The notes under the pieces were generated by a model. The model was given only the letters and a program-made list of their open reading frames with translations. It was not told the origin of the DNA and ran no database searches. Shown piece by piece: positions 1 through 64,000 of a stretch of 64,000 bases of DNA. How positions within the stretch are numbered: position 1 is the first letter of the stretch; every line of letters begins with the position of its first letter. This DNA is from Ruegeria meonggei (lineage in GTDB: Bacteria; Pseudomonadota; Alphaproteobacteria; Rhodobacterales; Rhodobacteraceae). The position numbers and the translations under genes are program-made. The stretch covers positions 124,001 to 188,000 of the forward strand of contig NZ_FWFP01000003.1 of the NCBI RefSeq assembly GCF_900172215.1, read 5' to 3'.

Positions 1-901
1 AGTTCAGCTTTTTCATCGGCGTAAAGCGGCTGTCCATGATCGCCTGCGCAACACCATCATCCAACGGCGGAGCTTCACCTGTCACGCCGAAGGTGCCATC
101 CGACATGCCACGCCCGGCCCGCCCGGCAATCTGAGCCAATTCATTCGGAGCCAAAGGACGCATCCGGCGGCCATCAAACTTGCTGAGCGCCGAAAACGCT
201 ACGTGATCCACATCCAGGTTCAGCCCCATGCCAATGGCGTCTGTGGCGACCAGATAGTCAACCTCGCCGTTCTGATACAGATCGACCTGCGCGTTCCGTG
301 TCCGGGGGCTGAGTGCGCCCATAACTACAGCCGCCCCGCCTTTCTGGCGACGTAGAAGCTCGGCAATGGCATAGACGTTATCGACCGAGAACCCGACAAT
401 GGCACTGCGCGCGGGCATGCGGCTTATCTTTTTCGAACCAGAATAGACCAGCTGCGACATCCGTTCGCGACGCACAAACTGCGCCTCAGGAACCAGCGCT
501 GCAATCGGGCCTCGCATAGTGTCAGAGCCTAGAAACAGCGTTTCATTGGTGCCGCGCGACCGCAGCAGGCGGTCGGTGAACACATGGCCACGCTCAGGAT
601 CAGCGCACAGCTGGATTTCGTCGATGGCCAGGAAATCGGCCCCCATGCCCTCGGGCATCGCCTCGACCGTGCAGACCCAGTATTGGGCACGCGGCGGCAC
701 GATCCGTTCTTCGCCGGTGACAAGGGCCACCACAGACGGGCCGCGAATGGCGACGATCTTGTCATAGACCTCGCGCGCCAAAAGGCGCAGCGGCAGACCG
801 ATCACACCCGTCCGGTGCCCCAGCATGCGCTCGATCGCGTAATGGGTTTTACCTGTGTTGGTTGGGCCAAGAACGGCCACGATTCGGGATGACCCGCTCA
901 C
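1..901 (-). CDS. SUV3-like DEAD/DEAH-type RNA/DNA helicase, N-terminal part (runs off the window)
   Basis: Reading the minus strand from a GTG at 901 gives about 300 codons open to the window edge, so the C-terminal part is missing. Residues 12-19 are a Walker A loop (GPTNTGKT), DEIQ at 94-97 is the Walker B/DExx box, and the last visible stretch contains motif VI (QIAGRAGRG). This arrangement matches the alphaproteobacterial helicases related to mitochondrial SUV3, which are thought to act on RNA, although their bacterial role is poorly known. No ATG lies near the N-terminus; the GTG is preceded by a purine-rich AGGGGCAAAG. The TPR gene ends 22 bases upstream in the same direction, so the two may be co-transcribed. 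The family is clear; the substrate is inference. Confidence 0.88.
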   Translation of the reverse strand, partial: MSGSSRIVAVLGPTNTGKTHYAIERMLGHRTGVIGLPLRLLAREVYDKIVAIRGPSVVALVTGEERIVPPRAQYWVCTVEAMPEGMGADFLAIDEIQLCADPERGHVFTDRLLRSRGTNETLFLGSDTMRGPIAALVPEAQFVRRERMSQLVYSGSKKISRMPARSAIVGFSVDNVYAIAELLRRQKGGAAVVMGALSPRTRNAQVDLYQNGEVDYLVATDAIGMGLNLDVDHVAFSALSKFDGRRMRPLAPNELAQIAGRAGRGMSDGTFGVTGEAPPLDDGVAQAIMDSRFTPMKKLN

Positions 902-923
902 CTTTGCCCCCTGCCCCGGTTCT

Positions 924-1493
924 TCAGAGGGCCGAGCCCTCGACCTGAGGCTTCAGTCGATTCACAGCATTGGTTACTTCTTCGTGATGGGGATGTATAG
1001 ACAGCGCGCGCTCATAGGCCTGGAACGCTTTATCAGGCTGCCCGACTATTTCGAAAATCAAACCCAATCCGTAGATTGCCTCGTAATTATTCGGGTTCAG
1101 CGTCAACGCGTGCTCCAAGTCGGCTGCGGCCATACCAAAGCGCTCGACACCAAAAAAGGCTGATGCGCGCAGGTGCCAGCCTTCGGCAAAATCGGGGGCG
1201 TGATCGGTCAGCGCGGTCAGGTGTTCGATCGCGGCCGTGGCGTCCCCATCATCAAGCGCCTCGCGCCCGCGTTCCAATAGAAGATCCGCTGAGGCCGAAC
1301 CAGAAAGCGACCACAGCGCCTTGAGTTGCCGATCAATGCTGATCGCCTGATCCGGAGTTGATTGCACCAGTTGCTGCAATAGCTCTATCTCATCCCGAGA
1401 ATCTGCCTGTTGCGCAAGACAAGGAATGGAAAACGTGACTAGCAGCGCCGTTGCCGCGACGATACATTTGAGATTGTTGCTTGCAATGCCCAT
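924..1493 (-). CDS. Exported tetratricopeptide repeat protein
   Basis: A 189-residue protein. The first 28 residues look like a signal peptide (hydrophobic core VAATALLVTFSIP followed by CLAQQ), so it is probably periplasmic or, if the Cys is lipidated, membrane-anchored. Residues 75-180 contain about three TPR units (LLLERGREALDDGD, GWHLRASAFFG, YEAIYGLGLIFEIVG) that normally mediate protein contacts. An upstream in-frame ATG at 1532 would add 13 residues; the start at 1493 was chosen because it gives a clean signal peptide. It lies just upstream of the helicase on the same strand and diverges from the SCP2-like gene. No specific partner can be named. Confidence 0.8.
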   Translation of the reverse strand: MGIASNNLKCIVAATALLVTFSIPCLAQQADSRDEIELLQQLVQSTPDQAISIDRQLKALWSLSGSASADLLLERGREALDDGDATAAIEHLTALTDHAPDFAEGWHLRASAFFGVERFGMAAADLEHALTLNPNNYEAIYGLGLIFEIVGQPDKAFQAYERALSIHPHHEEVTNAVNRLKPQVEGSAL

Positions 1494-1563
1494 AACAACG
1501 TTCAGTGTAGCGTAGCGCCAAGGGATGTCCATTCCCTGCGCACAAATCAAAGTGAGGATAACC

Positions 1564-1854
1564 ATGAGCGAAACCCTGGAAAAAGCCGCAGCAGCGCTGA
1601 ACGAAAAACTGTCGGGCGGTGATTTTGGCGCATCGGCCAAATTCGCAATCGCCGGTATGGGATCAATCATTGTGGACGCAAACGGCGCACGCGTCAGCGA
1701 AGACGACGCTGATGTAACCATGAGCGCAGATGCCGACACGTTCGAGCAAATCCTCAGCGGTGAACTGAACCCGACCGGTGCTTTCATGTCCGGCAAACTG
1801 ACTGTGGACGGTGACATGGGTGTCGCCATGCAACTGGCATCGGCACTGGCCTGA
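1564..1854 (+). CDS. SCP2 sterol-binding-domain protein
   Basis: A 96-residue protein made of little more than one SCP2 fold. The pattern of a charged N-terminal helix, then FAIAGMGSIIVDANGARV, then TMSADADTFEQILSGELNP and a C-terminal GKLTVDGDMG segment is typical of small bacterial SCP2 proteins, which bind lipids or acyl-CoA in a hydrophobic tunnel. A GAGGATAACC stretch just before the ATG acts as the ribosome binding site. Its stop codon overlaps the start of the following hydrolase by one base (TGATG), so the two are translationally coupled and likely work on the same lipid-like substrate. The substrate is not known. Confidence 0.85.
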   Translation: MSETLEKAAAALNEKLSGGDFGASAKFAIAGMGSIIVDANGARVSEDDADVTMSADADTFEQILSGELNPTGAFMSGKLTVDGDMGVAMQLASALA

Positions 1855-2831
1855 TGGGTTTTTCGCCGGCCCCTTTGTTTGAAGACGTGGCCGGCGCTCC
1901 TGCCGGTGGTCAGGCCCATTGGCTGAACACCTCGGACAATACACGAATTCGCGTGGCCCATTGGCTGCCCGAAGAGGAGGCTTGTGGAACGATAATGATG
2001 TTCCCGGGCCGCACCGAATACATCGAAAAGTACGGCGGCACAGCGTCCGAGTTCGTAGGCAGAGGGTTTGCCTGCCTTTCCGTTGATTGGCGGGGACAGG
2101 GGCTGGCGGATCGCCTGCTGGATGACCCGCGCGTCGGTCACGTGGACAGCTTTGCGGACTATCAGAAAGACGTTCAGGCTACGCTGGATTTGGCAACCGA
2201 ACTGGACCTTCCACAGCCCTGGTATGTGATTGGTCATTCGATGGGTGGGGCCATCGGTCTGCGGGCCGTGCTGGAACACGATTGCTTTGCGGCCTGCGCC
2301 TTTACCGGCCCGATGTGGGGCATATTCTTTACGCCGATCATGAAACCGCTCAGCCGCCTGACGGCCTATTGGGGCCCAAGGATCGGCCTGGGCGAAAAGA
2401 CCCCCCCGACCACGACGCTGGAAAGCTATGTGTTGGCGCAACCGTTTAAAGGCAACATGCTGACCCGTGATCCGGCAATGTATAAAATGATGCAGGACCA
2501 GTTGGCGGCGCATCCCGAACTGGCGCTAGGCGCCCCGTCAACGATCTGGCTGCGCGAAGCATTGGACGAATGCGCGTGGCTGATGGATCAGACCGCGCCT
2601 GCAACGCCCTGCCTGACTTTTCTGGGAAGTCACGAACAAATCGTCGACCGCAAGGCGATCCGGGCACGGATGGCGAATTGGCCGAATGGTACCTTGGTCG
2701 AAATCCCCGATGGTGAACACGAGGTCATGATGGAAGCGCCAGATGTACGCGGACCTGTGTTCGACCAGTTGGCAGCCCATTTTCTGGCGACCCAGAAAAA
2801 TCCAAGCCCACAGCCTGCGCTGACAAGCTGA
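1854..2831 (+). CDS. Alpha/beta hydrolase, PldB/monoacylglycerol-lipase type
   Basis: A 325-residue cytoplasmic hydrolase of the serine aminopeptidase S33/lysophospholipase group. The nucleophile elbow GHSMGG places the catalytic serine at residue 129; FPGRTEYIEKYG supplies the oxyanion-hole region and GEHEVMME near residue 285 the likely catalytic histidine. Roseobacters commonly annotate this protein as lysophospholipase L2. It overlaps the SCP2-like gene by one base, so lipid hydrolysis paired with lipid binding is a reasonable reading. A free-standing role as a general esterase is the main alternative. Confidence 0.85.
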   Translation: MGFSPAPLFEDVAGAPAGGQAHWLNTSDNTRIRVAHWLPEEEACGTIMMFPGRTEYIEKYGGTASEFVGRGFACLSVDWRGQGLADRLLDDPRVGHVDSFADYQKDVQATLDLATELDLPQPWYVIGHSMGGAIGLRAVLEHDCFAACAFTGPMWGIFFTPIMKPLSRLTAYWGPRIGLGEKTPPTTTLESYVLAQPFKGNMLTRDPAMYKMMQDQLAAHPELALGAPSTIWLREALDECAWLMDQTAPATPCLTFLGSHEQIVDRKAIRARMANWPNGTLVEIPDGEHEVMMEAPDVRGPVFDQLAAHFLATQKNPSPQPALTS

Positions 2832-2921
2832 CAGGCTGACAGGATACCCGAACAAAGGCGGCTTGTGATCCACGCCGCCCACGCCTAGATGTTTGCCAAA
2901 GCAGATTTTCCGAGGTGATCC

Positions 2922-4742
2922 ATGCGCGACCTTCCCTTTCCAGCCCGTGACGCAAATGCAATTGGCGGGGCCGATAATCTCGGCAACCTTCCAGAGTGGG
3001 ACCTGACCGATCTGTATGCATCGGAAGACGCACCCGAACTGGATCGCGATCTAAACTGGCTTGCAGGCGAATGCGCCGCATTTGCCGCCGACTACGAAGG
3101 TAAATTGGCCGATCTGGATGCTGGTGAACTGCTGACCTGCGTTGAGCGTAACGAAAAGATCAACACCATCGCGGGCCGCATCATGTCCTTCGCGGGCCTG
3201 CGTTATTACCAGATGACGACAGATGCCGAGCGCGCCAAATTCCTGTCGGACATGCAGGAAAAGATCACGATCTTCACCACACCCTTGGTGTTCTTTACGC
3301 TTGAGATCAACCGCATCGACGATGACGTTCTGAAAGCCCATTTCAACAGCGACGCCGCGCTGGCGCGCTACGAGCCTGTATTCCGCCGCGTCCGTGCGAT
3401 GAAGCCCTATCAACTGTCCGACGAGCTAGAGAAATTCCTGCATGACATGGGCGTTGTCGGCGACGCATGGGAACGCCTGTTCGATGAAACCATCGCTGGC
3501 CTGACCTTTACCGTTGATGGCGAAGAGCTGAATTTTGAAGCCACTGCCAATTTGCTAACCGAACAGGACCGCTCGGTCCGTGAGGCCGCGGCGCGCGAGA
3601 TGGCGGCGGTCTTTTCCGACAACATCAAGATCTTTGCCCGCGTTCACAACACGCAGGCCAAGGAAAAGGAAATCGAAGACCGCTGGCGCAACGTGCCAAC
3701 ACCGCAAACCGGTCGCCACCTGTCCAACGATGTCGAGCCCGAAGTTGTTGAAGCCCTGCGCGACGCCGTTGTCGCCGCCTACCCCAAGCTGAGCCACCGA
3801 TATTATGAGCTAAAGCGTAAATGGCTTGGGTTGGACGTCATGCAGGTCTGGGACCGCAACGCGCCATTGCCGATGGAAGACACTCGTGTCGTCGGTTGGG
3901 ATGAGGCCGAAAAGATGGTGATGGATGCCTATAACGCATTCGACCCCCGTATGGGCGACATCGCGTCGCCGTTCTTTACCAAAGGCTGGATCGACGCGGC
4001 GGTAAAACCGGGCAAGGCCCCCGGCGCATTTGCACACCCCACTGTGACCGAAGTGCACCCCTATGTGATGCTGAACTACCTTGGCAAACCGCGCGACGTA
4101 ATGACCCTGGCGCATGAGCTGGGCCATGGCGTGCACCAGGTGCTGGCCGCCGATCAGGGCGAGATGTTGTCATCGACGCCTCTGACGCTGGCCGAAACTG
4201 CATCCGTGTTCGGCGAAATGTTGACCTTCCGCAAAATGCTGGATCAGGCTGAAACGCCCGAACAGCGTAAAGTTCTGCTGGCAGGCAAGGTCGAGGACAT
4301 GATCAACACGGTCGTGCGCCAGATCGCCTTCTATGACTTTGAATGCAAGCTTCACGCCGCCCGCCGCGAGGGCGAGCTGACCCCTGATGACATCAACGCC
4401 CTGTGGATGAGCGTCCAGGCCGAAAGCCTTGGGCCCGCGTTTGAATACATGGACGGGTATGAGACATTCTGGTCCTACATCCCACATTTCGTCCACTCGC
4501 CCTTCTATGTTTATGCCTATGCCTTTGGCGACGGATTGGTGAACGCGCTTTACTCGGTTTACGAAAGCGGTTCGGACGGGTTCGAGGATAAGTATTTCGA
4601 GATGCTGCGCGCGGGCGGATCAAAGCACCACAAAGAGCTGTTGGCTCCATTCGGGCTGGATGCAAGCGATCCGAAATTCTGGGACAAGGGCCTGTCGATG
4701 ATCTCGGGCTTCATCGACGAGTTGGAAGCGATGGAAGACTGA
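2922..4742 (+). CDS. pepF: M3 family zinc oligoendopeptidase F
   Basis: A 606-residue cytosolic metallopeptidase of normal length for the PepF/M3 family, which cuts short peptides. The zinc site HELGH starts at residue 398, and the third ligand region (LAETASVFGEM) follows about 25 residues later. The C-terminal half carries the family's HFVHSPFYVYAYAFG signature. The start ATG has AGGTGATCC before it. The gene ends one base before the stop codon of the convergent DMT transporter at 4743. It appears monocistronic, 90 bases after the hydrolase gene. Identification is firm; physiological peptides are unknown. Confidence 0.93.
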   Translation: MRDLPFPARDANAIGGADNLGNLPEWDLTDLYASEDAPELDRDLNWLAGECAAFAADYEGKLADLDAGELLTCVERNEKINTIAGRIMSFAGLRYYQMTTDAERAKFLSDMQEKITIFTTPLVFFTLEINRIDDDVLKAHFNSDAALARYEPVFRRVRAMKPYQLSDELEKFLHDMGVVGDAWERLFDETIAGLTFTVDGEELNFEATANLLTEQDRSVREAAAREMAAVFSDNIKIFARVHNTQAKEKEIEDRWRNVPTPQTGRHLSNDVEPEVVEALRDAVVAAYPKLSHRYYELKRKWLGLDVMQVWDRNAPLPMEDTRVVGWDEAEKMVMDAYNAFDPRMGDIASPFFTKGWIDAAVKPGKAPGAFAHPTVTEVHPYVMLNYLGKPRDVMTLAHELGHGVHQVLAADQGEMLSSTPLTLAETASVFGEMLTFRKMLDQAETPEQRKVLLAGKVEDMINTVVRQIAFYDFECKLHAARREGELTPDDINALWMSVQAESLGPAFEYMDGYETFWSYIPHFVHSPFYVYAYAFGDGLVNALYSVYESGSDGFEDKYFEMLRAGGSKHHKELLAPFGLDASDPKFWDKGLSMISGFIDELEAMED

Positions 4743-5630
4743 TCACATCTGGCTTTTGGTCGTCAGGAAGATGGCGGCCACGATCAGTACGGCCCCAAGG
4801 GCCGCAACCGGTGTGATTGCGGCCCCCAGAAACAGGGCTGAGTTGATAAAGGTGAACACCACGGACGCGGCGAACATCAAGGTCGCCGTCAGCGTCGAGA
4901 CCCGCGCGGCGGCCTCGTACCACAGGTAATAGGCCAAGGCGGTCGGTAGCACCCCTAGCAGGATCAGGAACACCACATCGTTGACTGTCGGAACCTGCAG
5001 CGTAAAAGCGGCCAGTGGAACCAAAAGCAAGCCCGAGCACAAGAATATCCCGAATAGGAAACTCAATCGCTCGGCGGTTGATTCCGAGCTGTGCATCGCC
5101 CGGCTGCTGGAAATCAGGAACACCGCCCAACTCAGGCCGGCACCGATTTCAAGCAGATCTCCGAACAAAGGCTCTCCGCCCCCCTGAAAGTCGCGGAAGA
5201 CAGTCAGAAAGACACCCAGGATTGCCAAAGTGGTGGCCAGAACGTCGGTGCGCGTAACTGGCGTATCAGCAAAGAAATACAGGAAGACCAGAACAAAGAA
5301 CGGAGCTGTATTCTCAAGCACCATCGCATTCGCGGCACCTGTGTGTTCAAGCCCGATATGGAACAGGATGTAATTGACGACCGTGGACAAAACGGCCAGT
5401 CGAAAGTTCCAGTCGCTCAATCGGATCGACACCGAAACCCGCATCACCCGCAACATGCAGTAAATGGCCAGTGCCGCGATAAACAAGCGGGTCACTGCGA
5501 TCTGAAGCCCACCCAAATCGCTGGTCAGATAGCGGACAATGACACTGTGCGTGCCCCAGAGAAACGCAGCAACGAACCCAAGAACCAGCCCGTTTTGTAA
5601 TAGCGGCCGTTTCGACTGAGTTGCCGCCAT
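4743..5630 (-). CDS. EamA/DMT superfamily transporter
   Basis: A 295-residue membrane protein with about ten hydrophobic segments arranged as two five-helix EamA repeats (first FVAAFLWGTHSVIVRYLTS, second GAGLSWAVFLISSSRAM). DMT permeases of this kind export amino acids, nucleotide derivatives or metabolites; the sequence does not show which. It follows the small DksA-like zinc protein in the same orientation (13-base gap), so both may come from one transcript. The next gene, pepF, converges and touches it. A second EamA protein lies at 43471-44373 in a different context. Confidence 0.87.
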   Translation of the reverse strand: MAATQSKRPLLQNGLVLGFVAAFLWGTHSVIVRYLTSDLGGLQIAVTRLFIAALAIYCMLRVMRVSVSIRLSDWNFRLAVLSTVVNYILFHIGLEHTGAANAMVLENTAPFFVLVFLYFFADTPVTRTDVLATTLAILGVFLTVFRDFQGGGEPLFGDLLEIGAGLSWAVFLISSSRAMHSSESTAERLSFLFGIFLCSGLLLVPLAAFTLQVPTVNDVVFLILLGVLPTALAYYLWYEAAARVSTLTATLMFAASVVFTFINSALFLGAAITPVAALGAVLIVAAIFLTTKSQM

Positions 5631-5643
5631 CTTCCTGACCTGG

Positions 5644-5913
5644 TTACTTCAGCTGACTGTCTTTGGACCCGCGCCGGTTAAAGCCCGCACGGGATTTAAA
5701 AGCTCCGTCGCGTTCCTGCTGGCATTCAAGGCACAATTTGACGCCAGGCAGCGCCATGCGTCGCTTTTCCGGAATTGGTTCCTCGCATTCAGCGCAATGG
5801 GTCAGGCTTTCGCCCATCGGGCGTTTTTTTGACTGCATCCGGGCGAGCTCATCCGAAATGGATGCCTCAATCTGTTCACTTACCGCGCCATCTCGCGCCC
5901 AGCCGCCTGCCAT
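5644..5913 (-). CDS. Short DksA/TraR-family C4 zinc-finger protein
   Basis: An 89-residue protein with a single C4 zinc finger: CAEC and CLEC are separated by about 21 residues containing EPIPEKRRMALPGVKLC, the hallmark of the DksA/TraR family. Full-length DksA is about 140-150 residues with a long coiled coil; this version has only a short N-terminal helix (about residues 10-30), closer to phage TraR or the small YbiI-type proteins. Such proteins bind RNA polymerase through the secondary channel and alter promoter opening. Whether this short one does so is inference. It precedes the DMT exporter gene on the same strand. Confidence 0.85.
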   Translation of the reverse strand: MAGGWARDGAVSEQIEASISDELARMQSKKRPMGESLTHCAECEEPIPEKRRMALPGVKLCLECQQERDGAFKSRAGFNRRGSKDSQLK

Positions 5914-5971
5914 CGGTCTCCTCCTGATCAGATGCCCGTCAGGTTAGCCGAGCCGGGCGCGGCGTGGCAAG

Positions 5972-6961
5972 TCAGAGCGCAACGGCTTTGTCAAAAACCA
6001 GATCGATCATCTCTTGCGTCCCGCGCGCAAACTCCAGCGGGCACAGATATTCGTCCCCTTCGCGGACCGACCGGCAAAACGCCTCGACCTGCAGCTTATA
6101 ATGGTCGTCACCGGGAAATCGCGTGACCTGAACCTCAAGACCCGGACGGTGCAGTTCAACCCGCGCTTCGCCAAAGACCCGCGCGTTGAACGGCGTGGTC
6201 AGACGGATGACACCCCCTTCCCCGTGAAACACCATCTCTTGGTACGGATGCATGCGGATCGAGACATAGCTGGAATACGTAAAATCCGGAAACCGAGCCC
6301 GAATTTCGCTGAACGCATCAATTCCGTCCTCCCACCGAATGGCGGATTCGACAGAAACCGGCTCTTGCCCGGTTGCAAAGCGCACACCGCCAATCACATA
6401 GACGCCGATATCCCGCAGACCGCCGCCGCCAGTTTCTGCCTTGTTACGAATGTTTGTAACATCCGTCCGGTTGTCGAAACTGAACGCCCCTGTGACATGC
6501 ACCAGTTTCCCGATGATCCCGTCAGCGATCAGCTTGCGGACAAACTGCCACTGCGGATGGTGCACGATCATATACGCCTCAGCCGCCAGCAACCCGGTCG
6601 CATCGCGCTTTTGGATCAAAGATTCGAACTCAGTCGCGGCCATGGTCATCGGCTTTTCGCACAACACGTGCTTGCCGGCGTCCAACGCCTTTAGACTCCA
6701 TTCCACATGCAGGTGATTGGGTAGCGGGATATAGACGGCCTCAATCGCGGGATCCGCCAGCAGCGCTTCGTAACTGTCATAGATGGTCAAATCCGGACAA
6801 AATGCCTGAAACGGTTCAGCCTTGCCCACATTTGAAGTGGCCAACCCGGCCAGGCGTGCTCCATTTGCGGCGTGGATTGCCGGAGCCATGAATTGGCGCG
6901 CAAACTTCGCAGCCCCAAGAACACCCCATTCTACTGGTTTATGCATCATCTCCTCCGCCAT
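5972..6961 (-). CDS. Gfo/Idh/MocA family NAD(P)-dependent oxidoreductase
   Basis: A 329-residue protein with an N-terminal Rossmann fold (WGVLGAAKFARQFMAPAI) and the family's CEKPM motif near residue 100, whose lysine is catalytic. The C-terminal GFO_IDH_MocA alpha/beta domain follows (GGGGLRDIGVYVIGGVRFA). Members oxidise or reduce sugars, inositols or related polyols. The substrate cannot be read from the sequence. Two start codons are possible (the second Met is five residues in). The gene stands alone between the DksA-like gene and the rpoH terminator. Confidence 0.87.
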   Translation of the reverse strand: MAEEMMHKPVEWGVLGAAKFARQFMAPAIHAANGARLAGLATSNVGKAEPFQAFCPDLTIYDSYEALLADPAIEAVYIPLPNHLHVEWSLKALDAGKHVLCEKPMTMAATEFESLIQKRDATGLLAAEAYMIVHHPQWQFVRKLIADGIIGKLVHVTGAFSFDNRTDVTNIRNKAETGGGGLRDIGVYVIGGVRFATGQEPVSVESAIRWEDGIDAFSEIRARFPDFTYSSYVSIRMHPYQEMVFHGEGGVIRLTTPFNARVFGEARVELHRPGLEVQVTRFPGDDHYKLQVEAFCRSVREGDEYLCPLEFARGTQEMIDLVFDKAVAL

Positions 6962-7111
6962 TGGTTCCCGTATGCCGAAACCCGCAAGTTACCGCTAACA
7001 GTTCTGCGTCATGACATCTGTATCAATCAACCGCTGCGAAGTCAGGCTTTTCTCTGACCTTGGCCAACGAAAAACCGGCATCAGAACCGAGGAGTCGTCC
7101 GATTTTGTTAC

Positions 7112-7137
7112 AAAAAAGCCCGCCAGATTTGGCGGGC
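7112..7137 (-). terminator. Rho-independent terminator of rpoH
   Basis: On the minus strand GCCCGCC and GGCGGGC (7131-7137 and 7118-7124) pair perfectly across a six-base loop and run into six T residues. It sits 24 bases after the rpoH stop codon. Confidence 0.93.
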
Positions 7138-7160
7138 CTATTCGTTTCGACTGAATATCC

Positions 7161-8057
7161 TCAGACCGTGCTGAGCATACCCTTTTCACGCGCAAGCTCG
7201 CGCATCTTTTTTTGCAGTTTCTCAAAAGCGCGCACTTCGATCTGACGAATGCGCTCGCGGCTAACATTGTACTGGGTACTCAGCTCTTCCAGAGTGACAG
7301 CCTGATCCATCAAGCGGCGCTGGGTCAGGATATCCTTTTCCCGGTCGTTCAGAACGTCCAGCGCCGCCGCCAGCAATTCACGCCGCGCATCAAGTTCGTC
7401 GCGCGCCTCATAATCGCCAGCCTGGTCGGCATCTTCATCCTCAAGCCAATCCTGCCACTGCATGGTCCCTTCGCCTTCGGATCCGACCGTCGCATTCAGC
7501 GAGGCATCGCCACCGGACATCCGGCGGTTCATGCTGATCACCTCAGTTTCAGTCACTCCAAGGTCATTTGCGATCCGTGCCACGTTTTCAGGGCGCAAAT
7601 CCCCCTCTTCCAACGCGCCGATACGGGCTTTGGCCTTGCGCAAGTTGAAAAACAGCTTTTTCTGCGCCGATGTGGTACCCAATTTGACCATCGACCACGA
7701 TCTCAGAACGTATTCCTGGATCGATGCGCGAATCCACCACATCGCGTAGGTCGCCAGCCGAAAGCCCTTTTCGGGGTCGAACTTCTTGACCGCCTGCATA
7801 AGGCCGACATTGGCCTCGGAAATCACTTCGGCCTGTGGCAGGCCATAACCGCGGTAACCCATAGCGATCTTGGCCGCCAACCGCAGATGCGATGTGACCA
7901 TTTTATGAGCAGACTTAGTATCTTGCTCTTCCACCCAACGTTTGGCGAGCATGTACTCTTCTTCTGGCTCCAGCAGGGGAAACTTGCGAATTTCCTGCAT
8001 ATAGCGGTTCAGCCCGCCTTCCGGCGTCGGCGCGGGGAGATTTGCGTAATTTGCCAT
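7161..8057 (-). CDS. rpoH: RNA polymerase sigma-32 factor, RpoHI type
   Basis: A 298-residue heat-shock sigma factor. The N-terminus resembles Rhodobacter RpoHI (LPAPTPEGGLNRYMQEIRK). Region 2 is complete (FDPEKGFRLATYAMWWIRAS, recognising the -10 element), and region 4.2 ends the protein (EELSTQYNVSRERIRQIE, recognising the -35 element). It directs core polymerase to chaperone and protease promoters under heat and oxidative stress. A sigma-32-type promoter lies 41 bases upstream of the start and a strong terminator closes the gene, so it is a monocistronic, probably self-activating unit. Roseobacters often carry a second paralogue, RpoHII; the N-terminal sequence argues for RpoHI here. Confidence 0.95.
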   Translation of the reverse strand: MANYANLPAPTPEGGLNRYMQEIRKFPLLEPEEEYMLAKRWVEEQDTKSAHKMVTSHLRLAAKIAMGYRGYGLPQAEVISEANVGLMQAVKKFDPEKGFRLATYAMWWIRASIQEYVLRSWSMVKLGTTSAQKKLFFNLRKAKARIGALEEGDLRPENVARIANDLGVTETEVISMNRRMSGGDASLNATVGSEGEGTMQWQDWLEDEDADQAGDYEARDELDARRELLAAALDVLNDREKDILTQRRLMDQAVTLEELSTQYNVSRERIRQIEVRAFEKLQKKMRELAREKGMLSTV

Positions 8058-8097
8058 GTTTCATGTCCCTCCGACAAATGTTTAAGTCGTTAACATA

Positions 8098-8128
8098 GGA
8101 TATGGGAAACCTTCCCGATCCATTCAAG
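8098..8128 (-). promoter_or_regulatory. Putative sigma-32 (RpoH) promoter upstream of rpoH
   Basis: Reading the minus strand, CTTGAA (8128-8123) is followed after 16 bases by CCCATAT (8106-8100), very close to the sigma-32 consensus CTTGAA / CCCCAT-T with its usual spacing. The rpoH start lies at 8057, so the gene may activate itself. Confidence 0.72.
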
Positions 8129-8203
8129 AGGTACCGTTAACAGTTTGGGATTAACGATCGATAAAGGAAAGCTAAGAAATTGTTATTCACGCGTCTTTGC
8201 ACA

Positions 8204-9238
8204 TTATGACAGCGGTGCACGAAGCTGTTCAATCAGGTTTTCCATGTCCTTTGGCAGATCCGCCTCAAACCTCAGGTTTTCACCTGTCACAGGGTGTTGA
8301 AAGCCAAGAACCGCAGCGTGAAGCGCCTGTCTGGGAAACGACCGGACCGCGTCAGAAGCGTCCGTGTTGAAGGCTTTTGCGGCTAGTTTGCGCTTTCCTC
8401 CATAGACCGGATCGCCCACCAGCCCGTGGCCTGCATGGGCCATGTGAACGCGAATCTGATGGGTGCGCCCGGTCTCCAGCCAGCATTCGATCAGTGTCAC
8501 ACCAGCCGGAGTGCCAAATGTCTCAACCACCCGAGAGCGGGTCACAGCGTGCCGCCCGCCATGAAACAACACAGCCTGTCTCTGTCGGTCGGTCTTGTGG
8601 CGGGCTAACTGTGTAGTCAATCGCATGATATTGCCGGGCTCAAAGCTGACGCCCTTAACCCCGCGCAGACGTGGGTCATTAGCATCGGGCACACCATAAC
8701 AAATCGCCCGATAATAGCGTTCGACACTGTGGGCCTCGAACTGAGCGGCCAATCCGTGATGCGCCGCGTCAGATTTCGCAACAACCAATAATCCGCTTGT
8801 TTCCTTGTCAATACGGTGCACGATCCCCGGGCGTTTGACGCCGCCAACCCCGGACAGGTCATCGCCGCAATGGTGCAGCAGTGCGTTCACAAGCGTCCCG
8901 TTCGGCGATCCGGGCGCCGGATGCACGACCATTCCAGCCGGTTTGTTAATGACGATCAGGTCCGCGTCTTCGTAGACAACCTGCAGCGGAATATCCTCGG
9001 GGCCGATATGGCTGTCTTCGGCTTCGGCCACGGTTACTGTCACCGTTGCACCTTCGACCACTTTGGCCCTGGGATCGCGCAGTTCTGTGCCGTTGATCCG
9101 AACGGCTCCTTCTTCGATCAACCGGGCCAAACGTGTACGAGACAGGCTCTCCTCGGCTGGCACATCCCGCGAAAGCGCCTTATCAAGGCGTGGCGGCGGA
9201 TCGGCCGCAATCTGAAACTCAATCTGACGGGTGCTCAT
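8204..9238 (-). CDS. rluD: Ribosomal large subunit pseudouridine synthase, RluD type
   Basis: A 344-residue enzyme that isomerises uridines in 23S rRNA, in RluD at the helix 69 loop. An S4 RNA-binding domain covers about residues 16-75 (RLDKALS, RTRLARLIEEGAVRING), and the catalytic domain has HRIDKETSG with the nucleophilic aspartate at residue 144. The chosen ATG has a strong GGAAGGGA ribosome binding site and begins with the family-typical STRQIEF; longer upstream reading gives no recognisable sequence. Its start codon shares two bases with the start codon of the divergent DUF6476 gene. RluC-type function is the alternative but the length and N-terminus favour RluD. Confidence 0.92.
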   Translation of the reverse strand: MSTRQIEFQIAADPPPRLDKALSRDVPAEESLSRTRLARLIEEGAVRINGTELRDPRAKVVEGATVTVTVAEAEDSHIGPEDIPLQVVYEDADLIVINKPAGMVVHPAPGSPNGTLVNALLHHCGDDLSGVGGVKRPGIVHRIDKETSGLLVVAKSDAAHHGLAAQFEAHSVERYYRAICYGVPDANDPRLRGVKGVSFEPGNIMRLTTQLARHKTDRQRQAVLFHGGRHAVTRSRVVETFGTPAGVTLIECWLETGRTHQIRVHMAHAGHGLVGDPVYGGKRKLAAKAFNTDASDAVRSFPRQALHAAVLGFQHPVTGENLRFEADLPKDMENLIEQLRAPLS

Positions 9239-9542
9239 GACTGTCCCTTCCGAACCCCAGGAACCGCAGGAAACGCCACAGCTACGCTTGCTGCGGAGAA
9301 TGGTCATGCTGCTGACCGCGGTGATGATTGGCGGGGTTCTAGTGACATTCGCACTGATTGTCATCCGACTATCGGACAGAACCCCCACCCTCCCCGATCA
9401 GGTCGAACTGCCGAACGGCGCAAAAGCCCAGGCTGTCACAATCGGAAGCAATTGGTACGCAGTGGTAACGGACGACAATCGCATTCTAATCTTCGACAAG
9501 ACGACCGGGCGCCAGCGCCAGGAAATCACGGTCGAGCCCTGA
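9237..9542 (+). CDS. DUF6476 family single-pass membrane protein
   Basis: A 101-residue protein with a positively charged stretch (LRLLRRM), one transmembrane helix at about residues 22-46 (LLTAVMIGGVLVTFALIVI) and a C-terminal domain ending in WYAVVTDDNRILIFDKTTG. It matches the small DUF6476 proteins found next to rluD in Rhodobacteraceae; their function is unknown. The ATG at 9237 overlaps the rluD start codon on the other strand. A GTG at 9231 is an alternative start. The promoter would have to lie inside the rluD coding region. Confidence 0.78.
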   Translation: MTVPSEPQEPQETPQLRLLRRMVMLLTAVMIGGVLVTFALIVIRLSDRTPTLPDQVELPNGAKAQAVTIGSNWYAVVTDDNRILIFDKTTGRQRQEITVEP

Positions 9543-9545
9543 TCT

Positions 9546-10529
9546 TTAGGTTTCCAAAGCCATGCGAAACACGATCTCGGACGCCCTGCGCAGGGCATCA
9601 TACTCTTCGGCGGTGTCCCTTCGGAATGCTTGTTCCTCTTCGCTTAGCTCAACCGGAGAGAACAACTGAGGTCGATCCGGGAAGAACTCCTGCTGAAATG
9701 GCGCATCTTCCGCAGTCAAAAACGCATCCAACCAGGCCCGCTCATCCGGTTCGAGAACGTCATGCCGCCGAACCATGACCAGATCATCGACCACACGCCG
9801 CCGCAGGCGTCGGCTTTCTCGCCGACCTATTGCGCGCGAAACGACGCCAAAAGCCTCGCTGGCCGCGCGTGATTGCGACGGGTTCGAAGGGCGATCTATT
9901 GCCCCCCCTTCAGGCAACGGCACACCGACCTGCGCCATGAAATCGTCCACCACATGTCCCCGCACCATCTCAGCGCGCTCGTATAAGGTCGGGATAACCT
10001 GCACGCCGGGAAAGGACTGACGGATTTGCGCCAGCTTTGCCGAAAAACTGTAGCTTTGAGGGTTGGCTTTAATTCTGTCCAACCGATTCCGCACGAAATC
10101 CGATGGGCTGCTGTTCAACCGGCCATTCTTGGCGCGTTGCTTGTAATCCGCTTCAAAAAAGTCTGAATAGCGGCGGCAATAGAAGGTAATCCGCAATTCT
10201 CGCGACGGTATTTCCGTAAAAACCTGAGCCAACTTGGTCAGATCGCAGGAATAGAACATTTCCGATGACACAAGGCAGGTCTGATCGTGATGCGCCTCGT
10301 ATTCGCGGGTCATCATTTCGCGAAACGGGTCCATTGGATGCTGATTCTGGTTGATGTGAAACGCGATGATGTTGTGGCTGATCGCAAGGCGCGTGCTGCC
10401 TTCCAGCCTGCGCCGCCCCGCTTCCATGTAGCGCAATCCGACATCTGCAAGTTGATCTGCATTATTGCGCACGTACCCCTGCAGCGCAGTGGTGCCCGTC
10501 TTGGGCATCCCCATATGCAGCCAAAGCAT
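9546..10529 (-). CDS. Sulfotransferase-like protein (P-loop, PAPS-binding motif)
   Basis: A 327-residue protein that opens with HMGMPKTGTTALQ at residues 5-17, the 5'-phosphosulfate-binding loop of PAPS-dependent sulfotransferases. A strand-helix segment with SSEMFYS and the RITFYCRRYSDFFEADYKQ region (about residues 120-145) fits the 3'-phosphate site, but the rest is divergent. It would transfer sulfate from PAPS to an acceptor, here plausibly a sugar given the glycosyltransferases upstream. It is the last gene of the 15615-9546 minus-strand run, 31 bases after the glycosyltransferase, with GGAGGT before its ATG. Function is inferred from motif and context. Confidence 0.72.
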   Translation of the reverse strand: MLWLHMGMPKTGTTALQGYVRNNADQLADVGLRYMEAGRRRLEGSTRLAISHNIIAFHINQNQHPMDPFREMMTREYEAHHDQTCLVSSEMFYSCDLTKLAQVFTEIPSRELRITFYCRRYSDFFEADYKQRAKNGRLNSSPSDFVRNRLDRIKANPQSYSFSAKLAQIRQSFPGVQVIPTLYERAEMVRGHVVDDFMAQVGVPLPEGGAIDRPSNPSQSRAASEAFGVVSRAIGRRESRRLRRRVVDDLVMVRRHDVLEPDERAWLDAFLTAEDAPFQQEFFPDRPQLFSPVELSEEEQAFRRDTAEEYDALRRASEIVFRMALET

Positions 10530-10560
10530 CAGATACCTCCTGAGTCAGAGCTGGACCCGC

Positions 10561-11559
10561 TCATTCCTGGTGCTGAGCGACAAAGCCGGATGTCATCTGC
10601 TGCATGAGATCCTGCATTTCGGGCTGTTCACGCAGCGCCGCGATATGCTCGCGGTGCAGGTCACAAGACACATGGTGCAGACGCGCCGTTTCCGGGTCTG
10701 ACATCAATTCGTAGAAATGTTCGCGCTTGCGGTCCAGAATAACATCAATTGAGCTGTCCCGTTCAGCGTTCTGGTTCATCATGTTCCAGTATTCCATCCC
10801 GAGGCTTTCCCCAAGATGATGGGCCCGCCCACGCATTTTCTTGACCAGATAACTCTCGCACGATTTCAGCGCGTAATGATTGACCTGCACCAGATCATAT
10901 CCGATGGAATCCCGCGCCGACCGCCAACTGCTGGTGTAGTAGCGTTCCGGCATCTTTTGCGCCGACCCGTTGTACCAATGGCATTCCTCCATCGTCTCGA
11001 CAGTGGGCCGTTTGGGTCGGTGAACGCCCAGCGCATCCCACAGCTGACGTTGGAACATCGTCTTGAAACCCCAAGCCTGCGGAGGGCGGGGTTTCTGTTC
11101 CTGCGCCGCACGCTGAAACTGATCCGACAGGAACCGGTCCTCATACCGGATGACACCTGCATTTCCGAACAGCCTCCACGTCATCGAGATCGTTTTTGCG
11201 TCCGGAATAGCCTCGGTCAGAGCCTGCAGGGTGTGGTCGCCGGTTTTCACATTGATATGCTCGTCGGCGTCAATCACGATGACCCAGTCCTGTGGCCGCG
11301 CAACCTCCATCCGGAGGAACTTTTTGTAGGCGCGCTTTTGCGGGCTGGTCTGGCGGCGCGAGTTGTTGTCGACATGGGTCACGATCCCCCTGTCGTGCAG
11401 CCTCTGCAGCAAGACATCCGTGCCGTCGGTACAATCGTTAGTCATCACGACAATATCGTCGACGCCGATCGCTAGGTTATGCGCCACCCACTCCAGAACA
11501 AAGGGGCCTTCGTTCTTCATCGGGGTAACACTGATGTATCGGGGATCCTGTTCGGTCAT
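10561..11559 (-). CDS. Glycosyltransferase family 2 protein (Glyco_tranf_2_4 type)
   Basis: A 332-residue protein starting with the family signature MKNEGPFVLEWVAHNLA and VVMTNDCTDGTD, then IDADEHI near residue 98 as the metal/nucleotide-sugar binding DxD-like site. It uses an activated sugar to extend a glycan in the cytoplasm. It is related to the protein at 14632-15615: both share the MKNEGP start, the NDC-DGTD motif, a GNxGxxxxEDR segment and HxPK before a conserved tryptophan-rich region, suggesting duplication. A 113-base gap separates it from the upstream TPR gene. Donor and acceptor are unknown. Confidence 0.82.
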   Translation of the reverse strand: MTEQDPRYISVTPMKNEGPFVLEWVAHNLAIGVDDIVVMTNDCTDGTDVLLQRLHDRGIVTHVDNNSRRQTSPQKRAYKKFLRMEVARPQDWVIVIDADEHINVKTGDHTLQALTEAIPDAKTISMTWRLFGNAGVIRYEDRFLSDQFQRAAQEQKPRPPQAWGFKTMFQRQLWDALGVHRPKRPTVETMEECHWYNGSAQKMPERYYTSSWRSARDSIGYDLVQVNHYALKSCESYLVKKMRGRAHHLGESLGMEYWNMMNQNAERDSSIDVILDRKREHFYELMSDPETARLHHVSCDLHREHIAALREQPEMQDLMQQMTSGFVAQHQE

Positions 11560-11672
11560 GACTGACTGCCCTGTCGGTTTATTGTTGGCCCGAGGTTACC
11601 AAAAACGGCATCCGGGCTTTGAAAGCAAACTAAGTGTTTTTGATTGCGTGACCAAGGGAAAATCAAACACAC

Positions 11673-13688
11673 TTACCCACCAGCTCGTTTTAGTTGATTG
11701 GAAAACTTCTTGAGGGTCGGGCAAAGAACATGAGCCTGTCTGAGGTACTTACGCGCCTCTTTCTTGTCACCACGCTGAAGAAGTATTCGCCCGGCTTCAC
11801 CTTGTATAAGTGCCGTGTTTTCGTCTAACTCCGCCGCTTGAATGATCTGGTTTTGACCTTGCTCAACAGCGCCATTCCTTTCCAGGTACTGCCCCATAGC
11901 GAAGATCAGAAAGGGGTTTCCCGGATCACAGGCCAGAGCATCCGCCATGACCAAACGACCATTCGCAAAATCTCCATCCATTTCATAGTAGTCTGCAAGC
12001 CGTTTAAAATAGAACGCGCTATCGGGAAAAACCCGCACCGTTCTTCGTGCATCATCAATTGCAGCAGACAAAGGTTTTTCACCTAAACGAACTTCAAGAA
12101 GTGTACGCAGACTCTGGTAGCCAGGTTCTTCTGCCGACAACCGGGCTTCCGGAGGAAGCTGTGTCGAGTTTTTTAAACCCTCAAAAATCAAGCTCAGACG
12201 CGTGCTGTTCGACACGAGGCGACGCGCACGTTGGTCAATGGCGAGTTGAGACCAATCCAACAAAATCAGATCCAAATTGCATGGCAAACGGCCCAACACT
12301 TTCCGTTGCGCGACATGAGCATTGTAGTTGAACCATGGACGCCTGATTGCCCTTAAAACGACCCAATCCATCGGAGGCATCGCCCGATGGGCAATCTGAT
12401 CGCGATACACCAACCTCGACCCGAATATTGTAACGTCCGGCCGCATGGGCTTAGCCCAAAATGCGCGACTAAAAGACAGGGCAGCTTTCCACCGCTTTTT
12501 TTGACCTCCGAAAATCGCAGCCTGCAAAGCGGTGGCAACGGCATGATCCTCTGGCCAAAGGCCAGAATGCGCCAGCGCTTGTTCCGTCAGTTCCAGTGCT
12601 TCGGGCCACTTTTTCAAGTAGAACAAGTTCAGTGCCTGCAAAAGCGGCAGGAACGCATTGTCTGCCTTTGCTTCCAGAAGTGGCTCGACCAGTTTCCTGG
12701 CTTCTTCAGCGCGATCACCACCGTCAAGGCCATGCAATACAAAGGATGCCTTCGCGTAAACATGCGCAGCTTCGGAAGGATTCAAGAAACCACTTGGTCC
12801 GCCACGGAGTCGGTCAATCATTTGTTCGTTCGATTGTTTGATTTCATCCTCGGACAGAACATCCCGAAATACTTTGCGCTGCTGCCCCGAAATCCGGGCA
12901 GCCGCCATTGAAAACGCAGAGATAAACGGCGCGATCACGAGATCCGCTCGTGACATCGTATACAATTCGAGAAAGTCTCGCTGAGCCCGGGTCATGCCGG
13001 AAACGTCGGCAATGTCGCCCATTCCCAACAAGTTGGGGAACCGCGACTGAAAGCGCGCGATCAGTTCGGGTTGATCCGAAAACATAATGGCCGTTTGCCC
13101 GGCGGTTTTTTCAAGATGTGCCTCATACAGCTCTTCCGGCTCGATCTTGGCAGGCCAAGTCGTGTGCTTCCAGGGCAACCCGTTCAGGATATCGCCCCGC
13201 CGTATGTGATAGGCCGACACCCCCTGCCCCGACAGTTTGGCATCCGCTCGGTCCATGATGGCGCGGATTTCCTCTGTAAAGCCAATTCGGTAGATAAACT
13301 CGCGATACCTTGGACGGATCGTTTCGATATCCTCCCATGGAAAGGCAAACACCTCGAATCCCTCTTCGACCAGAACGGACCGGCCAGAGTTCAGATGTGC
13401 GATCAGACGGTCCGGAGACTTGTCGTTCTGAAACTTCCAGATCGGCAGGGCCTGCTTTGACAGCGCATCGAAATCCTTGGTGCTGAGGAAATAGGCGTCC
13501 ATCCAGTCTTTCGTGAACAGATCCTGCGGTTGGTCCAGTTCCGGCGCGTCGGCTCCTTGCGGGAACCAGTTCACCCGGTAATCGGTATCAAAATCCTCGG
13601 CCAGGCGGATGCAGGTCAGCATCATCAGCAATCGTGCGCCCATGCGATCCTTGCGCTGGCCGATGAACACACCTTTGGGTGGGGTCAT
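11673..13688 (-). CDS. HIRRGD-motif (fucosyltransferase-like) protein with C-terminal TPR domain
   Basis: A 671-residue two-part protein. Residues 1-270 contain GQRKDRMGARLLMMLTCIRL near the start and AYHIRRGDILNG near residue 155, the GDP-binding motif of GT11/GT23-type fucosyltransferases, followed by FSDQPELIARF and DLVIAPFISAFSMAA in the expected order. Residues 310-671 are helical repeats of TPR type (DNAFLPLLQALNLFYLKKW, GNPFLIFAMGQYLERNG). No membrane segment is evident. It overlaps the previous gene by ATGA at 13685-13688, so translation is coupled. By direct count one 60-base line in the TPR part (12001-12060) is 45% GC against 62% at 13201-13260, hinting at a composite origin. The sugar donor is inference. 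Confidence 0.7.
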   Translation of the reverse strand: MTPPKGVFIGQRKDRMGARLLMMLTCIRLAEDFDTDYRVNWFPQGADAPELDQPQDLFTKDWMDAYFLSTKDFDALSKQALPIWKFQNDKSPDRLIAHLNSGRSVLVEEGFEVFAFPWEDIETIRPRYREFIYRIGFTEEIRAIMDRADAKLSGQGVSAYHIRRGDILNGLPWKHTTWPAKIEPEELYEAHLEKTAGQTAIMFSDQPELIARFQSRFPNLLGMGDIADVSGMTRAQRDFLELYTMSRADLVIAPFISAFSMAAARISGQQRKVFRDVLSEDEIKQSNEQMIDRLRGGPSGFLNPSEAAHVYAKASFVLHGLDGGDRAEEARKLVEPLLEAKADNAFLPLLQALNLFYLKKWPEALELTEQALAHSGLWPEDHAVATALQAAIFGGQKKRWKAALSFSRAFWAKPMRPDVTIFGSRLVYRDQIAHRAMPPMDWVVLRAIRRPWFNYNAHVAQRKVLGRLPCNLDLILLDWSQLAIDQRARRLVSNSTRLSLIFEGLKNSTQLPPEARLSAEEPGYQSLRTLLEVRLGEKPLSAAIDDARRTVRVFPDSAFYFKRLADYYEMDGDFANGRLVMADALACDPGNPFLIFAMGQYLERNGAVEQGQNQIIQAAELDENTALIQGEAGRILLQRGDKKEARKYLRQAHVLCPTLKKFSNQLKRAGG

Positions 13689-14626
13689 GAGGACCCCTCG
13701 ACCTCGGCCATTGCAGCGCGTCGCAGAACCCGGAACCGTCGGCGCGCCTGCTGTACCAGTTTTGGATGGCGGTCTTCCGCAAAACCTTCGATCCCGCGCA
13801 TGACCATGGGCAATTGACGGCGGGCCCGCATCATTTGGTAATACTCGATGGGCGCTAGCGTCCCATCCATCGCCTTCAGCATGACCGGCTTTAGAATATC
13901 CAGCTTACGCAGCATCGGCGCTGCAAAGTGGTTCGCAAACCATGTCTTGAGCAGCAGCACATTCTCTCCGCTCAGCCGCTGAACCTGTTGGCGATCAAGG
14001 TCAAAGAATGGATCATAGAAGACGTAGACTTTGCCCGCTGTCCGTACCGTCTGGGCCGCATCCCCCAAAGGTAGATCCCAATCCTGAACCTGACCAAAGC
14101 GATATCGGGTCTCCCACGGCACCAGACGCGCATCCAGCGTGGTTTGCGGATTGAAGGCAATCACATGCGAACCGGGAACCAGGCCAGAAAAAGTCAGCGC
14201 CCCAAAGCCGCCCATTGAGGCACCGGCGAACACCACACGGTCATATTTGTCAAAGAATCCTTCGGCAGCGCGATCCTGAAAATACGAAATGATCTCGGGG
14301 TCGCGATACCACGCCTTGGTCCTCGCAAAGACCCCCATATGCGACCAGCCTGCATCCCGGAAAAACTTCCACCCCCAGGGTTCGCGCGCAAAGGACAGGT
14401 CATTGGCGTTGGCGATATTGTCGAAGCTGACAACCAGTTGCGACGCCGAGCGCTGATGGAACAGCACCGAATGACGTTCAAGCTTTTGCAGGTATCCGGC
14501 ACCGTCGCCGCCGGGGTAAAGCTCGACAAACCACGGCGGTGCGGGGTCGGTCAAAATCCGTTCATACCCGGTCTTGCGATCGGGGTGTTCGGGTTTCAAC
14601 TGCTCTTTTGAAAGGTCGTCTGCCAT
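13685..14626 (-). CDS. Alpha/beta-hydrolase-like protein of the glycan cluster
   Basis: A 313-residue protein with GASMGGFGAL near residue 140, a nucleophile-elbow GxSxGG motif, preceded by YDRVVFAG, as in alpha/beta hydrolases. The remainder (RFGQVQDWDLPLGDAAQ, YVFYDPFFDLDRQQV) fits a Rossmann-like hydrolase core, with HF in FANHFAAP a candidate for the catalytic histidine. It may add or remove an acyl group on the glycan made by the neighbouring enzymes, but this is inferred from location. It overlaps the next gene by four bases and lies 5 bases after the family-2 glycosyltransferase. The ATG was preferred to a longer form because upstream codons lie inside that gene. Confidence 0.65.
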   Translation of the reverse strand: MADDLSKEQLKPEHPDRKTGYERILTDPAPPWFVELYPGGDGAGYLQKLERHSVLFHQRSASQLVVSFDNIANANDLSFAREPWGWKFFRDAGWSHMGVFARTKAWYRDPEIISYFQDRAAEGFFDKYDRVVFAGASMGGFGALTFSGLVPGSHVIAFNPQTTLDARLVPWETRYRFGQVQDWDLPLGDAAQTVRTAGKVYVFYDPFFDLDRQQVQRLSGENVLLLKTWFANHFAAPMLRKLDILKPVMLKAMDGTLAPIEYYQMMRARRQLPMVMRGIEGFAEDRHPKLVQQARRRFRVLRRAAMAEVEGSS

Positions 14627-14631
14627 GGTTC

Positions 14632-15615
14632 TCAAACAAGATTGTCCACCAGCCACACCCGAAAGTCCACCCAGTCCGGGCGCATCTTGATCTCGGCGAT
14701 CTTGGCACGGTGCCAGTCGCAAGCCTGGGTGTGGAGCGGCCCTAGAACCTCATCCGCTTTCAACTCATCCAACAGCGGGGCCGCGCGCCGGGCGGTGGGC
14801 AGGATAGTTTGATCAGTTTCTTTGTTGGCATTCATGTCCTGCCAGTATGACTGCCCCTGATCCACCTTGATGTGATTTGTCCGCCCCCGGTCGCGTTTGA
14901 TCAGAAAGCCATCCAGCGACCGCACCGAGTAGTGATGCAAACGACCAAGCGAATGATCAAACCCGCGCCAGGCCCGCCAGCCGACCTTTTCGCTTGGAAA
15001 CAGCTTGCCGCCGGCATCCGACCAGGCAATCTCGGCCTCTTTCCCCTCTTCCACGCCTTTGGGGCGATGGGGGCCAAATCGGGTGAACTTGCCATTGTTG
15101 CGAAACAGTGTCTTCAGACCCGAGGCCCGGCTGGAATGATAGGGAAATTCCTGATCCCCCATCGAAAACGTTTCGGTCACTGGCCTGTCTTCAAAGCTGA
15201 GGTTGCCCGAACTGCCAAACAGTTTCCACGCAAACGAGATTGCGTCAACCGGCTGTCCGGCGCGATGTTCGACCTCGGTAATCAACGCGTCAAAGCTGTT
15301 ATCCCCGTGACGGATGTTCCAAAACTCGTCCACATCCAGACAAAGCAGCCAATCGGCCGCTTTGACCTTTGCTTGCCGCCGCGCGCGTCGCAGCATCTGA
15401 TGCTGTGGATTGCCGCCCTCTTTCACCTCGTTTGGCACATGGGTGGCGATCCCCAGTTCTTGCAGCCTGCGCGCGATATCATCCGTGCCGTCTTCACAGT
15501 CGTTGGTGAAAATCACAAAGTGATCAATCCCCAGCGCCTTATGGAACGCGACCCATTCCAGCATATAGGGGCCTTCGTTCTTCATCGTCGTGAATACGGT
15601 AATGGCCTGAGACAT
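14632..15615 (-). CDS. Glycosyltransferase family 2 protein (Glyco_tranf_2_4 type)
   Basis: A 327-residue protein, first gene of the five-gene minus-strand glycan cluster. It has TTMKNEGPYMLEWVAFHKA, VIFTNDCEDGTDD and CLDVDEFW (DxD site near residue 95), then SFAWKLFGSSGN. A GAGGAAGG ribosome binding site precedes the ATG. It is a diverged relative of 10561-11559, so the cluster contains two similar transferases that may add successive sugars. About 150 non-coding bases separate it from the attachment repeat of the neighbouring element, where the operon promoter should lie. Specific sugar is unknown. Confidence 0.82.
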   Translation of the reverse strand: MSQAITVFTTMKNEGPYMLEWVAFHKALGIDHFVIFTNDCEDGTDDIARRLQELGIATHVPNEVKEGGNPQHQMLRRARRQAKVKAADWLLCLDVDEFWNIRHGDNSFDALITEVEHRAGQPVDAISFAWKLFGSSGNLSFEDRPVTETFSMGDQEFPYHSSRASGLKTLFRNNGKFTRFGPHRPKGVEEGKEAEIAWSDAGGKLFPSEKVGWRAWRGFDHSLGRLHHYSVRSLDGFLIKRDRGRTNHIKVDQGQSYWQDMNANKETDQTILPTARRAAPLLDELKADEVLGPLHTQACDWHRAKIAEIKMRPDWVDFRVWLVDNLV

Positions 15616-15763
15616 TAAGACCTTCCTCAGTTGCGTTGACCATCGTCATACACAACCCCGCGGGCACGGGCGAGACTGGAAATCCACATATCAATAATCC
15701 CCGGTAAACTGGTGCAACCCTACACTTCGAGAGAACAGCCGTTTTGCAATAGTGGGAATAGTT

Positions 15764-15779
15764 TGGTGCGGTCGAGAAG
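15764..15779. repeat. Left attachment-site repeat (attL) of the tRNA-Leu element
   Basis: The 16 bases TGGTGCGGTCGAGAAG are identical, in the same orientation, to 25425-25440, which form the 3' end of tRNA-Leu. The flanking sequence then differs and no tRNA body follows here. Confidence 0.88.
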
Positions 15780-16008
15780 CATCTAGAACAATCGAACTAG
15801 CGCCGACAACCCCTTATTTTTATGGGCAAAGCGCCCTAGGGCAGACTTCAGGTTTCCCCAAATGTGTGCTGCCCCAAGGCGTATTGTGTGCTGTCGTGCC
15901 TGTCAAGTCACCCATAGGGAACGGTAGTAGGTCACAACCGCATTGCAGCCCCGAAACACTCAACCTAATGTAAAGCGATAGCATCTAACTACTACCAAAA
16001 GCATTTCA

Positions 16009-16908
16009 ATGTCTTACCAGTATATTCTCTACGTCGATGAAGCAGGCGACGATAAAGCACATGACCTGAAACCACATAACCCAGACGGCAACTCAGAGTG
16101 GCTCTGCTTGGGTGGGTACGTTGTGCGCAAAAGCGTGGAGGCTGAGCTAGAGGAAAGAAGGAACGCGCTTCTCAGAGAGATCGGAGGGCAAGACGGGGGC
16201 GTCCTCCACTACCGGAACTACAAGCCACGCAACCGCATAAAAGTCTGCAAGAAATTGGCGACGTATCGTGCAAGAGCTTTTGTCGTATGTTCTTTCAAGG
16301 AGACCATGATTGGACACTCCAATCCCCGCGCAGCTACAGCGGGGGGTGATGAGCGCCAAATCCTTTATAACTTTGTGACCCGATTACTTCTCGAAAGAGT
16401 GACCGAGTTTGTTCACAACGACGCGTTGAAGCAGGGTCACAAAGACCCTGTGTTGAAGATCATAATGGCTAGCCGAAAGGGGCATCATTTTGGTCACTTC
16501 AAAGAGTATGTTCAGACGCTGCTGGAACAAGCCAAGGAAGGCACGACTTACTTGGATACCCGCGAGATCAAGCATGAAGTACTACGGTACGACCAAATTG
16601 AGCGCGCCCCGGCTTCCACGCTTCCCGGCCTCCAACTTGCCGACACCGTAGTTAGCGCGACTTTTCAATCAATCGAACGGTCGTCCCCACATTATTCAGA
16701 CCACCCTGCCCTCCACTTGGAAAACATCGTCGCAAAAAAGAAGCACAGCCCGTGGTTCCCAAGCAAGGCGTCCAATGTGGGAATGACGTTGTATAAGGCC
16801 GCTCAGTTGGTAGATACGCTTTCAGAAGAGCAGTGGAGTTTTTTTGAGACATTCGGCTACGACCGCGCTTTTTTGAAGAAGCTCAGTGAGAAGAAGAAGG
16901 CAAAGTAA
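16009..16908 (+). CDS. DUF3800 domain protein
   Basis: A 299-residue protein beginning ILYVDEAGDD (residues 6-15), the first acidic motif of DUF3800, a family thought to have an RNase H-like fold. Later conserved positions are visible in LKIIMASRKGHHFGHF (about 148-163), YDQIERAPASTLPGLQLADTV (the IQLAD-type motif near 215) and a charged C-terminus. DUF3800 genes are frequent on islands and near restriction systems; no activity is established. It is the first gene inside the left attachment site, 229 bases in. The acidic residues D10, E11 and the later LAD aspartate could form a metal site, which is inference. Confidence 0.82.
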   Translation: MSYQYILYVDEAGDDKAHDLKPHNPDGNSEWLCLGGYVVRKSVEAELEERRNALLREIGGQDGGVLHYRNYKPRNRIKVCKKLATYRARAFVVCSFKETMIGHSNPRAATAGGDERQILYNFVTRLLLERVTEFVHNDALKQGHKDPVLKIIMASRKGHHFGHFKEYVQTLLEQAKEGTTYLDTREIKHEVLRYDQIERAPASTLPGLQLADTVVSATFQSIERSSPHYSDHPALHLENIVAKKKHSPWFPSKASNVGMTLYKAAQLVDTLSEEQWSFFETFGYDRAFLKKLSEKKKAK

Positions 16909-17234
16909 AGCTGATCGGCCATATCCAACTCAGATAAGAAATCTCAGCGCGCTGTGAGTTCCAACCACCACCGGTACCGTCGGCTCGGCACTATGATCTG
17001 CAAACGTGGTTGCTGATTGATGCCGCAATTATTTCGGCAAAAAAATCTGAGTGCCCGAGATTATACATAGTGCCGCGCAGACCCCCCGGTGGGGCCACAT
17101 CAGGACCAACTCTCTCCACCTGCAAGAAATTCCCTTTAATACAATAAAAACAATGAGTTGACGATTGTCTCGGCATGAATCATCTAGGCGTTGCATCGCA
17201 CTGATGCAGTACCACCAAGAATAGGAATAGTAGA
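16909..17234. other. Non-coding gap with a 10-bp inverted repeat
   Basis: A 326-base stretch in the island without a convincing gene. CGGCACTATG at 16986-16995 is the exact reverse complement of CATAGTGCCG at 17066-17075, with 70 bases between. A short TGCCG/CGGCA hairpin lies within. The repeat could be a recombinase or regulator site, or the stem of an RNA. Confidence 0.45.
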
Positions 17235-17402
17235 ATGATCGTCTTTGACTTTTGCCTCGGCCCCTTTGACTTGCTCGTCGAGCGTGAGACCCGTTCAGTC
17301 CCCTTCAAGGTGACCCGTGAGGGACCGGGCGAGACTTTCGTTAACGTTGGCCGCCACCGCCTGACGTTCACGAACCACAGAAGGTGCCCCAAGGCGTCCT
17401 GA
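17235..17402 (+). CDS. Hypothetical small protein (55 aa)
   Basis: An ATG at 17235 opens a 55-codon frame ending in TGA at 17402. AGGA lies eight bases before the ATG, a well placed ribosome binding site. The product starts MIVFDFCLGPFDLLVERETR and continues with FKVTREGPGETFVNVGRHRL, a balanced, charged sequence consistent with a small beta-rich domain; the C-terminus has CPKAS. It matches no family I recognise. It precedes the serine recombinase by 143 bases on the same strand and could be a small regulator or accessory protein. Coding status rests on the start context only. Confidence 0.45.
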   Translation: MIVFDFCLGPFDLLVERETRSVPFKVTREGPGETFVNVGRHRLTFTNHRRCPKAS

Positions 17403-17477
17403 ACGCATGGGTCTCATTTGACCGGAGTGTAACAAGACAGGTGCCAACCCCTCAGATACTGTCTCATTTAAGTGGGG

Positions 17478-17521
17478 TTGACATTTAAAGCGCACTTTCT
17501 TACTTAACCTAAAGAGGTTAA
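17478..17521 (+). promoter_or_regulatory. Promoter/operator region of the serine recombinase gene
   Basis: A consensus -35 box TTGACA (17478-17483) is followed by a perfect inverted repeat TTAACC-TAAAGA-GGTTAA at 17504-17521, in the -10/start region about 25 bases before the ATG at 17546. The arrangement suggests a repressor-controlled promoter. Confidence 0.5.
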
Positions 17522-17545
17522 TGATACACACTCGGAGACAGGCAC

Positions 17546-18097
17546 ATGCTAATTGGATACGCGCGGACGTCGACAGCAGACCAGATCGCAGGGTTTGAGG
17601 CGCAGCAGCGTGAGTTGAAAGACCATGGTTGTGAGAAGGTGTTTGCTGAGCAGGTCAGTAGTGTGAAGCAGAGAGACCATCTTGAGGCCGCCATAGACTT
17701 TTCCCGTGAAGGTGACACTCTGGTGGTCACTAAGCTGGACCGTCTGGCGCGCTCGGTCCCTGACCTCATCGATATTCGCAAGCGGCTTTCAGCCAAAGGC
17801 GTTCGACTACACATCATGAACATGCCAATGATGAACGATAGCGCCACTGCACAGATGCTTGAGACAATCCTCGGGGCCGTTGCTCAGTTTGAACGTGAGG
17901 TGATGCTTGAAAGGCAGCGTGAAGGGATTGCGAAGGCCAAGGCCGAGGGGAAATTCAAAGGGCGCCCAGCTATGGACGAGACTAAGGCCGCAGCCATTCG
18001 TGAGGCGTTCCAAAATGGTGAGAAGCCAACCCAGATCGCAAGGGACTATGGGGTCAGTAGAGCGACGGTTTACAGGCTTGCCAAAGAGGCGGCGTAA
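17546..18097 (+). CDS. Serine recombinase, resolvase/invertase family
   Basis: A 183-residue site-specific recombinase. GYARTSTADQ at the N-terminus holds the catalytic serine (residue 9), KLDRLARS near residue 67 supplies active-site arginines, QFEREVMLERQREGIAKAKAEGKFKGRP is the long E helix linker, and the C-terminal 40 residues form a helix-turn-helix (TQIARDYGVSRATVYRLAK). Length is normal for Hin/Tn3-resolvase enzymes, which invert or resolve DNA at short inverted sites. A good GGAGACAGG site precedes the ATG. It acts in addition to the tyrosine integrase at the other end; the DNA segment it works on is not evident. Confidence 0.93.
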   Translation: MLIGYARTSTADQIAGFEAQQRELKDHGCEKVFAEQVSSVKQRDHLEAAIDFSREGDTLVVTKLDRLARSVPDLIDIRKRLSAKGVRLHIMNMPMMNDSATAQMLETILGAVAQFEREVMLERQREGIAKAKAEGKFKGRPAMDETKAAAIREAFQNGEKPTQIARDYGVSRATVYRLAKEAA

Positions 18098-18845
18098 GAC
18101 GCGGATTTTGTAACCCGCAGGCCCCTTGTTTTACTGCCTAAATGGATAGCTGGCGGTGACTTGAGTGACCCCAGAGGCAAGTTGACCCCCATACGAGCCC
18201 CCACAGAACGATCAGCTAGCGGCAGTCATCCCCCATAATAGCCCTACCTGACGGCCGGACAGGGTCAATTCACCCACACTATAGCCGTACACAGAATTTC
18301 CGAATTGCCTCGTTTCGTGGAAGTGCGAGGCGATGTCAGCATGGCGTTATCACCGACCGACAAGGAAGGCTGATAGCAGACCATCTGTGGTGGGGCGTCC
18401 TGTGTGCTGGATGTCTCACCCAAGCATTCCCCGTGAGTTGCCCCGTGGGTTTCCCTGAAGCGGAACCTATCGGGCACTTCATGTGTATTTCCGATCTTTG
18501 TTGTCTTGAGATGGCGGGGCTTAGGTCCCGTCAGATCATTCCAGCGCGTCTCTGCATCAGGGCGTCATCCGTTAAAAATCCACCTTGCACACAGTGTAGC
18601 ACGGGGTGGTGTCGGTAAAAGGTCCCTCCGCATATGTAATAGTAACCCTACAGGCTATCCTTAAGGTGCGTCGACCTTCGTCTCCTTCATCAAAATCAAC
18701 CCAATAAAGTCTTCCCCTGAAGGTAATGCAGTTTCACTGCCAACACGTTCAGGTGCCCCCCATGGCTCGCTCCGCTCGTGGAGAGACCAAGTGATGATGA
18801 TCGTCATTCATCACACCACAATCCCATCGTAAGGAACCCTCGAAA
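18098..18845. other. 748-base island segment without a convincing gene
   Basis: No frame here combines a ribosome binding site, a recognisable product and a normal length. A six-base stem (GCCTCG/CGAGGC, about 18308-18330) and imperfect palindromes near 18793 are the only structures seen by eye. It lies between the recombinase and the zinc-finger/RNase HI run, so it may contain a promoter, a recombination site, or an untranslated RNA. Confidence 0.4.
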
Positions 18846-19304
18846 ATGAACATCGTCACATCCCTTCAGGGGAACCTTAAGGCGTGCACTAGGTGCAGCC
18901 ATACGTTTGAACCTAGAAGGTCCGACCAAAAGTACTGCTCAGTCAAATGCAAGAAGGCGGGGAGTAAGAACAGCACAAGAGGTGCCCGTGCCGTGGAGAA
19001 CAAGGTGCGGTCTAGGACGCATTATATTCGCGCTATGGACTTGGAACGCATGGTCTACTCCGTCGCTCCGTCAGAACGCCTCGGCGTCATGCAGCAAATA
19101 CTGACTTACATCTGCGTGGATGCTGGTCTCAGGAACATTCTGTGTGACCTGAGGCTATTGCGAGAGCCGCCCAGAATGTCGGGGCGTAAGAACATCGCTC
19201 AAGCCGCCAGCAGCTACACCCGTAAGTTCTATGGTCTATCCATCCAAACGTATGTCCGCAGGGTGCAAGCCGGGAATGAGATTGAAGGCATTGCGATAAC
19301 GTAG
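18846..19304 (+). CDS. Zinc-finger protein of unknown function (152 aa)
   Basis: A 152-residue protein with CTRCSHTFEPRRSDQKYCS and VKCKK in residues 14-38: two CxxC/CxxxC-type half-sites forming a small treble-clef-like zinc finger seen in many phage and plasmid proteins. The rest is basic and helical (TRGARAVENKVRSRTHYIRAMD, SYTRKFYGLSIQTYVRR), as in a nucleic-acid binding domain. AAGGAACC precedes the ATG. It heads a same-strand run with the 118-residue protein and RNase HI. I do not recognise the family; a replication or transcription accessory role is a guess. Confidence 0.68.
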   Translation: MNIVTSLQGNLKACTRCSHTFEPRRSDQKYCSVKCKKAGSKNSTRGARAVENKVRSRTHYIRAMDLERMVYSVAPSERLGVMQQILTYICVDAGLRNILCDLRLLREPPRMSGRKNIAQAASSYTRKFYGLSIQTYVRRVQAGNEIEGIAIT

Positions 19305-19378
19305 CGGGGGCATAATCACCCCAACCAGCGATCAGGACGTCCATAACGGGCGTCTTTATTCATTTTTGGAGAAACACA

Positions 19379-19735
19379 ATGGAACTGAATGAACAGAACC
19401 GCGTGGCTGACAAACGGTTACGCCGTATCGGCTATGACAAGCGACGAGCATTCACGAAACGCCTGAGGTCAACCGCACGTGCCCGTCTGGGCCACGATAA
19501 GATTGATGACCAGCTTGCCCCTTGGGCCGACCGACCAAGCCATTGGGCCAGCATGAGAGTGCGCCCTGAAGTGGTGGTTGCAGTCAACACCGTGCGTGAG
19601 CGCATGGTCAAACAGTTGGAGCGTGAGGTCTCACAGAGCGAAGCGCTTTCATTCTTGGTTGAGCTTGGCGTGGTCGCCATGACCGACCGCAAACAAACCA
19701 CAGCCCCCAAACGAACGAAGAAGAAGCCCAAATGA
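19379..19735 (+). CDS. Basic hypothetical protein co-translated with RNase HI
   Basis: A 118-residue, strongly basic protein. Residues 1-60 are rich in Arg/Lys (KRLRRIGYDKRRAFTKRLRS), a middle helix holds VNTVRERMVKQLEREVSQSE, and the tail ends KQTTAPKRTKKKPK, so nucleic-acid binding is likely. The 75-100 region (SEALSFLVELGVVAMTD) resembles the C-terminus of small ribbon-helix-helix-like proteins, but this is uncertain. GGAGAAAC precedes the ATG. Its stop overlaps the rnhA start (ATGA at 19732-19735), so the two are translated together. Family unknown. Confidence 0.7.
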   Translation: MELNEQNRVADKRLRRIGYDKRRAFTKRLRSTARARLGHDKIDDQLAPWADRPSHWASMRVRPEVVVAVNTVRERMVKQLEREVSQSEALSFLVELGVVAMTDRKQTTAPKRTKKKPK

Positions 19736-20193
19736 CAAACACTGAAATCACTATTCACACTGATGGCTCATGCCTTGGAAACCCCGGTCGCGGCGGCTGG
19801 GCTGCAACTCTCCGACGATACGAAGGCGGCAAAGAGGTCAAGAAGCGGTCCATCAATGGCGGCGTCAAACACACCACCAACAACAGGATGGAAATGACAG
19901 CCGCCATTCAGGGCCTAAAAAAGATCAAGAAAGGCGAAAAAGCTCAGATCACCGTTTACTCTGACAGCCGGTTGCTCATCCAAGGAATGACTGATTGGCA
20001 CCACAAATGGCAGACTAACGGCTGGCGTAAAGCGGGCGGTAAGCCCGTCGAAAACCGCGACCTTTGGGAGGAACTACTCACAGTGACTGACGAGCTTAAC
20101 GTGCAATGGGAATGGGTTCGGGGCCACGCAGGAGACCGAAGAAATGAAGAAGTAGACGCAATGGCTGCTGACGCTGCCTACAAAGCGGCCTGA
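19732..20193 (+). CDS. rnhA: Ribonuclease HI
   Basis: A 153-residue RNase HI that cuts the RNA strand of RNA-DNA hybrids. The four metal-binding residues are all present: D11 (HTDGS), E54 (NRMEMTAA), D78 (VYSDSR) and D142 (EEVDAMA), and the helper histidine is in VRGHAGD (H132). Length equals the chromosomal enzyme (about 155), so it should be active. Because it lies in the island with two unknown nucleic-acid binding proteins and is translationally coupled to one, it is probably an additional copy serving element replication or an RNA-linked function, not the housekeeping gene. Confidence 0.93.
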   Translation: MTNTEITIHTDGSCLGNPGRGGWAATLRRYEGGKEVKKRSINGGVKHTTNNRMEMTAAIQGLKKIKKGEKAQITVYSDSRLLIQGMTDWHHKWQTNGWRKAGGKPVENRDLWEELLTVTDELNVQWEWVRGHAGDRRNEEVDAMAADAAYKAA

Positions 20194-20228
20194 GTTCGGG
20201 GCATATTGTCCCGAGAACACCACGTTTA

Positions 20229-20250
20229 CCCCGGCGGTATTCTTCCGGGG
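20229..20250. terminator. Hairpin between convergent rnhA and HNH genes
   Basis: CCCCGG (20229-20234) and CCGGGG (20245-20250) form a perfect six-base stem with a ten-base loop. A weaker CGGG/CCCG hairpin lies about 35 bases before it. There is no clear T run, so it is a possible bidirectional terminator only. Confidence 0.4.
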
Positions 20251-20303
20251 CAGATGGGTTTGGCATAGAGGCTCCAAAGGCTCGTTTGCAGTGGCACGAC
20301 GAG

Positions 20304-21686
20304 TCAAACCGTATCGCTCAGGCGCTTCTTCAAAACCTCCGCTAAGCCTTCTTTGTCGTTCGCTGAGTGCAACGCACGGTGGCAGTTTGGACAGACAGCA
20401 GCGCAGTTTTCTACGGTGTCGGGACCACCCTCTGCTAGAGGCAATATGTGGTGTGTTTCGAGATAACCTGTGCCATCTGGTCTGCGGAAAGGTGCTTTTT
20501 GTTGACACAGTTCGCACACGCCATTTGCCCTTTGCTGTGTGTACGCAACGACGCGTGGGTCGCGGACGTAGACCGTCCCGAGTGCTAGCTCTTTCTTTGG
20601 TGACGGATTACCAGCAGGCGGTTCTGAGAGCATTTCAGGCCGCGAAAGTATAGCCTTGGTCTTTTTCTCCAACTCATCCCGGTTGTCAGTCGGCATTGCC
20701 AAGTCGAAATCCGCGAGCCGTTTCTTCGCGGTTTCAACGACTTCATTTGGGAATTGCTCGAAGTGATCGACTACAATTTGTTCGTAAGACTTACCGGATG
20801 CCGATACTTCATCGAACCCACTGGCACGAGAGCGCACGCGCTTTTCAATGACATGCACAGCACCGTGTTTCCGAATTTGGCTCGGTTCTCGACCAAGCCC
20901 CGGGAACCGTCCGAAGTCACGTTTGGTATCCTGCCAATCAATCAGAACTTCCGCTAGCTGGTTCTCCAATGGCTTATCGCTTGCCAGTAGCTCCCGTAGC
21001 ACTTCTGATTTTGGCAGCGGCCTTTCGACTTTCGGAACCTGCCCCCCGCTTTCACGAAAAGCCTGAATGCGGTTTCTTATGTCATACGCAGCCAACAATA
21101 ATTCGCGCTCTGGCAACGTAAAGACTTCAAGTTCAACGTCACGAACACGCTCGTGCCCAAGCCCAATACCTTTGTAATTTTCATCATACTTCCGCAACTC
21201 CATAAGCTTCATGTAAACACCGTTTGGGTTACGGAAGGTGTCGTTGCCGCTAAGCCCCTGCATAACTGCTGTCGCACGTATTTCGTCCGCGAGTGCAGTC
21301 AACGGTTTAGATGTTTTGCTGGGAATACTCGGCGCGTGTCGAAGATAGAACTCAGTTGCGAGGATAAGTTCGTCGCGCGACCAGTCCGGATTTCGTGTTG
21401 GCGGCGGATTCTCAACCACTTCAAATCTTAGGTTCTCTAAGACCTGCACGGCGCGCCCTTGCCCACCAGATGAGTTCTTAGCATTAAGCGGAACAAATCC
21501 CGGCCCAACATATCCATGCGCGGCCCCCACGATAGCCTTAGAATCGTAGTATTTCCCGTTGTGGAGAAGGTGGTACTTCTTCGAACTACCGAAGCCATAC
21601 TTTTTGAGAAACCTGGTTTTGCCAAGCTCGTCGTATTCGTCACATGCGGCTATGATTGATGCTGTAGTAATGTCAGATAAACTCAT
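20304..21686 (-). CDS. HNH endonuclease with McrA-like (ScoMcrA-type) N-terminal region
   Basis: A 460-residue multidomain nuclease. Residues 1-65 (TTASIIAACDEYDELGKTRF, KKYHLLHNGKYYDSKAIVG) resemble the N-terminal head domain of ScoMcrA, which cuts phosphorothioated or methylated DNA. Residues 100-200 (NPDWSRDELILATEFYLR) form a second module common in McrA-type enzymes. The C-terminal HNH domain has CELC (391-394), LETHHILPLAEGG (H412, H413), N427, CPNC (432-435) and HRALH, so zinc and catalytic sites are intact. It is transcribed toward rnhA and diverges closely from the RadC-like gene. A type IV restriction role against invading DNA is the best guess; the modification recognised is unknown. 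Confidence 0.8.
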   Translation of the reverse strand: MSLSDITTASIIAACDEYDELGKTRFLKKYGFGSSKKYHLLHNGKYYDSKAIVGAAHGYVGPGFVPLNAKNSSGGQGRAVQVLENLRFEVVENPPPTRNPDWSRDELILATEFYLRHAPSIPSKTSKPLTALADEIRATAVMQGLSGNDTFRNPNGVYMKLMELRKYDENYKGIGLGHERVRDVELEVFTLPERELLLAAYDIRNRIQAFRESGGQVPKVERPLPKSEVLRELLASDKPLENQLAEVLIDWQDTKRDFGRFPGLGREPSQIRKHGAVHVIEKRVRSRASGFDEVSASGKSYEQIVVDHFEQFPNEVVETAKKRLADFDLAMPTDNRDELEKKTKAILSRPEMLSEPPAGNPSPKKELALGTVYVRDPRVVAYTQQRANGVCELCQQKAPFRRPDGTGYLETHHILPLAEGGPDTVENCAAVCPNCHRALHSANDKEGLAEVLKKRLSDTV

Positions 21687-21808
21687 GACGACATCTTGCT
21701 GCTAGCGTGACGCAAAGCAAGACCAGATCGCGGAAATCCGTTCATTTACGTATCGTTAACCAACGTCCTGCCAATTTCTACGGAAGGAGTTCAACAGCGG
21801 GCGCGGGT

Positions 21809-22747
21809 ATGAAAAGCCAGATCATAGACCACCTCAAAGGGGTGATAGCGGGAGACAGAAAGAAGTTCGGCAAGCTAGTCAAATACGACGGGCAATACGG
21901 CTTCTCAGAGGATGCGATGAAGGGGCTTAAAGACCTCGACGCGCGAATTCCCCCACCGGACGCAATCAGCGAACCAGCCCATTCACCCAGTTATGTTTAT
22001 CGTGACCGTCTATCGCCAAAGAACGCAGCCGGGGGTGGCCTCGTTACGGGTGATGACGGAGCCAAACGACCTCACTATTGGGGGCACCGCCAGCGCCTAA
22101 GAGATCGCTTCTTAAAAGGCGGTCACCGACCAATGCCCGAGTACGAACTACTGGAACTCCTTCTGTTCAACGCCATCCAAAGAATTGACGTTAAACCTCT
22201 TGCGAAACGTCTACTGGCAGAATTTGGCGACCTAAACGGGGTCATTGCAGCATCAAGGCATCGAATACTCCAAGTCGATGGCGCAAACGACTGGGTATAC
22301 TATCACCTCAGAGTGGTCGAAGCGTTTGGGCACAGAATGGCACAGGCTCAGGTATTGAAGCGGGATGTGGTTTCATCTTGGGAAGCCTTGGTCACCTACT
22401 GCAGGACCGCAATGGCGCACCGAGAGGTGGAACAGTTCCGTGTCCTGTATCTGGACCGCAAGAATGTTCTGATAGCTGACGAGGAACAGGCAAAAGGTAC
22501 TGTTGACCATGTGCCGGTGTATCCCCGCGAGATCGTCAAACGCGCTCTAGAACTGAACGCGAGTTCCCTCATCCTCGTCCACAACCATCCTTCAGGTGAC
22601 CCTTCGCCGAGTACTTCGGACGTCCTTATGACAGAGCGCATTCAGGATGCTTGCGACACAATGGGCATCACCGTCCACGACCACGTTATTGTCGGAAAGA
22701 AGGAAGAGTACTCGTTCAGCACTAACGGGTTGCTAACAAGAGGTTAA
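21809..22747 (+). CDS. RadC/JAB-domain protein
   Basis: About 312 residues from the ATG at 21809; a GTG at 21707 would give 346 but lies only 20 bases from the divergent HNH start, and neither has an ideal ribosome binding site. The middle (HYWGHRQRLRDRFLKGG, ELLELLLFNA) is the RadC helix-hairpin-helix region, and the C-terminus has the JAMM metal motif LVHNHPSGDPSPSTSD. RadC-like proteins are common on islands and plasmids; despite the name their biochemical role is unsettled and they are not confirmed repair enzymes. The N-terminal 100 residues are unusual for the family and have no recognised domain. Confidence 0.88.
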   Translation: MKSQIIDHLKGVIAGDRKKFGKLVKYDGQYGFSEDAMKGLKDLDARIPPPDAISEPAHSPSYVYRDRLSPKNAAGGGLVTGDDGAKRPHYWGHRQRLRDRFLKGGHRPMPEYELLELLLFNAIQRIDVKPLAKRLLAEFGDLNGVIAASRHRILQVDGANDWVYYHLRVVEAFGHRMAQAQVLKRDVVSSWEALVTYCRTAMAHREVEQFRVLYLDRKNVLIADEEQAKGTVDHVPVYPREIVKRALELNASSLILVHNHPSGDPSPSTSDVLMTERIQDACDTMGITVHDHVIVGKKEEYSFSTNGLLTRG

Positions 22748-22796
22748 CGGCATACCTGACAGTTAGACCTTTGCCCTATCGAACAGTTTTCCAATC

Positions 22797-23192
22797 ATGA
22801 AACGCATACTTACAGCCGCCTCTTTCATCCTCGCAACAACTGCTCTGGCGGGTGGCACATACGTCCGAGATGCCGACACCATCGTTGTCGATGGCACTCC
22901 TGTGCGCTTAAACGGCGTCGATGCGCCTGAGTTGGGCACTCGATCTGGTCGGAATGCTAAACGGTGGATGGTCAACTATCTTCGCGGGAAGACTGTAACG
23001 TGCGACTTGAACGGAGAACGTACCTATGACCGCTGGGTCGGTGTTTGCTATGCGGATGGTCAGGACGTGGGTGCCGCTGTGATTGCCGCTGGCCACGCAC
23101 TAGATTGCCCTCGGTACTCAGGTGGCAGATACAGGAAGTTGGAAACAGCCGCAGCCAAATCACGGCTGAAACGTGCGGGATATTGCAGATAG
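22797..23192 (+). CDS. Exported thermonuclease-family (SNase-like) protein
   Basis: A 131-residue protein with an N-terminal signal peptide (ILTAASFILATTALAGG, residues 4-20) and a staphylococcal nuclease-like core. Key positions match the active enzyme: D27/T28 in DADTIV, R37 and D42/E45 in VRLNGVDAPE, and R79 in YDRWVG. It should be a small secreted or periplasmic Ca-dependent nuclease. It is shorter than S. aureus nuclease (149 mature residues), lacking part of the C-terminal helix. It heads a same-strand run with two small membrane proteins that use TTG and GTG starts. Confidence 0.87.
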   Translation: MKRILTAASFILATTALAGGTYVRDADTIVVDGTPVRLNGVDAPELGTRSGRNAKRWMVNYLRGKTVTCDLNGERTYDRWVGVCYADGQDVGAAVIAAGHALDCPRYSGGRYRKLETAAAKSRLKRAGYCR

Positions 23193-23205
23193 AAGGACCC
23201 TCAAA

Positions 23206-23397
23206 TTGAGAAAATCAAGACTGCTAGGAGCCGCCGCTGGGGGGCTGCTCGGGTTTTTAGTGGGCAGCGGTACAGGCATTGTCGGCGGGCCATTTGTCGC
23301 CATAGCCGGAGTTTCGGTTTTCACCTCTATTGGGGCTGGTTGGGGGTTCAGTGCAGGGCCTGACTTAGCCAACTGGTGGGCCAAGCGAAATTCGTAA
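23206..23397 (+). CDS. Glycine-rich small membrane protein
   Basis: A 63-residue protein, almost wholly hydrophobic and glycine-rich (LLGAAAGGLLGFLVGSGTG, FVAIAGVSVFTSIGAGWGFS), with two likely membrane spans and a glycine-zipper look. The TTG at 23206 was chosen because AGAAGGA sits eight bases before it; starting further upstream would overlap the thermonuclease gene. Small glycine-zipper proteins can insert in membranes and form oligomers, but no function can be assigned. It follows the thermonuclease by 13 bases. Confidence 0.6.
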   Translation: MRKSRLLGAAAGGLLGFLVGSGTGIVGGPFVAIAGVSVFTSIGAGWGFSAGPDLANWWAKRNS

Positions 23398-23423
23398 TTC
23401 AGGCAAACGAGAAGGAACCACAG

Positions 23424-23888
23424 GTGGCAGTCCCTAACGAAGCCCAGCATCAAAGGAACTTTGAAGAGTTCCAGATGATAAACGAAAAAGCTATTGATAC
23501 CTCAAATATTGTACTGAAAAGTGCGCTGCTTATCAACGGTGGTGCGGCTGTTGCCGTGCTTGGTTTTGTTGCCTCGATAGTTAAAGACAACGGCGACTTA
23601 ACGGCACTATTGGAAGGTGTTGCGTTTGCACTGATGTACTTCGCGTGGGGCGTTGCTGCTTCGGTTATTGCGTTAGCTTTGGCCTATTTGACCCACTACT
23701 CAATGCTGGCGATCTTGAATAAGAGAACTGAGGGGAAAAGTGATCGCCTGAGTCGTATTGCCAATGTTTCATCTCACGTTTTGGCATTTCTAGCCACAGT
23801 TTCGGCGATAGGGCTTTTTGTGCTCGGAGCCTATCAGGTCAAAGCGACGATCTCATCCGATGCTTTGGCATCCTCGCTGATGGAATAG
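23424..23888 (+). CDS. Hypothetical membrane protein (154 aa)
   Basis: A 154-residue protein with a soluble N-terminal helix (QHQRNFEEFQMINEKAIDTS) and three to four hydrophobic segments: ALLINGGAAVAVLGFVASIV, LLEGVAFALMYFAWGVAASV with ALALAYLTHY, and VLAFLATVSAIGLFVLGAYQ. The GTG at 23424 is preceded by GAAGGA at seven bases; an upstream GTG at 23376 overlaps the previous gene and lacks such a site. Similar small membrane proteins accompany mobile elements. I do not recognise the family. Confidence 0.68.
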   Translation: MAVPNEAQHQRNFEEFQMINEKAIDTSNIVLKSALLINGGAAVAVLGFVASIVKDNGDLTALLEGVAFALMYFAWGVAASVIALALAYLTHYSMLAILNKRTEGKSDRLSRIANVSSHVLAFLATVSAIGLFVLGAYQVKATISSDALASSLME

Positions 23889-23986
23889 AGGTAGCCCACC
23901 ACCAGGCAAAAACGCCTTGGTCAGAAAGTATTTGGGTTACTTTGTATTTTCACCCCTCGGCTCTTCTCTAGCGAGGAAGCGGTATT

Positions 23987-25363
23987 TCAAAGCCCAGCCT
24001 TAACGCCCCACCTAGCGAACTCTCTGAGCCGAGCGTCACGTCCACCATAAGTATTTTCAGCAACTGACTGAGCGGAATGCCCTAGATACCCGTGACGTAC
24101 TTCTACAGGTGCCCCTGCATCCCTCAGCTTATCGCTTGCCCTGTGGCGCAGCCCGTGGACTTTCATGCGCTTGTCGTCAGTGTTCTTTCTGACCGCTTTC
24201 ATCAGAGCCGCAGAGGCAGCCGTAGGTCCTCCGTCACGGCCATAAGAATGGAACAGAGGCTCCTCACCCTTGCGCCCCTCTACACGCGCCCTGAGGGATT
24301 CCCTGAGGCTGTCTGAGGCTATTGGAACGTACCTGTCACTATTGCTGTTCTTGATGCCGTTGATTTCGTTCGGAGTGATCAGGATAGACGGGGTTTCCCC
24401 TTTAAGGTCAACATCGCTGATGCGCAGACCACACGCTTCTCCTAGGCGCATTCCAGTACCTTTCAGTACCCGCCACATATCAGGAAGGTCTTTGCTTCGA
24501 CCGCCCTCTAAGGTCATCTGCACAGCGTCGACAACACTGTCTGGGAGCGGGACGTTCTTGTCCAGTGAGCTTACTTGTTCCTTCGGCCACGACAGTCGCT
24601 CGAAGGGGTCGCGACCCGCCGGTATCTCCAGTTCCCTGACTGCATGCCGATATGCGGCGGCTACAATAATCATCTCACGCTGACACGACTTGAGTGCCAG
24701 CGGTTTCCCGTTAGCTTTCTTAAGCCCTAATAGGTGGTCCTTGAAGGCGCGCGCCGTCAGTCGGTCGATACTCTCAATAGTCACATCGTCCAGAGATTTC
24801 CTTAAGGCGTCACTTAGTCGGCCAAAGGTGCGGTCAATTCTGACCATCTCTTTCCGGTCATCAGCAAGCCCGTTGTCTTTCGCATAAATGTCCCGCATGT
24901 CAGCCAGCGTTGGCTTCGGAGGCTCCTGATCAGGGTTCAGGACTGCAGCTACAACTTCGGGGGCCTCTCCACGGGCAGCCAGACCGTGCCCCACTATCCC
25001 ACGGGTCCAACTATCGTCAGGGTCCAATCCTTGAACGCCTGCCATGTAATTCTCTGCAAGGCGCTGGGCGTCTATGAACTTCTGAGTGGCCGACCGAGTG
25101 TCAACCTCAGGGTGTTGCCTAAGGGTGTCCTCAACGATGGCGTCAAAATTTCTCAGGTGAAACTGGTACTCGCGCTGAAAAGCTGCCCCATCACGAGCCT
25201 TAATATGCTTCTGGTAAGCGTCCTCACCACGAATTTCACGCACTCGCTTTGGCCACCTTCTGCGAAAGCGCCATTGAGTTTCGCTGATTGCGTCGACGTA
25301 ACTGATCTTCATTCTAAGGGCCATTGTGTGCTGTCCGTGTGTGTTGTTTGCGTTATGCGACAC
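23987..25363 (-). CDS. Tyrosine recombinase/integrase of the tRNA-Leu element
   Basis: A 458-residue phage-type integrase. The C-terminal catalytic domain has all expected residues: R306 in TGMRLGEACG, H403 and R406 in HGLRH, H429 in YLGHS and the nucleophile Y439 in NTYGG. An N-terminal arm-binding region and a core-binding SAM-like domain (LADMRDIYAKDNG, about 150-260) precede it. It lies 61 bases from tRNA-Leu and is transcribed away from it, as typical for tRNA-integrating islands, and would catalyse insertion and excision at the 16-base core. The start is the first ATG; an internal ATG (residue 14) is possible. Confidence 0.93.
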   Translation of the reverse strand: MSHNANNTHGQHTMALRMKISYVDAISETQWRFRRRWPKRVREIRGEDAYQKHIKARDGAAFQREYQFHLRNFDAIVEDTLRQHPEVDTRSATQKFIDAQRLAENYMAGVQGLDPDDSWTRGIVGHGLAARGEAPEVVAAVLNPDQEPPKPTLADMRDIYAKDNGLADDRKEMVRIDRTFGRLSDALRKSLDDVTIESIDRLTARAFKDHLLGLKKANGKPLALKSCQREMIIVAAAYRHAVRELEIPAGRDPFERLSWPKEQVSSLDKNVPLPDSVVDAVQMTLEGGRSKDLPDMWRVLKGTGMRLGEACGLRISDVDLKGETPSILITPNEINGIKNSNSDRYVPIASDSLRESLRARVEGRKGEEPLFHSYGRDGGPTAASAALMKAVRKNTDDKRMKVHGLRHRASDKLRDAGAPVEVRHGYLGHSAQSVAENTYGGRDARLREFARWGVKAGL

Positions 25364-25424
25364 ACTCGGAAAATGCTGAATGCCCTTGTTTATAAGGCCG
25401 AAAACTAACTGATCAAGCTAGTTC

Positions 25425-25440
25425 TGGTGCGGTCGAGAAG
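25425..25440. repeat. Right attachment-site repeat (attR), 3' end of tRNA-Leu
   Basis: Identical to 15764-15779. It covers the encoded CCA end, the acceptor 3' strand and part of the T arm of the tRNA gene, so integration leaves the tRNA functional. Confidence 0.9.
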
Positions 25441-25511
25441 ACTCGAACTTCCACGGGTGTTACCCCACAGCGACCTCAACGCTGCGCGTCTACCAATTCC
25501 GCCACGACCGC
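25425..25511 (-). tRNA. tRNA-Leu (GAG anticodon)
   Basis: An 87-base gene with a GCGGTCG/CGACCGC acceptor stem, encoded CCA, a long variable arm typical of leucine tRNA, and an anticodon arm CAGCG-TTGAGGT-CGCTG whose loop gives the GAG anticodon reading CUC (and CUU by wobble). The 3' end is the integration target of the adjoining element. Confidence 0.95.
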
Positions 25512-25654
25512 ACTGCCAGTGACTTGGTAGAGGGGCGTATAGACGCTGAAGATCGAGATGTGAAGAGGCAAAAACAACGACGGTTTGAATTCCCGTCGGG
25601 CGCTCATATCTATACCACCACTGTATGTCCCACACCCCAGTCAGGAGCCTGAAC

Positions 25655-26314
25655 ATGGCCTCATCCGATCCCCGCCCCATCGTCCAGATCGACATAGTTT
25701 CGGATGTGGTCTGCCCGTGGTGCATCGTTGGGTTCCGTCAGCTTGATCTGGCCCTTCAGCAACAGAATGTGCTGGCTAAACTGCGGTGGCACCCGTTCGA
25801 GCTAAACCCCACTATGCCGCCGGAAGGTCAGAACCTGCGCGAACATATTGCTGAGAAATACGGCTCGACTCCTGCTCAAAGCCAACAGGCACGAGATCAC
25901 CTGACGCAGCTGGGGGACGAGCTGGGCTTTAGATTCAATTTTGACGACGACAGCCGGATTGTGAACACTTTTGCGGCGCATCAACTGTTGGGCTGGGCTG
26001 AAGCTCAAGGCCGCCAGCATCCGTTGAAGCTGGCTCTGTTCGAGGCCTATTTTACCAATCAACGGGATGTCTCGAAGACCGATGTTCTTCTGGACGCAGT
26101 CCAGGCAGCCGGGTTGGATCGCGATGCTGCGCGGGCCGCGCTTGAGTCAGGTACGCATGTCGCGCCGACCCGTGACAAGCAGCAGTTCTGGACCAGCCGC
26201 GGCATCTCGGGCGTGCCGTCCATGGTCTTTGGTGGTAAGTATTTGCTAACCGGCGCGCAAGGAACGGACACTTATGAGCAGGCCCTGCAACGGTGTTTGA
26301 CCGAGGCCGCGTAA
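25655..26314 (+). CDS. DsbA-family (FrnE-like) oxidoreductase
   Basis: A 219-residue thioredoxin-fold protein with the redox motif CPWC at residues 20-23 and the helical insertion and C-terminal ISGVPSMVFGGKYLLTGAQ strand of FrnE-type proteins. No signal peptide is present, so it acts in the cytoplasm, unlike DsbA itself. The ATG at 25655 has AGGAG at seven bases; an ATG at 25625 gives ten more residues but lacks a site. It lies 143 bases from the tRNA-Leu, and lipB starts 39 bases after it. It probably shuttles disulfides in stress or polyketide-like metabolism; the partner is unknown. Confidence 0.88.
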   Translation: MASSDPRPIVQIDIVSDVVCPWCIVGFRQLDLALQQQNVLAKLRWHPFELNPTMPPEGQNLREHIAEKYGSTPAQSQQARDHLTQLGDELGFRFNFDDDSRIVNTFAAHQLLGWAEAQGRQHPLKLALFEAYFTNQRDVSKTDVLLDAVQAAGLDRDAARAALESGTHVAPTRDKQQFWTSRGISGVPSMVFGGKYLLTGAQGTDTYEQALQRCLTEAA

Positions 26315-26353
26315 CCCCTTCCCCTGCCCGCGCACCCGCGATATGGAATCGCC

Positions 26354-27010
26354 ATGGAATGGAAGATCACTGACGGGCTTACCGAATACAACGACGCCAT
26401 CGCCTTTATGGAGGCGCGCGTGGCCGCTATTGCCAATGGCGAAGCTGAGGAATGCGTCTGGCTGTTGGAACATCCGCCGCTTTACACGGCCGGCACTTCT
26501 GCCCGGATCGAAGATCTGACAGACCCGGACCGGTTTCCTGTCTTCGAAGCAAAGCGCGGCGGGGAATACACGTATCACGGCCCCGGTCAGCGGGTGGCTT
26601 ATGTCATGCTGGATCTCAACAAGCGTGGCAGGGATGTTCGGGGCTTTGTTAAGAAGCTTGAAGAATGGGTAATTGCCGCACTGGCGGAATTCAACGTTGA
26701 TGGTGAGATTAGGGATGGCCGGGTTGGCGTCTGGGTCCGTCGGGATGACAAACCGCTGACGGTGACCGGCAAACCCGCCGAGGACAAGATCGCCGCCATT
26801 GGCCTGCGACTGCGCAAATGGGTCAGCTTTCACGGTATCTCGATCAATGTCGAACCCGAGCTGGACCATTTTTCCGGCATCGTACCCTGTGGCATCACCG
26901 AATACGGAGTCACTTCATTGGTCGATCTGGGCCTGCCCGTGACGATGGCTGATATCGACGCCGCGCTTCATAAGACATTTGCTGAAGTTTTCGTACCAGC
27001 CAGGGTCTGA
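26354..27010 (+). CDS. lipB: Octanoyl-(ACP) transferase
   Basis: A 218-residue LipB that moves octanoate from acyl carrier protein to lipoyl domains, the first step of lipoate synthesis. It has [20 protein letters not shown], the substrate-binding RGGxxTxHGPGQ motif, DKIAAIGLR with the catalytic lysine, and GIVPCGI with the nucleophilic cysteine at residue 179. Length is normal. It lies 39 bases downstream of the DsbA-family gene and may share its transcript. Identification is firm. Confidence 0.95.
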
Positions 27011-27333
27011 GCGCGAACAATTTCGCGTCTACCGAATCGCCACCTGACCACTGTGATCGTAACAATAGCAAACCAGCCAAGACTTTGTTTCCAAGCCTGA
27101 CGGCAATTGCCTACTTTGCATGCAGTTTTGGTGCCTTAATCAAGGCATACTCACTCAAATACATACAAGTCGCCTGTTAACGCGTAATCTACTCTTACCG
27201 TTCTAGAGTGAGTGGTGTGTTAACCGGTGATCCCGGGCTGCCCTGGGTATCGGACAAGTGTTTGGTTACGAGTCTGCCGTTCCGACCCCAAATCGGAACG
27301 GCAATTCGTATTCTGACTATAGGCAACTCCCTT
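27011..27333. other. Intergenic region with a perfect 11-bp hairpin
   Basis: A 323-base gap between convergent lipB and the CDF transporter gene, with no convincing gene. Its main feature is the hairpin annotated at 27275-27303. Confidence 0.6.
27275..27303. terminator. 11-bp perfect stem-loop (likely terminator of the CDF gene)
   Basis: TGCCGTTCCGA (27275-27285) and TCGGAACGGCA (27293-27303) pair without mismatch around CCCCAAA. It is 30 bases past the CDF stop codon. No T run follows on either strand, so a Rho-assisted or mRNA-stabilising role is also possible. Confidence 0.5.
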
Positions 27334-28278
27334 TCACGCGTCCTGCACATGATCATGCCCAAATCGGGGAGAGGCTTTGCTGATCGGATTCACAAGCTCA
27401 AGCTCCAGCGTTGTGTGCCCGATGTCGAACCTGGATTTCAGAACTTCTTTCACAGCGACACGAATGGAATCGGCCTCGGACCAGGCCTGAGCGGCAATTT
27501 CCAGATGCGCAGTCAGGGCCGGCTCGCGTTCCTGCATGCTCCACAGATGGATGTGGTGTGCGCTGGCAATCCCGTCGACCTGTTCGATCGCAGTTGCCAC
27601 CTCTTCCGGATTCAGTTCAGGCGGCGCACCCAACATCAAAACGCGGATCGTTTCGCCGATCTCGGATTTGACATGCCACAGGATGTAGATCGAGATCAGG
27701 ATCGTGACCGCAGGGTCAACCCAGGTCCAACCGAACAGGATCACTGCAGCTCCGGCAACGATAACGGCGACTGATCCCAATGCGTCAGCCACATTGTGGA
27801 TGAAGGCCGCGCGAATATTCATGCTGTCTTTTGACATCGAATAGGTCAGCGCCGCAGTGATCAGATCAACGATCAGGGCAAGCGCTGCGATCCAGACCAC
27901 CATCCAGCCGTTTACGGGCTCGGGTTCGAAAAACCGCATCACGCCTTCATACAGCAGATACACCGACAGAACGATCAGCGTGGTATAGTTGACGAGCGCC
28001 GCGACCACCTCTGCCCGACCATAGCCAAAGCTCATACGCGGATCAGCAGGCCTTCGGGCGATCTTGCGCGCAAAAAACGCGATGATCAACGCAATCGCAT
28101 CCGAGAAATTGTGCAGCGCATCCGCAATCAGCGCCAACGAGCCCGAGAAGATGCCACCGATGACCTGCGCCACGGTCAACAGCAGGTTGACACCAATCGC
28201 CCCTGCGACGCGCATATCGCCTGCATCCGGGTCAATATGAGTGTGGCTATGCCCTTTGTGATCGTGGTGCTGTCCCAT
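27334..28278 (-). CDS. Cation diffusion facilitator (CDF) metal exporter
   Basis: A 314-residue inner-membrane antiporter. The N-terminal histidine-rich loop (HHDHKGHSHTHID) is typical of CzcD/DmeF-type exporters. Six transmembrane segments follow, with metal-binding DALHNFSD (near residue 55) and HNVADALG (near 165) motifs, then a cytoplasmic C-terminal domain (HIHLWSMQ). It exports divalent metals such as Zn, Co, Cd or Fe in exchange for protons. Its promoter contains a MerR-type operator shared with the divergent regulator, so expression should be metal-induced. The metal cannot be named from the sequence. Confidence 0.92.
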   Translation of the reverse strand: MGQHHDHKGHSHTHIDPDAGDMRVAGAIGVNLLLTVAQVIGGIFSGSLALIADALHNFSDAIALIIAFFARKIARRPADPRMSFGYGRAEVVAALVNYTTLIVLSVYLLYEGVMRFFEPEPVNGWMVVWIAALALIVDLITAALTYSMSKDSMNIRAAFIHNVADALGSVAVIVAGAAVILFGWTWVDPAVTILISIYILWHVKSEIGETIRVLMLGAPPELNPEEVATAIEQVDGIASAHHIHLWSMQEREPALTAHLEIAAQAWSEADSIRVAVKEVLKSRFDIGHTTLELELVNPISKASPRFGHDHVQDA

Positions 28279-28320
28279 TGTGGCCTGATTCCTTGTTTTG
28301 GTCGCACACCTTATGTAATT

Positions 28321-28337
28321 CCTCTAGTCACTAGAGG
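28321..28337 (-). promoter_or_regulatory. MerR-type operator in the CDF promoter
   Basis: CCTCTAGT-C-ACTAGAGG is a perfect 8+8 palindrome. On the minus strand it sits between TTGAAC and TACATA with a 19-base spacing, the stretched arrangement MerR regulators need to activate. It lies 43 bases upstream of the CDF start. Confidence 0.8.
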
Positions 28338-28359
28338 TTCAAGAGGTGAGTTTCAGAAA

Positions 28360-28785
28360 ATGCACTCAATCGGAGAGTTATCTCGTCGAACCGGGGTCAA
28401 AGTCCCCACGATTCGGTTTTACGAGGACAAGGGCCTGTTGCCCAAACCGCACCGAACAGCGGGTAATCAGCGCCGGTATGATGACGGTGCCCTGAACCGG
28501 TTGCAGTTCATTCGTCATGGCCGGGATCTGGGCCTGCCTCTGACCGATATCGAGGCATTGCTGTCGCTTGAGGGCGCGCAAGGCCCCGATCTGGACCGCG
28601 CGCATGAGATCGCGGAACGACAATTGATTGACCTGCGGCAGCGGATTGTTCAGCTGCGCAGGCTTGAGGTCGAACTGACCCGCATCTCCGCGGACTGTGA
28701 CGGCACGCATGATCACGTCTGCGCGGTGTTGCATGCCTTTGGCAACCACAATGCCTGTCTGGGATCGCATGCGGCCAAGTCGTAA
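28360..28785 (+). CDS. MerR family metal-responsive regulator
   Basis: A 141-residue MerR-family activator. Residues 1-38 form the winged helix-turn-helix (IGELSRRTGVKVPTIRFYED), followed by the dimer helix and a C-terminal metal region DCDGTHDHVCAVLHAFG with Cys and His residues, as in ZntR/CadR/PbrR. It diverges from the CDF transporter, and the palindromic operator lies between them, so it probably activates the exporter when metal is high. AGAGGTGAG precedes the ATG at 28360. Its stop codon meets that of the convergent HIT gene. Confidence 0.88.
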   Translation: MHSIGELSRRTGVKVPTIRFYEDKGLLPKPHRTAGNQRRYDDGALNRLQFIRHGRDLGLPLTDIEALLSLEGAQGPDLDRAHEIAERQLIDLRQRIVQLRRLEVELTRISADCDGTHDHVCAVLHAFGNHNACLGSHAAKS

Positions 28786-29205
28786 TCAGGCCAGCGCGGC
28801 TTTGATCTGTTCTGCGTGCTGGGCGATCACATCAAAGTCGCCCATCTGACCCGGCGCGCGCAGGGAGACATCTGCATGCCGTGGAAGCACGTGGAAATGC
28901 AAATGAAACACCTCCTGCCCACCTGCGGCCTCGTTGAACTGCTGGATCGTGACCCCATCCGCGCCAAAGGCGTTGACCACAGCATGCGACAGTTTCTGCG
29001 TCGTCGCCATCACTGCCGCCAATTGCGCGGGTGATGCATCCAATAGATTCCGGCACGGTGTCTTTGGGATCACCAACAAATGCCCATCTGCGCGCGGCAT
29101 GATGTCCATGAACGCCAACGTGTCATCATCCTCGTACACACGGGTCGAGGGGATTTCTCCGCGCAGGATCTTGGCGAAGATGTTGTCGGGGTCATAAGCA
29201 GTCAT
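28786..29205 (-). CDS. HIT family (HINT-like) nucleotide hydrolase
   Basis: A 139-residue protein with the histidine-triad motif HLHFHVLPR near residue 100 and QQFNEAAGGQEVFH before it. HINT-branch enzymes hydrolyse nucleoside phosphoramidates such as AMP-lysine. Length is as expected. It is convergent with merR and adjacent to it without a gap. No transport or regulatory motif is visible. Identification of the family is firm, the natural substrate is not. Confidence 0.93.
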   Translation of the reverse strand: MTAYDPDNIFAKILRGEIPSTRVYEDDDTLAFMDIMPRADGHLLVIPKTPCRNLLDASPAQLAAVMATTQKLSHAVVNAFGADGVTIQQFNEAAGGQEVFHLHFHVLPRHADVSLRAPGQMGDFDVIAQHAEQIKAALA

Positions 29206-29309
29206 GTCAGCGCTCCGGTTTCGGTGTTGCCTTTAGTTCTGCGGTGCGGCCCGGTGCGGGTCAAGCGGTGAAAGCGCCTGCGTGGCGTCCTCTTGAATTC
29301 CCGTCGTCA

Positions 29310-29353
29310 ATACCCAAATCGCTGGTGTTCGGGGTCCGAAAATCGCTGGGTAT
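29310..29353. repeat. 7-bp inverted repeat in the ctaD leader region
   Basis: ATACCCA (29310-29316) and TGGGTAT (29347-29353) are exact inverse copies, and AATCGCTGG recurs next to each. It lies 24 bases upstream of the FNR-type box and could be an additional regulator site. Confidence 0.4.
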
Positions 29354-29376
29354 CCGCCTGCCCGCGACAATTAATC

Positions 29377-29390
29377 TTGATCCAGATCAA
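29377..29390 (+). promoter_or_regulatory. FNR/FnrL-type box upstream of ctaD
   Basis: TTGATCCAGATCAA matches the FNR consensus TTGAT-N4-ATCAA at every defined position. It lies 105 bases upstream of the ctaD start, so oxygen-responsive control of the oxidase is likely. Confidence 0.8.
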
Positions 29391-29494
29391 ACTCGACCAT
29401 TGAAGGCGCTTCTTTCGCACTCTAAAACCGGCAGGAATCCCGCGCACCAGAGAGGTCTGGCTGCGCGGTGTAGTTGCAACAGGAGGCACCCATA

Positions 29495-31153
29495 ATGGCG
29501 GACGCAGCCATTCATGGTCACGATCATGAAGACGAACGCGGTTTCTTTACCCGCTGGTTCATGTCGACCAACCACAAGGATATCGGTATTCTGTACCTGA
29601 TCTTTTCGGCACTTGCCGGACTGATCTCGGTTCTGATGACCGTCTACATGCGGCTCGAACTGATGCACCCCGGTGTTCAGTACATGTGCCTCGAAGGCTT
29701 CATGGCCGACCCATGCACCCCGAACGGACATCTTTGGAACGTGATGATCACCTACCATGGTGTTCTTATGATGTTCTTTGTGGTCATCCCGGCCTTGTTC
29801 GGCGGATTTGGCAACTATTTCATGCCGTTGCAGATCGGTGCGCCGGATATGGCGTTCCCGCGGATGAACAACCTGTCCTTCTGGCTGTATGTCGCTGGTA
29901 CGTCGCTGGGTGTGGCCTCGTTACTGTCACCGGGCGGGAATGACCAGCTTGGCTCTGGCGTGGGTTGGGTTCTGTACCCACCACTGTCGACATCCGAAGG
30001 CGGCATGTCGATGGACCTTGCAATCTTTGCAGTGCACGTATCTGGCGCCTCTTCGATCCTTGGCGCAATCAACATGATCACCACCTTCCTGAACATGCGT
30101 GCCCCGGGCATGACATTGTTCAAGGTGCCGCTGTTCAGCTGGTCGATCTTCGTCACCTCGTGGCTGATTCTATTGTCCTTGCCGGTTCTGGCGGGCGCAA
30201 TCACCATGTTGCTGATGGATCGGAACTTTGGATTCACCTTCTTTGACCCTGCCGGCGGCGGTGACCCGATCCTGTATCAGCACATCCTGTGGTTCTTTGG
30301 CCACCCGGAAGTGTACATCGTGATCCTGCCCGGGTTCGGCATCATCAGCCACGTGATCGCCACCTTCTCGCGCAAACCTGTCTTTGGGTACTTGCCGATG
30401 GTCTGGGCGATCATCGCAATCGGTGTGCTGGGCTTTGTCGTGTGGGCGCACCACATGTACACCGTTGGCCTGTCGCTTCGTCAGCAGGCCTACTTCATGC
30501 TGGCCACTATGGTCATTGCGGTGCCAACAGGGGTCAAGGTCTTCTCTTGGATCGCGACGATGTGGGGCGGCTCGATTGAGTTCAAGACGCCGATGCTGTT
30601 CGCCTTTGGTTTCCTGTTCCTGTTCACCGTTGGTGGTGTGACAGGCGTGGTGCTGTCGCAGGCCGGTATCGACCGCGCCTATCACGACACGTACTATGTG
30701 GTGGCTCACTTCCACTATGTGATGAGCTTGGGTGCTGTGTTCGCGATCTTCGCAGGTGTCTACTTCTACTTCAGCAAGATGACGGGTCGTCAATACTCCG
30801 AGTTCTGGGGCAAGGTTCACTTCTGGCTGTTCTTCATTGGCGCCAACCTGACCTTCTTCCCACAGCACTTCCTGGGCCGCCAGGGTATGCCGCGCCGTTA
30901 CATCGACTACCCCGAGGCATTCGCCCAGTGGAACTTTGTATCGTCGATAGGTGCTTTTGTGTCTTTCGCCTCGTTCCTGCTGTTCTTCGGCATCGTGATC
31001 TACGCTCTGCTGCGGGGCGCGAAAGAGACGCGCAACAACCCATGGAATGAATACGCGGACACGCTGGAATGGACCCTTCCTTCGCCGCCGCCCGAACATA
31101 CGTTCGAGCAGCTGCCTAAGCAGGAAGACTGGGACAAGGGCCACGCGCACTGA
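29495..31153 (+). CDS. ctaD: Cytochrome c oxidase subunit I, aa3 type
   Basis: A 552-residue integral membrane protein with 12 predicted helices, the catalytic subunit reducing oxygen to water while pumping protons. Visible landmarks are [13 protein letters not shown] (Cu-B His and the proton-channel Glu region), HHMYTVG, the paired histidines VAHFHYVMS near residue 415 for hemes a and a3, and [15 protein letters not shown] near the C-terminus. The ATG at 29495 has AGGAGG nine bases before it. It stands alone, closed by a strong terminator; the other subunit genes are not in the window. An FNR-type box lies upstream. Confidence 0.96.
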
Positions 31154-31173
31154 TCCTGTTAAACCCAAAAAAA

Positions 31174-31199
31174 CCCCGCCTATTACGGCGGGGTTTTTT
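31174..31199 (+). terminator. Rho-independent terminator of ctaD
   Basis: CCCCGCC (31174-31180) pairs with GGCGGGG (31187-31193) across a six-base loop, followed by six T. It starts 20 bases past the ctaD stop. Confidence 0.95.
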
Positions 31200-31306
31200 C
31201 TTTGCAAAAGCGCATCCCCGGACCACGGTCTGGGTAGAAAGTCGCCAGAGCCACAAAAATCAGCTATTCTGGCACGGCACCACATCCGGCATCCCGGAGG
31301 TTTCAA

Positions 31307-31906
31307 ATGCCCGATTTTGATTTTTGGTATTCTATTGGCAGCACCTACAGTTTTCTGACGGCCATGCGCCTGGACGAATGGTGCGAGGAACACGACGCCT
31401 CGGTTGCATGGCGACCATTCAATGTGCGCAGTGTGATGTCCGAACAACGCAACATTCCATTTGCAGGAAAACCGGTCAAATCTGCCTATATGTGGCGAGA
31501 TATCGAACGCCGGGCTGCAAAGTACCACATTCACGCAAAGCTGCCTGCTCCCTACCCTATCTCGGATCTGGTGCTGGCCAATCAGGTGGCCTTATTGGGC
31601 ATGGGCGACGGCTGGGGCAAAGCCTTTACCCAAGCCTTGTATCGCATCTGGTTTGAAGAAAAAGTCGAAGCTGGCAGTGAAAGCGCGATCTCAGAAGCCT
31701 TACACAGGTGCCAGCAGGACCCGCGCATGATCCTGGCGCGGGCGCGCAGCCCCGACACGGTTGCCGCGCTTGAGGCTGAAACCGAGCAGGCCATAAAACT
31801 CGGCGTTTTTGGCGCTCCCAGCTTTGTTGTTCAGGGTGAGGTTTTTTGGGGTGATGACCGGTTGGATGACGCGCTGTCCTGGGCACGTGTGGGTCACGTC
31901 GTTTGA
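31307..31906 (+). CDS. 2-Hydroxychromene-2-carboxylate isomerase-like protein (DsbA fold)
   Basis: A 199-residue protein of the GST-kappa/HCCA isomerase branch of DsbA-fold proteins. It begins DFWYSIGSTYSF, where a serine replaces the redox cysteine as in glutathione-dependent isomerases, and ends with GVFGAPSFVVQGEVFWGDDRL, the family's cis-proline loop. Glutathione-dependent isomerisation of aromatic intermediates is the known activity, but members are found in many genomes with unknown substrates. GGAGG precedes the ATG. It is separated from the DUF2244 gene by 45 bases and may share its transcript. Confidence 0.85.
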   Translation: MPDFDFWYSIGSTYSFLTAMRLDEWCEEHDASVAWRPFNVRSVMSEQRNIPFAGKPVKSAYMWRDIERRAAKYHIHAKLPAPYPISDLVLANQVALLGMGDGWGKAFTQALYRIWFEEKVEAGSESAISEALHRCQQDPRMILARARSPDTVAALEAETEQAIKLGVFGAPSFVVQGEVFWGDDRLDDALSWARVGHVV

Positions 31907-31951
31907 TCATTCCCCCTTCGCCAATTTGCGGTCCTGCGCTACTATTTGGCT

Positions 31952-32443
31952 ATGCCTTACAAATGGACTCAAACGTCTGAATCGGAGCAGGAACTGCGCC
32001 TTTGGCCGCATAACTCGCTGCCTCCACGCTGGGCCATGCGCGTCGTGTTCTCGGTGTTCCTGTTTGGCCTGATCCCGCTGATGGCAGTGTTGGGATCGGC
32101 GTTACTGTGGGGGTTGTTGCCGTTTTTGTTAATCACAGTGGTGGGGTTATGGCTGGCAATTCAGGCCAACTACCGTGCTCGCAGCATGTTTGAGGTTCTG
32201 ACACTTAACGCGACGCAGGCCACTCTGGTGCATCACGACCCGCGCAAAGGGCGCCAGGAATGGGTCTGTAACCGCTATTGGGCACGGCCCGAGATGCACA
32301 AACACGGCGGTCCGGTTCCAAACTATGTGACGCTGACCGGCGACGGGCGCAAGGTGGAAATCGGCGCGTTTCTGTCCGAGGACGAACGCATCGCCCTATA
32401 CGACGATCTGAAACAAATACTGCGCGAACCGGTCGCGCAGTAA
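31952..32443 (+). CDS. DUF2244 domain membrane protein
   Basis: A 163-residue protein with two transmembrane helices (FSVFLFGLIPLMAVLGSALL and LLPFLLITVVGLWLAI, residues 33-72) and a cytoplasmic beta-domain typical of DUF2244 (ARPEMHKHGG, VEIGAFLSEDERIALYDDLK). The family is widespread in alphaproteobacteria and of unknown function; it is often near cytochrome oxidase genes, as here (ctaD 800 bases upstream). A TTG six bases earlier is an alternative start. Identification of the family is good. Confidence 0.85.
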   Translation: MPYKWTQTSESEQELRLWPHNSLPPRWAMRVVFSVFLFGLIPLMAVLGSALLWGLLPFLLITVVGLWLAIQANYRARSMFEVLTLNATQATLVHHDPRKGRQEWVCNRYWARPEMHKHGGPVPNYVTLTGDGRKVEIGAFLSEDERIALYDDLKQILREPVAQ

Positions 32444-32466
32444 TTTGGTCATTTATGTAGAGATTG

Positions 32467-32949
32467 TCAGCAGCCGTTCGTGGCCGAGCAGAGATGATCC
32501 TTGACCATAGGACCGACTTTCCCGAAATCCATCTGGCCGGTATAGCGTGTCTTGAGCTCGCCCATGACCTTGCCCATATCTCGGATCGAACCCGCGCCGG
32601 TTGAGCTGATTGCGGTCTGAATGGCCTTTGCAACCTCGTCTTCGTCAAGTTGCTTGGGCAGAAATTCCTCGATGACGTCAACCTCACGCAGCTCGCGCTC
32701 AGCCAGATCCAAGCGGCTACCTTCTTCATAGGCGCGCGCGCTTTCCTTGCGCTGCTTGGTCATTTTTCCAAGGATTTCAAGAACCTCAGCATCACCGCAG
32801 CCTTTGGCCTCTTCGTTGTCAGAGGCGCGTGAGGCAATATCGCGGTCCTTGATCGCGGCATTGATCAACCGCAGCGTCGACAAACGCTCGGCATCTTTGT
32901 CTTTCATTGCTTGCTTCAGGGCAGAGTTCACCCTTGATCGCATATCCAT
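32467..32949 (-). CDS. GatB/YqeY domain protein
   Basis: A 160-residue YqeY-type protein: DMRSRVNSALKQAMKDKDA, LRLINAAIKDRD, a central EEFLPKQLDEDEV and C-terminal GKVMGELKTRYTGQMDFGKV, matching the C-terminal tRNA-interacting domain of GatB. Stand-alone YqeY is thought to bind tRNA, but its job is not settled. The ATG at 32949 was preferred over an upstream Met because the longer frame reads no homologous sequence. It diverges from carA with 183 bases between the two starts. Confidence 0.87.
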   Translation of the reverse strand: MDMRSRVNSALKQAMKDKDAERLSTLRLINAAIKDRDIASRASDNEEAKGCGDAEVLEILGKMTKQRKESARAYEEGSRLDLAERELREVDVIEEFLPKQLDEDEVAKAIQTAISSTGAGSIRDMGKVMGELKTRYTGQMDFGKVGPMVKDHLCSATNGC

Positions 32950-33132
32950 ATGATCTGTCCATCCCCATGGCAAAGGAACCCCGACCATATCGAAACAAAA
33001 AGCGCGACACAACCGGGGGTGGATACAGCTAAGGCATTGATTTTGCTTAATAGCCTAAAAATTGAACAGGCTTGACCCAGCGCCACAACCCCCTTAGGTA
33101 TGCGCCGGTTTACCCTGCAGGAGAGTCGCGCC

Positions 33133-34299
33133 ATGGCCCAGAACGTCCCGTCCAAGCCCACCGCATGTCTGGCATTGGCCGACGGAACACTGTTCTACGG
33201 GATGGGCTTCGGCGCAACCGGCCAGACAGTGGCCGAACTGTGCTTTAACACTGCCATGACTGGGTATCAGGAGATCATGACCGATCCCTCTTATGCCGGA
33301 CAGATCGTAACCTTCACCTTTCCCCATATCGGCAATGTCGGCGTGAACCCTGAGGATGACGAAACCGGTGATCCGGTTGCGGCTGGAATGGTGGTCAAGT
33401 GGGACCCGACCGAGCCCTCGAACTGGCGCTCGGTCGAAGAGTTGAAGACCTGGCTGGCCCGTCGTGGTCGCATCGCAATCGGTGGTGTCGATACCCGGCG
33501 CCTGACCCGCGCAATCCGCCAACAGGGCGCGCCGCACGTGGCATTGGCCCATGACCCTGACGGCAATTTCGATATCGAAGCTCTGGTCGCCGCTGCGCGG
33601 GGGTTCGCCGGTCTGGAAGGTATGGACCTGGCCAAGGACGTCACCTGCGCCCAAAGCTATCGCTGGGATGAGATGCGGTGGGCCTGGCCGGATGGCTATA
33701 CCCGGCAAAAGGCCCCGGTGCATAAGGTTGTTGCCGTGGATTTCGGCGCCAAGCGTAACATCCTGCGCTGCCTGGCTTCGGCCGGTTGCGACGTCACCGT
33801 CCTGCCCGCCACCGCCACAGCCGCCGAAGTGCTGGCCCACGAGCCCGATGGTGTGTTTCTCTCGAACGGTCCCGGCGATCCTGCGGCCACTGGGGAATAC
33901 GCCGTGCCAATGATCAAAGAGGTTCTGGACAGCACCGATCTGCCGGTGTTCGGCATCTGCCTTGGGCACCAGATGCTGGCGTTGGCTTTGGGCGGTCATA
34001 CGGTCAAGATGAACCACGGACACCACGGCGCGAACCACCCGGTCAAAGACATGGAGACCGGCAAGGTCGAGATCACCTCGATGAACCACGGCTTTGCCGT
34101 CGACGCGCAGTCCTTGCCGGAAGGTGTTGTTGAAACCCACCGTTCTCTGTTTGACGGGTCAAACTGCGGTATTCGCATGACGAACCGCCCGGTCTACTCG
34201 GTGCAACACCACCCCGAAGCGTCGCCCGGACCGCAGGACAGTTTCTATCTGTTCGAGCGTTTTGCCGAGGCCATGGTGGGAAGAAAAGCGCAGGCATAA
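33133..34299 (+). CDS. carA: Carbamoyl-phosphate synthase small subunit
   Basis: A 388-residue glutaminase subunit that feeds ammonia to CarB for arginine and pyrimidine synthesis. The class I amidotransferase domain shows FGICLGHQMLALA with the nucleophile Cys276, and YSVQHHPEASPGPQD with the catalytic His-Glu pair. The N-terminal domain (FYGMGFGATGQTVAELCFNT) is intact. GGAGAG precedes the ATG. The large subunit gene carB is not adjacent. A stem-loop after the gene separates it from the downstream glycosyltransferase. Confidence 0.96.
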   Translation: MAQNVPSKPTACLALADGTLFYGMGFGATGQTVAELCFNTAMTGYQEIMTDPSYAGQIVTFTFPHIGNVGVNPEDDETGDPVAAGMVVKWDPTEPSNWRSVEELKTWLARRGRIAIGGVDTRRLTRAIRQQGAPHVALAHDPDGNFDIEALVAAARGFAGLEGMDLAKDVTCAQSYRWDEMRWAWPDGYTRQKAPVHKVVAVDFGAKRNILRCLASAGCDVTVLPATATAAEVLAHEPDGVFLSNGPGDPAATGEYAVPMIKEVLDSTDLPVFGICLGHQMLALALGGHTVKMNHGHHGANHPVKDMETGKVEITSMNHGFAVDAQSLPEGVVETHRSLFDGSNCGIRMTNRPVYSVQHHPEASPGPQDSFYLFERFAEAMVGRKAQA

Positions 34300-34316
34300 C
34301 CACCTGTTGAACAGAG

Positions 34317-34331
34317 TTAACTCGCTGTTAA
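34317..34331 (+). promoter_or_regulatory. CtrA-type binding site upstream of the MshEN glycosyltransferase
   Basis: TTAACTCGCTGTTAA fits the CtrA consensus TTAA-N7-TTAA exactly. It is 52 bases before the start of the glycosyltransferase gene and 18 bases after carA ends. Confidence 0.65.
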
Positions 34332-34343
34332 CCCTGATTGAGC

Positions 34344-34374
34344 AACCCTGACGCCTGGTAAGCGTGTCAGGGTT
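34344..34374 (+). terminator. Stem-loop between carA and the MshEN glycosyltransferase gene
   Basis: AACCCTGAC (34344-34352) pairs with GTCAGGGTT (34366-34374), with an inner GC pairing, followed by CTTTCATT. It may terminate carA transcripts, but it ends nine bases before the next start codon and covers its only AGGG sequence. Confidence 0.55.
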
Positions 34375-34382
34375 CTTTCATT

Positions 34383-36257
34383 ATGGTCCAGCTTAATCTG
34401 CAGCAATTCGCGCATGCCGCGCCGGCATCTGCGCAGGACCGCAAGCCGTTAGGAGCGTGCCTGATTGACCGCGGCCTGATTTCGCGGGCCCAACTGGACG
34501 AAGCGTTGTTTCTGCAATCTTGGCAAAAGGCTCCGCTGGGCGAGATTCTGGTGGCAGAGGGTTGGGTTGGGCGTTCGGATGTCTTGACCGCGCTTTCCGA
34601 CCAAAGCGGATTGCAGATCGCCGATCTGGACAGCAGCACTCCACCACAGGATCTGTATAACCTCAAACCAGTTGAGTTCTGGCTGGCTCATAACGTCATT
34701 CCGTGGATGCGTCTGGGGCCAATTGTCCTGGTGGCAACAGCCCGGCCCGATCTCTTTCCTGCAGTCCGCGCCGAAATGGAAGGCAACGGGTATGCGGTGG
34801 CGCCTGTGCTCGCGTCCTCGGATCAAATTGACAGCACCATTGCCCGCGTGTTCTCAAGGCCTCTGGCAGAGGCCGCAGAAACGCGTGTCACCCCGGATCA
34901 CAGCTGTCGGTCTTGGACGAAGCGGTCCCACGCTGGCCCAAAGATTGCGCTGATCGCTCTGGTCGGCGTATTTGCAGCCGTCCCCATGACCGGATTTACA
35001 GTGCTGATCGCTGCAGCTGTGACCACGTTGGTTCTGTTCATGACATTGCGTTTGGCCGGGCTGCTTGGACATGTCTGGAAGCCGCCTGCCCCTGCCCCGG
35101 ATTCAGCGGCGGTTCACGCCCCGCACGTCTTGCCCGGCGTTTCAATATTGGTGCCGCTCTATAAAGAACGGGAAATCGCGGACGCATTGATAGATCGGCT
35201 GCGGCGATTGACCTATCCCAAGGCGTTGCTGGATGTCATTCTGGTACTGGAAGAATCCGACGACGTGACCCGATCCACTCTGGCATCCGTTGACCTGCCA
35301 AGCTGGATCAGAATGGTTGAGGTTCCCGAACTGAACGGCCTAACCACAAAGCCCCGCGCCATGAACTATGCCTTGGATTTCTGCCGCGGTGAGATTTTGG
35401 GCGTTTGGGATGCCGAAGACGCACCGCAACCCGATCAGATCGAACGCGTTGCGAGGCACTTTGCGCAGGCGGATGAAGATGTCGTGTGCCTGCAGGGCGT
35501 TCTGGACTATTACAACCCGCGTACCAACTGGCGGTCGCGCTGCTTTACTATCGAATACAACAGCTGGTTCCGCGTCATCCTTCAGGGCATCGCACGCCTC
35601 GGGCTTGTCGTGCCTTTGGGTGGAACCACGTTTTTCTTCCGCCGGGACAAGCTGCTGGAATTGGGCGGTTGGGACGCGCATAACGTGACCGAAGATGCTG
35701 ATCTTGGGGTTTGTCTCAGCCGGGCGGGTTATCGCACGGAAATGGTTGATACAACAACCTTTGAAGAGGCGAACTTTCGCGCTTGGCCCTGGGTCCGGCA
35801 GCGCTCGCGCTGGCTCAAAGGGTTCATGGTTACCTATCTGGTTCACATGCGCGCGCCGTTGCGTCTGCTGAAAGATCTGGGCCTGCTGAGGTTTCTGGGG
35901 TTCCAGGCCTTTTTTCTGGGCACTGTCGGACAGTTCCTACTGGCCCCGGTGCTTTGGTTGTTTTGGATGAAGGCATTCGGCCTGCCCAGCGTTTTGGATG
36001 TGATCATCCCCTACAACATGCTGACCGGGCTGATCCTTCTGTTCCTTGCAGCAGAAGTTACAAACGTCGCAGCGGCCTTAGTTGTCGTTTCCGCGCCCGA
36101 GCGGCGGTTTCTGTTGCCGTGGGTCCTGACGATGCCCCTGTACTTTCCTCTGGGGGTTTTGGCCGCATACAAAGCCCTTTGGGAGCTGGCGACCAATCCG
36201 TTCTTCTGGGATAAAACACAACACGGACAGGCCAGTGACGAAGGGCTGGTGCCCTAA
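34383..36257 (+). CDS. GT2 glycosyltransferase with N-terminal MshEN domain
   Basis: A 624-residue membrane glycosyltransferase. Residues about 20-150 form two halves of a MshEN/GspE-N module (LGACLIDRGLISRAQLDEAL then LGEILVAEGWVGRSDVLTAL), a fold that in other proteins binds c-di-GMP. Two TM helices (about 195-235) lead to a GT2 catalytic domain with EESDD, DAEDAP, TEDADLG and QRSRW (Q-x-x-RW-type motif), then three or four more TM helices. This resembles processive polysaccharide synthases. Start context is poor: no ribosome binding site other than AGGG in a hairpin. A CtrA-type box lies upstream. Polymer identity is unknown. Confidence 0.85.
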   Translation: MVQLNLQQFAHAAPASAQDRKPLGACLIDRGLISRAQLDEALFLQSWQKAPLGEILVAEGWVGRSDVLTALSDQSGLQIADLDSSTPPQDLYNLKPVEFWLAHNVIPWMRLGPIVLVATARPDLFPAVRAEMEGNGYAVAPVLASSDQIDSTIARVFSRPLAEAAETRVTPDHSCRSWTKRSHAGPKIALIALVGVFAAVPMTGFTVLIAAAVTTLVLFMTLRLAGLLGHVWKPPAPAPDSAAVHAPHVLPGVSILVPLYKEREIADALIDRLRRLTYPKALLDVILVLEESDDVTRSTLASVDLPSWIRMVEVPELNGLTTKPRAMNYALDFCRGEILGVWDAEDAPQPDQIERVARHFAQADEDVVCLQGVLDYYNPRTNWRSRCFTIEYNSWFRVILQGIARLGLVVPLGGTTFFFRRDKLLELGGWDAHNVTEDADLGVCLSRAGYRTEMVDTTTFEEANFRAWPWVRQRSRWLKGFMVTYLVHMRAPLRLLKDLGLLRFLGFQAFFLGTVGQFLLAPVLWLFWMKAFGLPSVLDVIIPYNMLTGLILLFLAAEVTNVAAALVVVSAPERRFLLPWVLTMPLYFPLGVLAAYKALWELATNPFFWDKTQHGQASDEGLVP

Positions 36258-36260
36258 CGC

Positions 36261-36908
36261 TTATTTCTCACGCAAAACCGCATCCTGTTTCAGGCGGGTC
36301 ATGAAGGCGACCGAGATATGTTCCTTCAGGGCGCGTTCGGCGGCCTCTTCATTTCGGGCTGCAATCGCTTCGACAATGCCCTTATGCTCGCTTTGGGCAA
36401 TCTCGCCGCGCCCCTGAACGGCCAGCGAAGTGGTAGCCATCAACGCCATTGTGCGATGAACCAGGTTGAGCTGCTGCACCAGATAGCGATTGTGCGAGGC
36501 TAAGTGTATCTGCTCATGAAACCGCCTGTTGGCACGCGACAGGGCGGAGGGATCGTCCACCAGCGCATCATCAGCCGCGACCATGTCCTGAAGTACCTTG
36601 ATCTCTTCTTCAGTTGCATGTTTGGCAGCCAGTTTTGCCGCCAAACCTTCCAACTCGCGCCGAACCACATAAAGCTCGGCCATCTGGTTGTGGTCCAGCG
36701 ACGCCACGATCAACGACCGCCCATCCCGTTCCAGCAGGGACTGGGTTTCCAGCCGCTGCAGCGCCTCACGGATTGGCGTGCGAGACACCCCAAACCGTTC
36801 TGCCAATTCGCTTTCGACCAGACGGTCGCCGGGCTTGTAAACGCCAACATCAATCGCTTCGAGAATAAGGCTGTAGGCGTCTTTGTTGGGCTGTCTGGAT
36901 TGGGGCAT
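36261..36908 (-). CDS. GntR family regulator, FadR/FCD subgroup
   Basis: A 215-residue repressor-type regulator. The N-terminal winged helix is clear (DRLVESELAERFGVSRTPIR, then EALQRLETQSLLERDG, residues 25-70), and the C-terminal helical FCD domain (EIKVLQDMVAADDALVDD, RRFHEQIHLASHNRYLVQQL) binds a small carboxylate ligand with metal. It is convergent with the glycosyltransferase gene (three-base gap) and divergent from the HAD phosphatase gene, whose expression it may influence. Ligand unknown. Confidence 0.88.
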   Translation of the reverse strand: MPQSRQPNKDAYSLILEAIDVGVYKPGDRLVESELAERFGVSRTPIREALQRLETQSLLERDGRSLIVASLDHNQMAELYVVRRELEGLAAKLAAKHATEEEIKVLQDMVAADDALVDDPSALSRANRRFHEQIHLASHNRYLVQQLNLVHRTMALMATTSLAVQGRGEIAQSEHKGIVEAIAARNEEAAERALKEHISVAFMTRLKQDAVLREK

Positions 36909-37008
36909 TGGGTGGTTTGTCTCCTCGTTCGGACATGTCTATCCGGGTCGGGCCATTGCAATCAAGTGTAGCATTGAAAACCGTGCTGTTGCGGCCTAAA
37001 CCCATACC

Positions 37009-37653
37009 ATGGTCAAACCTGCCTTTGCTCACGTCACCCAATGGGTGTTCGACCTCGACAACACGCTGTACCCGCCGCATATGCGCCTGTTCGACCAGAT
37101 CGAGGTGCTGATGACTGATTACGTGGTACAGGCAATTGGCGTCGACCGTGCCGAGGCGGATCGCCTGCGATCCCTTTATTGGCGGCAATACGGCACCACG
37201 CTGGCGGGGTTGATGGCCGAGCATGATCTAGACCCTGACCCCTATCTGTACGCGGTTCACCAGGTCGACATGAGCCACATGGACCCCGATGCCGAGCTAG
37301 CTGATCACATCCGGACCCTGCCCGGACGTCGCATTGTCTATACCAACGGCAGTGCGCCGTATGCCGAACGTGTGCTTGCAGCGCGAGGCCTCAGTGGATT
37401 GTTCGATGCGATTTATGGGGTGGAACACGCAGGCTATCTGCCCAAACCGGAAAAAGCCGCGTTTCAGGCGATCTTTGCCCAGGATGGGATTGACCCGGCC
37501 AAAGCTGCGATGTTCGAAGACGATCCCCGCAACCTGGCCGCTCCGCACGCGATGGGCATGCGCACTGTCCACGTCGCGCCCGAGCCACACCAAGCTGAAC
37601 ACATTCATCACCACACCGACGATCTGGCCGCGTTTCTTGCGCGGCTGAAATGA
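37009..37653 (+). CDS. HAD-family pyrimidine 5'-nucleotidase-like protein
   Basis: A 214-residue HAD hydrolase of the SDT1/PHM8 type. Motif I FDLDNTLYPP has nucleophile D15 and acid D17; motif II YTNGS, motif III lysine in LPKPEKAAF and motif IV EDDPRN follow in order. This branch dephosphorylates pyrimidine nucleotides or related phosphates. It lies 100 bases from the divergent GntR gene. Identification as HAD is firm; the pyrimidine substrate is inferred from the family. Confidence 0.9.
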   Translation: MVKPAFAHVTQWVFDLDNTLYPPHMRLFDQIEVLMTDYVVQAIGVDRAEADRLRSLYWRQYGTTLAGLMAEHDLDPDPYLYAVHQVDMSHMDPDAELADHIRTLPGRRIVYTNGSAPYAERVLAARGLSGLFDAIYGVEHAGYLPKPEKAAFQAIFAQDGIDPAKAAMFEDDPRNLAAPHAMGMRTVHVAPEPHQAEHIHHHTDDLAAFLARLK

Positions 37654-37678
37654 CCTAACGCCTGCGGCAACTTGCCTT

Positions 37679-37693
37679 TGCTGCATTGCAGCA
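37679..37693 (+). promoter_or_regulatory. PhaR-type palindrome (TGCTGCATTGCAGCA)
   Basis: A perfect 7+7 palindrome containing CTGC-N3-GCAG, the sequence described for PhaR regulators of polyhydroxyalkanoate genes in Rhodobacter and Paracoccus. It is 43 bases upstream of the ATG at 37736. A near-identical box occurs at 63279. Confidence 0.6.
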
Positions 37694-37735
37694 TTTTGGT
37701 GTATGCAGCGCAACACAAACGGATAGGAGACCCCC

Positions 37736-37984
37736 ATGTGCGCGAACGTGATTCCCCGACGCCGAACTCAGTTGCAACGACTGTTGTTTGCAATACCCAT
37801 GCTCGGAATAATGTTTTGCGATGCAGAAGATGTCACGACGAGGGACTGGGCATACTCGGCTGTTGGTCTGTTCCTTCTGTGGGGGGTATTGATCCTTTTG
37901 TTCGGCCTGCCAGGTCTGTACATGCCAGCCGTGGCCATGGTGCCAGTGATGTTCCTGATCCTGCTGCGGATATCGCGCGGCTGA
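37736..37984 (+). CDS. Small hypothetical membrane protein (82 aa)
   Basis: An 82-residue protein with a basic N-terminus (MCANVIPRRRTQLQR), one hydrophobic helix at 16-28, and a longer one at about 43-80 (AVGLFLLWGVLILLFGLPGL, VAMVPVMFLILL). TAGGAGACC precedes the ATG, a good ribosome binding site. It does not match a family I know. The PhaR-type palindrome in front hints at a connection with storage-polymer control, which is inference only. It is followed by the UbiH-type gene after 74 bases. Confidence 0.6.
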   Translation: MCANVIPRRRTQLQRLLFAIPMLGIMFCDAEDVTTRDWAYSAVGLFLLWGVLILLFGLPGLYMPAVAMVPVMFLILLRISRG

Positions 37985-38058
37985 GACACGGGACAGGATG
38001 TCACTTGGCACTTGAGACAGAAGCACTCTAGGGTTTGCCCAAAACCGAAAGAGGCGCC

Positions 38059-39255
38059 ATGGCAGACCAGTGTGACATCCTGATTTCCGGCGGCGGAATC
38101 GCCGGACTGACCGCTGCAGCGGCTTTTGGCACCGCCGGGTTCGACGTGATCTGCGTCGACCCGACCCCACCGATCACCGAACGCGATGTCGACGGGTCCG
38201 ACCTGCGGACCACTGCCTTTCTGCAACCCGCGCATGGGCTTTTAGAGCAATGCGGGCTGTGGCAACGGCTGGACGCACACGCGGCCCCCTTGCAGATCAT
38301 GCGCATTGTGGATGCCGGCGGAGATGTGCCGGAACCGCGCGTGGTGCGTGATTTCAACGCGGCTGATATCTCGGACCAGCCCTTTGGCTGGAATCTGCCC
38401 AATTGGCTTTTGCGGCGCGAGATGGTCGCCCGTCTGGCCGAATTGCCGAATGTCGATTTCCGTCCTGGCACCGGCACCGCCAGCCTGTTCACCCGCACCG
38501 CCGAAGCCCGCGTGGGCCTGAGCGATGGCAGCCGCATTCACTGCAAGCTGGTGATCGCCGCAGATGGCCGCAATTCGCCCATGCGCGAGGCCGCGGGGAT
38601 CAATGTCCACACCACGCGCTATGGCCAAAAGGCGCTGGCTTTTGCCGTCACACATCCCATCCCGCATGACAATGTTTCGACCGAAATTCACCGCTCGGGC
38701 GGGCCCTTCACCCTGGTCCCCCTGCCAGACTGGCAGGGGCAGCCGTCTTCGGCGATTGTGTGGATGGAGCGCGGACCCCGCGCGGTTGAGTTGCTCAACA
38801 CCGAGCCCGAAGTGTTTGAGGCGCTGATGACCGAACGGTCCTGTGGGTTGTTCGGACCGTTAAAACTGGCCTCGCGCCGGACCATCTGGCCGATCATCAG
38901 CCAGTCAGCAGAACGTCTGGCTGGCGAGCGAGTCGCGCTAATGGCCGAGGCCGCCCATGTGGTGCCGCCAATTGGAGCCCAGGGATTGAACATGTCGCTG
39001 GGCGATCTGAGCAGTCTGCTGGAACTGGCGCAGGCCCGTCCTGAAGGTCTGGGCGATGCGCAGATGCTCGATGCCTATCACAAAGCCCGCCATACCGAGA
39101 TCGAGATGCGGGTCAAAGGCATCGATCTGTTGAACCGCGCCTCGATGATCGAGGCGCGGCCGTTAAGGGACGTCCGGGCAATGGGGCTAAATGCGCTCTA
39201 TTCTCTACCGGCTGTTCGCAAGACCTTGATGCAAATGGGCCTCGGCGTACGCTAA
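38059..39255 (+). CDS. UbiH/UbiF/COQ6-type FAD-dependent monooxygenase
   Basis: A 398-residue flavin monooxygenase. The N-terminal FAD site CDILISGGGIAGLTAAA, the mid-protein DGRNSPMREAAGI and the C-terminal GAQGLNMSLGD motifs define the ubiquinone hydroxylase family, which adds hydroxyls to the ubiquinone ring. ATG at 38059 follows AGAGG; an upstream TTG is in frame but less likely. It is not next to other ubi genes, so UbiH versus UbiF versus UbiI is not decided. It converges with the aminotransferase gene. Confidence 0.87.
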   Translation: MADQCDILISGGGIAGLTAAAAFGTAGFDVICVDPTPPITERDVDGSDLRTTAFLQPAHGLLEQCGLWQRLDAHAAPLQIMRIVDAGGDVPEPRVVRDFNAADISDQPFGWNLPNWLLRREMVARLAELPNVDFRPGTGTASLFTRTAEARVGLSDGSRIHCKLVIAADGRNSPMREAAGINVHTTRYGQKALAFAVTHPIPHDNVSTEIHRSGGPFTLVPLPDWQGQPSSAIVWMERGPRAVELLNTEPEVFEALMTERSCGLFGPLKLASRRTIWPIISQSAERLAGERVALMAEAAHVVPPIGAQGLNMSLGDLSSLLELAQARPEGLGDAQMLDAYHKARHTEIEMRVKGIDLLNRASMIEARPLRDVRAMGLNALYSLPAVRKTLMQMGLGVR

Positions 39256-39268
39256 GGCCCGAACGGTT

Positions 39269-40396
39269 TCACAGAACCTGATCCAGCACGCGCTTGAGCC
39301 GCCCGATAGTGCCGTCAACGTCATACAATTTGTCCAAACCGAACAGACCAAGGCGGAAGGTGCTGAACCCTTCAGGCTCATCACATTGCAACGGCACACC
39401 TGCTGCGATCTGCATGCCCAAAGCGGCAAACTTCTTGCCATTCTGAACATCCGGGTCCGCCGTATAGCTGACCACGACACCCGGCGCGCCAAATCCGCCT
39501 GCCGCAACCGAAACGATGCCTTTGTCCCGCAGCATCGCCCGCACACCATCGCCCAACGCCCATTGGGCGTCACGCAGCTTTTCAAACCCATAATCGCGGG
39601 TCTCGACCATCGTATCGCGGAATGCCTTCAACGCATCTGTGGGCATGGTCGCGTGATACGCATGCCCGCCATTTTCATAGGCCTGCATGATCTGCCGCCA
39701 CTTCTTCAAATCAACGGCAAAGCTGTCCGAAGTAGTCTCCTCCAACCGCGCCTCGGCACGCTCAGAAAGCATGACAAGGCCCGCGCAGGGCGATGCACTC
39801 CACCCTTTCTGGGGCGCCGAGATCAGAACGTCCACACCGGTGGCCTTCATATCGACCCAGGCACAACCCGATGCGATGCAGTCCAGCACCATTAACGCCC
39901 CAACCTCATGCGCGGCGGTGGCCATCGCGGTCACATAGGCGTCCGGCAGTATCAGACCAGCCGAGGTTTCCACATGCGGGGCAAAGACAACATCCGGGCG
40001 CTGTTCCCGGATCGTCGCCACGACCTCTTCGATCGGGGCCGGGGCAAATGGTGACGGGCTGGAGTTTCCGGTCTGCCGCGCCTTCAGAACCGTTGCCGAC
40101 GCCGTCAACCCTCCGGATTCGATGATCTGGCTCCAACGGTAGGAAAACCACCCGTTCCGAACCACCAGCACATTGGCATTGCGCGCAAACTGCCGGGCGA
40201 CAGCTTCCATGCCGTAAGTGCCGCCGCCAGGAATGACCGCAACACCGTCCGCCTGATACACATCGCGCAACATACCCGAGACATCCCGCATAACCTGCTG
40301 AAACTGGGCGGACATGTGGTTCAGTGACCGATCCGTGAAAACAACCGAAAATTCTTCGAGCCCGTTGGGATCAATAGTCTCCAAAAGCGCCGGCAT
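39269..40396 (-). CDS. Class V PLP-dependent aminotransferase (alanine/serine-glyoxylate type)
   Basis: A 375-residue fold-type I aminotransferase. GGGTYGMEAVARQ near residue 60 binds PLP phosphate, VLDCIASG carries the PLP-contact Asp, and APQKGWSASP has the Schiff-base lysine (about residue 185). It resembles alanine- or serine-glyoxylate aminotransferases. AAGGACACATC precedes the ATG. It diverges from a UTRA-type GntR regulator, with repeated TTGACGC motifs between them, so ligand-controlled expression is likely. Substrates are not determined. Confidence 0.88.
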   Translation of the reverse strand: MPALLETIDPNGLEEFSVVFTDRSLNHMSAQFQQVMRDVSGMLRDVYQADGVAVIPGGGTYGMEAVARQFARNANVLVVRNGWFSYRWSQIIESGGLTASATVLKARQTGNSSPSPFAPAPIEEVVATIREQRPDVVFAPHVETSAGLILPDAYVTAMATAAHEVGALMVLDCIASGCAWVDMKATGVDVLISAPQKGWSASPCAGLVMLSERAEARLEETTSDSFAVDLKKWRQIMQAYENGGHAYHATMPTDALKAFRDTMVETRDYGFEKLRDAQWALGDGVRAMLRDKGIVSVAAGGFGAPGVVVSYTADPDVQNGKKFAALGMQIAAGVPLQCDEPEGFSTFRLGLFGLDKLYDVDGTIGRLKRVLDQVL

Positions 40397-40473
40397 GATG
40401 TGTCCTTTCAAACTATCTCAGAGATTTCTGACCCCAATCGGGGAAATGGTCAAACGCTCTTTCCGCAGCGCAG

Positions 40474-40545
40474 TTGACGCGAGGGAATACAGGTTCCTAA
40501 CAGAATATTAACTCCTGAAAGCGTCAATATTCAGGTAGTTGACGC
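40474..40545. promoter_or_regulatory. Operator candidates between the aminotransferase and GntR genes
   Basis: TTGACGC occurs at 40474-40480 and 40539-40545 and its inverse GCGTCAA at 40521-40527; the latter two form a 7+7 inverted repeat. CCTGAA/TTCAGG (about 40514 and 40530) overlaps it. Probably the binding region of the GntR regulator. Confidence 0.5.
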
Positions 40546-40627
40546 CAAACAGTGTCACCGCCCCTTTACACCCTGACGTGTTTCTGAACAGATGCATTCA
40601 CTTTGTAGAAGAAAGGTTTTTCCTCCC

Positions 40628-41329
40628 GTGACTGCGCATAAGCGGATCAGTTTCCAAGTTGTACGTGACGAGGTCAAAAGACGTATTGAAACCCGTATCT
40701 GGCCGCAAGGATCTCTGCTGCCAACGGAAACCCAACTTGCCGAAGAATTCAATTGCGCACGTGCCACCGTGAATCGCGCCCTCAGGGAACTTGCGGATCA
40801 GGGTTTTGTGGAACGAAAGCGCAAAAGCGGGACGCGGGTCAAAAAAGAGCCCAGCAAACACGCCAAGCTTGAGTTTACGCTGACGCGGCAAACCGTAGAA
40901 AACCAGAACTCTATCTATCGATATGCGCTGGTGGAACGCAACGTGGTCGCAAGCCCCGGTTGGCTGGCCTCACAACTCAGCGTGTCACCGGACGCGCGGG
41001 TACTGCACCTCGTGTGCATGCATTACGCCGACAACCTTCCCTTTCAGCTGGAAGAGCGCTGGATCAACATTGCAGCCGTGCCCGAGGTGGAACATGCCGA
41101 CCTCAACAGCCACGGCCCCCACGAGTGGCTTTTAAATGCCGCCCCCTTTACCGAGGCCGAAGTGGCTTTTTGTGCGATCTCTGCCGATGGCCGATTGGCT
41201 GAATTCATGGGTACGACCGCCGGTACTTCGATGATGCAGCTTGAACGGATCACCTGGAAAGACGGTGAACCGATGACGTTTTCCCGGATGACACATCATC
41301 CCGGGTTCCGCATTCGCACAAAATACTGA
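40628..41329 (+). CDS. GntR family regulator, HutC/UTRA subgroup
   Basis: About 233 residues from GTG at 40628 (an ATG at 40592 adds 12 residues but reads unlike the family and lacks a ribosome binding site). The N-terminal winged helix is typical (ISFQVVRDEVKRRI, LPTETQLAEEFNCARATVNR), and the C-terminal UTRA domain (VLHLVCMHYADNLPFQLEERW, GTTAGTSMMQLERI) binds a small effector. It resembles histidine-utilisation repressors, but no hut genes are nearby; control of the divergent aminotransferase is more likely. Confidence 0.85.
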   Translation: MTAHKRISFQVVRDEVKRRIETRIWPQGSLLPTETQLAEEFNCARATVNRALRELADQGFVERKRKSGTRVKKEPSKHAKLEFTLTRQTVENQNSIYRYALVERNVVASPGWLASQLSVSPDARVLHLVCMHYADNLPFQLEERWINIAAVPEVEHADLNSHGPHEWLLNAAPFTEAEVAFCAISADGRLAEFMGTTAGTSMMQLERITWKDGEPMTFSRMTHHPGFRIRTKY

Positions 41330-41335
41330 CCTGCC

Positions 41336-41794
41336 CTAACCAATCGGACCGGGCAAACGCTCTTCGCTTAGCAACACGTTGGCTTCAACATCGCCTGCTC
41401 CCGGCAGGGTCATGATCCGTCGGCGCAAGACGCGCTCGAAGTCTGACAGGTCGCGCGCCACAACACGCAGGCGATAGTCATACAAGCCTAAAACATGCTC
41501 GACCGTCTGGACTTCGGGAATGGCACTAACGGCGCGTTCAAAGTCTTCCAGACTGATCTGCCCCTTGCGCGCCAGCTTCACACCAAGGAAAACCGTCACC
41601 CCGAACCCAAGCGCCTCGGCGTTCAGGCGCAGGCGGCGACCTTTGATGATACCTGCGGTTTCCAGCCGCCTGATGCGCCGCCAGGTCGCGGGCTGCGACA
41701 AGTTCAGCTTTCGCCCCAACGCCCCAGCGCTTTGCGTGGCATCCGTGGCGAGGTTGTGGAGAATTTGCCTGTCGATCTCATCAAGCTCTATCAT
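41336..41794 (-). CDS. Lrp/AsnC family regulator (second of a pair)
   Basis: A 152-residue Lrp/AsnC protein: an N-terminal HTH (IDRQILHNLATDATQSAGALGR, QPATWRRIRRLE) and a C-terminal RAM ligand-binding domain (VQTVEHVLGLYDYRLRVVARD). It overlaps the upstream Lrp gene by four bases (ATGA, 41791-41794), so the two are made together and could form mixed dimers. It is convergent with the GntR gene. Amino-acid control of the divergent ilvC is plausible from context; the ligand is unknown. Confidence 0.88.
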   Translation of the reverse strand: MIELDEIDRQILHNLATDATQSAGALGRKLNLSQPATWRRIRRLETAGIIKGRRLRLNAEALGFGVTVFLGVKLARKGQISLEDFERAVSAIPEVQTVEHVLGLYDYRLRVVARDLSDFERVLRRRIMTLPGAGDVEANVLLSEERLPGPIG

Positions 41795-42246
41795 ACGGGC
41801 AAAACCTCGTCGCTTTTGACGCGCGCGATATGCATCAGCGCTTCGATATCAGCGATATGAGGCAAGGTCAGAATGCGGTCTCGATATAGCTGTTGGTAAT
41901 GCTTCATATCCCTGGCCAACACCGACAGGCGGACGTCAACACGTCCCAGAAAGGTCTGCAATTCGATGACTTCGGCCACTTGCCGGGCGGCGGCGGTAAA
42001 CTCGTCAAATGCACGCGGTTGAGTCTTGTCCAGCGTCACGCGCAACGAAACTTCGACCGCATATCCCAGCGCGGTCCAGTCGATCACGGCCTCTTGCCCT
42101 TGAATGACACCCGCCTCCTGCATTTTTTCAATCCGCCGCCAGCAGACGCTGGCACTGATCCGAGAGCGTTCGGCCAATTCGGAAGTCGACAGAGTGGGGT
42201 CGGCCTGAAAATGGCGCAGGATTCGCCGGTCGATATCATCAAGCAT
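41791..42246 (-). CDS. Lrp/AsnC family regulator (first of a pair)
   Basis: A 151-residue Lrp/AsnC protein starting LDDIDRRILRHFQADPTLS with the HTH helix SASVCWRRIEKM and a RAM domain (VIELQTFLGRVDVRLSVLARD). Met at 42246 was chosen because upstream residues do not fit the family. It is the first gene of the pair, divergent from ilvC with 132 bases between starts, and a 10-base palindrome lies 22 bases upstream. The two proteins are clearly different from each other, so they are old paralogues. Confidence 0.88.
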   Translation of the reverse strand: MLDDIDRRILRHFQADPTLSTSELAERSRISASVCWRRIEKMQEAGVIQGQEAVIDWTALGYAVEVSLRVTLDKTQPRAFDEFTAAARQVAEVIELQTFLGRVDVRLSVLARDMKHYQQLYRDRILTLPHIADIEALMHIARVKSDEVLPV

Positions 42247-42267
42247 GAATTTTTCACTTCTACGGTA

Positions 42268-42277
42268 ATTCGCGAAT
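42268..42277. promoter_or_regulatory. Palindrome ATTCGCGAAT between the Lrp pair and ilvC
   Basis: A perfect 10-base palindrome 22 bases from the start of the first Lrp gene and 102 bases from ilvC; a candidate Lrp binding core. Confidence 0.4.
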
Positions 42278-42312
42278 AAATACTCACACTCTTGCCGATA
42301 TTTCAAGGATAG

Positions 42313-43401
<1,089 letters not shown>

Positions 43402-43422
43402 GTCTGACAGGAGTCAGCGTAG

Positions 43423-43448
43423 GGGCGGCCCAAAAGGCCGCCCTTTTT
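43423..43448 (+). terminator. Rho-independent terminator of ilvC
   Basis: GGGCGGCC (43423-43430) and GGCCGCCC (43436-43443) form a perfect 8-base stem with a five-base loop and five T. Confidence 0.95.
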
Positions 43449-43470
43449 CGTCCTGCTATCTGAGGCGCAC

Positions 43471-44373
43471 ATGGTCCATCAACCCACCTCCCGCGATTGG
43501 AGCGGCGTTATCACGCTGGGCCTGATCTGGGGCGGCACCTTTATGGTCGTTGCCATGGCTTTAGAAGGCTACGGACCGGTGACCGTCGCCACTGCGCGCA
43601 CTACGCTGGGTGCGGTGACGCTGTTGGGCCTGATGGCAGTCACCCACCGTAGAATGCCCAGCCCCTCTGCCGGGCTTTGGGGGTTCATTGTTATCATTGG
43701 TATTCTGTCCACGGCGCTGCCCTTTGTACTGCTAAGCTGGGGGCAGCAATATGTTCCGTCAGCCTTTGCAGGTCTGTCGATGGCGGCGATTCCGTTGATG
43801 GTCCTGCCGCTTGCGCATTTTTTCTCGGACGAACCCATGAACCTGCGCAGGCTGTTGGGCGTGTCACTTGGGTTTTCTGGTGCCTTGGTGCTGATCGGAC
43901 CGGGCCTGGCGCAGCTGGGAACAGGCGCAGAGCCATTGGCGCAACTGGCCTGTATCGGGGCGGCGTTCTGCTATTCCTGTGCGTCGATTTTCACCCGACG
44001 GTGCCCACCCATCGACCCGGTGACCTTGGCGGCCCTGACCCTGGTGGTTGGTGCCGTTATCCTTGTGCCGATCATGCTGGTGACCGAGGGTATCCCCGGT
44101 TGGGAGGGGACACGCCCCGGTCTGGCCATTCTGGTCTTGGGCCTTGTGCCTACGGCCTTTGCCACATTGCTGCGCGTGTCCATCATTCGCAGCGCCGGGT
44201 CTGTATTCCTGACGTTGGTCAACTACCAGGTGCCAATCTGGTCGATGGTGTTCGGCGCGTGGATTCTGTCCGAGGCTCTGCCCATACGGTTTTACATCGC
44301 ACTGGCGATGATCCTGACCGGGTTGGCGATCAGCCAGTGGTTCAGTCTGCGTAAAATGTTGACAGGGCGTTAA
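43471..44373 (+). CDS. EamA/DMT superfamily transporter
   Basis: A 300-residue membrane protein with about ten hydrophobic segments in two EamA repeats ([39 protein letters not shown]). As with other DMT permeases it is likely to export metabolites. It is not closely similar to the transporter at 4743-5630. It begins 23 bases after the ilvC terminator and converges with glmM, overlapping its stop codon by three bases (44370-44373). Substrate unknown. Confidence 0.87.
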
Positions 44374-45713
44374 CCGGCAACCGCTTCGACCTCGGCCACG
44401 ATGCCATCCACGACCTGCGTCAAAAGGGCGTCGTCTTCGCATTCTGCCATCACGCGGATCAAAGGTTCGGTCCCTGATTTGCGGATCAGCAGACGCCCCT
44501 GCCCGGTCAAACGCGCCTCGGCATCGGCAATGGCAGCCTGAACCTTGGCGGCTTCAAGCGGGGTCTGCCCTTCGCCGTAGCGCACGTTTTTCAACAGTTG
44601 AGGTACGGTTTCGAACTGCACCGACAGTTCAGAGGCTTTGCGGCCCGTATGCACCATCTCGGCCAGGAAATGCAGTCCGGCCATCAGGCCATCGCCGGTT
44701 GTCGCATAATCGCTCATGACGATGTGGCCCGATTGCTCTCCGCCCAGATTGAACCCGCCGTCACGCATCCGCTCAACGACATAGCGATCACCTACTGCCG
44801 TCCGTTCAAGGCGCAACCCGACTCGGGCCAGATGCCGCTCGAGCCCGAGGTTGGACATCACCGTGGCAACCAACGCACCGCCGGTCAGACGGTCCGCCTT
44901 GGCCCAGCTGGTCGCCAGCAACGCCATCAGCTGATCGCCGTCAGCCACCTGCCCATGCTCGTCCACCATGACCACGCGATCGGCGTCTCCGTCCAGACAA
45001 ATGCCAACGTCAGCCCCGTGGGCCACAACCGTTTCTGCGGCCAGCTGAGGCTTGGTCGAGCCGCAATTAAGGTTAATGTTCTTACCGTTTGGCGCGACGC
45101 CAACCGGGATAACCTCAGCCCCCAATTCCCAAAGAACCTCGGGCGCAGTGCGGTGGGCAGCCCCGTTGGCGCAATCGACCACCACTTTCAGCCCATCCAG
45201 TCGCAGATCGCGCGACAGCGAGGATTTGACCCGCTCACCATAGCGGAAACGGGCATCGTCCACCCGGCGGGCGCGTCCGATATTCTGCGCCTGTGCAGGT
45301 TTGACGCCCTCTTCGATCAGCCGTTCAATCTCGATCTCTGCCTGATCCGACAGCTTGTAACCGTCAGGACCAAAGAACTTGATGCCGTTATCCTCGGCCG
45401 GGTTATGACTGGCCGAGATCATCACACCCAAGTCCGCCCGCATGGAGCGGGTCATCAGACCCACTGCCGGGGTCGGTACCGGACCCAGTAGCAGCACGTT
45501 CATACCGGTCGAGGTCAAACCTGCTGTCAGAGCGTTCTCTAACATGTACCCGGACAGGCGCGTATCTTTGCCAATCACCACACGGTGCACGCTGGATGCA
45601 TCCCGGCGGAAGTAACGGCCAACAGCGGCCCCGATGCGCAAGGCCATCTCGGCCGTTATCGGATGCGTGTTGGCAGTGCCCCGCACCCCGTCGGTTCCGA
45701 ACAGCTTGCGCAT
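44370..45713 (-). CDS. glmM: Phosphoglucosamine mutase
   Basis: A 447-residue enzyme making glucosamine-1-phosphate for UDP-GlcNAc and peptidoglycan. [15 protein letters not shown] starts it, the phosphoserine loop [12 protein letters not shown] has Ser102, the metal-binding DGDADRVV lies near residue 243, and GEQSGHI plus [11 protein letters not shown] complete the active site. GGAGTATTACCT precedes the ATG. It lies 35 bases downstream of folP on the same strand, an arrangement common in alphaproteobacteria. Identification is firm. Confidence 0.97.
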
Positions 45714-45748
45714 AGGTAATACTCCACGAATTCTTGCCTGCGACCGGA

Positions 45749-46747
45749 TTACCGGACTGCGGCCCATAGGCGCAAGGCCTGAGCGGTCTCAGCGACGTCA
45801 TGAACCCTGACGATCTGCACCCCTTGTGCCAATCCCGCCAGTGCCACGGCAATAGATCCAGGTGCGCGGGCATCCTTGCGCGGCTCTTTGCCAATCTGAC
45901 CGATCAGCCCTTTCCGGGACACCCCCAGAAGGACCGGGCAGCCCAACCCATGAAACAGGCTGAGATTTTGCAGTAAGGTCAGGTTATGTGCTTCGGTTTT
46001 ACCAAACCCGATACCAGGATCGACCACGATTTGGTTCTGCGGCAACCCAAGCTGTTCCAGCCGTGCCACCTGCCCTTCCAGAAAATCATACACGTCCAGC
46101 AATACATCGTCGTATTGCGGATCGTCCTGCATGGTGGTCGGATCGCCCTGCATATGCATCACACAAACCGGCGCGCCCGTTTCGGCGCAAAAAGGCGCAA
46201 GCTGCGGATCGAACGTGAAGCCCGACACGTCATTGATCATCCCTGCGCCTGCCATCCACGCCGCCTGTGCGACGCTGGCCTTGCGCGTGTCGATGGAAAT
46301 CAGGGCGTTTGTCTCGGCGCGTATCGCTTCTATCAGGGGCTTGGTCCGGGCAATCTCTTCGTCCACGGGCACAAAGGACGCACCGGGACGGGTCGACTCG
46401 CCACCGATATCCAGAATGCAGGCCCCGTGCGAGACCATCTCTTGTGCCGACATCAGGGCGGCCTCGACCGAATTATGTACTCCACCATCCGAGAAGCTGT
46501 CAGGTGTTGCGTTGAGAATGCCCATGATCTGTGGGCGATCCATCTTGATCCCTGCAATATCCGCACGCGGTTGGGTCAGACGGTTCAGAACCTCTTCTGG
46601 GATTTGCTGTACTGAAACGATGCTGGACTTTACACCCCGACCCAATCGCTCCGCATGGGTGAACCACAAAGGTAACCCGGCCAGAAACACCGCCCCATTG
46701 GGGCACGCCGGGCCATGTTGCACCAGAGGTCGGAAATACGCCGTCAA
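45749..46747 (-). CDS. folP: Dihydropteroate synthase
   Basis: A 332-residue enzyme that joins p-aminobenzoate to the pterin in folate synthesis. [15 protein letters not shown], the first conserved loop, begins about residue 75, [11 protein letters not shown] binds pterin and phosphate, and the C-terminal [14 protein letters not shown] is intact. The N-terminal 60-70 residues are an extension seen in Rhodobacteraceae. The start is a TTG overlapping the folB stop (TTGA), so folB and folP are translationally coupled; a later ATG cannot be excluded. Confidence 0.92.
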
Positions 46748-47664
46748 AGCTGTGCCTGATCCACGGATACAGCACGCAGCGGGGTCTTGGGCGCGTCCGG
46801 CAATGCTCCGCCGATCACCATCATTTCGCTGGCCTCAAACGTGGCAGCAAACCACGCCGCCAAGGCCACTGCGTCCGAAGGCGCCGCTGAAGGACCATCG
46901 ACTGCATCCAGCACGATCTTAGACGGCGCCCAGACGCAGATCTGGCCGTTTTTCATGGCCCAGTCCAACTCGGTCCGCGTCGACACAACAACGCAGCGAC
47001 GATCCCGCGCGGCCAGAACCCAGGCGTTCTGTTCAATCGCCAAGAGGTCAATCCGACGCTGTGTCATCGCATGACCGGTCTGCGGTACCGCCATTTCTGC
47101 TGCTCCGACACACAGGATCAAGGGCCGCTGGCGGTGTTCCAACTGATCGATCCATCCGGTCAGGTTTGACGATGTGATGGCCTCGTTCGACAAAAAGGCC
47201 AGCCGTGGATGGGGGCGCTCTTCCTCAACCATATCGTGGTGTACGTTGTCTTTGCCGCGCACGATTTCGACGCCTAGCGCACCGGGTCCGCGATCCAGTT
47301 TTTCTATGCGAACAAAGGCTCTTACGGCCTGATGTTCAAGCAATATTCGCTCGGCCACCCGATCAGCCAGCGTTTCCAGCAGGTTCAGCCGTTCGGCCGC
47401 CAGCTCAAAGCCGATGGCCTCGGTCACTCGGTCATAGGACAGGATCCGATCGACGTCGTCATCAATCGGGTCGGTCAGAGGGCGAACCTCGACCACAATG
47501 TTAAAGCAGATCCGCTGTGTGGTTCCGCGTTCGGCCTGAAAAGCACCGATCTCAACCTCGACGATATGGTCGCGCAATGAGATGCGATCCAGAGGGCCGC
47601 GCGCCGCGGTTGCTTCGGACCGTTCGGACGGGTGCGCAAAGGCAAGACGGATTTCAGAACTCAT
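46744..47664 (-). CDS. folB: Dihydroneopterin aldolase with a C-terminal extension
   Basis: A 306-residue protein. Residues 20-140 are the FolB fold (RISLRDHIVEVEIGAFQAERG, LETLADRVAERILLE, VRIEKLDRGPGA) that cleaves dihydroneopterin. Normal FolB is about 120 residues; here an extra 150-residue C-terminal part follows (LILCVGAAEMAVPQ, RRIDLLAIEQNAW, VVVSTRTELDWAMKNGQ) with no family I recognise. It is coupled to folP by a TTGA overlap. The extension looks like an alpha/beta fold and may be common in roseobacters, but its role is unknown. Confidence 0.88.
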   Translation of the reverse strand: MSSEIRLAFAHPSERSEATAARGPLDRISLRDHIVEVEIGAFQAERGTTQRICFNIVVEVRPLTDPIDDDVDRILSYDRVTEAIGFELAAERLNLLETLADRVAERILLEHQAVRAFVRIEKLDRGPGALGVEIVRGKDNVHHDMVEEERPHPRLAFLSNEAITSSNLTGWIDQLEHRQRPLILCVGAAEMAVPQTGHAMTQRRIDLLAIEQNAWVLAARDRRCVVVSTRTELDWAMKNGQICVWAPSKIVLDAVDGPSAAPSDAVALAAWFAATFEASEMMVIGGALPDAPKTPLRAVSVDQAQL

Positions 47665-48148
47665 GCGACAGACCTTCTCGGGCTCTTTGGACTGATTTGC
47701 CCAAAATAGACGATGCGCGCGCATATATCACTGCAACAAACGCCTTTCCAGTCATCGAATGCGGCGTCAGGTGACGCGGATCATCGCAGACGCCTTGTGG
47801 CCCAACATGTGGCAGTCAACAGCGAGCTGTTCGGATTGTCCGCCTCCAGCGCTATTTACCGGGCCTCCCCTCGCTCGCGACCAGAAAGCTGAGTCACCCA
47901 ACGGCGTCGCTTCAAGCCACTACAGGGCCAGACAGGCGTGGTGGGAAGGCCCTGTGGGGCGATTTGGCGGGTGGCTTACCGGGCAAGCGGGTCAGCACCA
48001 AACCCCGATCCTATATAAGGCAGCGCCCACATTGTGGCCATCAATTGCAGGATGAGCCTGCGTGAAAACGTCGTTGCGGGCCAATCAGCCCGCAACAATG
48101 ATCATTCAACGCCCCCGCACCATCAGCCTTCCGGCGCAGGTGCGTCTA
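47665..48148. other. 484-base gap with possible structured RNA
   Basis: No convincing gene. CTACAGGGCC (47920-47929) and GGCCCTGTGG (47948-47957) form a ten-pair stem with one wobble, and GCTT/AAGC with GGTG/CACC follow near 47975-48000. A TATATA-like segment at 48013 could be a promoter. Known tmRNA, SRP or RNase P core sequences were not found. Confidence 0.35.
48073..48096 (-). terminator. Stem-loop downstream of the cell-wall hydrolase gene
   Basis: GTTGCGGGC (48073-48081) pairs perfectly with GCCCGCAAC (48088-48096). On the minus strand the stem is followed by GACGTTTT, a short T run. Confidence 0.7.
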
Positions 48149-48790
48149 TCAATTGCTCGCTGTCTGGTAGTTGTGGCGATAGAAAACATGCACGCCGATG
48201 CGCGCCGTTTCCTTGTAAACACGCGACCACGACGGGTTGACCGATGTGGTATGGTAATGCGTCGCACCTTCGGTCAGTTCTTTCGAAGCCCCGTCGATCG
48301 CAGCACGCGCGACTTTGGACACGCGCTCATAAGCTCTTTTCTCGCGGATGACTTCCTTATGACCATCGCAGGTGTAGGTGAACTGGCACTGGTATTTCTT
48401 GCCTGTTCCCTGCTTGATCACGCCGCACAGCGAATCCGGAAAACGACCGCTTTTGACACGATTGAGAATTACCTCGGCCACCGCAAACTGACCGCGCACG
48501 CTTTCGCCACGCGCCTCAAAATACAAGGCTTCGGCCAGGCATTTGAAATGCTCGTCCCCTTTGGCCGCAGGCTGTTGATCCAGCCAGTCCTTCGAGTACG
48601 AAACTTTTTTCGGTTCAAGCGGCTTTCCGGGCTTGAACAAGCTCAGATAATCGCGGAAATTCTGAACAGGCAGTTCACCACGTGAAACCAGCTCAGTCTT
48701 GGCAGCATTGGTCGCTTTCCTTTCGGCGAACGATGCACTCGGCAGCACAGTTGCTGCCATGACGGCAACAGCCAGTATATATCTTAGCAT
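48149..48790 (-). CDS. Secreted cell-wall hydrolase (SleB-like)
   Basis: A 213-residue protein with a signal peptide (LAVAVMAATVLPSASFA, residues 6-22) and a SleB/CwlJ-type hydrolase domain: CLAEALYFEARGESVRGQ, EVILNRVKSGRFPDSLCGVI and GATHYHTTSVNPSW. These enzymes cut peptidoglycan, and in non-spore-formers probably help remodel the wall. ATG at 48790 was chosen for the signal peptide. An inverted repeat CGTCAA/TTGACG lies 124 bases upstream. It is bracketed by non-coding gaps and is probably monocistronic. Confidence 0.87.
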   Translation of the reverse strand: MLRYILAVAVMAATVLPSASFAERKATNAAKTELVSRGELPVQNFRDYLSLFKPGKPLEPKKVSYSKDWLDQQPAAKGDEHFKCLAEALYFEARGESVRGQFAVAEVILNRVKSGRFPDSLCGVIKQGTGKKYQCQFTYTCDGHKEVIREKRAYERVSKVARAAIDGASKELTEGATHYHTTSVNPSWSRVYKETARIGVHVFYRHNYQTASN

Positions 48791-48913
48791 CAGATAACCT
48801 CGCACAGGCACATTACGCGCCAAACCCTCCCCCGGCGGGCGCGAGAAGGCTCATACCGAAATGAAACGGAAACGTCCAGTTCTGATGGAAACGCAAGTGG
48901 AAAATCGCCGTAA

Positions 48914-48931
48914 CGTCAAAAAAAATTGACG
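48914..48931. promoter_or_regulatory. Inverted repeat CGTCAA-N6-TTGACG
   Basis: A perfect 6+6 inverted repeat in a run of A, 124 bases upstream of the hydrolase gene start and 46 bases past the ppdK stop. It may include a TTGACG -35 box. Confidence 0.35.
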
Positions 48932-48976
48932 ACAGCGCCTCTCAACAACTACTATTCCTAGGGTAAAAGGGGACTG

Positions 48977-51517
48977 TCAACCCCCAAGTCTGGACGAAAT
49001 TGCCAGTTGAGCGGCAGCCAGCCGAGCGACAGGCACCCGGAAGGGCGAGCAAGAAACATAGTCAAACCCCAAATCGCGACAGATGGCGATTGATTCGGGG
49101 TTGCCGCCGTGCTCGCCACAAACGGAAAGCGTAACGTCCGGTTGCGCCTGCCGTCCGCGTTCAGACCCGAGTTTCAGCAATTCGCCCACCCCATCAGCGT
49201 CAAGGACGTGAAACGGATCTTCGACAAAGACACCCTGGCGGACATAGGCCGACATGAACCGGCCAGCATCATCGCGCGACAGCCCATATGTCATCTGTGT
49301 CAGGTCGTTAGTGCCAAAACTCAGGAATGAAGTTTGCGGAGCGATCTCATCCGCGCGCAGGCAGGCGCGTGGCGTTTCAACCATGACCCCCAGGCGGTAT
49401 TCAAACTCCACCCCTTGCTCCGAGGCCACCGAGGCCGCAACCGAATCGATCCGCGCTTTGACCAGTTCGACCTCGCGCTTGGCGGAAACCAGCGGTATCA
49501 TCACCTCTGGCACAATAGGCGCACCGTTTTTGCTGGTTTCAAGTGTGGCCTCAAAAATAGCCCGCGCCTGCATGTCATAGATTTCGGGAACAGTGACACC
49601 AAGACGGACACCGCGCAGACCCAACATCGGGTTATATTCCGTCATGGCCGCGACACGGCGCTCAACATCCGAGACCGGCAAGTCCAACGCCTCGGCCAAT
49701 TCACGTTGACCGCTGCGTGTGGTCGGCAGGAATTCGTGCAGGGGCGGGTCAAACAGGCGGATACACACGGGCTGGCCTTCCATGATCCGGAACAGCTGCA
49801 CGAAATCCTCACGCTGCATCGGCAACAACCGTTCCAACACCGCGGCGCGACCCGAGGAGGTTTGCGCAAAGATCATCTCACGCATCACAATCAGGCGGCC
49901 GGGGTCAAAAAACATATGCTCGGTCCGGCACAGACCTATCCCTTCTGCTTTAAAATTGCGGGCCGTCTGCGCATCGGCCGGCGTGTCAGCGTTGGCGCGT
50001 ATGGCGATGTCACGTTCGCTATCGGCCCAGCCCATAAGTGTTTGAAAACAATCGTCTAATGCGGCCTCCAACATGGCGGGTTGTCCGGCCAGAACCTGCC
50101 CCGACGTGCCGTCAATCGTAAGGATATCGCCGGTTTTGAACACACGCCCATCAGAGGCGGTCAGCAGCTTTTTCCGAGTCTGGAAACGCATGTCCAAGGC
50201 CCCGACGATACAGGGTAGACCCAGGCCCCGCCCAATCACCGCCGCGTGGCTGGTCATACCGCCCTTTTCGGTCAGCACCGCAACAGCCGCATGCATTCCG
50301 CGCACATCCTCGGGCGCGGTCTCGCGCCGGACCAGAATGCAGGGCTCTCCTCGGGCTGCGCTGGCCTGCGCCTCGGCAGCCGTGAACACAAGTTTGCCGG
50401 TTGCCGCGCCAGGGCTGGCAGCGATACCTGTGGTCAGAACATCTCGGCGCGCTTCGGGGTGGACCTGTCGATGCAGTAACTCGTTCAAAGAATGCGGATC
50501 GACCCGCATCACCGCCTCTTGCGGGGTAATTATGCCATCTTCCGCCAAACGCACCGCGATCCGCATCGCCGCCCGCGCACTGCGTTGCACGCGCACGCCG
50601 TCCAGAATATGCACATGGCCGTTTTCGATCACGAACTCGACCTGCATTTCTTCCTTCAGCTTGACCCGCATCAACGCCGCATGGGTCTTGAGATCAGCAA
50701 ACGCCGTCGGTGCCACCTCTTCCAAAGACTTACCGCGCGGGTCCTTTTCCAGATACAGCGCGGCCACGCCCGCACCCAGTGCATCCCGACCCTGGCTTTG
50801 GCTCAGATAGCGACCCGTTAGCTGTGGCATTCCCGTTGTAGGATCAATCAGTTGCAGTACACCTGATCCGCATTCGCCCTGCCCGACACCGGGGATCATT
50901 TCCTGAATGACAAGGCCCAGCCCCGCATCCACAGGAGCCCCCTTGGCCTGTCGCAGCAACCGGGCCGATGTGCCATCCCAGGCCCGCGCCATCGACCGCA
51001 GAACGGCAATCAACTGCTCGCCCCGGTCCTGAGGAAAGGCTTCGTCGGTCTCATCCTCATAGGCCCGCAGCGATTGCTGCAATCCTTCGCGCCCATCTGC
51101 ATCTATGTCGTCAAACACATCCGCATCCAGCCGCGCGACGTGAACCGCGTAGCTTTGGACAAAGCGCAGGTACAGCGCGGCGGCGGCCTCACCACCCATC
51201 GAATCCGACAGGTCCACATAGCGCGCGTCATTCATCCCGATGTTCAGGATCGCCCCGGGGCCTCCCCAGTCGGGGTCCTCCGAACTTGGTCGGACGCACA
51301 GCAAAGCGGTCTGATCGAACTGATCCAGGATAACCGCTATATCAGGCACCTGCCCTTTAGCGATCCGTTGCACCGCGTCAAACGATAAAGCAACCGTACG
51401 GGGCACTGGCATTTCCAGCCGGACCAGCCGTTGCAAGCATTTCGCCCGCCCACCATGAGAGTTGGCGGCAACGGGCGCATCGGATGTTATCAGAGTGGTA
51501 TGCGGGTTATTCTGCAC
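48977..51517 (-). CDS. ppdK: Pyruvate phosphate dikinase (PEP-utilising enzyme)
   Basis: An 846-residue dikinase interconverting pyruvate + ATP + Pi and PEP. The N-terminal ATP-grasp region is present (HGGRAKCLQRLV, VRPSSEDPDWGGPGAILNIG), followed by the phosphohistidine swivelling domain (TEKGGMTSHAAVIGRGLG) and the PEP/pyruvate barrel with MVETPRA, SFGTNDLTQMTYG and catalytic Cys in SVCGEHGGNP. The length is about 40 short of typical PPDK, mostly in the N-terminus. It lies 65 bases after glyS in the same orientation, a Rhodobacteraceae arrangement. PEP supply for gluconeogenesis is the likely role. Confidence 0.9.
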   Translation of the reverse strand: MQNNPHTTLITSDAPVAANSHGGRAKCLQRLVRLEMPVPRTVALSFDAVQRIAKGQVPDIAVILDQFDQTALLCVRPSSEDPDWGGPGAILNIGMNDARYVDLSDSMGGEAAAALYLRFVQSYAVHVARLDADVFDDIDADGREGLQQSLRAYEDETDEAFPQDRGEQLIAVLRSMARAWDGTSARLLRQAKGAPVDAGLGLVIQEMIPGVGQGECGSGVLQLIDPTTGMPQLTGRYLSQSQGRDALGAGVAALYLEKDPRGKSLEEVAPTAFADLKTHAALMRVKLKEEMQVEFVIENGHVHILDGVRVQRSARAAMRIAVRLAEDGIITPQEAVMRVDPHSLNELLHRQVHPEARRDVLTTGIAASPGAATGKLVFTAAEAQASAARGEPCILVRRETAPEDVRGMHAAVAVLTEKGGMTSHAAVIGRGLGLPCIVGALDMRFQTRKKLLTASDGRVFKTGDILTIDGTSGQVLAGQPAMLEAALDDCFQTLMGWADSERDIAIRANADTPADAQTARNFKAEGIGLCRTEHMFFDPGRLIVMREMIFAQTSSGRAAVLERLLPMQREDFVQLFRIMEGQPVCIRLFDPPLHEFLPTTRSGQRELAEALDLPVSDVERRVAAMTEYNPMLGLRGVRLGVTVPEIYDMQARAIFEATLETSKNGAPIVPEVMIPLVSAKREVELVKARIDSVAASVASEQGVEFEYRLGVMVETPRACLRADEIAPQTSFLSFGTNDLTQMTYGLSRDDAGRFMSAYVRQGVFVEDPFHVLDADGVGELLKLGSERGRQAQPDVTLSVCGEHGGNPESIAICRDLGFDYVSCSPFRVPVARLAAAQLAISSRLGG

Positions 51518-51581
51518 TGCGGCACCTTTTGGTTTGCCCGCAGCATAAGCCCCTGCACCAGTGGCGCAAGGGCGATCTGGG

Positions 51582-53690
51582 TCAACCCTCGATCTGGCTC
51601 AGGTCCGCGACGCTGGAACAGACCTGGCGGATTTGGCTGAGCAGGTTCAGGCGGTTGCGGCGCAGGATGTCATTGTCAGTATTGACCTGAACATCCTCGA
51701 AAAACGCATCGACCGGGCCGCGCAATTCGGCCATTGCAGACATGGCGGCCGGGAAATCTTCGGCTTTCAGCGCCGGGTCGATCCTGGCCTGCGCTGCATC
51801 GAGCGCCCCGAACAGGGCCTTTTCGCTGTCGGTCTCGGCAAATTTCACATCCGCACCGTAAGAGTATTCGACGCCGTCCTTTTCCTCGGCCTGAGTCAGG
51901 ATGTTGTTGGCACGCTTGAACCCCTGCACGAGGTTCTCGCCATCCTCGGTGGCCAGAATTGTATTGAGAGCCCGTGCGCGTTTGACCAGCAGATTGAGGT
52001 CATCATTGCCCTCCATCGCGATACAGGCGTCGATGATATCATGGCGGATACCCTCGTCGCGGAGGAAGGTTTTGAGGCGGTCGTGGAAGAATTTCAGTAG
52101 GTTTAGATCGATATCTAAGCCGGTGTAGTCGTCTGCATCATCTTGTACCGGTCGTTTGTAACCCGGTTCCATCAAGTGCGTTCCAATGGAACCCAACAAG
52201 GACAATCGGATACCGTTCTCCAACACCAACCGAATTACCCCAAGCGCCGCGCGGCGCAGGGCAAACGGGTCTTTCGACCCGGTCGGTTTCTCGTCAATCG
52301 CCCAGAACCCGGTCAGCGTGTCCAGCTTGTCAGCCAGTGCCACGGCCACCGAAAGCGGTGCGGTGGGCACGTCATCCGACGGACCAAGCGGCGAGTAATG
52401 CTCCTGCGCCACGGCAGCCACGGCGGCACCCTCGCCTGCAGCCTCGATATAGTACCGCCCCATAAGCCCCTGAAGCTCTGGGAATTCATAGACCATTTCC
52501 GAGCTCAGATCCGCCTTAGCCAAACGCGCGGCTTTCTCGGCCTGATCAGCGTCTGCGCCGGTGAACGGGGCCAGTTCGCGGGCCAACGCGGCGATACGGT
52601 CAATCCGCTCAGCCTGTGTGCCCAACTTGTTGTGGAAGGTCACATTCTCCAGCGCGCGTGTCCATTGCGCGATGTCTGCTTTGGCGACGCGCAGGTCGTT
52701 TTCCCAGAAGAATTTCGCATCCCCCAGACGGGCCGACAGCACCTTTTGGTTGCCTGCCAGAATGGTCGCGCCATTGTCGGCGGTTTCGCGGTTGGCAACG
52801 GTGATGAACCGCTCAATCCGGCCCGACTTAGGATTGCGGACCGAGAAGAATTTCTGATGCTCTTTCATCGAGGTTTGCAGCACTTCGGGCGGCAGTTGCA
52901 GGAATTCTTCGTCGATCTTGCCCATCAGCACCACCGGCCATTCGACCAGCCCGGCCACCTCGGCCAGCAGCCCCCTATCGTCAACCACTTCCAGACCTGC
53001 GGCAAAAGCCATGTTCTGCGCGTCGTTCCAGATGTGTTCAGCCCGGTCTGCGGGGTTCAGCACAACATAGGCGCGCTTCAGCTTTGCCGCGTAGTCGTCG
53101 AAAGATGTCACCGCGAAACGCTTCGGTGCCAAAAACCGATGTCCGGCAGTCGTATCACCAGAGGTGATGCCATCGACGGAAAGCGGAACAACCAGCGCGC
53201 CCGCTTCGTCGCTGAGAATGCACAGGATCGAGTGCAAAGGACGAACCCAGCGCAATGTGCCGCTGCTCCAACGCATCGACTTGGGCCAGGGAAAGTTGCG
53301 AATGGTCGCCTCAAGCACCTCGGCCACAATCTCGGCTGCCGGACGACCGGCTTTCTCGATCGTTGCGAAGTAGACCGCGCCTTTGGGCGTGTCGCGCTCT
53401 TCAAGCTGGTCGCGGCTCAGGCCTGCGCCGCGCAGGAACCCTTCGATGGCTTTGTCGGGCGCGCCAACCTTGGGGCCTTTGCGTTCCTCGCGGATGGTCG
53501 GGCTTTCGGCCAGAAGACCCTCAACCGCCAACGTCAGGCGGCGCGGCGTGGTTTGGGCAGCGGCCCCGGCATAGGTCAAACCGGCCTCAACCAGACCGTC
53601 CGTCATCCGCTTTTTCAGATTCTCACCCGCACGGGCCTGCATACGGGCGGGGATTTCTTCGGAAAACAGTTCGATCAGCAGGTCGGGCAT
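51582..53690 (-). CDS. glyS: Glycyl-tRNA synthetase beta subunit
   Basis: A 702-residue subunit of the tetrameric glycyl-tRNA synthetase. It begins DLLIELFSEEIPARM, typical for GlyS, carries the FNHKL-type region (VTFHNKLGTQAERI), the HD-like domain around KADLSSEMVYEFPELQG, and the C-terminal DALR anticodon-binding region. It works with GlyQ (56159-57088). The preceding gltS stop is nine bases upstream, so all are probably in one operon. Length is as expected. Confidence 0.97.
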   Translation of the reverse strand: MPDLLIELFSEEIPARMQARAGENLKKRMTDGLVEAGLTYAGAAAQTTPRRLTLAVEGLLAESPTIREERKGPKVGAPDKAIEGFLRGAGLSRDQLEERDTPKGAVYFATIEKAGRPAAEIVAEVLEATIRNFPWPKSMRWSSGTLRWVRPLHSILCILSDEAGALVVPLSVDGITSGDTTAGHRFLAPKRFAVTSFDDYAAKLKRAYVVLNPADRAEHIWNDAQNMAFAAGLEVVDDRGLLAEVAGLVEWPVVLMGKIDEEFLQLPPEVLQTSMKEHQKFFSVRNPKSGRIERFITVANRETADNGATILAGNQKVLSARLGDAKFFWENDLRVAKADIAQWTRALENVTFHNKLGTQAERIDRIAALARELAPFTGADADQAEKAARLAKADLSSEMVYEFPELQGLMGRYYIEAAGEGAAVAAVAQEHYSPLGPSDDVPTAPLSVAVALADKLDTLTGFWAIDEKPTGSKDPFALRRAALGVIRLVLENGIRLSLLGSIGTHLMEPGYKRPVQDDADDYTGLDIDLNLLKFFHDRLKTFLRDEGIRHDIIDACIAMEGNDDLNLLVKRARALNTILATEDGENLVQGFKRANNILTQAEEKDGVEYSYGADVKFAETDSEKALFGALDAAQARIDPALKAEDFPAAMSAMAELRGPVDAFFEDVQVNTDNDILRRNRLNLLSQIRQVCSSVADLSQIEG

Positions 53691-53699
53691 AGTCGGTCC

Positions 53700-54902
53700 T
53701 TAGAAATTGACGATCGTCTGGATGACGATGGCATTGGCAATGTCCACAAAGAATGCGGATACAAGGGGCAGCACGATAAAGGCAATAGGTGACGGGCCAT
53801 ATCGCTTGGTGACAGCGGTCATATTGGCGATGGCCGTGGGGGTCGCACCCAGAGCAAACCCACCGAACCCGGCGGCCAGAACGGCGGCGCGGTAGCCCGA
53901 CCCCATCACCGGGAACAGCACGTAAATCACAAAAACTACGGTAAAGGCAGTTTGCGCGACCAGAACCACCAGGATGGTCACGCCCAGCTCAGCTATGGTC
54001 CAAAGCTGCAGGCTCATCAATGACATGGCCAGAAAGGCACCCAAAGCGAACTCTGAGGCCAGGCCAAGCGCCGGCGTACGGCTGACGGGTACTGCGTCAG
54101 GAAACATCCAACTGCGCAGGTTGGCGATAAGAATGGCAATGATCAAACAGGGCACGAATAGCGGTAGCTTCAACCCTGCCTCGGAGATCAGAATATTTGC
54201 GCCATAGCCCAGGATAATTGCCAGATGCAGATACAGCATGACCCGCATCAAACCGATGGGCGTGATCTCAGGATCGCGCCGTTCCTCGGTAGGAACCCCG
54301 ACTGTCAGTTCTTCGGTCGGACGGTCAGGTGTCAGGTTATTGCGCTCGACCAGGTGCTTTGCAACCGGTCCGCCCACCAGCGCCGCCAGCACCAACCCCA
54401 GAGTAGCCACCGCTACGCCCAGCTCAGTTGCCCCATCCAGCCCGGTGACTGCGCCAACCTCCGGAGCCCAGGCAATTGCGGTCCCGTGCCCGCCGATCAG
54501 TGCGGCAGAACCGAACAACACGCCGGACTGGGCCGGAAAGCCAAAGGCCACGGCGCCCAACATGCCGATCCCGTTTTGCGCAAAGATGGTGATCAGCGTT
54601 AGAACCAAAAGCAGAGCTAAAGGCTTACCGCCTGTAATCAAATCTGAGAACCGGGCGTTCAGGCCAATAGCGGCAAAGAACAGAACCAGCAGGTAGTCGC
54701 GGGTTTCCATCTCAAACTCAAACGAAATACCCGTCGTCAGGTACAGGATCAGCATCGCCAGTGCCGCGACCAGTCCGCCACTGACTGGCTCGGGGATGTT
54801 GAAGCGCCGTAGAAACCCGACCTGAGTGTTCAGCTCGGCCCCCAACAAGTAGACTGCCAGCCCCAAAGTGGCCGAGATCATATCAGGTACAAGGTAAGTC
54901 AC
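53700..54902 (-). CDS. gltS: Sodium/glutamate symporter
   Basis: A 400-residue GltS-type carrier with about ten transmembrane segments. LGLAVYLLGAELNTQVGFLR, PEPVSGGLVAALAMLI, ALIGGHGTAIAWAPE and GFALGATPTAIANM are diagnostic positions for ESS-family Na/glutamate symporters. The GTG start overlaps the DUF6446 stop (GTGA at 54899-54902), so they are coupled. Its position between the DUF6446 gene and glyS is unusual; it probably hitchhikes on the operon. Substrate glutamate is inferred from the family. Confidence 0.9.
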   Translation of the reverse strand: MTYLVPDMISATLGLAVYLLGAELNTQVGFLRRFNIPEPVSGGLVAALAMLILYLTTGISFEFEMETRDYLLVLFFAAIGLNARFSDLITGGKPLALLLVLTLITIFAQNGIGMLGAVAFGFPAQSGVLFGSAALIGGHGTAIAWAPEVGAVTGLDGATELGVAVATLGLVLAALVGGPVAKHLVERNNLTPDRPTEELTVGVPTEERRDPEITPIGLMRVMLYLHLAIILGYGANILISEAGLKLPLFVPCLIIAILIANLRSWMFPDAVPVSRTPALGLASEFALGAFLAMSLMSLQLWTIAELGVTILVVLVAQTAFTVVFVIYVLFPVMGSGYRAAVLAAGFGGFALGATPTAIANMTAVTKRYGPSPIAFIVLPLVSAFFVDIANAIVIQTIVNF

Positions 54903-55426
54903 TGCGCGGCCGCCGGGCGCAGAGGGCACTCCTCACCCACAACGGTGCCGTCATAAGCTTTTTCGCCGCAATTATTCAGCGCATGCCAGACATAGCCTTT
55001 GCCATCCTTAGTCACGGCAACGATCCGGTCGACGCCAAAGTGAATGTTCTTTGTGCCCATGAAAGCCTGTGCCTGACCGGATTTCAAAGCCTCGGCAATG
55101 GCGACCGCGTCATAGCACTCAAACCAACCCGGTGCGGTCAAAGGCTCTGCATTTTCGACAGGCTGATAGGCGGAAAGGTCCGCAGCCGTCAGGTCAGTTT
55201 CAAAACAGGCCCGGTACCGGATGGGTGAGCTGTCTGCGTCAATTGCTTGAAACGCTGTGTAGGTGATCGGTTCAGGGGCGTCTGCCCCTGTTCCCAGCAA
55301 CACCACATCCTCGCCTGGTTGCGCGACGACGTCGTAGTAAAACCCATGCACCTGCATGTAGTACATGCCCCCACCCGCCAGAACGGCGGAGGTGAGAAGG
55401 AGGAGAGCAAGTAGTTTTCCGGTCAT
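54899..55426 (-). CDS. DUF6446 family protein
   Basis: A 175-residue protein anchored or exported by an N-terminal hydrophobic segment (LLALLLLTSAVLAGGGMYYM). The remaining domain (DVVAQPGEDVVLLGTG, RACFETDLTAADLSAYQ, APGWFECYDA, GYVWHALNNCGEKAYDG) has four cysteines and matches the Rhodobacteraceae DUF6446 proteins found between glyQ and glyS. Function is unknown. It overlaps the gltS start by four bases. Confidence 0.85.
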   Translation of the reverse strand: MTGKLLALLLLTSAVLAGGGMYYMQVHGFYYDVVAQPGEDVVLLGTGADAPEPITYTAFQAIDADSSPIRYRACFETDLTAADLSAYQPVENAEPLTAPGWFECYDAVAIAEALKSGQAQAFMGTKNIHFGVDRIVAVTKDGKGYVWHALNNCGEKAYDGTVVGEECPLRPAAAQ

Positions 55427-55517
55427 GTTTTCAACATCCTGATCACGCGACCTCTTTCAAACGGGTGGAAAATGGGACAGGTTCCAACCTGAAACAGGCT
55501 GAAACGAGGCTTTTGGA

Positions 55518-56150
55518 ATGGACACGACCCTTGCCGTTGGGTTTTTCGGCGCGCTGTTTGCGATCATGAACCCGATCACCAACCTGCCCGTTTTTCTGAG
55601 CGTGACCGACGGCCTGACGCCAGCCGACCAGCGCAAAGTTGCGGCAAAGACCGCCACTTATTGCCTTGTTCTGGGCGGTGCTTTCGCGGCCGTTGGCAGT
55701 CAGACGCTGGGCCTGTTCGGGATCAGTGTCGACGATCTGCGCGTCGCGGGCGGTCTGGTCGTACTGATGATCGGCCTCAATATGCTGAGCGGCAAGGAAA
55801 CCACCGCGCATCACGGAACCGAAGGTGAAAAGCAATCCTACCCTAAGCCCGAAACCGTCGCCTTTTACCCTCTGGCTTTCCCCATCCTGGTCGGCCCCGG
55901 CACAATTACGACTCTGATCCTCTATGCGCATCACATTACAAAACCCGTAGATGCCATTGTTTATGCAGGTGTTTTTTTGGGCGTTCTGTTTTTTCTGTTC
56001 GTCACGTTCTGGAACGCCGCGGCTCTGGCCAAGCGGCTGTCCGACAACGCGCGCGTTATCATGAGCCGCTTTATGGGCATGATCCTTTCGGCCATCGCAA
56101 TCAGCATGATCGCAGACGGCCTGAAGGTACTGCTGCCCGGATTGGCCTGA
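55518..56150 (+). CDS. MarC family membrane protein
   Basis: A 210-residue protein with six hydrophobic segments and the MarC pattern (FGALFAIMNPITNLPVFLSV, AGGLVVLMIGLNMLSG, YPLAFPILVGPGTITTL, ISMIADGLKVLLPGL). Despite the name, MarC proteins are not shown to be antibiotic pumps; they are integral membrane proteins of unknown transport activity. The gene sits in the opposite direction between glyQ and the DUF6446 gene and therefore interrupts the operon. A start ATG follows GAGGC. Confidence 0.87.
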   Translation: MDTTLAVGFFGALFAIMNPITNLPVFLSVTDGLTPADQRKVAAKTATYCLVLGGAFAAVGSQTLGLFGISVDDLRVAGGLVVLMIGLNMLSGKETTAHHGTEGEKQSYPKPETVAFYPLAFPILVGPGTITTLILYAHHITKPVDAIVYAGVFLGVLFFLFVTFWNAAALAKRLSDNARVIMSRFMGMILSAIAISMIADGLKVLLPGLA

Positions 56151-56158
56151 GCGCCCCA

Positions 56159-57088
56159 TTAGGCCTCGAACCCGGCGGCCCAGGTTTGAACGAAAGCGTC
56201 CGCGCATTGTTTGGCCAGCGCCCGTACCCGCCCGATATAGGCCTGCCGCTCGGTCACCGAGATTACGCCGCGCGCATCCAAAAGGTTAAAGATGTGGCTG
56301 GCCTTGATACATTGGTCATACGCCGGATGCGCCATTACGATACGCTTGCCGGTTTTTGGATCGTCATGCTCCTGCGTCAGAATGGCCGCGCATTCGGCCT
56401 CGGCCTCTTCGAAGTGGCGCAGCAACACATCAGTGTTGGCGACGTCAAAGTTCCAGCGGGCGTATTCTTCTTCGGTCTGCTTGAAAATGTCGCCATAGCT
56501 CAGCGGGCTGGGCGATTCCGGATCGTTGAACGGCATGTCCATCACATGATCAACGCCCAGCACATACATCGCCAAACGTTCGAGACCATAAGTCAGCTCG
56601 CCCGAAACGGGCGTGCAATCATGGCCACCGACCTGCTGGAAATAGGTGAACTGGCTGACCTCCATGCCGTCACACCAAACCTCCCAACCCAAACCCCATG
56701 CGCCCAATGTCGGGCTTTCCCAGTCATCTTCGACAAACCGGATGTCGTGCAGCTCCATGTCGATGCCGATGGCCTGCAATGAGCCCAGATACAGCTCTTG
56801 CAGATCGGGCGGGCTGGGTTTGATCAGCACCTGGTACTGATAATAATGCTGCAGCCGGTTCGGGTTCTCGCCATAGCGGCCGTCCGTCGGGCGACGGGAC
56901 GGCTGCACATAGGCGGCCGCCCAGGGCTTGGACCCCAGCGCGCGCAACGTCGTCGCAGGGTGGAACGTGCCCGCACCGACCTCCATGTCATAGGGCTGCA
57001 GGATGGCGCAGCCTTTCGACGCCCAATAGGCCTGAAGCCGCAGGATGATCTCTTGAAATGAACGTGGTGTGCTGGACGGTTCGGTCAT
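56159..57088 (-). CDS. glyQ: Glycyl-tRNA synthetase alpha subunit
   Basis: A 309-residue catalytic subunit. [20 protein letters not shown] starts the domain; [19 protein letters not shown] is the class II motif-2 region, and VCDGMEV and FTYFQQVGG follow, all typical for GlyQ. It activates glycine and pairs with GlyS. The MarC gene lies between it and the rest of the operon on the other strand, so it may be transcribed separately. Identification is firm. Confidence 0.97.
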
Positions 57089-57293
57089 GACATTCCTTTT
57101 GGGTGCAACTTCGCCCGGTTTCGGTCTGTTTTTCCCTTCCTATGCAAGGGGCCAAGGGGCGTCAACGGGCCAATGGCCCCGGGCTGTCACTGCACCGCCA
57201 CACTGGAAATTCCCCGTATTCCAAGCATGGCTTTCCTATCCGCAAATCGCGTAGTGTGCCCCAAAACCAAAACACTGCGGACATGGGCAGACA

Positions 57294-59033
57294 ATGACAC
57301 GCATATTCACTGCAATTTTGTTTCTATTTCTCTTCGGCGTGCGGACCGTTTTCGCACAACAGGACAGCGCCGTTTGGGTGCAGGTCGAGGCGCAACCGTC
57401 GCTGCGCGAGGCACAGGATCGGGCGCAGGCTTATGCCAACACCCTACCTGACGTGAACGGGTTTCGGTTGAACTCTGGCTGGTACGCGATTGTGATTGGA
57501 CCCTATCTGCGCAATGACGCCGAACAGGTTCTGCGTGTCTACCGCGCCGAGGGACAAATCCCGTCCGACAGCTTCATTGCGTTTTCAAGCGCGCTGGGTC
57601 AGCAATTCTGGCCGGTGGGCGCGAATATTCTGGATCGCGGCGTCGTGGCCCCGCCGGTGGAAAGCACGCCCGAACCCGAAGAGCCTGTGGCTGGTTTGAC
57701 GCCTCAGGCTTCGGATGAAACCCGGTCTCAGGCGTTGCAGTCCGAACGCCTTTTGTCGGCCCAGGACCGCGAGAACTTGCAAACCGCCCTTCAGGCCGCC
57801 GGGTTCTACAATTCGACAATCGACGGCGCATTTGGTCAAGGCACCCGCCGTTCGATGGGGGATTGGCAGCGGTTCAATGGCTATGAGCCAACCGGCGTTC
57901 TGACCACGGTACAGCGCCAGGCGCTGATGGATGACTTTAACGCGCCGTTGATTAGCGCTGGCATGGATCGGTACGCCGATCCGCAGGCTGGGATTGAGCT
58001 GGACTTGCCGCTGGGCATGGTCGCCTTCGACCGGTATGAGGCCCCGTTTGCCCATTTCACTGGTTCAGACGACCCCAATACCCAGGCCCTGCTGATCAGT
58101 CAGAAAGGCGACAAGGCAACTCTGCGTGCGCTATATGAAGTCATGCAATCGCTTGAGATTGTGCCGCTGGATGGCCCGCGAAACCTGCGCAATAACGCTT
58201 TTACCCTTGAAGGGCGCGGCAAAGGGATCGTGTCTTATACCGAAGCTGCGCTGAAAGATGGACAGATCAAAGGCTTTACGCTGGTCTGGCCCGAAGGGGA
58301 TGAGGCCCGCCGCGCACGGGTGCTGGCCGCGATCAACGCCAGTTTTACCACCAATGATGCCGTTCTGGACGCTGGCGCCGGTGCGGATGCCGAACAACGC
58401 ATCGACCTTGTAGCCGGGCTGCAGGTACGAAAGCCTCGCTTGTCCCGGTCAGGGTTCTTTACCGATGCGGATGGCACGGTTCTGACCGTTTCCGAGGCCA
58501 CCGACAGCTGCACCCGCGTGACACTGGACAATGATCAGGAAGTACAGGTGGCCTGGAGCGATGCAAACCTGGGCGTGGCCGTGTTGCGCCCTGTGCGCAG
58601 CCTTGTGCCGATCAATGTGGCAGAATTCAGCGCCGACAAACCTCGTATTCAGTCCGAGATCGCGGTCTCCGGGTTCTCGTATCAGGGCGCGCTTGGGGCT
58701 CCGACACTGACATTCGGCCAGATCACCGATGTGCGCGGTTTGGATGGCGAGAACGGCGTAAAACGCCTGGCACTGGCCGCCCAACCGGGCGATGCAGGCG
58801 GCCCCGTCTTTGACGACAGCGGTCAGGTTGTTGGCATGTTGCTGCCGACACCGTCCGAAGGGCGCACCCTGCCTGCCTCTGTCAGCCTTGCCGCCACCGT
58901 GGATCGGCTGAACGAAGTTCTGACACAGGCCGGAGTCTCGGGTCAGTCCGGTCAGTCGGCAGCCGAAATCTCACCAAATGAGCTGAGCCGCAGGGCAAAC
59001 GGGATGACAGTGCTGGTTCACTGCTGGGACTAA
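57294..59033 (+). CDS. Exported peptidoglycan-binding protein with inactive trypsin-like domain
   Basis: A 579-residue secreted protein. A signal peptide (IFTAILFLFLFGVRTVFAQ) is followed by a SPOR-like region (VWVQVEAQPSLREAQDRAQAY), a peptidoglycan-binding PG_binding_1 domain (QTALQAAGFYNSTIDGAFGQ, about 160-220), and a C-terminal trypsin/HtrA-like fold. The catalytic residues are all lost: the expected His is Glu401 (VLTVSEAT), the Asp position reads Gly/Asn (NLGVAVL), and the nucleophile is Ala501 (GDAGGP, normally GDSGGP). So it is probably a binding or scaffold protein at the wall. It is closed by a good terminator. Confidence 0.85.
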   Translation: MTRIFTAILFLFLFGVRTVFAQQDSAVWVQVEAQPSLREAQDRAQAYANTLPDVNGFRLNSGWYAIVIGPYLRNDAEQVLRVYRAEGQIPSDSFIAFSSALGQQFWPVGANILDRGVVAPPVESTPEPEEPVAGLTPQASDETRSQALQSERLLSAQDRENLQTALQAAGFYNSTIDGAFGQGTRRSMGDWQRFNGYEPTGVLTTVQRQALMDDFNAPLISAGMDRYADPQAGIELDLPLGMVAFDRYEAPFAHFTGSDDPNTQALLISQKGDKATLRALYEVMQSLEIVPLDGPRNLRNNAFTLEGRGKGIVSYTEAALKDGQIKGFTLVWPEGDEARRARVLAAINASFTTNDAVLDAGAGADAEQRIDLVAGLQVRKPRLSRSGFFTDADGTVLTVSEATDSCTRVTLDNDQEVQVAWSDANLGVAVLRPVRSLVPINVAEFSADKPRIQSEIAVSGFSYQGALGAPTLTFGQITDVRGLDGENGVKRLALAAQPGDAGGPVFDDSGQVVGMLLPTPSEGRTLPASVSLAATVDRLNEVLTQAGVSGQSGQSAAEISPNELSRRANGMTVLVHCWD

Positions 59034-59052
59034 GTCAAACAAAGAAAGAAAA

Positions 59053-59082
59053 ACGCCGTCTCACTGGGCGGCGTTTTTTTTT
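59053..59082. terminator. Terminator between the pseudoprotease and TPP enzyme genes
   Basis: ACGCCG (59053-59058) and CGGCGT (59069-59074) form a stem flanked by an A run and nine T, so it can serve the convergent genes on both strands. Confidence 0.9.
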
Positions 59083-59086
59083 GTGT

Positions 59087-60661
59087 CTACAGAATATCCG
59101 GGGTCACCCGGATCAGGGTTGGAACAGGCGCATCAAACGCAGCACGCACCGCTGCTTGCATCTGTTCCAAATTGGCTGGGGCCACGGACAAAGCCCCAAA
59201 AGCGTCGGCCAACTTGCAGAAATCCGGGTTGCGCGCCACGACCGCGTTGGGGGCGATCTGACTGCCGATCATGCTGTCTTCGATCTCTTTCAGCTTACCG
59301 TTGTCCCATAGGATGATGGGCAGAGACAGGTCCAGCTCAACCGCTGTGCCCAGTTCCATCATCGTATAGTGAAACCCGTAATCCCCTGCAATCACAGCAG
59401 TGGGCTTACCCCGGCGCACCACTGCGCCGCCAATCCCGGCGGGTAACGCGTAACCGAGCGTGCCGAATCCGGTCGGGTGATGCCAATGGTAGGGAAAGGC
59501 CATGTCCCAGACTTCCTTGGCCACATAGGCGAATTGGGTCATGTCCGAGTAAATCATCGTATCCGCCGGCATGGCGTCACGCAGCGCGTCGATTACTGGG
59601 ACGATACCCGGACGTTCGGCATCCACTTCGGCGCGCCAGCGACTGCGCGCCAGCGCAACCTCTTCGGGTGTCCATCCCGTTGCGGGTTTGACATGGTCGA
59701 TCGAGGCCCAAAGGGCATGGGCAAAGCTTTCCCCATCCGCCTGCAGCTTGACTGCGGCGCGGTGGCGGTCAGCAAGAACCTGCGGATCAAGATCAACCCG
59801 CACCAGATGGGCGGAATGGCCCAGCGTGTCACGCCACAAATCAACTTCACCCAGTTCTGCACCTACTGCGACCACCAGATCGGCTGAGCCGATAATTTCG
59901 GCACTTCCCGGACGAGGCAGCGCGGCACCGAAATCCAGCGCATAACCCAGCCCGGCCATCCCTCGCCCGGCATAGGTCGTAAAACAGGCCGCCCCTAATT
60001 GGGTCAGAATTTGCCGCCACAGGTTGGACCGGGAACCGCCACCCAGAATGAACAGGGGTCGACGTGCGATGTTCAGCAACGACAACACCGAGGCTACATC
60101 GGGCGGCAGAGCCTTTGTGCGCAGGCCCGGCTGGCTTGGAAACGGTGCGGGCTCAGCCTCGGCCTCAAGCTGTGCGATCGGCACCTGAATATGCTTGGGG
60201 AGCGGGCGCGAAAGTTCGAACTCTTCAAAGGCACGCTCGACCAAGCCATAGGCGGCCTGCGCCGTGTTCGCCTGAAACGACCAATCGGTCACAGTTTCGG
60301 CCGCACCGCGCTGATCCTTCATCTGGTGCAACTGCCCCTGCGTCGCTTGCGGATCGTCCAGGCAAGACGACATCACCAGCATCGGCACCGAGTCAGTATA
60401 GCCCTGCCCCATCGGTGTCATGATGTTGCACAGCCCCGGGCCGGTGATCACATAAGCCACGCCCGGTTTCCCGGTCGCCCTTGCATAGCCATCCGCCATA
60501 AACCCCGCGCCTTGTTCGTGCCGGGCCAGCACATGGGTAATGCCCGCCTCTTCGATCCCGCGGTACATTTCCTGATTATGCACGCCGGGGATGCCAAAGA
60601 TCACGTCAACGCCACGATCTTTCAGCATGTGCGATATCTGGGCACCCAGAGGTCTTCTCAT
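59087..60661 (-). CDS. TPP-dependent enzyme, acetolactate synthase-like (possible 5-guanidino-2-oxopentanoate decarboxylase)
   Basis: A 524-residue thiamine-diphosphate enzyme. FGIPGVHNQEMYRGIEEAG and LARHEQGAGFMADGYARATG hold the catalytic glutamate; the C-terminal GDYGFHYTMMELGTAVEL has the TPP/Mg site, with DNGKLKEI after it. This type is often annotated as acetolactate synthase large subunit but resembles AruI-type arginine-catabolic decarboxylases. The ATG at 60661 overlaps the trkH stop by one base (TGATG) and GGAG precedes it. No small regulatory subunit is nearby, which argues against a true acetolactate synthase. Confidence 0.8.
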   Translation of the reverse strand: MRRPLGAQISHMLKDRGVDVIFGIPGVHNQEMYRGIEEAGITHVLARHEQGAGFMADGYARATGKPGVAYVITGPGLCNIMTPMGQGYTDSVPMLVMSSCLDDPQATQGQLHQMKDQRGAAETVTDWSFQANTAQAAYGLVERAFEEFELSRPLPKHIQVPIAQLEAEAEPAPFPSQPGLRTKALPPDVASVLSLLNIARRPLFILGGGSRSNLWRQILTQLGAACFTTYAGRGMAGLGYALDFGAALPRPGSAEIIGSADLVVAVGAELGEVDLWRDTLGHSAHLVRVDLDPQVLADRHRAAVKLQADGESFAHALWASIDHVKPATGWTPEEVALARSRWRAEVDAERPGIVPVIDALRDAMPADTMIYSDMTQFAYVAKEVWDMAFPYHWHHPTGFGTLGYALPAGIGGAVVRRGKPTAVIAGDYGFHYTMMELGTAVELDLSLPIILWDNGKLKEIEDSMIGSQIAPNAVVARNPDFCKLADAFGALSVAPANLEQMQAAVRAAFDAPVPTLIRVTPDIL

Positions 60662-62109
60662 CAACTTCTCCAGAAATGAGTGGTAAACAGCGCGTAGACG
60701 GCCAACAACTCAAGCCGTCCAACCAGCATACCGATGGTCAGCAGCCATTTTGCAGTGTCGTTCAGGTTCGCGAAATTGCCCGCCGGACCAATTTGGTCCC
60801 CCAACCCTGGTCCGACATTCGCCAGTGCAGTCGCCGCCCCCGAAACTGAGGTGATAAAGTCCAGACCAGTCAACGCCAAGGCCCAGGACAACACGCCCAG
60901 CGTGACCACGAAGAACATAAAGAAGCTCATGACAGAGGTCAGAACGTCCGGTCCGATCGTACGCCCGTCGTATTGCGGCGCAAACACTCCGTGCGGAGAC
61001 CGGATGCGACGGATCTGCGTCTTGATTGAAGCAAACAGCAGCTGATACCGGAAGATCTTGATTGAACAGGCGGTTGATCCAGCGCACCCGCCAATCAGTC
61101 CGATCAGAAAGAACAACATGATCGGAAAGCTGCCCCAGCCCATGTAATCAACACTGGCATATCCGGTGCCGGAAATGATCGAAGTGATATTGAACAGGGA
61201 CTCGCGGAATGCTTGTTCCCAGTGATGCGGAAATACTGAGGTCAGAAAGACCGACATGATCACAACCAGAACCAGGATCGTGGCCAGAAACACTCGGATT
61301 TGGCTGTCTCGCCAAAGCGAGCTTGTCGTGCCGTTGGCGAACTGGACGTAGCGAACAAACGGCAAAGCCGCGAGAATCATGAAGACTGACGCCGCATATT
61401 CGGAAGGCCCTGAAAACGTCCCGAAAGACGCGTCATAGTTGGAAAACCCGCCGGTCGAAATCGTTGTCAGCGCATGAACCAGAGCGTCGAAAAAGCTCAT
61501 CCCTAACCCGGCATAGACCAAAACGCAGACAATGGTCAGAAAGACGTAGATCAAGGAAATCTGACCTGCAATCTCTTGCGCGCGGGGCAGGATTTTCCCC
61601 ATTGTTTCAAACCCTTCCGAACGGAAGATTTGCATACCGCCAACTCGAAGCTCGGGCAGGAAAACCATGGCGACCACAATGATGCCGATCCCGCCCAGCC
61701 ATTGCAGCACGCCGCGCCACAACAAAAGCCCACGCGGCAGACTATCCAAGCCTGAAATAACGGTAGAACCGGTGGTCGTCAGCCCCGACATCGCCTCAAA
61801 ATACGCATCGACAAACCGCAGTTCGGTCTCACCGAACAAAAACGGGATCGCACCGAAAAACGGCAGCGCGACCCATACGCCGGTAGTCAGCAAAAAGGTC
61901 TGACGGATCGTCAGACCTTCGCCCACCCCATTGGAGCAACTGAGTGAGAGGATAACGCCGGTCAGAATTGTGATGACGCCGCTTTCGAGAAACACATGCC
62001 ATTCGCCCCGACCTTCGATGAGATCCGCAAGCATGGGCAGCATCATGGTCGCCCCAAGAATGGCGACCAACAGGCCTATCACATATCCAACCGGGCGCAT
62101 GTCCGTCAT
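60661..62109 (-). CDS. TrkH-family potassium uptake protein
   Basis: A 482-residue K+ channel-like transporter with four M1-P-M2 repeats. Selectivity-filter loops are visible as TTTGSTVI, STGGFSNYD, SGTGYASVD and the last GPGLGDQ region, and the N-terminal helix is present. TrkH works with a cytosolic TrkA NAD-binding subunit, which is not in the window. It overlaps the TPP enzyme gene, an unrelated function. The start ATG at 62109 is one of two close Met codons (the other four codons in). Confidence 0.92.
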   Translation of the reverse strand: MTDMRPVGYVIGLLVAILGATMMLPMLADLIEGRGEWHVFLESGVITILTGVILSLSCSNGVGEGLTIRQTFLLTTGVWVALPFFGAIPFLFGETELRFVDAYFEAMSGLTTTGSTVISGLDSLPRGLLLWRGVLQWLGGIGIIVVAMVFLPELRVGGMQIFRSEGFETMGKILPRAQEIAGQISLIYVFLTIVCVLVYAGLGMSFFDALVHALTTISTGGFSNYDASFGTFSGPSEYAASVFMILAALPFVRYVQFANGTTSSLWRDSQIRVFLATILVLVVIMSVFLTSVFPHHWEQAFRESLFNITSIISGTGYASVDYMGWGSFPIMLFFLIGLIGGCAGSTACSIKIFRYQLLFASIKTQIRRIRSPHGVFAPQYDGRTIGPDVLTSVMSFFMFFVVTLGVLSWALALTGLDFITSVSGAATALANVGPGLGDQIGPAGNFANLNDTAKWLLTIGMLVGRLELLAVYALFTTHFWRS

Positions 62110-62160
62110 GAGGCGCAGCGTTGGCGCGCCTGCACGACAGTGTCAAGCGGATGCCCGGTT

Positions 62161-63066
62161 TTACTTGTCCGTTTTGGCAACCGACGAAGGCATCGCAGGC
62201 GGGTTCGACGGCGCGCGCGTGTTGCGCGCAGCTGCGGTGGGCTTGGCTGCCTGAGGTTCAGCGACTGCAACCTTTGCTGCAACGGGTTTTGCTGCCTCGG
62301 CCTTGGCGGCTTCGGGTTTTGCGGCCTCAACCTTGGACGCCATGGGTTTCGCTGCAACTGCCTTGGGAGCTGTCGACTTAGCTGCCGCTGCTTTGGGTGT
62401 GGCAGCTATAGGCGCTGTTGTTTTGGGCGCCTCAACTTTGGGTGCAACAGCTTTCACAGCTGCGGCTTTCGGCGCTGCGGGCTTGGCTGCAGCCTTTGGA
62501 GCGACAGTTTTGGCGGCTGCCTTGGGCGCGGCCGGTTTGGCCGGAGCAGCAGCAGCGGGTTTGGCAACCGCTTTCGGTGCAGGTGTCGCGGCAACTGGCT
62601 TTGCAGCGGCAGGTTTGGGCGCAGCAGCTGCAACAGATTTCGTCGCCGGAGCTTTTGAGGCCGGAGCGGTTTTGGCAATCGCAGCCTTAGCAACCGCGGG
62701 CTTTTTTGCAGTCGCAGTGGGTGCGGTCTTGGCTTTTGCCGCCGGTTTCACAGCCGCAGGCTTGGATGATTCGATCTTAGCATCGACAGTTGCTTTTGCC
62801 TGAACCGCCGGCGTTGCCTTGGCGGCTGGCTTTGGCTTGGCCTTGACTGCCGGCGCTACCGTCTTGGCCTGCGATTTGAATTCCGGTGCCTTGGCAACCG
62901 GCGCGGGGATTTTGGATGACGCGTACAGGGCCTGCACCGGTAAAAAGGGCAGTTCCAACGCAGAGCATGTCAAAATCTGCATGATTTTCAGCTGGTTGCT
63001 GACCGCTTGTCCAGCCATACGAATTGCCGCTGCCTGAAACTCCAGCGGTTGGGTAATCGGGTTCAT
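62161..63066 (-). CDS. Histone-H1-like Ala/Lys/Pro-repeat protein with PhaF-like layout
   Basis: A 301-residue protein of two parts. Residues 1-55 (PLEFQAAAIRMAGQAVSNQL, then a hydrophobic IMQILTCSALELPFLPVQAL) look like a short amphipathic domain. Residues 60-301 are almost entirely Ala, Lys, Pro and Val repeats (KPAAKA, APKAAA, AVAKPAAA) as in histone H1 tails and the C-terminus of PhaF, a DNA-binding phasin. GGAGAAAACACTC precedes the ATG. A PhaR-type TGC-rich box lies upstream, supporting a link to PHA granules. Alternative: an AlgP-like nucleoid protein. Confidence 0.75.
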   Translation of the reverse strand: MNPITQPLEFQAAAIRMAGQAVSNQLKIMQILTCSALELPFLPVQALYASSKIPAPVAKAPEFKSQAKTVAPAVKAKPKPAAKATPAVQAKATVDAKIESSKPAAVKPAAKAKTAPTATAKKPAVAKAAIAKTAPASKAPATKSVAAAAPKPAAAKPVAATPAPKAVAKPAAAAPAKPAAPKAAAKTVAPKAAAKPAAPKAAAVKAVAPKVEAPKTTAPIAATPKAAAAKSTAPKAVAAKPMASKVEAAKPEAAKAEAAKPVAAKVAVAEPQAAKPTAAARNTRAPSNPPAMPSSVAKTDK

Positions 63067-63278
63067 GAGTGTTTTCTCCTGTGAAAGCGATGCAACCTGC
63101 GAAAGAGTAAAGAACCCTGACCGCCCAGCATATTCGGACGGATTGCGTTGCCTTGCAGTCCAGGGCGTCGCACGTGTCGGCTTCCTTTTCAGAGTCACGT
63201 AGCCACCAGATACACGGCTACGACATAGGTGCATTCGATGCCACTATAGTGTGAATTGGATGCAGTCGCAGCAAAAAA

Positions 63279-63293
63279 TGCTGCATTGCGGCA
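63279..63293 (-). promoter_or_regulatory. PhaR-type box upstream of the H1-like gene
   Basis: TGCTGCATTGCGGCA differs by one base from the perfect palindrome at 37679-37693. TGCAGTCGCAGCA just before it (63261-63273) adds more TGC/GCA half-sites. It lies about 213 bases upstream of the gene start. Confidence 0.55.
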
Positions 63294-63343
63294 ATTACCC
63301 GCCGTCAGAAGTGTTTTTATGCTTACTTAAAGCCCCGTCCGGG

Positions 63344-64000
63344 TCACCCTACATGGAACAGCGTTGTAAACAGACGCGGGTCCAAACTGGCGGAAACAAA
63401 GGTTGGGCCCTTGGTCAAAACCGAAACGGCATCATGGCTGTGCAGGCTTTCCTGATGGCTGGCTACCACACGGAAATCGCCGACATGGTGATCGGCCAAC
63501 AGTTCGGCACAGAACAGGCGGGCTGCATCTTCGACAAAGATCGGGTTTGCTGCGTTGAGCTCAGCAAAGGCCTGCTCATCCTCGCGTTTGACCATAACTT
63601 GCGTTTCAGTCGGAACTGCCCGGCGACACAGGCCAATCAAATCCTCGAACCAAAGGCAATCCGCATCACAATCGACAACCACCGAAATCCGCGCGACCGA
63701 ACGCTGCGAATGCGGCGTCGCCAATTGCCCACGTGTTGCACGGGCATGTTCGCTAAGCTCCAGAGAGCATGGGCAGGTCGATGAGTAGACATAGTCGAGA
63801 TGCATGATTTTCTGGCGCACGCCATTCTGTTCAACCAGTTCCAACGCGATGTCGTAATACTGGTACCCTTCCAGCCCGGACCGCAGGCTTTTCACCCGGT
63901 CGGGATAGGAAAACCGCATCTGAATGCGTGCGTCAAAACTGTCCAGGTCGGACATGTAGTCGTCCAGCGCGGCCTCCATAACCTCAAAGCTGAACGTCCG
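63344..64000 (-). CDS. folE2: GTP cyclohydrolase FolE2, C-terminal part (runs off the window)
   Basis: About 218 residues are visible, the start lying beyond the window edge. SSTCPCSLELSEHARA carries the catalytic cysteine and metal ligands typical of the zinc-independent type IB enzyme, and PHSQRSVARISVV and ELLADHHVGDFRVVASHQES follow. FolE2 makes dihydroneopterin triphosphate, the first step of folate synthesis, so it belongs to the same pathway as folB and folP at 45.7-47.7 kb. It ends 277 bases upstream of the H1-like gene. Identification is firm, the N-terminus cannot be judged. Confidence 0.95.
   Translation of the reverse strand, partial: RTFSFEVMEAALDDYMSDLDSFDARIQMRFSYPDRVKSLRSGLEGYQYYDIALELVEQNGVRQKIMHLDYVYSSTCPCSLELSEHARATRGQLATPHSQRSVARISVVVDCDADCLWFEDLIGLCRRAVPTETQVMVKREDEQAFAELNAANPIFVEDAARLFCAELLADHHVGDFRVVASHQESLHSHDAVSVLTKGPTFVSASLDPRLFTTLFHVG

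What the first reader, a model, noticed from the sequence alone, without database searches (positions are those of the whole stretch)
15764..25440. Small tRNA-Leu integrated element with nuclease-rich cargo and no phage structural genes
A 16-bp direct repeat (one copy being the tRNA-Leu 3' end) brackets 9.7 kb holding tyrosine and serine recombinases, RNase HI, an HNH nuclease, RadC-like and thermonuclease-like proteins and a DUF3800 protein. The size, lack of capsid/terminase/relaxase and concentration of nucleic-acid enzymes fit a satellite or defence island. The ends, tRNA and integrase are seen directly; the function is inference.
Basis: partly seen in the sequence, partly recalled or inferred. 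Interest (0 to 1): 0.85.

Follow-up and report, generated by a model that had tools for sequence, protein, structure and literature searches.

The report
Likely satellite of T7-like phages
A 9.7-kb piece of mobile DNA inserted in a tRNA gene of a marine Ruegeria bacterium carries a short non-coding signal that matches the place where T7-like viruses cut their DNA for packaging, so it is probably a parasite of such viruses that brings its host interchangeable antiviral genes.

Summary
A 16-bp tRNA-Leu(GAG) repeat brackets 9,661 bp (15764-25424); all 8 congener empty sites I fetched carry one copy. It belongs to a family of tRNA-inserted islands in Ruegeria and other genera. They share a modular backbone (55-aa protein, serine recombinase, zinc-finger or BRO-like slot, 118-aa protein, RNase HI) and carry interchangeable cargo: a type IV HNH-like nuclease here, DRT2, Lamassu or Mrr elsewhere. 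The new finding is non-coding. A ~70-bp motif (17029-17113) is in 15 of 17 long loci with backbone genes, and in several T7-like phages between the terminase gene and the right end. In T7 the same 13 bases end 4 nt before the terminal repeat, followed by the same kind of hairpin. A profile trained only on Ruegeria copies has its best hit in the T7 right end at this junction (0 of 300 shuffles). Repeats resembling phage RNA-polymerase promoters follow the recombinase gene. I conclude it is probably a satellite of T7-like phages that mimics their concatemer junction (about 0.6). Packaging and helper were not shown; no T7-like terminase was found in 54 Ruegeria genomes.

The parts
15764..15779 (+). 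distal attachment-site copy (16-bp direct repeat)
   Evidence: homology to sister islands L048, L100 and L101 starts exactly here
15863..15893 (+). two arm-type repeats (TGTGTGCTG at 15863 and 15885), putative integrase arm sites
   Evidence: 4 copies in element, 0 in the rest of the window; repeats of this type also near both ends of L048, L050, L100, L101
16009..16908 (+). DUF3800 protein (cargo)
   Evidence: Pfam PF12686 E 5.2e-13
17029..17113 (+). concatemer-junction-like motif, candidate packaging (cut) site; AAAAATCTGAGTG at 17041-17053, then CCCC...GGGG dyad
17235..17402 (+). conserved 55-aa protein of unknown function
   Evidence: 69-87% identical in 6 aligned relatives; 7 of 54 Ruegeria genomes, own included; no Pfam/PHROG hit
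17546..18097 (+). serine recombinase (resolvase/invertase type)
   Evidence: Pfam Resolvase E 5.6e-36; 93-96% identical in four relatives
18175..18294 (+). 3 copies of a ~20-bp direct repeat (spacing 43-44 bp here) resembling T7-like phage RNA-polymerase promoters; 3-7 copies in several relatives
18287..18387 (+). strongly conserved non-coding block with GCCTCG/CGAGGC stem-loop (stem not perfect in L045)
   Evidence: alignment of 4 islands
18846..19304 (+). zinc-finger protein with helical C-terminal part (slot held by a BRO-like gene in some relatives)
   Evidence: weak NinG hit below cut-off; alignment A5; AF2 pLDDT 85.6
19379..19735 (+). 118-aa backbone protein, possibly a ribbon-helix-helix regulator (my reading by eye)
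   Evidence: 79-90% identical in three relatives; no family hit
19732..20193 (+). RNase HI
   Evidence: NCBIfam PRK00203 171.9 bits vs cut-off 160
20304..21686 (-). HNH endonuclease, type IV restriction-like (defence cargo)
   Evidence: Pfam HNH E 8.8e-12; PADLOC mREase_IV 99.1 and 69.4 bits
21707..22747 (+). RadC-family protein
   Evidence: TIGR00608 243 bits
22797..23192 (+). SNase-like nuclease with an N-terminal hydrophobic stretch (signal peptide by eye)
   Evidence: Pfam SNase E 1.2e-7
23376..23888 (+). membrane protein of unknown function (by eye)
   Evidence: ORF with hydrophobic stretches; no hit above a cut-off (Pfam TraQ at E 0.084 ignored)
23987..25363 (-). tyrosine integrase
   Evidence: Pfam Phage_integrase E 2.8e-16; 86-92% identical in five congeners
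25325..25333 (+). arm-type repeat on the integrase side
25425..25440 (+). proximal attachment-site copy = 3' end of tRNA-Leu
25425..25511 (-). tRNA-Leu(GAG), the insertion target
   Evidence: Rfam tRNA 51.7 bits

Best explanation
The 9,661-bp element is an integrative phage satellite. SHOWN by comparison: it inserts at the tRNA-Leu(GAG) 3' end, carries a full-length integrase, shares a modular backbone with other tRNA-inserted islands, and carries interchangeable cargo. SHOWN by sequence: it carries a ~70-bp non-coding motif that matches the right-end / concatemer-junction region of T7-like (Autographiviridae) phages. INFERRED: when a T7-like phage infects, the phage RNA polymerase reads the promoter-like array. 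The element excises through its integrase and is copied as a concatemer, by an unidentified route. The helper's polymerase and terminase then recognise the junction mimic at 17029-17113, cut there, and package the element into helper particles. The HNH nuclease and the other variable genes would protect the host and element against competing phages.
For: Insertion: 8 of 8 fetched empty sites have one repeat copy. Motif: 15 copies from several genera align (A7). A profile of 10 Ruegeria copies scores 23-41 bits in the five A7 members from other genera; the reciprocal 5-copy profile scores 14-46 bits in the ten Ruegeria copies. Motif and backbone genes have the same orientation in the loci compared. 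Phages, picked from the TerL hit list before the motif was looked for in them: 3 of 10 right-end stretches reached 10 bits (TRX32-1, CRP-804, CRP-118), downstream of TerL. In 8 whole genomes (3 not examined before) the best hit of the full profile lies between TerL and the right end, plus strand, in 5; of 200 shuffled genomes one scored 14.6 and the next 9.9. IMG/VR contigs L144, L154 and L181, found with motif-derived patterns, hold it 0.6, 2.5 and 0.6 kb downstream of a T7-like TerL. T7: AAAAATCTGAGTG at 39761-39773 ends 4 nt before the 160-bp terminal repeat (39778, checked) and is followed by TTCCCCCATAGGGGG; the Ruegeria-only profile's best hit in the 3.4-kb T7 right end is 39755-39829, 7.3 bits, 0 of 300 shuffles as high. 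[quoted passage not shown] Array: a promoter matrix made only from phages TRX32-1 and RHEph01 has its best site inside the array in 6 of 12 islands scanned and third-best in the window. Sister island L101 encodes a T7-type internal virion protein (phrog_805 E 1.2e-23; 36-37% to RHEph01 and TRX32-1).
Against: No T7-like TerL was found in 54 Ruegeria genomes, though that search had no positive control; no helper is known. Integrase, serine recombinase and zinc-finger queries found no copy of the element among IMG/VR contigs (these scans need exact peptide patterns). In RHEph01 the motif lies 650 bp before the recorded 512-bp terminal repeat, not at its edge. Hits in CRP-118 (10.9) and CRP-403 (9.8 bits; 2 of 200 shuffles reach that) are weak; CRP-361, CRP-114 and HTVC011P have none with the full profile, and with the non-Ruegeria profile CRP-118's best hit lies elsewhere. 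Promoter-matrix scores exceed the best of 30 shuffles only in L046, and the matrix does not pick the array in L050, L140, L109, L100 or L101. Two zinc-finger-bearing loci (L108, L110) and island L049, with the same integrase and tRNA, lack the motif. No replication initiator is recognised. The element is a quarter of a T7-like genome, so packaging would need concatemers or small heads.
Confidence: 0.6

Rival explanations
1. A tRNA-inserted defence island descended from a decayed temperate T7-like prophage. The junction motif, the promoter-like repeats and the internal virion gene in sister islands are relics, and today it moves only by its integrase plus generic transduction or recombination.
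For: Temperate T7-like phages exist: the TRX32-1 record says induction from lysogen and has a tRNA-Leu beside an integrase-sized ORF; 9 of 10 roseobacter Autographiviridae carry an integrase (passages of PMC11092137). L101/L048 carry phage-like genes.
Against: The motif is in 15 of 17 long loci with backbone genes, across several genera, while the one recognisable virion gene was seen only in L101 and, as part of a longer ORF, L139. Relics would decay; the motif keeps invariant positions. Apart from L101's virion protein and a distant integrase match, the element proteins tested had no convincing relative in the 17 phage records or stretches compared.
Confidence: 0.17
2. The motif and array are bait: the element draws the T7-like RNA polymerase or terminase to itself to trigger or deliver anti-phage defence, without being packaged (a defence island with phage-activated promoters).
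For: Promoter-like repeats upstream of backbone genes; defence-type cargo here and in L045, L100, L101; no copy of the element found among IMG/VR contigs.
Against: A polymerase sensor would need a promoter only, not the conserved cut-site region. The motif is kept in L048 and L101, where no array was detected.
Confidence: 0.12
3. A mobilisable island moved by conjugation, with the motif acting as an origin of transfer.
For: One compact conserved cis-acting motif with a dyad in each member is what an oriT mimic would also look like.
Against: No relaxase among the scanned proteins; the motif recurs at a fixed position in phages, whereas the one plasmid DNA search that included it showed no match to it among the 20 of 78 records listed.
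Confidence: 0.05
4. The resemblance to phage right ends is coincidence: a short A-run plus a C-run/G-run hairpin arises often.
For: Scores in named phages are modest (9.8-21.1 bits, and 3 of 8 genomes without a hit); T7 scores 7.3 bits.
Against: Position and strand agree in phage after phage, shuffles seldom reach the scores, and T7 shares 13 bases directly beside its terminal repeat.
Confidence: 0.06

Closest known systems
[quoted passage not shown]
   Same: Small (prototype 6,110 bp), integrase, direct repeats at a chromosomal site, no capsid-remodelling genes, defence cargo including DRT; satellite of a virulent phage (passages of PMC10803314)
   Different: PICMI are searched for by int, alpA and primase and sit at fis; here no AlpA or primase hit, tRNA targets, and a T7-like packaging-junction motif
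T7-like phages (Autographiviridae), concatemer junction and phiOR promoter region
   Same: The motif, and a promoter between TerL and the right end (T7 phiOR, annotated at 39229), have their likeness in the element
   Different: No phage RNA polymerase, terminase, capsid or tail gene was recognised in the element
Tycheposons / VEIMEs (marine satellites named in a passage of PMC11389934; details recalled)
   Same: Marine, tRNA-inserted, tyrosine recombinase, exchangeable cargo (recalled)
   Different: Different hosts; no T7-like junction motif known to me for them
P4-like satellites and PICI
   Same: Hotspots of antiviral systems (reported for P4-like satellites; listing and abstract start of PMC9122126)
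   Different: No P4/PICI marker family among the Pfam hits; helper type differs

Membership tests
Site-specific integrative element | tRNA 3'-end direct repeats, integrase, empty sites in relatives | tested here: met
Phage satellite | lacks own structural and packaging genes | tested here: met
   15 ORFs scanned against Pfam and 11 against PHROGs: no head, tail or terminase gene; one hit of the serine-recombinase HTH to a terminase-small-subunit profile at E 0.0097 ignored
Phage satellite | cis-acting packaging site shared with a helper | tested here: inconclusive
   motif shared with T7-like phages at the right end, including beside T7's terminal repeat; recognition by a terminase not shown
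Phage satellite | helper-dependent induction and transfer | not testable with these tools
   needs infection experiments
Phage satellite | resident helper prophage in the genus (supporting, not defining if the helper is lytic) | tested here: not met
   0 of 54 Ruegeria genomes with a T7-like TerL; search had no positive control
PICMI | int + alpA + primase | tested here: not met
   no AlpA or primase hit; definition from passages of PMC10803314
Integrative mobilizable element | relaxase and/or oriT | tested here: not met
   no relaxase hit; oriT not testable
Defence island | known defence genes clustered | tested here: inconclusive
   one PADLOC defence match here, the HNH (10 proteins); DRT2, LmuA/LmuB, Mrr in sisters; activity untested

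The most novel reading that the evidence does not exclude
A previously undescribed family of satellites that parasitise T7-like (Autographiviridae) phages in Roseobacter-group bacteria. They carry a mimic of the T7-type concatemer junction, the cut site recognised by the transcription-coupled T7 packaging machine, and arrays of promoters for the helper's single-subunit RNA polymerase. Defence systems are swapped in and out of a shared backbone that sits at different tRNA genes under different integrases.
Probability: 0.55. Interest if true: 0.92.

Novelty: new variant of a known kind. Interest (0 to 1): 0.8.

Why it matters
Known satellites exploit lambda-, P2-, ICP1- or siphophage-type helpers (passages of PMC11389934 and PMC10803314, and recall). 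Autographiviridae are among the most abundant marine phage families (abstract start of PMC11092137), yet the rows listed by literature searches named no satellite of them. If true, it explains how a class of small defence-carrying tRNA islands spreads in Roseobacter bacteria. It also gives a sequence signature to find more of them and a natural handle on T7 packaging-site recognition, which is tied to transcription.

Tried and rejected
Phage relatives by DNA: none for 15764-23700. Zinc-finger protein in phages or plasmids: none; 118-aa protein in plasmids: none. IMG/VR scans: integrase 0 loci, serine recombinase 2 loci (57% and 29%, recombinase only), zinc-finger 1 locus (38% over 42 residues), the 246-aa protein of L101 none; a first degenerate motif pattern gave 0. 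I first took the repeat array for replication iterons or a centromere; I dropped that as the leading reading when the phage promoters turned up, but it is not excluded. I considered that the serine recombinase inverts the backbone, because its orientation relative to the integrase differs between L045 and L102; I did not search for crossover sites specifically. The 55-aa protein could not be folded usefully (pLDDT 49.6). The zinc-finger model matched no solved fold (best E 0.89); in BFVD no match reached E 0.001, the likeness being a short zinc motif of HNH/NinG-like proteins. A T7 class II terminator string (recalled) is not in the T7 stretch fetched, so I do not use it. Rfam: only the tRNA, plus a poplar-1 hit far below its cut-off.
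Full report
WHAT IS THERE. The window is G000:C19:124001-188000; the four named records found with near-identical integrases are all Ruegeria, so I call the genus Ruegeria. Two copies of TGGTGCGGTCGAGAAG, at 15764 and 25425, bracket 9,661 bp; the right copy is the 3' end of tRNA-Leu(GAG). Genes: DUF3800, a 55-aa ORF, serine recombinase, zinc-finger protein, 118-aa protein, RNase HI, HNH nuclease (PADLOC type IV restriction model, 99 bits), RadC, SNase, two small hydrophobic ORFs, and the integrase.

INSERTION IS REAL. The 8 of these that I fetched each hold a single repeat copy. Five further congeners of 53 carry an integrase 86-91% identical: G016, G455 and G462 with the repeat (15 of 16 bases sought) at both ends, G001 with one copy found, and G002 about 51 kb from its tRNA flank. 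Other DNA of about 7.8-10 kb occupies the same site in G020, G036, G004, G019 and G028; I compared it with the element only. Nine-base repeats TGTGTGCTG, likely integrase arm sites, occur 4 times in the element and nowhere else in the window, and recur near both ends of sister islands.

A FAMILY WITH A MODULAR BACKBONE. Backbone pieces recur at other tRNA genes under other integrases: tRNA-Thr(GGT) in L045, L102, L140, L111; tRNA-Arg(CCT) in L046, L139; tRNA-Thr(TGT) in L107, L109; and tRNA-Leu(GAG) again in L141, from another genus, in the order integrase, 55-aa gene, recombinase, BRO-like gene, 118-aa-like gene, RNase HI. Serine recombinases are 93-96% identical across four congener loci. 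Counting the own genome, the 55-aa protein is in 7 of 54 Ruegeria genomes and 4 of 394 family genomes, the zinc-finger protein in 5 of 54 and 15 of 394, the 118-aa protein in 5 of 54. Cargo differs: HNH/RadC/SNase here, DRT2 in L100 (E 2.4e-133), LmuA/LmuB in L045, Mrr in L101; of the ten sister proteins scanned, six gave no PADLOC hit. The backbone runs towards the integrase in some islands and away in others; L045 and L102, same type of integrase and same tRNA, are opposite. End repeats give sizes of 9.36 (L045), 9.66 (window), 9.71 (L102), 14.66 (L101), 15.26 (L048), 15.67 (L100), 6.93 (L139), 9.92 (L141), 7.24 (L107), 6.85 (L109) and 9.21 kb (L111); none was found for L140, L046 and L110.

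THE NON-CODING MOTIF. Aligning backbone starts showed a boundary at about 17020 and a conserved stretch just inside it. Fifteen copies were aligned (A7); by construction they match their own profile. Two more loci, L047 and L106, were found in addition, while 17 other islands or integrase loci tested had none. Of 17 long loci with at least one backbone gene, 15 have the motif; L108 and L110, known only by the zinc-finger gene, do not. L049, same integrase and tRNA but no backbone gene found, lacks it. A profile from the 10 Ruegeria copies scores 41.2, 41.0, 28.5, 25.4 and 23.4 bits in the five A7 members from other genera; the reverse also works (14-46 bits).

THE PHAGE LINK. A pattern for the motif's GC-rich part matched 39 IMG/VR stretches. 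Three matched the full profile (E 4e-8, 1e-3, 3e-3), although the A-rich half was not in the pattern. Two of these, L144 and L154, place it 0.6 and 2.5 kb downstream of a T7-like terminase gene; L175 has no such gene in the stretch read. A second pattern, with both halves, added L181, 0.6 kb downstream of such a gene. I then took named phages from the TerL hit list. Of ten right-end stretches, TRX32-1 (21.1 bits), CRP-804 (18.9) and CRP-118 (10.9) had it downstream of TerL; the other seven had nothing above 4.5 bits. In eight whole genomes, three of them new, the best hit lay right of TerL, plus strand, in CRP-804, CRP-118, CRP-403 (9.8), TRX32-1 and RHEph01 (18.6), and not in CRP-361, CRP-114 or HTVC011P. 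Among 200 shuffled genomes the highest scores were 14.6 and 9.9. With the Ruegeria-only profile CRP-114 and the CRP-125 and Lo5R7ANS stretches also have weak best hits there (8.3, 8.3 and 5.0 bits), RHEph01 drops to 6.4 at the same place, and CRP-361 and HTVC011P still lack it. With the non-Ruegeria profile HTVC011P gains one right of TerL (10.1) while the best hit of CRP-118 moves elsewhere (3.9).

PHAGE T7 ITSELF. The T7 right end has phiOR at 39229, past the terminase gene, and AAAAATCTGAGTG at 39761-39773. The 160-bp terminal repeat starts at 39778, four bases on (first and last bases of the record compared). The same 13 bases lie at 17041-17053 of the window; among the other loci checked in that call only L139 has all 13, the rest vary. 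In T7 a C5-G5 hairpin follows inside the repeat; in the element CCCCCC..GGGG follows at a similar distance. The Ruegeria-only profile's best hit in the 3.4-kb T7 stretch is 39755-39829 (7.3 bits; 0 of 300 shuffles). [quoted passage not shown] The motif is therefore best read as the T7-type concatemer junction.

THE REPEAT ARRAY. Directly after the recombinase gene lie direct repeats of about 20 bp, mostly 43-47 bp apart: 3 in the window, 6 in L045 and L102, 7 in L047, 3 in L046, about 3 in L139, 1 in L050 after a different recombinase. Phage polymerase promoters, inferred as repeated 20-mers in RHEph01, TRX32-1 and CRP-804 (7, 8 and 6 copies), look alike: AATTACCCCTCCCTTAAGG in a phage, AATTCACCCCCACTATAGC in the islands, and AATTACCCCCCACAATAGG in phage contig L144 just after TerL. 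A matrix from the two Rhizobium phages puts its best site in the array in L102, L045, L047, L046, L141 and L139 (6 of 12 islands scanned), third in the window, and not in L050, L140, L109, L100 or L101, of which L140 and L109 have pairs of diverged repeats. Only in L046 does the score exceed the best of 30 shuffles. The reverse scan, island repeats against phages, picks few of the phage promoters and not as top hits in the whole genomes. This is good for location and weak for strength.

INTERPRETATION. Mobile island: about 0.97. Motif homologous to T7-type right-end junctions: about 0.9. Satellite use of it: about 0.6. Array as phage promoters: about 0.6. Steps not shown: excision, replication, helper, packaging, defence. 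Against: no T7-like TerL in 54 Ruegeria genomes, no copy of the element found among IMG/VR contigs, and the RHEph01 motif not at its recorded repeat edge. Four copies of 9.66 kb make 38.6 kb, close to the 39-43 kb of these phages; other islands do not all divide so neatly, so this is only a hint.

NOVELTY. The rows listed by searches of the held open-access library name no satellite of T7-like phages; longer hit lists were not read to the end and subscription papers are not covered. PICMI are the nearest small marine satellites but are defined by int, alpA and primase (passages), which are not met here.

Noticed in passing
L100:12709-14238: Sister island at the same tRNA-Leu carries a DRT2 reverse transcriptase near RNase HI, plus DUF1254/DUF1214 and peptidase M15 genes.
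   Followed up: partly
L045 and L102: Same type of integrase and tRNA-Thr site but the backbone lies in opposite orientations, with a serine recombinase inside the flipped part: possible invertible module.
   Followed up: partly
L101:2152-2757 and L139:9089-11191: T7-type internal-virion-protein-like sequence; in L139 it forms the start of a 700-aa ORF between the array and RNase HI.
   Followed up: partly
L101:1825-9611 and L048: Block of phage-like and unknown genes (one protein with phrog_2467 and Bacillus/Acinetobacter phage relatives) conserved at about 81% DNA identity between two tRNA-Leu islands.
   Followed up: partly
window 17235-17402: 55-aa protein family with invariant EGPGE and VGR motifs in seven aligned copies, no family hit; low-confidence beta-rich model.
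   Followed up: partly
L050 / L051 (G002:C24): An element with the same integrase lies about 51 kb from the tRNA-Leu flank, suggesting a second insertion stacked at the site.
   Followed up: no
L141:11639-15373: Cargo of the other-genus tRNA-Leu island: a ParA/MinD-like 619-aa protein and an apparent MqsA-type toxin-antitoxin pair (by eye).
   Followed up: no
window 18287-18387: About 100 bp of non-coding DNA with a GCCTCG/CGAGGC stem, little changed in four islands; function unknown.
   Followed up: partly
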